Position numbers and translations under genes: made by a program. A DNA stretch of 20,479 bases from a virus, in IMG/VR virus record IMGVR_UViG_3300043803_001187, positions 1 to 20,479 of that record. The stretch is one strand, 5' to 3'. How positions within the stretch are numbered: the first letter of the stretch is position 1; each line of letters begins with the position of its first letter. This document shows, in pieces, positions 1 through 20,479 of this stretch. Below the pieces are notes generated by a model. It worked only from the letters and a program-made list of their open reading frames with translations. It made no database searches and had not been told where the DNA came from.

Positions 1-1755
1 AATCTGGGCAAATCCACCGTTTAAGCAGAGAACAGCGTAATGACGAGTGTCGGATTCGGGATTTGTTAGACCTGAGCTTTTCCCGTCTTGACCAGGAATA
101 TCAAACTTAGGACGATAGAAGAATCGAACATCCTCCACCTTTACAGCAGCAGAGATGAGGTATTCCATCGCGGCGATATTGGTCACATCCTCAATTGGGA
201 CTCCGCTTGCGTTAGCATATTTTTGCTTCAGACTTAGCCAATTACTTGTGACTGAGTCATAAATTTCGTATACTTCCGAGTCATTCTGGAGGGAAACGGA
301 AGTGAAGTTGCAGAACAAAGCGGACTTAAATCCGTTCACTTTTGCTCCATCAACATCCGCCGCGTTCATGCCCCAGTCAGAACGAAGAGAGCAGTTAAAG
401 ATGTACGGTGAGGAGTTATCTACCGTGTCAACTTCGATGTCAGGTGCCGCAGGAGTGTTAGCGACAATCGTTGTCTCACCTTGTGCCACTTCAGCGTTGT
501 TAACTGTCCCGGCAAAAGTGAGAAGTGAGAACGCACGTTGAACCTTAGAGTAGAACACATTGAGTTCGGTTTGCGTGGCAAACTCAAGAGATGTCAAGCG
601 ATGGTGTGAAGTATTCGCGTAGGTGATTATCGCAAACTCAGGCGGATTTGCGCCAGGCGTTCCAAACTCAGGAAGTTCTGACCGGATGATGATAGAAGCG
701 TCAGTGACACGACGCAACCTAAACTCGTACGGGTTGAGCGGCTCCGCGTAGTATTCGCCCGCGAAAGTCACAGGATCGCCGTCATATAGTTGGGAGACGC
801 CCACGGGATACGTGAGAGTCACGCGATCCGCGGCAAGGATTTCGTCAGAGGAGTTTGTGCTTGTCACAAGAGTACGGAACCCGTGCGGACGAATCGATCG
901 CAGCACAGCGGGATCTTGCGCGTTGCCACTGATCTCAGTGACAGATACCTCGTCGACTTTGTCCCTGAACGTAAATGATGTTAGGTAGCTATTGCCTGTC
1001 CAGCGCAAGATCGCTGATCGTGCTTCAATAAGCGACGGATCAACTTCAAAGAGAGTACGTGACCAGAACGGATAATAAGTCGGGTGAATTGTGGTCTTAC
1101 GCAGGTCCAGCGCCACAATTGAAGTGCCGCGCGGTACAAGCAAACCGCCGTTTGGTCCATTAAACAGACGGAGAAGCGCCTGGGTCATCACCTGATCATC
1201 AGCGAATCCCGAGACAAGTTCCTCGAACTCGCCAAGCGTTACGCCGGGCTCGTTATAAACGATATTTCGGCCAGGAAGTAACAGGATTGTGAAGCGCCCA
1301 TTATACAGATCGTCGGCTCTGCCGGCAAGGATTGAACGCCGAGCGATCTCGACCATCGCACGATTCAGCGTTGCGAATGGACGTGCAATGCCGTCATTTG
1401 AGAGGTCATCAGACGCCTCAGGGAACTCCGAACCGACAAAAATAGCTGTGGTTGAACCACCGAAAAGAGGAGACTGTACGGGAACCCACTGGTTGATGCT
1501 GGGCACCCAGATGTTCATCGTGCCATTTCCCTCATCAAGCCACGTCTCACCCGGACCGTAACCAACGTCCGAAACAGGTGGCTTAACACCGAGGTGAGTT
1601 GGCCCAACTTTCGCGATCGCGCCACTGTTTGTCTCAAAGAACAAGCCAGGATCCGCCTGGTTAGTGTTCAGGGCTAATTCGCCTGGTTCGAGGTACTGTC
1701 CTGATGGGCGACGACCAAGAATTGAGGATCGCTTAAGCTGAATGCGTTGGGCCAT
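1..1755 (-). CDS. Large virion structural protein (tail fibre-like, partial)
   Basis: This open frame starts at the ATG at 1755 and runs without a stop through all 585 codons to the window edge, so the C-terminus is missing. The N-terminus (residues about 4-55: IQLKRS, LGRRPSGQYLEPGELALNT, FFETNSG, KVGPTHLG) has the pattern found at the start of phage fibre and receptor-binding proteins, where it attaches the protein to the virion. The rest, with ARPFATLNRAM and the late LCLNGGFAQ motif, resembles the large structural proteins of cyanophages that are thought to form right-handed beta-helices. The translation was read by hand and the frame agrees at both ends. The start lies 23 bases inside the preceding small gene, which suggests translational coupling. 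A tail-fibre or baseplate-associated role is inferred from family resemblance. Being structural is much surer than the exact position in the particle. Confidence 0.8.
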   Translation of the reverse strand, partial: MAQRIQLKRSSILGRRPSGQYLEPGELALNTNQADPGLFFETNSGAIAKVGPTHLGVKPPVSDVGYGPGETWLDEGNGTMNIWVPSINQWVPVQSPLFGGSTTAIFVGSEFPEASDDLSNDGIARPFATLNRAMVEIARRSILAGRADDLYNGRFTILLLPGRNIVYNEPGVTLGEFEELVSGFADDQVMTQALLRLFNGPNGGLLVPRGTSIVALDLRKTTIHPTYYPFWSRTLFEVDPSLIEARSAILRWTGNSYLTSFTFRDKVDEVSVTEISGNAQDPAVLRSIRPHGFRTLVTSTNSSDEILAADRVTLTYPVGVSQLYDGDPVTFAGEYYAEPLNPYEFRLRRVTDASIIIRSELPEFGTPGANPPEFAIITYANTSHHRLTSLEFATQTELNVFYSKVQRAFSLLTFAGTVNNAEVAQGETTIVANTPAAPDIEVDTVDNSSPYIFNCSLRSDWGMNAADVDGAKVNGFKSALFCNFTSVSLQNDSEVYEIYDSVTSNWLSLKQKYANASGVPIEDVTNIAAMEYLISAAVKVEDVRFFYRPKFDIPGQDGKSSGLTNPESDTRHYAVLCLNGGFAQI

Positions 1756-1897
1756 GATCTTTAGGTGTTGATGAACGTTTACCCGACGTCGAATCGGGAT
1801 TTAGATTGTCTACTTGTTCCTCTCCGCAGTCCTCGCCAATCTGATAACTACTGTCTTTTTTCCACTCCTCAAATGCCTCGAGAAATGACTTAGACAT
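1733..1897 (-). CDS. Small hypothetical phage protein, 54 aa
   Basis: A short gene read directly from the sequence. The ATG at 1897 is preceded by a strong ribosome binding site (GGAGG, seven bases from the start), and the frame ends in TAA at 1733. The product begins MSKSFLEAFEEWKKDSSYQ and is acidic and hydrophilic, with one cysteine and no membrane segment. The segment FEEWKKDSSY resembles YEDWKSDKSY in the DUF5824-like protein encoded just before it, so the two may share a short module; this is only a similarity by eye. Its 3' end overlaps the start of the large structural gene by 23 bases. No function can be assigned. The strong binding site and the operon position are the reasons for calling it real. 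Confidence 0.6.
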   Translation of the reverse strand: MSKSFLEAFEEWKKDSSYQIGEDCGEEQVDNLNPDSTSGKRSSTPKDHGPTHSA

Positions 1898-1939
1898 GGC
1901 GAAACCTCCGGAGGGTGGTTGCTCTAAGTTTTACCCGCC

Positions 1940-2398
1940 CTACTTTTTCTTAGACTTGGACCAGAGATCCTTGTCCGCCTTGCGTGCGCCACCACTTCCA
2001 GTGATGAATGAATTTACGCGTCCCATGGCCCACTGTTGCGGTGCTACGCCGGGTCGATGACCGGACCGCCAAGCTGCCATTCCACGTTCGTAAACGCGGC
2101 GTAATACTGACAGTGAGATGCCTGACTTTTCGGCTTTTTTCTTGAGAGCAGCAGTCACGCCGTCCTCACCCATATCCTCCGAGTCGTTACCATACATCCG
2201 CTCGTATGCTTCAGTCGCTTTCGACTTGGGCATTTTATCACCTGCGCGCTTGCGATACGACTTATCAGACTTCCAGTCCTCGTAAACTGATTTAGCTTTA
2301 GCGCCGGATTGCGCTTTCTCCATCGTCTCCTTGGCCTCACGCTTCGCAGTTTCCTGCTCGCTCTTTGTGAGACCTTTAGCGTAATCCGGCTTTAGTGC
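1940..2398 (-). CDS. DUF5824-like phage protein, probably expressed by -1 frameshift
   Basis: The C-terminal half contains the conserved core of a small phage family: SGISLSVLRRVYERG, AAWRSGHRPG, PQQWAMGRVNSFITG and a lysine-rich end. This matches my memory of DUF5824, common in cyanophages and of unknown function. The first ATG in frame is at 2323 (127 aa), but family-like sequence (ALKPDYAKGLTKSEQ) continues upstream to 2398, directly abutting the stop of the preceding gene, and there is no ATG, GTG or TTG in those 25 codons. The frame is exactly -1 relative to the preceding gene at a GGGAAAG heptamer, so the natural product is probably a 390-aa fusion. Alternatives are a short product from 2323, a non-standard start, or a base error that separates two halves of one gene. 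The reading frame and family call are firm. The mode of expression is inferred. Confidence 0.75.
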   Translation of the reverse strand, partial: ALKPDYAKGLTKSEQETAKREAKETMEKAQSGAKAKSVYEDWKSDKSYRKRAGDKMPKSKATEAYERMYGNDSEDMGEDGVTAALKKKAEKSGISLSVLRRVYERGMAAWRSGHRPGVAPQQWAMGRVNSFITGSGGARKADKDLWSKSKKK

Positions 2399-2404
2399 TT
2401 TCCC
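2333..2404 (-). promoter_or_regulatory. Candidate programmed -1 ribosomal frameshift site
   Basis: In the frame of the 239-aa gene the mRNA reads GAG GGA AAG CAC TAA. The last G of GAG with the next two codons forms G GGA AAG (2404-2398), a canonical X XXY YYZ slippery heptamer. Slippage by -1 gives GGG AAA GCA CTA AAG and enters the DUF5824-like frame. After a seven-base spacer, GCC (2390-2388) and TTACGC (2384-2379) can pair with GCGTGAGGC (2342-2334, one G-U pair). The loop holds a GCAG-GAAA-CTGC hairpin at 2357-2346. A competing stem pairs GGTCTCAC (2374-2367) with GTGAGGCC (2340-2333). The pairings were found by eye, with no energy calculation. Confidence 0.6.
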
Positions 2405-3111
2405 TCTTTGAATCCAAAGAGTTTCAGCTTGGTCATCCGATCGTTTGCGCTGCCGTAGTCCTCTTCCTCTTCTTCTTCTTCCTTCGGCTCAACTTCTAAG
2501 CCAGGACCGTACATAGCATAATCATGAACGGCCGCCATGTAGTCAGCGGCGAGAGTAATCTTAGCTTCCATCCAAGCTTCGACCTCGACCTCGTTTCCAG
2601 CCATCATCTCCGACTCCATCATCATGATGAGGTGAGAGACGTCAGCGCGCAACTTACGAAGTTGCGAGAGAGCCATCTTCGTATCCTCTTCCGAGAATGT
2701 CGGAGTCGGATAGCCAATTGCCATTGGCACACGCTTCTTGCATCCTTCGACGCAATCAGTGTACTCCTGCGATCCTTCCTTGTAGCGCTTACCACACTTC
2801 TCCTCGAATCGAGCGCTGAGTACGGGCTTTTCGCCGGGCATAAACGATGTACTCATCATCCGACCGCGGGGCATCTCCTCGAGATCGAACTCGTCTGGGG
2901 ATTTCTGCGGCATTTCTTTAACTTGCTTTAGAAGTTCGCTGGCTTGTTCAACGTAGTTCTTGCCTTTGGACTTCCCGCACATTGACAGAGCGATGGCGAC
3001 TGCTTGATCCTGGTCGGTGACCACTTTGCCATCTTTGCCTGAGTGGAGTTTGCCGTCCTTCCACTCTTTCATCACGTCAGCGACGCAACCTTTTCCCTTC
3101 TTGACAGGCAT
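2392..3111 (-). CDS. DUF6496-like conserved phage protein, upstream partner of the frameshift fusion
   Basis: Residues about 5-50 (KGKGCVADVMKEWKDGKLHSG, then DQDQAVAIALSMCGKSKG) fit the short DUF6496-type module seen in many phage and bacterial small proteins, function unknown. Residues 102-127 contain a second Cys-rich motif with C106, C120 and C124. Residues 145-200 form a helical, methionine-rich segment, EVEAWMEAKITLAADYM followed by HDYAMYG, of a kind recurring in marine phage structural-region proteins. A run of acidic residues follows at 206-218. The zero-frame product stops after 239 residues, two codons past a GGGAAAG slippery heptamer. Slippage would join residues 1-238 to the 152-residue DUF5824-like frame. 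I see no clear ribosome binding site at the start; the preceding gene ends four bases upstream, so coupling is likely. A structural or head-associated role is a guess from context. Confidence 0.75.
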   Translation of the reverse strand: MPVKKGKGCVADVMKEWKDGKLHSGKDGKVVTDQDQAVAIALSMCGKSKGKNYVEQASELLKQVKEMPQKSPDEFDLEEMPRGRMMSTSFMPGEKPVLSARFEEKCGKRYKEGSQEYTDCVEGCKKRVPMAIGYPTPTFSEEDTKMALSQLRKLRADVSHLIMMMESEMMAGNEVEVEAWMEAKITLAADYMAAVHDYAMYGPGLEVEPKEEEEEEEDYGSANDRMTKLKLFGFKEGKH

Positions 3112-3115
3112 GACT

Positions 3116-3445
3116 TTAAGATTTGTGTTGGCCGAACATTAGCATGTTTTTGATGGCATCAACCTGTTCGACAAGGTAGTCCATCTTTTTGGCTCCATCG
3201 CTCATACGAGCAAGAAACTCCTCGCGCATGACGAACTCCTTCGGGAGTTTCATCTGCATCTCGAGGAGATCTCTTTCGAGGCGCTCAATCTTGACATCAT
3301 TTGTCTCAATTTGTTTGGAGATTCCTTCAAATTTGTCGTCCATATGCTTGGACGAGAAACGGTGGAACCAACCGATGGCTCCGCCTGCAGCGATGATTGA
3401 CGGCAAAAGTACTGTGCCAACAATCTGTAAAATGAGCGCTTCCAC
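3116..3445 (-). CDS. Membrane-anchored coiled-coil protein, 109 aa
   Basis: The frame begins with GTG at 3445, supported by an AAGG motif five bases upstream. Residues 2-26 form a hydrophobic segment (LILQIVGTVLLPSIIAAGGA) that should be one membrane span, with a very short N-terminal side. The remainder, about residues 36-105, is a charged amphipathic helix with heptad character (IETNDVKIERLERDLLEMQ), so a coiled coil is likely. The same arrangement is seen in small phage membrane proteins near lysis or structural genes. Holin, spanin-like and membrane-tether roles are all possible. No lipobox, catalytic residue or second membrane span is visible, so I do not assign a lysis function. The frame and topology are clear, the role unknown. 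Confidence 0.65.
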   Translation of the reverse strand: MEALILQIVGTVLLPSIIAAGGAIGWFHRFSSKHMDDKFEGISKQIETNDVKIERLERDLLEMQMKLPKEFVMREEFLARMSDGAKKMDYLVEQVDAIKNMLMFGQHKS

Positions 3446-3467
3446 TGAGCCTTAAACCTCGCTAGTA

Positions 3468-3932
3468 TCAGAACAAACCGAGCAGCGAGTGAGCTGGCTC
3501 GAGAGGCACCGATGCTTTGGCGAGATCAACTAACTTGTCTTTGTTAACTCCCTCCTCCATCTTAAGCACCATTTCGGCGATCTCAAGGGACTTACGTCCT
3601 TCTGGAGTGGTGGGATCAAGACGCTTAGACTTGGCAACGTCCGGGAGGAACTTCTCCTTGGCTAATTGCACAGCCTTTTGAGCTTCTTCCGAGCTTAGAT
3701 TACCATCACCGACGGAGTAGAACGCAAGTTCCAGCACAGTGTCAATGGTGCTGCCGTCCCAACCAGTGTAGTACTTATCGAGAAGGGGATCGACGACGTC
3801 GTAAACTTTCGCAAGAAGGGGAGCGTATTTGCGGGCGTTCACCTTCTCGAGAACTTTCTTAGCGCCCATTGTAGCGACGCCGATGATGATGCCAGCGAGG
3901 GCAGGATACAGTGGTTCGAGAAATGTAGGCAT
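3468..3932 (-). CDS. Hypothetical protein with N-terminal membrane segment, 154 aa
   Basis: The ATG at 3932 has an excellent ribosome binding site (AAGGAGG, four bases upstream) that begins inside the stop region of the preceding gene, so this start is well fixed. Residues 6-25 (EPLYPALAGIIIGVATMGAK) are hydrophobic enough for a membrane span. The rest is soluble and mostly helical, with YAPLLAKVYDVVDPLLDKYY and a DGNLSSEEAQKAVQLAKE segment reminiscent of an EF-hand-like loop, though it lacks a complete set of calcium ligands. It sits next to another single-span protein, and the pair could work together at the host membrane or in the virion. I do not recognise the family. Confidence 0.65.
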   Translation of the reverse strand: MPTFLEPLYPALAGIIIGVATMGAKKVLEKVNARKYAPLLAKVYDVVDPLLDKYYTGWDGSTIDTVLELAFYSVGDGNLSSEEAQKAVQLAKEKFLPDVAKSKRLDPTTPEGRKSLEIAEMVLKMEEGVNKDKLVDLAKASVPLEPAHSLLGLF

Positions 3933-3941
3933 GTTGCCTCC

Positions 3942-4292
3942 TTATTCGGGGAGACCGGACTTGCCGGCTTTCATCCGATCGCGGACTGTCTTTGGAAGCC
4001 CCTGCTCCCAACCATTGTCCTTAGCGATCTTGACGATCTTGCGCATCGTCTCCTCAGGATTTTTTGCACGACCAACTGATGACCATGCCGCGGCCACATC
4101 AGCGGGAGATGCGATCGGAAATGACATGTCAGGACCGGCAAATCCGCCCTTCATCTTCCCTTCGGAGAGTGCTTTACGCATGTCAGAAGACCACTCACGG
4201 TGGTTAATACCGTAAGCTTCCTCCTGATAGTTCATGCGAGTCTGCTTCGCCATGTCCATCCGGGCACGACGACGCCCCATAATCTCGCGCAT
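3942..4292 (-). CDS. DUF6582-like phage protein, 116 aa, 5' end uncertain
   Basis: Residues about 48-108 contain the pattern FAGPDMSFPIASPADVAAAW, then NPEETMRKIVKIAKDNGW and LPKTVRDR. I associate this pattern with the DUF6582 family, small domains often encoded near phage head genes or fused to head proteases; no activity is known. The frame stays open upstream of the ATG at 4292 for 19 more protein-like codons (KVEALIPKDRDNYVVGDDI). It then meets a TAA at 4352-4350, and in-frame protein-like sequence continues beyond that to an ATG at 4427. The N-terminus of the ancestral protein therefore seems to have been cut off by a nonsense codon. The ATG at 4292 has no convincing ribosome binding site, so the real start could lie elsewhere. 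The domain itself looks intact. Confidence 0.7.
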   Translation of the reverse strand: MREIMGRRRARMDMAKQTRMNYQEEAYGINHREWSSDMRKALSEGKMKGGFAGPDMSFPIASPADVAAAWSSVGRAKNPEETMRKIVKIAKDNGWEQGLPKTVRDRMKAGKSGLPE

Positions 4293-4349
4293 GATGTCGT
4301 CACCAACGACATAATTATCACGATCTTTGGGGATCAGGGCCTCGACTTT

Positions 4350-4427
4350 TTAGCGGCGTTTCTTGTTAGCTTCAAGTGCGTCAACGGGGATGACTTGCCC
4401 CACCAACGTGTCAGTTAAATTCATCAT
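4350..4427 (-). pseudogene. 5' fragment of the DUF6582-like gene, ended by an in-frame TAA
   Basis: From tandem ATG codons at 4427 and 4424 the frame reads MMNLTDTLVGQVIPVDALEA then NKKRR and stops at TAA (4352-4350). It is in the same frame as the DUF6582-like gene that continues on the other side of the stop. The basic run NKKRR followed by KVEALIP reads as one continuous protein if the TAA was once AAA, a single-base change. The fragment overlaps the end of the acidic-protein gene by 17 bases. It may be a nonsense mutation, a sequencing or assembly error, a suppressed stop, or a genuine 25-aa leader peptide. I cannot choose between these from one sequence. Confidence 0.5.
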
Positions 4428-5106
4428 CGGAGGGGATCTCCTCTTCCTCGGTGTCGTCTAATACTTCGGGTTCGGTTTCCTCTCCTTCCTCGCCCTCTGT
4501 TTCTTCGGGCGCTTCATCCTCTTCGGATTCAGTTAGTGCAGCAAGTTCGGCTTTGAGTTCAGCGATGCGGGCTGCGATATCCTCTGCAGTCACCTCCTCA
4601 GAGGATTCCTCCTCGTCCTCAAGATCTGCAGCTTCGGCTTCTTCGTCGTTTTCAGTTTCCGCGAGGATCTCATCGATCAACGCGTCAAGCTCCTCATCGC
4701 TTAGGTCGGAGAGATCCGAATCCTCGTCCGTCCCCTCGGCGTCTTCCTCTTCCAACTCCGCAAGAACTTCCTTCACGATGTCGTCGATCTCATCATCGGA
4801 CATTGTGCTAAGATCCTGCTCCTCCTCGGAATCGATCTCAATCTCTCCGTTTTCATTGCGAAGTACGGCGAGAAGATCCTGCTGTTTTTGTTCCACGTCC
4901 TGATACTCACCCTTGCCATCTGGATATTGCCAGAGACCGGTTTTCTCAAGCCACGCATTTTTAACCGGAGCTGTCTCTACTCCTAGAGTTTCCTTTCCTA
5001 CAGTTACTCCCGCAGCTTCTTGCTCATCTGCCCGAAGAAGTTCAGTAGCGTACGCCGCGCGGAGTTGATCGTACGCTTCTGGGGAGAAGCTTCCGAATCC
5101 AGACAT
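4411..5106 (-). CDS. Extremely acidic, mostly disordered protein, 231 aa
   Basis: The first 25 residues, MSGFGSFSPEAYDQLRAAYA, resemble the leader helix of the tagged proteins encoded upstream. Residues about 40-75 include the aromatic stretch NAWLEKTGLWQYPDG. From about residue 90 to the end the sequence is almost entirely Glu, Asp, Ser, Thr and Ala, with repeated short motifs such as DLSDLSDEELDALIDEILAE and a similar earlier MSDDEIDDIVKEVLAELEEE. These would form short amphipathic helices in a highly charged, disordered chain. No catalytic motif is visible. Such proteins can act as scaffolding cores, DNA mimics or charge partners of basic proteins. The strongly basic protein encoded at 11200-12144 makes a charge-partner role plausible, but that is inference. 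The plus-strand serine-rich frame opposite it is a shadow. Confidence 0.75.
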   Translation of the reverse strand: MSGFGSFSPEAYDQLRAAYATELLRADEQEAAGVTVGKETLGVETAPVKNAWLEKTGLWQYPDGKGEYQDVEQKQQDLLAVLRNENGEIEIDSEEEQDLSTMSDDEIDDIVKEVLAELEEEDAEGTDEDSDLSDLSDEELDALIDEILAETENDEEAEAADLEDEEESSEEVTAEDIAARIAELKAELAALTESEEDEAPEETEGEEGEETEPEVLDDTEEEEIPSDDEFN

Positions 5107-5142
5107 GTTGTTTGAGAGATGTGGTACTAAGGGGATTTACCC

Positions 5143-5766
5143 TCAGACAGCGCCCCCAGCCTGTTTGATAAGTTCCATGATCGCCTCGCGCCCCGAATCA
5201 GTCGATTGTTTATCAAGCGCGCTTCGAAGCCCTTTAATGTATCCATCATCGTTCCCACCGCTGCGGCGACCGCCTTTACGTTTGGAAGACTGCTTCGGCC
5301 CAACCTTTTTAACGCCAGCGACCGACCCCCAAGGAACCATGATCCACTTACCATCCTTCATCGCCCACCCGAAAGCGTTACCGTCGATCATGACTTTACG
5401 GTTATTGGTCGGGTCAGACCCTTGTTTCTCGGCGGTTTTCTTCATCTTCTCCATGCGAAGCTCTTCTACGGTTTTATCTGGCTTCTCCTGCTTTTTCTCC
5501 TCTCCCGCCTTAGGCTTCTCGCCAGGTTTCTGACCATCTGAAGCTGTGCCCGTTACAGGTTTGCCAGTCTCAGGGTTACACTCACCGACAGTGCCGTAGC
5601 GAGTGCCATCCGGACGTTCACACACAGCATAGTCAACGTAATCACCTTCGGCGAACTCGATCTTGCCAGCATTAGCAAGTCCTTCGAGATAGGCGATGAT
5701 CGTGCCGGGAGCGTAGCCACTAACGAATAAGTAGTCAGCGATATCCTGTTCGGAATGCTTTTTCAT
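5143..5766 (-). CDS. Cys-tag protein with short unknown C-terminal domain, 207 aa
   Basis: The N-terminal 45 residues are a helical segment (SEQDIADYLFVSGYAPGTI then LEGLANAGK). Next comes a variant of the shared two-cysteine module: VCERPDGTRYGTVGEC with C49 and C63. The cysteine spacing is two residues shorter than in the other four tagged proteins. A lysine/glutamate/proline-rich linker covers about residues 75-125. The C-terminal part holds KVMIDGNAFGWAMKDGKWIM and a basic stretch SSKRKGGRRSGG, then a helical end. I do not recognise the C-terminal part. The ATG at 5766 shares one base with the stop of the preceding small gene (TGATG), so the two are translationally coupled. Like its relatives it may be a virion-targeted protein, which is inference from the shared tag. 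Confidence 0.7.
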   Translation of the reverse strand: MKKHSEQDIADYLFVSGYAPGTIIAYLEGLANAGKIEFAEGDYVDYAVCERPDGTRYGTVGECNPETGKPVTGTASDGQKPGEKPKAGEEKKQEKPDKTVEELRMEKMKKTAEKQGSDPTNNRKVMIDGNAFGWAMKDGKWIMVPWGSVAGVKKVGPKQSSKRKGGRRSGGNDDGYIKGLRSALDKQSTDSGREAIMELIKQAGGAV

Positions 5767-5921
5767 CAGAGGTAAGCTGCGGCAATAAATTCTTCTTCAG
5801 AGACTTTACCACTCTCAGCGAGTTTTTCAGCGAGTTTGAAGAGCTGTTCGGCTTTCTTCTCGTCACCTTTGAAGAGAGCCGCTTTGCGCTGGGACATCAG
5901 CTCGACGTATTTCGATGCCAT
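5766..5921 (-). CDS. Small helical hypothetical protein, 51 aa
   Basis: Starts at the ATG at 5921 behind the ribosome binding site AGAGGA, six bases upstream, and stops at the TGA that overlaps the next ATG by one base. The product, beginning MASKYVELMSQRKAALFKGD, is a single charged helical repeat-like unit: an A-L-F-K-G-D-E-K-K-A-E-Q-L turn, followed by KLAEKLAESGKVSEEEFIAA. The pattern loosely recalls tetratricopeptide-type helical pairs. A comparable run, MHRGDKKAAQQILNIL, occurs in the small protein encoded at 15064-15240. The strong start signals and tight coupling on the downstream side support a real gene. Its function is unknown. It could be a small partner or chaperone of the tagged protein that follows. 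Confidence 0.65.
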   Translation of the reverse strand: MASKYVELMSQRKAALFKGDEKKAEQLFKLAEKLAESGKVSEEEFIAAAYL

Positions 5922-5951
5922 CGTAGTTCCTCTTTTGATTATTGTGGGAGG

Positions 5952-7613
5952 TTAAACGTTTTTGTAAAGGGTTTTTAGATATGTACGAGCGTCGGACTCC
6001 GAGATCTCTTCAAGAACTTCATCGATCTCTTTTGGTTTCATGCGAATGCCCAACCGATTAGGCTCATATCCCCGATCCTCAAGAATACGGATAATCGCTC
6101 GCTGGTTCTTACGAAATTGAGCATACGCTTCGGGTTCATCGCCTGATGGCTTCCAACGGGTGATAAAACTTCCTGACTGCCAGTCACCATTGTTTGTGGA
6201 GAGTGCTTCAGCAAGAGCGGCTTTGTGACTCACTTGGGCGAGTCCAAAGTCGATCACTTGCATCCTTTTGGCGGCCCGGTCATAAAAGACGTTGCCGCCA
6301 TGCATATCATTGTGAGCAACACCGGCGAGGTGAATGTCCTTGCGAGCGCGAATGTACTCGTTAATGAGATCGCGGCGCTCATCCGCTTTTGTTATCCCGA
6401 GGGCAGCAACTGGCCGCCCGTTGGCCTCCCCAATCCCGAGGTATCCCTTCCCCTCTTTTACATGACCGCCAAGACTCTGTCCTACTTCCTTCAATCTCCG
6501 ACTTGTCGCTGCACCATGAAATTCAGGGACTCGGCCGGTTCCTTGCAGTTTCTGCCATGCATCAACCTCAAATTCGCCGATTTGTCCCTTCTTAACTACT
6601 CCCGGTGGTGGTCCGTTGGTACGAAATGCTTTGCCCATCGCGCCTTCGGCGAGCAACTCATTGTCTTGTTTGGCAAATGCTTGGATCGGATCGTAGCCCT
6701 CAACACCTTTCGTAAAGTTCCAGCCTTTTTGTTCATTTCCAGCCGTGGCAACTTCACGCTTGTTGATACGCTTTGCTTGAGCTGGTGTCTCACCACGACC
6801 AGCGACTTCCTCCTCGATCTTCGCTCTTTGCTTCGGATTGAGTGAACGTTCTTCGAGGATGCGTTGAAGGATGGGAGTATCTTGTACAAGAAGTTTCTTA
6901 TTGACAATGATCTGGGCATCCTTGTCAAGACCGTAGGGCTTAGGCTTCGACTTACTTAGTCTCCTCGGAGTTTGATCCTCGAGGTCGCGCTGCGCACGAA
7001 TTCTCTTCAGTTCCTGCCCAAGACGCTTGACTTCGTTTACGTCAAGTTTTCCGGATGCATTCGCGAGATCCTTGATCTTTTGAAGGATCGCTGATTCCTG
7101 CCGAGATACCGTCTTTTTAGCTGACTCCTTTGGAGGTTCCGGTTTCTTAGTTGCTTGTTTAACTGCGGGCTGCTGCTTTTTATCGATTCGCTCATTAAGT
7201 CTCCGCGCCAGAGATTTCACCATCTTCTCGCCACGCACGACCCTTACACCTTTCTCAGCACGAAGTTTATCGTTCTCCTCGAGAATCGATCTTACTTTGA
7301 GTCCGGCGGCTTGCGCCTTCTTCATGATGTCGCGGTGTTTATCATTGGGACCGATAGAGATCGGAACTCCCTGGCGACATTTCTTTCCATCAGCGATGGG
7401 ATAAACGGTACCATTCGGTCGTTGACAAGCTGCGAAGTCAAATCCATCCATGACTTCACCAAACTCGCTATCAACTCGCTCCATGTACGAGGCGACATCA
7501 CGACTTTGCTGCTTGATATTCTCCCGAATTTCGCTGAATTCTGACAGAAGTTGCTCACGAACTGACTCCTCGAGAGAATAATCAAAGGATCCGTGTTGGG
7601 ATAGTTTTGTCAT
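5952..7613 (-). CDS. Cys-tag protein with C-terminal kinase-fold domain, 553 aa
   Basis: A modular protein. Residues 1-55 form a helical leader beginning MTKLSQHGSFDYSLEESVRE. Residues 60-83 carry the two-cysteine tag (C63 to C79, ACQRPNGTVYPIADGKKCRQ). A long Lys/Glu-rich linker follows to about residue 300. The C-terminal domain has protein-kinase landmarks: a glycine-rich turn LLAEGAMGKAF (320-330), a candidate ATP lysine in GVVKKG (K341), Glu residues in the following helix, the catalytic loop HNDMHGGN (H434, D436, N441) and the metal-binding VIDFGLA (D455). All key residues are present, so an active kinase acting on host or phage proteins is likely; the substrate is unknown. The domain is smaller and more divergent than eukaryotic-type Hanks kinases. 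Its start overlaps the previous kinase gene by four bases (ATGA). Confidence 0.85.
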   Translation of the reverse strand: MTKLSQHGSFDYSLEESVREQLLSEFSEIRENIKQQSRDVASYMERVDSEFGEVMDGFDFAACQRPNGTVYPIADGKKCRQGVPISIGPNDKHRDIMKKAQAAGLKVRSILEENDKLRAEKGVRVVRGEKMVKSLARRLNERIDKKQQPAVKQATKKPEPPKESAKKTVSRQESAILQKIKDLANASGKLDVNEVKRLGQELKRIRAQRDLEDQTPRRLSKSKPKPYGLDKDAQIIVNKKLLVQDTPILQRILEERSLNPKQRAKIEEEVAGRGETPAQAKRINKREVATAGNEQKGWNFTKGVEGYDPIQAFAKQDNELLAEGAMGKAFRTNGPPPGVVKKGQIGEFEVDAWQKLQGTGRVPEFHGAATSRRLKEVGQSLGGHVKEGKGYLGIGEANGRPVAALGITKADERRDLINEYIRARKDIHLAGVAHNDMHGGNVFYDRAAKRMQVIDFGLAQVSHKAALAEALSTNNGDWQSGSFITRWKPSGDEPEAYAQFRKNQRAIIRILEDRGYEPNRLGIRMKPKEIDEVLEEISESDARTYLKTLYKNV

Positions 7614-8950
7614 ATGCCCTCGTATAGCTCCTTAAGCAGTCCTTCTGCCTCTTTCTCCGTCAAGTTTCCAAACATTCGATCTATTTCTGACTGAGTGCTA
7701 CGAATGCTACCAAATAAAACTTTGTCTTTAATCCCACGAGCTTCAAGTTTATCGATAACACCCTTCTCATTGGATCTTAGCCGATCGAGCGCCAGGTCAC
7801 CTTGACTTTTCTTGGGAGCGTACGTATCAAGAAAATCCGTGGATTGAAAATCATTACGCGTTGTATGAAGCGCTTCCAACAATGCCGCCCGATAACCAAT
7901 TTGTGCTAATCCAAAGTCGATCACCTGCATGGTAGCTTTTTCCCCACGAGGATACTGAAACGCATTTGATCTCTCGGAGTAAAAAATGTTTCCAGAGTGC
8001 ATATCATTGTGAGCTACACCATTTAAGTGAATATCCTTGCGGGCTCTGATATAGTTATCAACGACAGCGGCTCTGGTTTCATAATCTTTATCGAGATATA
8101 GCCCAATTAGGCTTTCTCCCTTGGCTCGGGCGATTCCGATTGTTCCTTGAGATGCTCTTACATGCGAACCGACATCGGGATTGATAGGCTCAGATTGAGA
8201 GTCTACAGTCGCACCGTGAAATTTTGGGACAATACTTAATCCTTGAAGACGCTTCATCGCCGCGACTTCAAATTCACCAATTTCTCCCCGCTTAACTACT
8301 CCGGGAGGAGGTCCATCAGACAGTTTCGCCACCCCCATCGCACCAGACCCTAATTCGTAAGTTGCTTCAGCAAACGCCTTATTCGGGTCAAATCCCTTAA
8401 CTCCCTCGATAGTTTTTTGTCTCTTATCTTGAACTTTCTCGGATTTTTTCTGACTCTTGGCTTCCTCAACTGCGGCCTGTTGGGCTTTACTCAACTTCAT
8501 CTTCGAGAGTTTCTCAAGCTTCTCGGGAGAAAGCTTCGACAACCTCTCACGGGTCTCAGGCTTAATTTTCTGATTATCTGGCTTCTCACTTTTTAATTTT
8601 TGTGACTTAGCCTTTTCAATGGGTTTTACTGCTTCTTCCTTCCTCTTTTTTGCAGAAGGCTTATTCTCTTTTATCGTTTTCTCTTGCTTTAGTCGCTCAT
8701 AAGCCGCCGCCATCCGCTGAGCGGTGTCCGATGGTTTGACTCGCTTCTTGCGCTTGGGTTCATACTTTTCGGCAGGAGCAGCTTTAGTTCCCTTTCTACA
8801 CTGCAGACCCTCGGGGATTCCGTAGAATGATCCGTCCTGACGTTGACAGCGCGCGAAGTCTAATGATTCGCTAAACTCGGTTAGAAGCTGTTCGCGAACT
8901 GACTCGTCCAGCGAACTGTCAAAGTTGCCGTGTTGTGAAAGTCTCGTCAT
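7610..8950 (-). CDS. Cys-tag protein with C-terminal kinase-fold domain, 446 aa (paralogue)
   Basis: A paralogue of the next gene downstream. The leader MTRLSQHGNFDSSLDESVRE is nearly identical. The tag is residues 32-55 (C35 to C51, RCQRQDGSFYGIPEGLQC), followed by a shorter, very lysine-rich linker (about 60-180). The kinase-like domain has LGSGAMGVAKL (200-210), GVVKRGEIGEFEV with K220, the catalytic loop HNDMHSGN (H314, D316, N321) and VIDFGLA (D345). Ends and catalytic core are conserved between the two kinases, whereas the linkers differ in length and sequence. That is what duplication followed by relaxed linker evolution would give. It is coupled by ATGA overlaps on both sides. Kinase fold is well supported by motifs. 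Being packaged in the virion and acting early on the host is my inference. Confidence 0.85.
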   Translation of the reverse strand: MTRLSQHGNFDSSLDESVREQLLTEFSESLDFARCQRQDGSFYGIPEGLQCRKGTKAAPAEKYEPKRKKRVKPSDTAQRMAAAYERLKQEKTIKENKPSAKKRKEEAVKPIEKAKSQKLKSEKPDNQKIKPETRERLSKLSPEKLEKLSKMKLSKAQQAAVEEAKSQKKSEKVQDKRQKTIEGVKGFDPNKAFAEATYELGSGAMGVAKLSDGPPPGVVKRGEIGEFEVAAMKRLQGLSIVPKFHGATVDSQSEPINPDVGSHVRASQGTIGIARAKGESLIGLYLDKDYETRAAVVDNYIRARKDIHLNGVAHNDMHSGNIFYSERSNAFQYPRGEKATMQVIDFGLAQIGYRAALLEALHTTRNDFQSTDFLDTYAPKKSQGDLALDRLRSNEKGVIDKLEARGIKDKVLFGSIRSTQSEIDRMFGNLTEKEAEGLLKELYEGI

Positions 8951-10800
8951 ACTAACTCCGGCATCTCCGTGAGGAAGAACTCGTTGATCTTCTCCGAGAA
9001 AGTTTTAGCGAATCCCGCGGCGGTGTTTCCGTTAAACAACTCGCCCCTCTTTAAGTCGAGTCTTACATCATTATAGATTTGCTTGACTTTGAGTTGCACA
9101 GCGGGAGGCAGATCGGGATAGTTCTCCGCGATCCACAGACCAGGCGACATCTTGCCCTTTACAGCACCGACTACGAACTCAGTCTTTGGATTTAGAAGAT
9201 TTTTCACTGGGTTTCTGATCCCGTCGATCTTCTGCTCCTGAGGAAACTTAAGCATCTTGTCACCAGACTCGCCAGCAGTCGGTTGATTCCCAAGTGCCAT
9301 TGCCACGTATTTAATGTGACCCGCTCCATTGAACGCATCGACAACGCCACGGCGGTTACCGAGATACTCGCTGATGAATGTCGGAGCGTTTGCCTTATCA
9401 CGCCAGATATCTTTACCAGCCGCCTTGGTCTGAGCGGCATCAAACTCCTGTTGCCACTTATTGTAGTCCTTGATGGAGTTTACGCCTGACCATGCACCAG
9501 ACTTGCTTGACGATGCTCCTCCAGTGAAGAGATAGTCCATGTTGTTTTCGGACTTTAGCTGGTTCACTGAGCGAAGTGTCCACACCCAATTGTTCGGATT
9601 CTCCGCCTTAGCACCAACTTGTCCCATTGGCTTGATGTGCTCGAGGTCGGAGAAGTCCCAAGTCAGTGGGCGGCCTGTATAAGCACACTTGCCATCCTGA
9701 CGTAGCCAAAGACGAAACAGTTCCTTGCCTCTCTCAGGGCTTCCATTCCCGCCGTTGATCGGGTTGCCATTGGCATCTGTTCCCTTCCAAGCCTGACCGT
9801 TGGGATTACCGCAATTGCTGAACGCGTTACGCATCTTCGGCGACAGCATCGCCCAAGCGGCATCGAGCGTCACGTCATCAACATCTTTGAATTTAATAAT
9901 CGAGTTCTTTCCGCCGATTAGAGACGGAGGGTCCTGGAACCCAGCAAGAAGTTTTTTCTGGATCTCTGGGTTCTGTAATGCCTTGACCTCATCGACTGAG
10001 AGCTTGGTAGCTTTCCGTCCAGCGGAAGCGGAAACTAGCGAAGTCAATGCAGTACCGAGCTTCTGAGTTTCCTCAGGGCCGTACTTCTTGTCAAATGCTT
10101 CTAAAGCTGTGATTCTCTTTGCCAATTCCTTCGGAGTGAGGTTTTCTCCCTTAATCCCATAAGTTTCTTGAAGAATTTTTTCAAGACGCGTACGAGGCTC
10201 GCTTTCGCCAGCCTTCATATTTTCCTTCTTAGCCTCCGTAACCGGAGACTTTTTTGGTTTTGCGACCTTAGGTTCTTTAGTCTCTTCTGCTTTTTCTTGT
10301 TCCTTTCTACGTTGCTCTAACTTCGCGCGAAGTCCAGCAATCTTCGCGAGCTTCTCATCGCGTCTTTCAGACCGAGTAGTCTCCTTACGAGCCGCTGCGG
10401 CTTCAACTCCTTTCTTAGGGAACCCTTGATTTTGCAGTGAAGTTGGAGATTTAGTAACCGGAGTTACCGCGGGTCCCCCACTACCTTTCTTGCGGCCTAA
10501 ATTTACGGCTTGAATCGCTTTTCCAAATTCCTTATCGTCTTTAACTTTCGCGATTTTCCCAAGTATTTCACGTGGCACACCACGCTTAGCCAAGGCCCCA
10601 AGCGCGGCCGCCCGATTAACTTCGCGTCCTTTGCGGCATTGCCTTCCCGAAGCAATACCATAATATGTCCCATTCGGGCGTTGACAGACCGTGAAATCAA
10701 AAGACTCAGGAGATTCAGCAAAGCGAAGTTCCATTACCTCACGAGCTTTCGCTTCAAGCTCTGTATCCCAAGTGCCAAACTGTCTAAGATTAGGCTTCAT
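8947..10800 (-). CDS. Cys-tag protein with HNH endonuclease-like domain, 617 aa
   Basis: The leader (MKPNLRQFGTWDTELEAKAR) is followed by the tag at residues 35-58 (C39 to C55, VCQRPNGTYYGIASGRQC). A helical, charged linker full of Lys, Glu and Arg spans about 60-230. The region 355-425 contains an HNH-type signature: RQDGKCAYTGRPL (C372), DLEHIKPMG (D385, E387, H388), NPNNWVWTL and VNQLKSENN. This fits the beta-beta-alpha metal fold in which His and Asn coordinate the metal and activate water for DNA cleavage. About 190 residues follow without a motif I recognise. Unlike free-standing homing HNH enzymes, it carries the same tag as the neighbouring kinases, so it is probably a resident member of this set. 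Packaging-associated HNH nucleases are known next to terminases, which is an alternative role. It is coupled by overlaps on both sides. Confidence 0.82.
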   Translation of the reverse strand: MKPNLRQFGTWDTELEAKAREVMELRFAESPESFDFTVCQRPNGTYYGIASGRQCRKGREVNRAAALGALAKRGVPREILGKIAKVKDDKEFGKAIQAVNLGRKKGSGGPAVTPVTKSPTSLQNQGFPKKGVEAAAARKETTRSERRDEKLAKIAGLRAKLEQRRKEQEKAEETKEPKVAKPKKSPVTEAKKENMKAGESEPRTRLEKILQETYGIKGENLTPKELAKRITALEAFDKKYGPEETQKLGTALTSLVSASAGRKATKLSVDEVKALQNPEIQKKLLAGFQDPPSLIGGKNSIIKFKDVDDVTLDAAWAMLSPKMRNAFSNCGNPNGQAWKGTDANGNPINGGNGSPERGKELFRLWLRQDGKCAYTGRPLTWDFSDLEHIKPMGQVGAKAENPNNWVWTLRSVNQLKSENNMDYLFTGGASSSKSGAWSGVNSIKDYNKWQQEFDAAQTKAAGKDIWRDKANAPTFISEYLGNRRGVVDAFNGAGHIKYVAMALGNQPTAGESGDKMLKFPQEQKIDGIRNPVKNLLNPKTEFVVGAVKGKMSPGLWIAENYPDLPPAVQLKVKQIYNDVRLDLKRGELFNGNTAAGFAKTFSEKINEFFLTEMPELV

Positions 10801-11203
10801 CTGCTCTATCCATCTGTGCCTTAACCTTTTCGGCCCAGGCTTTGCCAGGATCCCCGCCCCAAAGTAACCAGCTGATCAGGGAGTTTGATGGGGGATTTGT
10901 GGTGTGATTTTGTTTGTACGCTGAGTGCCTTGCGAAGAAACTCACCATTCGACCGATCGTTGAGGGCGATAACTTCTGGCGATTCTTCAACGAAGCCGCC
11001 CGAGCTACACCCGAACCTATCCCTTCCTTTGACGCTTGCTTGGTCGTGAGACCACCGCGTCCAGTCTTGCTACGAAGATTGAGACCCCGAGCCGCAGCAT
11101 TTGCCACGGATTCGGGCGGCACAAAGCTAATTCCCTCATAGCGTTCGGCCCACTCGGGATTCTCAGCCCACTCTAACGCATCTTCGGTGAAGTGTCCGAT
11201 CAT
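10790..11203 (-). CDS. Conserved small phage protein with C-terminal WLLWGG motif, 137 aa
   Basis: Residues 25-130 follow a pattern I know from many tailed phages as a small separate protein or as the tail of head-region proteins: a short helix ending in ANAAARGLNLR, then GRGGLTTKQASKEGIGSGVA, RAASLKNRQKLSPSTIGRMV, SFFARH, and finally ISWLLWGGDPGKAWAEK. Its function is unknown. Here it has a 24-residue leader (MIGHFTEDALEWAENPEW) that resembles the leader of the tagged protein encoded just upstream (FTDEALRYAE), but it lacks the two-cysteine tag. It overlaps the upstream gene by ATGA and the downstream HNH gene by 11 bases. The shared leader suggests the same destination as its tagged neighbours, which is inference. 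Confidence 0.75.
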   Translation of the reverse strand: MIGHFTEDALEWAENPEWAERYEGISFVPPESVANAAARGLNLRSKTGRGGLTTKQASKEGIGSGVARAASLKNRQKLSPSTIGRMVSFFARHSAYKQNHTTNPPSNSLISWLLWGGDPGKAWAEKVKAQMDRADEA

Positions 11204-12144
11204 CCCTGCATCCGCTTCTCGAGATCTTTAATCGCAGAGCTGATGCGCTGTTGTTCCTTGATCGTTACGGCGTCATCCATACGATCGCGAAGGCGCTCCA
11301 ACTGCATGCGCTGTTCGGGAGTGCCCTTGCCACTGCTCTCTTTCTTTTTCGCGGGAGATTTACGCTTAGGTGCCGCGCCTGTCAGACGAGCTCCCTGAAC
11401 CTCATCAAGACGCTTATTGATCTTGAGAGAGGCCCGCATGAACTTACGTGCAGCTGCATCATCGCCGTCCCGACGAGCGTTACGCTCCTTCGCGAGAACC
11501 TGAGCATAAGCACGTCTCAAACTAGCTTCCTCCTTCTGACGTTGCATTATTCCCTCATCCCGCTTCTTACGCGCTGCGGCGCCCACCTCTATTTCCTTGC
11601 GGAAGTCGGTCTTCAGTTTCGGCTTAGCTTCTTCTTCCTTACGGCGCTGATCCCGCTTCTCCTGCTCTTTCTTCAGGCGTGCCTTGATCTTCTTGTCAGC
11701 CGCGGCTTGCCGAGCACGAATAGTGTCATCGACCGACTTACCGGTCTTCTTGGCGTCAGCCTCGATCTTGCGCATGCGCTGCTGTTCTTGGATATCACCG
11801 CGCAATTTAGCTAACTTTCCGCGACGAGGTGCTCCTTCAGCCTTTAGTCCCTTGATCGCTGACTTCAACTCGGCGATCTTTTCTTCACGGGACTTACGCT
11901 TCTTTGTCGCCTCAACCACAGGCTTTTGTCCCTCACGCTGACGCTTAGCGCCAGGATCAATCGGGGAGGCTTTCGTTCCCTTACGGCACTGCTTGCCATC
12001 AGGAATCGGATAAAAAGTTCCATCCGCACGTTGGCAACGGGCGAAATCATACGCCTCGGCAAATGACTCAGCGTCCTCTAATTTTACTTGGGCGAGAGCT
12101 TCTGCGTAACGCAGTGCCTCGTCCGTAAAGCGGTCTTTACGCAT
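11200..12144 (-). CDS. Cys-tag protein with long basic coiled-coil region, 314 aa
   Basis: This is the first gene of the tagged cassette after the terminator. Leader residues 1-32 (DRFTDEALRYAEALAQVKLE) are followed by the tag at 34-56 (C37 to C53, RCQRADGTFYPIPDGKQC). The remaining 250 residues are almost all Lys, Arg, Glu, Ala and Gln, in long helical runs such as KKIKARLKKEQEKRDQRRKE, and strongly net basic. A C-terminal coiled coil is likely (RMQLERLRDRMDDAVTIKEQ). No enzyme motif is seen. A DNA-binding or condensation protein packaged with the genome, or a structural rod inside the head, would fit the charge. I see no good ribosome binding site; a small hairpin lies just upstream of the start. 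Confidence 0.75.
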   Translation of the reverse strand: MRKDRFTDEALRYAEALAQVKLEDAESFAEAYDFARCQRADGTFYPIPDGKQCRKGTKASPIDPGAKRQREGQKPVVEATKKRKSREEKIAELKSAIKGLKAEGAPRRGKLAKLRGDIQEQQRMRKIEADAKKTGKSVDDTIRARQAAADKKIKARLKKEQEKRDQRRKEEEAKPKLKTDFRKEIEVGAAARKKRDEGIMQRQKEEASLRRAYAQVLAKERNARRDGDDAAARKFMRASLKINKRLDEVQGARLTGAAPKRKSPAKKKESSGKGTPEQRMQLERLRDRMDDAVTIKEQQRISSAIKDLEKRMQG

Positions 12145-12151
12145 TGACTTT

Positions 12152-12175
12152 AACTGTGGGATTCCACTTGCAGTT
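12152..12175 (-). other. Small hairpin in the leader of the tagged cassette
   Basis: On the minus strand AACT-GCAA-GTGG-AATC-CCAC-AGTT can fold into a bulged hairpin that ends seven bases before the ATG at 12144. The leader lacks a recognisable Shine-Dalgarno sequence, so the hairpin could influence translation of the first cassette gene. It is short and may be chance. Confidence 0.25.
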
Positions 12176-12188
12176 TTTACCCGAAATG

Positions 12189-12211
12189 AAAAAGTGCCCT
12201 TTCGGGCACTT
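12189..12211 (-). terminator. Intrinsic terminator after phoH
   Basis: The minus strand reads AAGTGCCC-GAAA-GGGCACTT followed by further T residues. This is a perfect eight-base-pair stem with a GNRA-type loop and a U-tract, lying 13 bases beyond the phoH stop. It is the only textbook rho-independent terminator I find in the window. It should separate the terminase-phoH transcript from the tagged cassette, which then needs its own promoter or read-through; no promoter is evident in the 44 bases that remain. Confidence 0.85.
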
Positions 12212-12223
12212 AGCTCTGAGATA

Positions 12224-13030
12224 TCAATCTTCGTATCGTCTCAAAATGTGAGCGATGACCGAGTTCCTGACGATGTCGTCAACTGTGAATCTCACCTTTC
12301 CAACTTGATCGAGTCCGGAGAGTCGTTGATACGCGTCGATCAATCCGCTGTTTGACTGAAAAACATCAAGGTCGATTTGACGAGTGTCTCCCGTAAGGAT
12401 CACTTTCGCATTCTCGCCAACTCGACTCAGCACAGTCTTGCACTGGTCTGGAGTCGCGTTTTGCGCCTCGTCGAAGATGATCAGGCAATTCGACAGTGAG
12501 CGTCCGCGAACATCCTCGAGGAGAATCGGCTCAACAATTTTCTTGTTGACTAGATACTCAGCTGCCCCATGCGAGCGCATGATCACATTGAGGTTATCAA
12601 AGACGGGACCGACAAGCGGCGCCATCTTCTCCTCCAAAGTTCCAGGCAGCGCTCCACGGCCTCGCTGGTGCATCACACCAACATCAGACCGAAGATAGTA
12701 AACTTTGTCAATTTGATTAACTCTAATTGAGCTCAGTCCCCAGTGAAGAGCTACGAGAGTTTTGCCGACTCCGGCGGGTCCAACGGCGATTGTAACCGTG
12801 TTCTTGTTCAGACATTTCCAAAGTTCCTCCTGCCTGTCAGTCCGAGGGATGAAAGGCATAAGGTCCATGTTGCGGTGGGTGTCGTATTCCGTCTGAGCTT
12901 GGATAGCTCTGCGTTCTTTCCGACGCTCTTTGCAAGCAGGCATTACATTAGGGGTGGTAAAGGTTTGAGATTCGAGGAGTGTGAACTCTAGGCAATCATC
13001 GCGATCACCTCCTTTCCCTTTGCCATACAT
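12224..13030 (-). CDS. phoH: PhoH-like P-loop ATPase, 268 aa
   Basis: The P-loop GPAGVGKT (residues 84-91), Walker B CLIIFDEAQN (182-191), the TGD switch in ILTGDTRQID (211-220) and the arginine-containing end VRFTVDDIVRNS are the full set of PhoH signatures. PhoH proteins are predicted ATPases related to RNA helicases. The gene is widespread in marine phages and used as a marker of them; its role during infection is unsettled. The length matches phage PhoH. The first 55 residues before the core are charged (CKERRKERRAIQAQ) and probably flexible. A ribosome binding site AAGGGAG lies just before the ATG at 13030. It follows terL by 37 bases and ends at a strong terminator, so it is the last gene of the packaging transcript. 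Upstream phosphate control (a Pho box) is not visible. Confidence 0.95.
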   Translation of the reverse strand: MYGKGKGGDRDDCLEFTLLESQTFTTPNVMPACKERRKERRAIQAQTEYDTHRNMDLMPFIPRTDRQEELWKCLNKNTVTIAVGPAGVGKTLVALHWGLSSIRVNQIDKVYYLRSDVGVMHQRGRGALPGTLEEKMAPLVGPVFDNLNVIMRSHGAAEYLVNKKIVEPILLEDVRGRSLSNCLIIFDEAQNATPDQCKTVLSRVGENAKVILTGDTRQIDLDVFQSNSGLIDAYQRLSGLDQVGKVRFTVDDIVRNSVIAHILRRYED

Positions 13031-13067
13031 AGCTCTCCCTTACGGGGTGCAATCCGGTTTTACCCGC

Positions 13068-14774
13068 TTAATCCATCCCGATATCGTACTTTAAGTCATT
13101 ACGACCCATACGCTTAGCAACTGACGCATCAGTGCCGTCTCCGAAGAACCACGAGCGCTCACCATGTGTGAGTAGCTGTCGGCGTCCCGGTTTGGTCTCC
13201 GTGAACTCCTTAATCAACGCCTTTCTATCCTCAGACCGATTCGACCCGGCACGCATGAGTTCAGCGGCGTTTCCCGCGATGCCGTCCATATAGAAGGCAT
13301 AATAGGTTGCGCCCCAGACGATCGCGTCAGTCTTGTCATCGTGAGGCACAAACGGGAACGCGGTGATCTCCTTGATCGTAGCATCTGTCCATGCTCCCTC
13401 CACAAAGTGAACCCGTCCCGCCTCAAACAGCGGCGCCACAGTCTGCAGACGCACTGTCTTTGAACGAATAGGTTTGAACGGATGGATATGAATTTTGCTT
13501 TCCCGTTCCAGCATCTGGATGAGTGATTGTCCACTCGCAGCCTGTTCAATCGTCAGGAATCGCGCTCCGTAATACTTCGCCGACTGTTGGAGCATCGCGA
13601 GTAGATCGGGAAATGACCACCGACCACTGATTATCTCTCGCACGTACAAATTATCCTTGTCCTTCCGTGAGTATCCCATCACTGCTATCACACTCTCGTC
13701 CGCAGTTTCCTTCTCGGAGAATGCCGTATCGAGTGACAGGTACGTGATATCAAACTCGGGGCACTCCTCCGGAGTTTTTACGCTGATCCATCCGGCTTTG
13801 ATGATCGAGCCCTCCTGGGCAGTTGGGCGTCCCTGATACAGAGCGGCGAACTTATCTGAGCCCATAATCCGCTTCTGTGACAGAAGCATATCGACAGTGA
13901 ATGTGGCGTTCCCGGGCCAATGCGACTCACCATTCTTCCGCCCGAGAATGTCACTTGACTCATTCTCGCATAGCGCTTCGATATTCACCCAGCGCCATCC
14001 AAGCGGATTCTCGGCTTCATCGAACAGTCCGTCACCGTCCATCAACAGACCATGAAGATCCTTCTCACCAAATCGCGTACCGATAACGAGCTGCGCCCAG
14101 CGGTTGGTACGACGTGTGGATGCCTGTTCTCCCCACCAGTTTTCGAGTTCCTCGAACGCAGCGCGGGAATCCGAACCCTTGAGCGGGTCGTCGATAACCA
14201 TAGCTCCGACGCCGCGGGAGTCTTCGTAGGGACTACCTGCGGTAAATCCTGTCAGCACACCGCCAACGGATGTCGCGAGGATAAATCCTCCGCCTTTCAT
14301 GTCGTATTTGGAATCAGGCTGGAACCCCGACCATTCTGGAAATACCTTTCCGAAGTGCTTGTGCCGTAGATACCCGTTGATCCCTCGGTGAAACTTGTTG
14401 GAAAGCTGCTGACCGTACGAGGCAATGATATGCTGCGTCTGTTCGTCCTTTCCGAGCAACCACGCAACAAATAGTTGCGATAACATCGACTTCCCGGAGC
14501 GAGGCGCGCAACTAACAATCAGTCTCGCGTAGCGTCTCTCAGCTACGTCCTCAAATGCGGAACCGATGATCTCGTGGAAGTCGGCGACTTGCAACTTCCC
14601 ATCGAGCATGATGTCAGCAAACGCCAAGAAACAAGAACGTGCCGCACGAAACTTAAATTCCTGCAGCACGCCTCGAGGAGCCTCAAGTAGTTCTAGTTCT
14701 CTAAGCCCACGCTTGTAGATTCGCCAACTGGAAAACTCTTCCAATTGAGAAGCGTGAGTGATGATGGGTCTCAT
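13068..14774 (-). CDS. terL: Terminase large subunit, 568 aa
   Basis: The packaging motor ATPase and nuclease. The N-terminal ATPase has Walker A APRSGKS (90-96), Walker B AMVIDDP (191-197) and the coupling motif IGTRFGEKDL (231-240). The C-terminal RNase H-like nuclease has the acidic residues D349 in SLDTAF, E410 in LTIEQAASGQ and D483 in HDDKTDAIVWG. The whole length is present and all key residues are intact. The enzyme translocates DNA into the procapsid through the portal and cuts concatemers. By motif style it belongs with the broad Terminase_6-type large subunits rather than the T4 gp17 branch. The start overlaps the previous gene by four bases (ATGA), as expected if that gene encodes the small subunit. 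Confidence 0.95.
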   Translation of the reverse strand: MRPIITHASQLEEFSSWRIYKRGLRELELLEAPRGVLQEFKFRAARSCFLAFADIMLDGKLQVADFHEIIGSAFEDVAERRYARLIVSCAPRSGKSMLSQLFVAWLLGKDEQTQHIIASYGQQLSNKFHRGINGYLRHKHFGKVFPEWSGFQPDSKYDMKGGGFILATSVGGVLTGFTAGSPYEDSRGVGAMVIDDPLKGSDSRAAFEELENWWGEQASTRRTNRWAQLVIGTRFGEKDLHGLLMDGDGLFDEAENPLGWRWVNIEALCENESSDILGRKNGESHWPGNATFTVDMLLSQKRIMGSDKFAALYQGRPTAQEGSIIKAGWISVKTPEECPEFDITYLSLDTAFSEKETADESVIAVMGYSRKDKDNLYVREIISGRWSFPDLLAMLQQSAKYYGARFLTIEQAASGQSLIQMLERESKIHIHPFKPIRSKTVRLQTVAPLFEAGRVHFVEGAWTDATIKEITAFPFVPHDDKTDAIVWGATYYAFYMDGIAGNAAELMRAGSNRSEDRKALIKEFTETKPGRRQLLTHGERSWFFGDGTDASVAKRMGRNDLKYDIGMD

Positions 14775-15058
14775 TCAGACTTCCCTTGACCTAGTTTCTT
14801 GAGAAGGTCGTCGACTTTCGATGTGTATTCCTTAGCGAGTTCCTTTTCCTGCTTGGACTCGCTCTCCTGGATGGCAACGATGTCACTCATGAGGTCACGA
14901 TGGACCTTGATCGATGAGTTGAAGATGTTGATGAGGTCGCGAACGGGAGCCTCTCCCATCGTCGCCTCAATGTCACCGAGTGCTTGTTCAGCGACTTTTA
15001 ATACTTTCTCAGCGAGCTTGCTTTTTTGCTCGATGATACGCTCATTACGACTTTCCAT
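14771..15058 (-). CDS. Possible small terminase subunit, coiled-coil protein, 95 aa
   Basis: A fully helical, charged protein whose ATG at 15058 follows a good ribosome binding site (AGGAAAC). Residues 1-40 (NERIIEQKSKLAEKVLKVAE) and 55-95 (SIKVHRDLMSDIVAIQESES) would form helical hairpins; the middle holds VRDLINIFNSSIKVHRDL. Position directly before terL with an ATGA overlap and the small helical build fit a terminase small subunit, which recognises the packaging site as an oligomeric ring. No helix-turn-helix is obvious to me, and at 95 residues it is shorter than most small subunits. An alternative is a different helical assembly factor. The call rests mainly on synteny. Confidence 0.5.
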   Translation of the reverse strand: MESRNERIIEQKSKLAEKVLKVAEQALGDIEATMGEAPVRDLINIFNSSIKVHRDLMSDIVAIQESESKQEKELAKEYTSKVDDLLKKLGQGKSE

Positions 15059-15063
15059 GTTTC

Positions 15064-15240
15064 CTAAAATCTTTTCTTACAACGAGAACACCCGCCGCGA
15101 GTACGCGTATCGACTCTAGATTGACCAGCGGGAGGATTGTGTAGGATGTTTAGGATCTGTTGAGCGGCTTTCTTGTCGCCGCGATGCATTGCGCGATAGT
15201 ACTCCTTCCAGAGTTGATCGCGTCTGGCGGGATCATACAT
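15064..15240 (-). CDS. Small hypothetical protein with C-terminal CxxC, 58 aa
   Basis: I choose the ATG at 15240 (MYDPARRDQLWKEYYRAM). AGGAGG and GAGG lie four to ten bases upstream of it, whereas the longer frame to 15276 would overlap the preceding gene by 44 bases. The product is helical (YYRAMHRGDKKAAQQILNIL), then Pro/Gly-rich, and ends GGCSRCKKRF. That single CxxC pair could bind metal as a dimer. Small proteins of this plan are common near terminase genes in marine phages. It overlaps the previous gene by eight bases. No function is known to me. Confidence 0.65.
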   Translation of the reverse strand: MYDPARRDQLWKEYYRAMHRGDKKAAQQILNILHNPPAGQSRVDTRTRGGCSRCKKRF

Positions 15241-15448
15241 CCTCATCCTCCTGATCCATAGTACCGTAGATCGCATCGAGTAATTCTGACAGAGCTATCT
15301 CCCTGTCCTCAAATCTTTCCACAAAAGATTCTGGCACCTGCGATGAAAGAACTTTGATGTGTGTCTTTCTCAGACGCCTGTATTTACTCGGGTCGATGCT
15401 TGAGCTGAGGTCAGATAGATCCAACCCGCGGTACCGTGCTAATCGCAT
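15233..15448 (-). CDS. Hypothetical protein, 71 aa
   Basis: A small soluble protein: a basic, helical first half (LARYRGLDLSDLSSSIDPSK and RRLRKTHIKVL) and an acidic C-terminus (ELLDAIYGTMDQEDEDV). An AGGAGG motif lies 14 bases before the ATG at 15448, and the start overlaps the end of the 402-aa gene by ten bases. Packed between structural and packaging genes, it could be a small head or packaging factor. I recognise no family and no motif. Confidence 0.6.
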   Translation of the reverse strand: MRLARYRGLDLSDLSSSIDPSKYRRLRKTHIKVLSSQVPESFVERFEDREIALSELLDAIYGTMDQEDEDV

Positions 15449-16647
15449 GAAGCGATTTTACCCTCCTCAAGACTGTCCTCCTCGCAGTCGATGCGAGGGA
15501 GATAGTTGTCTGGTGAGAAGAGTGTGAAATAGTCGACAGGTATCCAAGCTCTCCCAATTGGTGTGTTTCCAATGCGGAAATACAGTGTTTCGTCAATAGT
15601 TAGTGTGACTCCATCTTCGGTCGGGAAGACATCGCCGGGCGTAACTAACGCTCGGGCAGAAAGCTGATTCGTTGGATCGGCATAGATAAAAATTGGTGCC
15701 AAAGATGATACTTGCCCGTATCCATTCCTCCCAAGTGATGTGCTTGCGAAGATTTCGACATTAGCCCCATTAGGAAGTTCATTTGTAATCTCAACACCGA
15801 CCCTAACAAGATTATTATCAAGTCTCATCAGTCTATTGCCCGTATCGACGGCGAAGAAGAACCGATCAAATTCACCGGCAGGCTTATGGATGTTGATGAT
15901 CTCAAACTGACCGGTTTGATCTGTAGTTCCTGTGCAGATTCGGTAGTAACCAGCCTCAATCTCCTCCTTGCTCATGAAGATCTTCTGGGGCTCCCAGACA
16001 TAAACAAGATCGCCGTCTTCATTGAGAGTGGTTCCGGCATACTGAGGATCGTAGGGGATAGTATTGTTCGGCGGTGGCAATACGGCCGCAAAAATCTTAG
16101 TTCCGCACACTGTTTCACCCGGTCTCAATCGTGAGATAAGATTCTGTGGGAACAGGCGCGTGCAATCACCACGCTGAACACATGGATCGATAGCGATCGC
16201 GCGGTGCATGTCCTGAATAACGATCTCCCAGCGCTGCGTATATGTGTAGTGCGTGGAGTCTGTCAAACCAGCGAACTGCTCCGAAACCATGCGGAATGGG
16301 GCGAAGACTTCTAAACCAGTGTTTGGCGGCACGGTGTTCGTTAAAGTCTCGTGAGATGCGCAACAGAGTTGTACAGCAAAGTCGTGTCCTGACTGTGTGA
16401 GATACGACTGGGAGGCGATATTAACCTCAAATGTCATTGTGCGAAGGATGGTAAGCGGCGCCTGTCGTTCAACTTCCTCAGATGATGACACATAACGCAC
16501 CACCATCGAATTGGCCATCTGAAGAATCCCCTCCTCATCAGAGACGTCTGCGAGACGCAAGACATTAACTCCCAGCGGAATAAGCGGAGAGGAGAGGAGC
16601 GCGTTCGCCATGAAGCGCTCGATCTTCGTGATGGAGTCAAGTTTCAT
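15439..16647 (-). CDS. Probable tail or neck structural protein, 402 aa
   Basis: The N-terminal 150 residues read like the tail-terminator or tail-completion fold of phages: a helix IERFMANALLSSP, a short strand pair, then VVRYVSSSEEV, FEVNIASQSYLTQSGHDFAVQ and YTYTQRWEIVIQDM, which suggest a domain that caps the tail tube. The following 250 residues are rich in beta strands, prolines and cysteines (DPCVQRGDCTRLF) and end with GRAWIPVDYFTLFSPDNYLP. These look like an added beta-sandwich or binding domain. No enzyme motif is present. Its place between the tail-tip block and the terminase fits a virion protein. I am fairly confident that it is structural and unsure which part; a baseplate or tail-fibre attachment protein is an alternative. 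Confidence 0.6.
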   Translation of the reverse strand: MKLDSITKIERFMANALLSSPLIPLGVNVLRLADVSDEEGILQMANSMVVRYVSSSEEVERQAPLTILRTMTFEVNIASQSYLTQSGHDFAVQLCCASHETLTNTVPPNTGLEVFAPFRMVSEQFAGLTDSTHYTYTQRWEIVIQDMHRAIAIDPCVQRGDCTRLFPQNLISRLRPGETVCGTKIFAAVLPPPNNTIPYDPQYAGTTLNEDGDLVYVWEPQKIFMSKEEIEAGYYRICTGTTDQTGQFEIINIHKPAGEFDRFFFAVDTGNRLMRLDNNLVRVGVEITNELPNGANVEIFASTSLGRNGYGQVSSLAPIFIYADPTNQLSARALVTPGDVFPTEDGVTLTIDETLYFRIGNTPIGRAWIPVDYFTLFSPDNYLPRIDCEEDSLEEGKIASCD

Positions 16648-16652
16648 CTTTA

Positions 16653-17108
16653 CTAACTAGGTACGACTGGCCATTGCACATCCCATGGAAATCCGGGCTG
16701 GCCGGTTACATCTCTTAGCTCCTGACGATATGAAGTCCAAACAGCGGGATCTATTCGCACGTCCGGCAATTGAGTCCAGTCGGTCTGAAGAAGCTTAAAC
16801 GAACGCATATTCCGAATGGATTCAGCTTGAATGGCATCTGCCTCTCTTTTTTCCTTAGCTGTCATCTTTACGATCGACCAAGTCTGCATCCAGAAGCCTC
16901 TTTCGTCTTTGACCGGCGCGATCTCAATCACCTTTTCATAACGGTCAGCGTTAGGAAGAGGGGAGTATTCATACATTCCGAAGTTAAACGGCTCTACTAT
17001 TTCTGGCGTTAAATACAGCGGAAAAGACGTATTAGGAAATAGTTGCTTAAAATTTGCTTCTAAGACCGGATTACCGATCGGAGCCCCGTTTTCAAGTTGG
17101 ATGACCAT
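16653..17108 (-). CDS. Phage tail assembly chaperone-type protein, 151 aa
   Basis: The C-terminal 50 residues carry the signature of the tail-fibre assembly chaperone family (Phage_tail_APC type): LLQTDWTQLPDVRIDP (107-121), WTSYRQELRDV (124-134) and GFPWDVQWPV (139-148). The N-terminal part (PNTSFPLYLTPEIVEPFNFG, then KDERGFWMQTW) resembles the region that contacts the fibre in such proteins. These proteins help fold, trimerise or cap tail fibres, and some remain at the tip. The gene lies six bases beyond the glycine-rich adhesin, the expected position for its chaperone. It shares its C-terminal domain with the protein encoded at 18618-19148, so the two are paralogous there. Confidence 0.8.
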   Translation of the reverse strand: MVIQLENGAPIGNPVLEANFKQLFPNTSFPLYLTPEIVEPFNFGMYEYSPLPNADRYEKVIEIAPVKDERGFWMQTWSIVKMTAKEKREADAIQAESIRNMRSFKLLQTDWTQLPDVRIDPAVWTSYRQELRDVTGQPGFPWDVQWPVVPS

Positions 17109-17113
17109 AATTT

Positions 17114-17944
17114 TTACACGTCTGCGGTGTTAGTTGAAGGAAACTGTCTAGTAGTACCTGGCCAGATTATACGCACGGCGCCACGTGCTCCTATTCCCGT
17201 AGTCGACTGCCAAGAGTTCCCCCCTCCGCCGCCGTAAGTGCCCCCGTTACCGCCCGGCCGGGTTGAGTATCCGGCTGGTGCCGAACCCCCCACAAATTGA
17301 GAGTTAGTTGTCGAAGACCCGCTTGCTCCTCCTGAGCCACCGCCACCGCCAGGCATCGCATCATTTTCCGTGGCGTTACTGCCGTATGAAGTTCCAGACG
17401 CGCCCTGTCCAAGTATCCCCACTCCTCCACCTCCAGCGGAATGCCCAGTAAGTCCGCTCCATGTGCCATTACCACCAGATCCTCCCGCGCCTGAACCCCC
17501 ATTTGCGCTGTATCCCGCCGCCCCGCCGCCGGAATATGAGAATGTTCCTCCGTTCGCCCCGCCATCGCCAATAAATGTGCCGCCGCCGCTAGGACTCCCA
17601 CCGAATCCGGCTACAGTTGATGTATTGATGAAATAGCTATTTCCGCCTGCTGCTCCGGTAGTGAGATTCCCCACTCCGCCAGATCCCACGACAACAGTGT
17701 AAGAATTTCCAGGAATCACTGCGTAATTATTTTTATATCCTAAACCACCACCCGACCCAGGTTGGGAGCCATTATACGAACTATTAGCTCCACCACCGCC
17801 CCCAACACAGACTATTGAGACTGAAGTCACGCCCGCTGGGCACACCCACGTGAATGTGCCAGCAGATGTAAAAGCGATTTGACCAGGCGGTGCTTCCGTT
17901 TCAGCCGCTGCTGCCATTAAAAGTCGATTATCATTTGGATCCAT
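17114..17944 (-). CDS. Glycine-rich tail-fibre-tip adhesin, 276 aa
   Basis: After 20 residues, the segment IAFTSAGTFTWVCPAGVTSV and SIVCVGGGGG is the usual start of phage glycine-rich domains. Glycine runs (GGGGG, GGGTFIGDGG, GGSGAGGSGG, GGGGGSGGASG) alternate with short variable loops up to residue 250. The end GAVRIIWPGTTRQFPSTNT is typical of marine phage Gly-rich fibre proteins. By analogy with the S16-type gp38 adhesin, such runs form a polyglycine-II sandwich that exposes variable loops to the host receptor. The three cysteines or fewer and the lack of enzyme motifs fit an adhesin. It lies between a short fibre-like gene and a chaperone-type gene, so it is probably the host-range determinant. 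The direct receptor is unknown. Confidence 0.8.
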   Translation of the reverse strand: MDPNDNRLLMAAAAETEAPPGQIAFTSAGTFTWVCPAGVTSVSIVCVGGGGGANSSYNGSQPGSGGGLGYKNNYAVIPGNSYTVVVGSGGVGNLTTGAAGGNSYFINTSTVAGFGGSPSGGGTFIGDGGANGGTFSYSGGGAAGYSANGGSGAGGSGGNGTWSGLTGHSAGGGGVGILGQGASGTSYGSNATENDAMPGGGGGSGGASGSSTTNSQFVGGSAPAGYSTRPGGNGGTYGGGGGNSWQSTTGIGARGAVRIIWPGTTRQFPSTNTADV

Positions 17945-17950
17945 ACTCGT

Positions 17951-18541
17951 TCAAGTTGCGTAGTCTACAAGTGCTGCTCCACGCCACCGCGTTCCTCCGT
18001 CATCCGTGACAAAGATGAGCAAGTGGGTTTTGGCAGTGGTCAATGATGGAGCTGACCCACCGGGCCACTCAACTGTTATCGGCCACGTGACGCTTCCACT
18101 CGTTACGGTCAGTTCAAGTGTGAAGCTATACGAGCGGGACACCGGGACATTATCAAAAGTAAATGTACTGGCGCCATTGATCGTTTTCGTAAAATAATTT
18201 CCCGCTGAGCAATTGATGCTTAAAGCCGGAACTGCTACCACTGTCTGAGCGTACGACCCGTTCAGATCAAAATCCGTGTTTGTAGCAACACTCGTTTGTC
18301 CCACCGCCATTGTTCCCGATGCGGCAACATTGGAAGTCACAGTGAGCTTTGACCCGTCAAATGTTAGGTTGGCAGACCCTGTTGGGTCACCTAAAGCATC
18401 GTTGAAGATAACTTGATTCGCAGATCCAATAGCATCCGGTACCGAATTCCAAACGGTCCCGTCCCACTCCCACTGACGACCGGTGGACGGATCTGTGTAC
18501 ACGTCGCCTGGGGATGGGGATGGAGGAAATGTGATTGCCAT
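17951..18541 (-). CDS. Short tail-fibre-like protein, 196 aa
   Basis: The N-terminus FPPSPSPGDVYTDPSTGRQW, followed by EWDGTVWNSVP, is a common virion-attachment motif of phage fibres (the 'GDVYTDxxTGxxWxWDGxxW' pattern). Residues 45-90 are short strands (ANLTFDGSKLTVTSN) like a fibre shaft. The C-terminal half (YFTKTINGASTFTFDNVP to ITVEWPGGSAPSL and FVTDDGGTRWRGAALVDY) is a beta-rich domain seen at the ends of many aquatic phage fibres. The length suggests a short fibre or an adaptor rather than a full long fibre. It directly precedes the glycine-rich adhesin, with six bases between them, so the two are probably parts of the same tip. Confidence 0.75.
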   Translation of the reverse strand: MAITFPPSPSPGDVYTDPSTGRQWEWDGTVWNSVPDAIGSANQVIFNDALGDPTGSANLTFDGSKLTVTSNVAASGTMAVGQTSVATNTDFDLNGSYAQTVVAVPALSINCSAGNYFTKTINGASTFTFDNVPVSRSYSFTLELTVTSGSVTWPITVEWPGGSAPSLTTAKTHLLIFVTDDGGTRWRGAALVDYAT

Positions 18542-18562
18542 GGTATCTAAAAGAATAGCTTA

Positions 18563-18584
18563 GCGAGAGATTTACATGTCTCGC
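18563..18584 (-). other. Intergenic hairpin between tail-tip genes
   Basis: In the 76-base gap the minus strand reads GCGAGA, ten bases of loop, then TCTCGC: a perfect six-pair stem. The T-rich stretch TTCTTTT follows only after a further eight bases, so it is at best a weak terminator. It may instead protect the mRNA end or modulate expression of the fibre genes. Confidence 0.35.
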
Positions 18585-18617
18585 ATAAACATTTCATTTT
18601 TAGACTTTACCTCTAAA

Positions 18618-19148
18618 TCACTTTGACGGCGGAATCGGCCAATCGGGATGGTTTTCGTCTTTTACAAGAGGTTTTGGATCTTCGATGGTGTCCGGTAAGT
18701 CACGAAGTTTCTGACGATACACCTCCCATTCTTCCGCTTTCGCAGTAGTTAGTGGAGATGTGGGAAGTTGAGTCCAGTCACTGATCAAGAGCTTGTAGTC
18801 CCGGATCATTTTTAGTTCGTTCCAGAAATCCCTTGAGGCCTCAAGATACTCCTCCAACCTACGAGCTTCTTCCTCTCTGCGCACGGTTTCGTCGTTCCAG
18901 ATATCGACCAGCTCTCCCCACTCGCCTAAGTCCGAGATAATCTTATTATCTGGCTTGATCTCAAGCGGGTGATGTGAATACTCAATCTCTCCTCGCTGAA
19001 CATCGGCGTACCAGTGAAATGCGTGGATGCCTTGAGAGAGGTGAGAGAAATAGTTTTTATCAATTCCGATATAGATTTCTCCGTTAACGCCAATGGTTCC
19101 ATCGTCAGGAACAAAGACGATATCGACATGCGAATTCGTGTCAGTCAT
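18618..19148 (-). CDS. Phage tail assembly chaperone-type protein, 176 aa
   Basis: The C-terminal part carries the same chaperone signature as the protein encoded at 16653-17108: YKLLISDWTQLPTSPL (118-133), EEWEVYRQKLRDLPD (139-153) and an end HPDWPIPPSK. The N-terminal 60 residues (VDIVFVPDDGTIGVNGEIY and GIHAFHWYADVQRGEIEY) form a beta domain that recurs in cyanophage fibre-chaperone genes. A charged helix (ETVRREEEARRLEEYLEASR) connects the two. I infer a role in folding or assembly of a tail fibre encoded nearby. The ATGA overlap with the preceding gene indicates coupling. It differs from its paralogue in the N-terminal domain, so each may serve a different fibre component. Confidence 0.78.
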   Translation of the reverse strand: MTDTNSHVDIVFVPDDGTIGVNGEIYIGIDKNYFSHLSQGIHAFHWYADVQRGEIEYSHHPLEIKPDNKIISDLGEWGELVDIWNDETVRREEEARRLEEYLEASRDFWNELKMIRDYKLLISDWTQLPTSPLTTAKAEEWEVYRQKLRDLPDTIEDPKPLVKDENHPDWPIPPSK

Positions 19149-19498
19149 GGATTTTCACTCCCAGGTTCGATCATGTTTAGGGGATTGTCTAGTGGTGTCA
19201 CTGATGTGGGCAAAACTCTTTCATTTTGCTGTTTTATGTACTCTAAATAGAGTTGCTGGTTCTCGGAATTAGACCGAACCACTTCATTTCTGAAAGACTC
19301 AACCGCAGCTCCTGCCTGTCTAGCCTGTTGCGATGTCTCAATTTGAAGCATCGGGATCCAAGCGATTGCGCATCCCCACTCATCAACTTCCTCCCCCGTG
19401 TTCGGATTCATCCCCCGAACTTGCGTGTACCAGCTGCACTTAAGACCTACACAGTCTTTTCGAATTAAGGGACAAAACTTTCCGGGTTTCATTTGCAT
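19145..19498 (-). CDS. Conserved Cys-rich phage protein, 117 aa
   Basis: The pattern GKFCPLIRKDCVGLKCSWYT, then GMNPNTGEEVDEWGCAIAWI, PMLQIETSQQARQ and GAAVESFRNEVV recurs in many tailed phages of diverse hosts. It is always a small protein near tail-fibre or lysis genes, and its function is unknown. The four cysteines (C9, C16, C21, C43) in two groups could bind a metal ion or form disulfides. The C-terminal half is a helix followed by a Pro/Asn-rich tail (LPTSVTPLDNPLNMIEPG). The start is supported by GGAG seven bases before the ATG at 19498. The 3' end overlaps the next gene by ATGA. Confidence 0.75.
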   Translation of the reverse strand: MQMKPGKFCPLIRKDCVGLKCSWYTQVRGMNPNTGEEVDEWGCAIAWIPMLQIETSQQARQAGAAVESFRNEVVRSNSENQQLYLEYIKQQNERVLPTSVTPLDNPLNMIEPGSENP

Positions 19499-19515
19499 GG
19501 TTTGGCTCCGTAGAA

Positions 19516-20214
19516 TTAGTTCGAATCTGAGTACCGCCGCAGGATTTGTGACTTCACTGTGTCGAGCATGAAAATAGGATCATTCGCCGCACTCTTACAG
19601 TTACTTAGGTGAACCGAATGATCTCTATGCAGTATCTCAGCACAGGCGCTGACGTTAAAAAATATCGATCTGATGAAGGGATCTTTGATTAGCGATTTAG
19701 TCCAAAAGACGGAGACGTGGCGAATACCGGTAGAAACTTTGTTGACTCTATGAATCATACCCGTCGGGTACGTGACTGCCCATCCAGCTTCGAGCTTGAA
19801 TTTGGTCTCATCAATGCCGCCGTCATAAATACAAAGCTCCCCGCCCTCATAGTCCTCCGGATCGCTTAAAAATAAAGTTGTGCTATAGTCGCCGTTGGCC
19901 CAGTCATCCGTGTGAGGATTGTAGAATCCACCGGCGAATGTTTTAGACACTAACACGCTGTAACTACTTTTTGCCGCCGTAAATTGGACAAATTTTCGAT
20001 CCGCGCTCAGACATTCCATGATGACATCATTTATCTCGCGGAGGGCGGGAGAGTCTATGAGCTCTAAATTCATCTTCCCGTCTTTGGAAGAATCTCCACG
20101 TGTTGTAAGAACCCCGTCAATCCAGAGATTTTCATGATCTGCTCTCTGAAGTAAGGATCTGATGCGGATCAACTGATTTTGATTCAATACCTCATGAATG
20201 TGGTAACTGAACAT
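19516..20214 (-). CDS. PKHD-type 2-oxoglutarate/Fe(II) dioxygenase, 232 aa
   Basis: The metal-binding facial triad is complete: H101 and D103 in NPHTDDW, and H155 in YPTGMIHRV. R165 in GIRHVSVFW would bind 2-oxoglutarate. SVLVSKTFAGGFYNPHTD, TTLFLSDPEDYEGGELCIY and GWAVTYPTG follow the PKHD hydroxylase pattern (PiuC-like), and the length agrees with that family at about 226 residues. Members hydroxylate a substrate using 2-oxoglutarate and oxygen, releasing succinate and carbon dioxide. PiuC homologues are tied to iron acquisition in bacteria, but phage versions have unknown substrates. A second family member ends one base upstream, so the two form a pair. The ATG at 20214 follows the neighbour's TAA directly, so translation is probably coupled. 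Confidence 0.88.
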   Translation of the reverse strand: MFSYHIHEVLNQNQLIRIRSLLQRADHENLWIDGVLTTRGDSSKDGKMNLELIDSPALREINDVIMECLSADRKFVQFTAAKSSYSVLVSKTFAGGFYNPHTDDWANGDYSTTLFLSDPEDYEGGELCIYDGGIDETKFKLEAGWAVTYPTGMIHRVNKVSTGIRHVSVFWTKSLIKDPFIRSIFFNVSACAEILHRDHSVHLSNCKSAANDPIFMLDTVKSQILRRYSDSN

Positions 20215-20215
20215 A

Positions 20216-20479
20216 TTATATCAGCCAAGTCACAATCGAGTACCGAGTCCCTCTCTTCACCTCCATTACCTCATGGGGATACATGAAGTTTGATGGGAAC
20301 ATGATCACGGACCCCGTCTTACTCCTGATCATCATTTCTTGACCAAAGAAAGCAAATTCACCGCCGTCATAGTCCTCATTCAGCTGTATGGAACAAGAGA
20401 CTGATCTCTGTTCCGTTACATAGGAGTCGGTGTGTTCGGAGTAAAATTGACCTTCTTTGTATCTTAAAAGCTGATATCC
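20216..20479 (-). CDS. 2-oxoglutarate/Fe(II) dioxygenase, C-terminal part
   Basis: Read by hand: 87 in-frame codons from the window edge to TAA at 20216; the N-terminus lies outside. The fragment holds a complete metal-binding triad: SEHTDSY (H16 and D18 of the fragment), MFPSNFMYPHEV (H69) and GTRYSIVTW (R79, cosubstrate arginine). SIQLNEDYDGGEFAFF is the usual strand before the core. Spacing and motifs fit the same prolyl 4-hydroxylase/PKHD-like superfamily as the next gene, but sequence outside the motifs differs, so this is not a recent duplicate. The substrate is unknown. Confidence 0.82.
   Translation of the reverse strand, partial: GYQLLRYKEGQFYSEHTDSYVTEQRSVSCSIQLNEDYDGGEFAFFGQEMMIRSKTGSVIMFPSNFMYPHEVMEVKRGTRYSIVTWLI

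Follow-up and report, generated by a model that had tools for sequence, protein, structure and literature searches.

Why do five neighbouring viral genes open with the same short, two-cysteine motif when the domains that follow differ from one product to the next? The question is raised by a 20,479-nucleotide stretch of viral DNA (IMG/VR record IMGVR_UViG_3300043803_001187), which was analysed at its full length and is called the window throughout. A preliminary description had proposed that the motif, or tag, sorts a set of swappable effectors, probably into the capsid, for delivery together with the DNA.

The tagged genes of the window

The five genes are present and lie on the minus strand, with a conserved landmark upstream of the tagged island (12224..14774, minus) consisting of the large terminase gene (13068-14774) and PhoH (12224-13030). 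Their products are 82% (terminase) and 89% (PhoH) identical to those of contig 3300035703_000020, and 53% and 59% identical to those of Synechococcus phage S-CBWM1. A profile built from 52 tags outside the window matches exactly the five tagged ORFs, with E values from 1.5e-14 to 6.9e-11, and the next-best ORF in all six frames reaches only E 0.13, which rules out a chance resemblance.

Protein A (11200..12144, minus; 314 aa) has a helical N-terminus that leads to the tripeptide FAE (12055..12063, minus), a putative prohead-protease site, followed by the tag CQRADGTFYPIPDGKQCRKG (11977..12036, minus; E 2.2e-14 with the window-free profile, first cysteine at residue 37) and a body rich in Lys, Glu and Arg that is probably a coiled coil. 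Protein B (8947..10800, minus; 617 aa) carries FAE at 10714..10722 and the tag CQRPNGTYYGIASGRQCRKG at 10627..10686 (both minus; E 1.8e-14, first cysteine at residue 39), then a linker and a predicted HNH-type nuclease domain. In protein C (7610..8950, minus; 446 aa) the tripeptide is FSE (8867..8875, minus), and the tag CQRQDGSFYGIPEGLQCRKG (8789..8848, minus; E 1.5e-14, first cysteine at residue 35) is joined by a linker to a protein-kinase-like domain at residues about 186-446, which retains HND and DFG motifs; no cysteine occurs after the tag. Protein D (5952..7613, minus; 553 aa) has FGE at 7455..7463 (minus), an additional FSE at residue 26, the tag CQRPNGTVYPIADGKKCRQG at 7368..7427 (minus; E 6.9e-11, first cysteine at residue 63) and, behind a long linker, a kinase-like domain that is 44% identical to that of C. 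Protein E (5143..5766, minus; 207 aa) combines FAE (5647..5655, minus) and the tag CERPDGTRYGTVGECNPETG (5563..5622, minus; E 2.2e-11, first cysteine at residue 49) with a small domain of unassigned function.

The chaining of genes by overlaps noted in the preliminary description holds, but the chain comprises five genes rather than four, one of them untagged, with overlaps of 4, 11, 4 and 4 bases (12144-11200 / 11203-10790 / 10800-8947 / 8950-7610 / 7613-5952); the gene at 5143-5766 follows after a gap of 185 bases. The tag-less member (10790..11203, minus) matches phrog_2859, and five relatives contain no cysteine, a feature discussed below for the tagged proteins; its product is possibly head cargo too. 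The spacings between the two cysteines were likewise described correctly, being 15, 15, 15, 15 and 13 residues in proteins A to E. Four tags of the window thus share a spacing that is the exception in the family, as 13 residues separate the cysteines in 98 of about 105 distinct tags. The structure predicted for the tag, at moderate confidence (pLDDT 74-79), is a helix followed by three short strands, and a structural search of the PDB with this model returned no match.

Spread of the tag and exchange of the domains behind it

Viral contigs in IMG/VR were scanned with tag alignments and all ORFs of the retrieved loci were then searched, which yielded 267 ORFs with a tag (152 distinct) and up to ten on a single contig. 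Among 50,697 phage records clear tags occur only in S-CBWM1 (gp165 and gp39), and two short tag patterns run against 84,980 bacterial and archaeal species genomes found only two MAG contigs, so that, as far as these patterns reach, the tag is all but confined to viruses. A candidate tag family, phrog_5776, was discarded as a chance match, because it fails to match S-CBWM1 and does match in unrelated genomes.

A homologue of gp170, the protease-scaffold protein of S-CBWM1, was detected in 15 of 24 tag-bearing records, with E values as low as 1.6e-74; the nine records lacking one are contigs of 50 to 112 kb that are not complete. The S-CBWM1 gp170 itself belongs to phrog_976, head maturation protease (E 3e-67). 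Together with the terminase and PhoH identities to S-CBWM1, this distribution means that the tag seems to go along with a single capsid lineage. The tagged contigs represent the non-T4 lineage of S-CBWM1. The S-CBWM1 capsid protein matches Phage_cap_E, and the T4 gp23-type capsid profile PF07068 found no match in 33 records, a result that has to be read alongside controls that were equally matchless.

What follows the tag is diverse. A scan of 129 tagged proteins identified protein kinases (17), two ADP-ribosyltransferase families (8 and 7), NMNAT-like cytidylyltransferases (3) and DUF3626 (4); other tagged proteins match Alt-like RNA-polymerase ADP-ribosyltransferases and a minor-head-protein domain, with one recognisable effector domain in each protein. 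Alt is the textbook example of an injected head protein. PADLOC models matched only as the kinase-type PD-T4-6, plus a few isolated weak matches.

The preliminary assignment of two kinases was borne out by Pfam hints and a confidently predicted kinase fold. PF00069 gave E 1e-5 for protein D and 0.0015 for protein C (below the gathering score), while both proteins have the catalytic Lys, HxD and DFG, the residues K220, D316, N321, D345 and G347 being invariant, and a predicted fold that matches kinases. The best viral structural matches of the window kinase are the S-H34 kinase, F5B400 (consistent in its length of 821 with the S-CRM01 kinase) and S-CBWM1 gp162. For the predicted nuclease of protein B the Pfam match to HNH_4 is weak (E 0.046), but the protein is homologous to S-CBWM1 gp174, annotated as 'virion structural protein' (E 1.7e-15), and to proteins of T4-like cyanophages.

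That the effectors are swappable, as had been proposed, is visible in single gene slots. When protein B is compared with the protein occupying the same slot behind PhoH in locus L007, the N-terminus and tag align with z 23.7 and the rest with z 1.3; against the counterpart in L009 a distant HNH-like remainder is kept (z 4.2). For protein A and its counterpart in L010 the corresponding values are z 31 and z 0.4. The cargo has thus been exchanged behind a conserved tag. The kinases tell the same story from the other side, as their domain is also found behind a second, four-cysteine tag, behind T4-like signals and on a MuF-like head protein (L001); on the best kinase tree the N-terminal module switches among these at least five times, and well-supported branches alone require at least two switches for the tag.

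These observations bear directly on a reading in which the motif belongs to a single enzyme fold and the proteins resemble one another because one family was duplicated. Proteins C and D would fit it, being paralogues over their full length (33% identity). The three non-kinase proteins of the window are alike only in their N-terminal part and in charged linker stretches, and elsewhere in the family tags are followed by domains of the kinase, ADP-ribosyltransferase, NMNAT-like, HNH and minor-head types. The domain survey refutes the idea that the motif lies inside a single kind of enzyme, an outcome that the preliminary description had named as fatal to its proposal, and we give this reading practically no credence.

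A tripeptide shared with the protease-scaffold, and the loss of cysteines

Within the 40 residues upstream of the tag, the tripeptide [F/Y][SAGNT]E occurs in 81 of 109 distinct tags, compared with a mean of 17 and a maximum of 33 in 1,000 shuffles, these counts and those that follow coming from related sequences rather than independent trials. It mostly lies 6-11 residues before the tag, the commonest distances to the first cysteine being 6, 8 and 10. Upstream of the tags [LIV]xE is not enriched (20 against 16.8 expected), [FY]xD is at chance, and the reversed tripeptide is mildly elevated (31 against 17). The head protease-scaffold proteins contain the same tripeptide in 6-11 copies each, a number that none of 500 shuffles equalled for any of the 15 proteins; their total is 123 against 26.6 expected, and three control motifs fall below expectation in these 15 proteins. 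Homologues of the capsid, portal and gp176 proteins from six contigs have one tripeptide altogether, against about 14 expected, and in gp172, a small protein of the head cluster, a single copy is conserved at residue 12-15. Effectors exposed to the protease should avoid F-x-E internally, but it is not avoided within them (41 seen, 38.7 expected); as folded domains these may be protected. Taken together, the analysis suggests that [F/Y]-[small]-E is probably the site of the prohead protease.

Cysteines are almost absent behind the tag. They make up 0.049% of residues there; the controls, which are conserved ORFs without a tag from the same contigs rather than curated genes, contain 1.27%. Past the tag, 109 of 118 tagged proteins are free of cysteine, where 9.9 would be expected. 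Homologues of the terminase and PhoH, for comparison, contain 1.49% and 1.28%. Nearly all cysteines of the cargo therefore sit in the tag. Behind the four-cysteine tag the figure is 0.017%, and the 30 kinase domains that follow either tag have no cysteine in 8,335 residues; T4-like virion kinases and one HNH relative have 0-1 per protein. Such a purge fits residence in an oxidising extracellular particle, and it suggests that the thiols of the tag are retained for some purpose.

Other N-terminal modules occupy comparable positions. The four-cysteine motif, CxKGKSCGxxCIx5C, is located near the N-terminus of further proteins on the same contigs, its carriers in S-CBWM1 being the kinases gp161 and gp162, the RIO kinase gp113 and gp174. 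In Aphanizomenon phage CL131 this motif lies inside a protein of 1,800 residues. In syntenic homologues of protein E the tag is replaced by another two-cysteine motif, CGPGEKMTFGVCRK, which often follows F-A-E. Kinase and HNH homologues in T4-like cyanophages, as well as a virion cytidylyltransferase, start with F-L-x-E: the S-CREM2 kinase with FDAFLTE, its cytidylyltransferase with FSSFLTEA and the S-CRM01 kinase with FDQFLSE, all of which resemble T4 capsid-targeting sequences (CTS).

Proposed head loading, competing readings and known systems

The proposed sorting into the capsid gains support from mass spectrometry carried out by others on related phages. S-CBWM1 gp39 is tagged and is the sole annotated NMNAT in the whole genome record, and NMNAT is stated, second-hand in both sources, to be present in S-CBWM1 virions (PMC10665884; PMC9602691); APH, ChoK and Rio2 kinases are said there to have been detected in the same virions (PMC10665884). 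In CsCl-purified virions of S-CREM2, mass spectrometry found the APH/ChoK-like kinase ORF14 (21 peptides), the cytidylyltransferase ORF154 and the 'Cas9' nuclease ORF12 (28 peptides) (PMC10665884), the kinase being homologous to the window kinase (E 1e-12). Homologous kinases and NMNAT in T4-like cyanophage virions, the report of gp39 and the tag on Alt-like cargo thus all agree with a capsid destination.

We consider it highly probable that the five proteins predicted from the window are head cargo of an S-CBWM1-like myovirus, loaded through an N-terminal module, trimmed by protease and delivered with the DNA. Less easily reconciled with head cargo is that tagged genes frequently lie tens of kilobases away from the capsid genes. 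Each protein would be built from three modules: first a propeptide, largely helical and closed by [F/Y]-[small]-E, then the tag as a compact two-cysteine unit, and lastly an effector that can be swapped, attached through a Lys-rich linker. As the prohead assembles, the tag and the rest of the N-terminal region would recruit the protein into the protease-scaffold core, where the head maturation protease would cleave scaffold and cargo after F-x-E, much as T4 gp21 does after L/I-x-E. Once trimmed, the effectors would stay beside the DNA in the head and reach the host cell upon infection, so that kinases, ADP-ribosyltransferases, NMNAT and nucleases could be active there immediately.

Which element serves as the loading signal is where this model meets its most serious competitor. 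The propeptide, up to and including F-x-E, could be the signal, and the cysteine motif could act after loading, as a disulfide- or metal-bound knot for passage through the tail (with unfolding and refolding), by anchoring the protein to DNA inside the head or by docking on a host target. Because F-x-E precedes the motif in 81 of 109 cases, the motif would remain on the mature protein; in the syntenic homologues a different cysteine motif, CGPGEKMTFGVCRK, stands at the same place, also after FAE; and the T4 CTS is likewise a short propeptide (PMC5694885). Against this, about a quarter of the tags lack F-x-E, the cysteine motif being the conserved part, and gp39 is reported from virions although it combines its tag with an N-terminus that is free of F-x-E and shorter than 25 residues up to the first cysteine. 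Tag and cleavage site are thus separable, which argues that the cysteine motif can suffice. We regard the propeptide as a plausible signal, somewhat short of an even chance. More tentatively, we speculate that non-T4 aquatic myoviruses share a general cargo code, in which small exchangeable cysteine tags (CxRPDGxxYGTxGxCRKG, CxKGKSCGxxCIx(5)C, CGPGEKMxFGxCRK) load cysteine-purged effectors into the head and act via their thiols, for example as a clasp, held by a disulfide or a metal, that closes under the oxidising conditions of the virion and opens again in the reducing cytoplasm of the host.

Loading into the head would be beside the point if the tagged proteins were late cytoplasmic enzymes with a common adaptor for a host or viral partner, present in virions as contaminants; the authors of the proteomic studies do leave co-purification of abundant proteins possible (PMC10665884; PMC9602691). 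This seems unlikely to us, as the virions of several cyanophages, from different lineages, repeatedly contain these classes of enzyme (PMC10665884), cargo and scaffold share a tripeptide, thiols are purged and the T4-like homologues bear N-termini of the T4 targeting type. We hold it still less probable that the tag delivers polymorphic toxins, whose C-termini poison competing bacteria or phages and are accompanied by immunity genes. A modular trafficking N-terminus with variable C-terminal enzymes recalls such systems, as does the one kinase relative on a MuF-like protein, but NMNAT and kinases are untypical as killing toxins, and cargo genes number up to ten per contig, frequently in tandem. 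MuF toxins, moreover, are described from temperate phages (PMC5576092), whereas the annotation of S-CBWM1 contains neither an integrase nor signs of lysogeny.

For head cargo, a short searchable tag combined with the cysteine purge would open a way to catalogue injected effectors across a phage lineage, many of them without known function; to our knowledge, phage-injected proteins are otherwise hard to spot in metagenomes. The tag would also offer a packaging handle for trial in the cultured cyanophage S-CBWM1, and it would help to account for the repeated finding of kinases, NMNAT and nuclease-like proteins in cyanophage virions. Injected head proteins, CTS signals and the virion kinases and NMNAT of cyanophages are already known; neither the shared tags nor the connection between F-x-E and the scaffold nor the purge of cysteines turned up in the literature searched, whose coverage was partial.

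The closest comparison is with the T4 CTS of Alt and the internal proteins, cut by gp21, which is similar in placing an N-terminal signal on unrelated proteins, in its hydrophobic-x-Glu site (ITE and LTE for Alt), in Alt-type ADP-ribosyltransferase cargo and in the delivery with the DNA that is proposed here (PMC5694885). As for a CTS, the propeptide here ends in a motif common to the tagged proteins and the protease-scaffold, but the site is F/Y-x-E instead of L/I-x-E, the propeptides are longer and a two-cysteine motif follows the site. The tagged lineage further differs from T4 in its Phage_cap_E-type capsid, its protease fused to the scaffold, its up to ten such genes per contig and the near absence of other cysteines, so that the tag module would function like a CTS yet is distinct from that of T4. 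Homologous effector domains occur in purified virions of S-CBWM1, S-CRM01, S-CREM2 and S-SCSM1 (PMC10665884; PMC9602691), the T4-like members having F-L-x-E propeptides in place of the cysteine tag. MuF polymorphic toxins (PMC5576092) and polyvalent proteins (PMC5512222) are head-delivered phage enzymes with exchangeable C-terminal domains, although these are placed on one large or structural head protein, and in polyvalent proteins several per chain, whereas here many small proteins share a short tag and have a single recognisable effector; Pfam and PHROG profiles found no MuF/gp7 N-terminal domain in the five window proteins. The ejection proteins of the giant phages SPN3US and phiKZ, finally, which have long propeptides, resemble the proposed picture of the tagged set in their multiple cargoes and trimming by a prohead protease at x-x-E, and differ in protease and capsid type and in a shared cysteine tag, which is not met in the consulted part of that account (PMC5694885).

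Cysteine motifs and a substitute for the tag

A second N-terminal motif, which holds four cysteines (CxKGKSCGxxCIx5C), is present in the same viral contigs as the two-cysteine tag. It is found at the viral loci L076, L020, L097 and L071 and in gp161, gp162, gp113 and gp174 of the Synechococcus phage S-CBWM1; its bearers are kinases and HNH-type proteins, in which cysteine downstream of the motif is nearly nil (0.017%). In homologues of the tagged window protein 5143-5766, the tag position is occupied by a third motif, CGPGEKMTFGVCRK (L003:17561-18364, L009:15503-16642, L081:161-772, L065:10517-11182), frequently directly C-terminal to FAE, the putative prohead-protease site.

Other genes of the window

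The DUF5824 gene at 1940-2323 (E 1.2e-17) further matches the C-terminal end of the phage cytidylyltransferase family phrog_3041 and, because its relatives are cysteine-free, may represent an additional head-cargo module. The untagged gene within the overlapping tagged chain (10790-11203), which matches phrog_2859, is 80% conserved in relatives and likewise lacks cysteine. DUF6496, carried by the protein at 2392-3111, is also found in four tagged proteins from other contigs.

Related arrangements in other phages

In S-CBWM1, ribonucleotide reductase alpha is annotated with an intein, and psbA has group I introns (L135:34955-35980 and 39226-41322). At L001:8498-10744, a MuF-like minor head protein has a relative of the window kinase as its C-terminus, joined through a Lys/Pro/Ala linker. 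In T4-like cyanophages, kinase and HNH proteins (L102:777-3044, L100:543-3008, L104:3080-5143) have in common, shortly after F-L-x-E, the module MGLEYxGxGxWxDPxTGxxTHKS, which resembles an equivalent of the tag that lacks cysteine.
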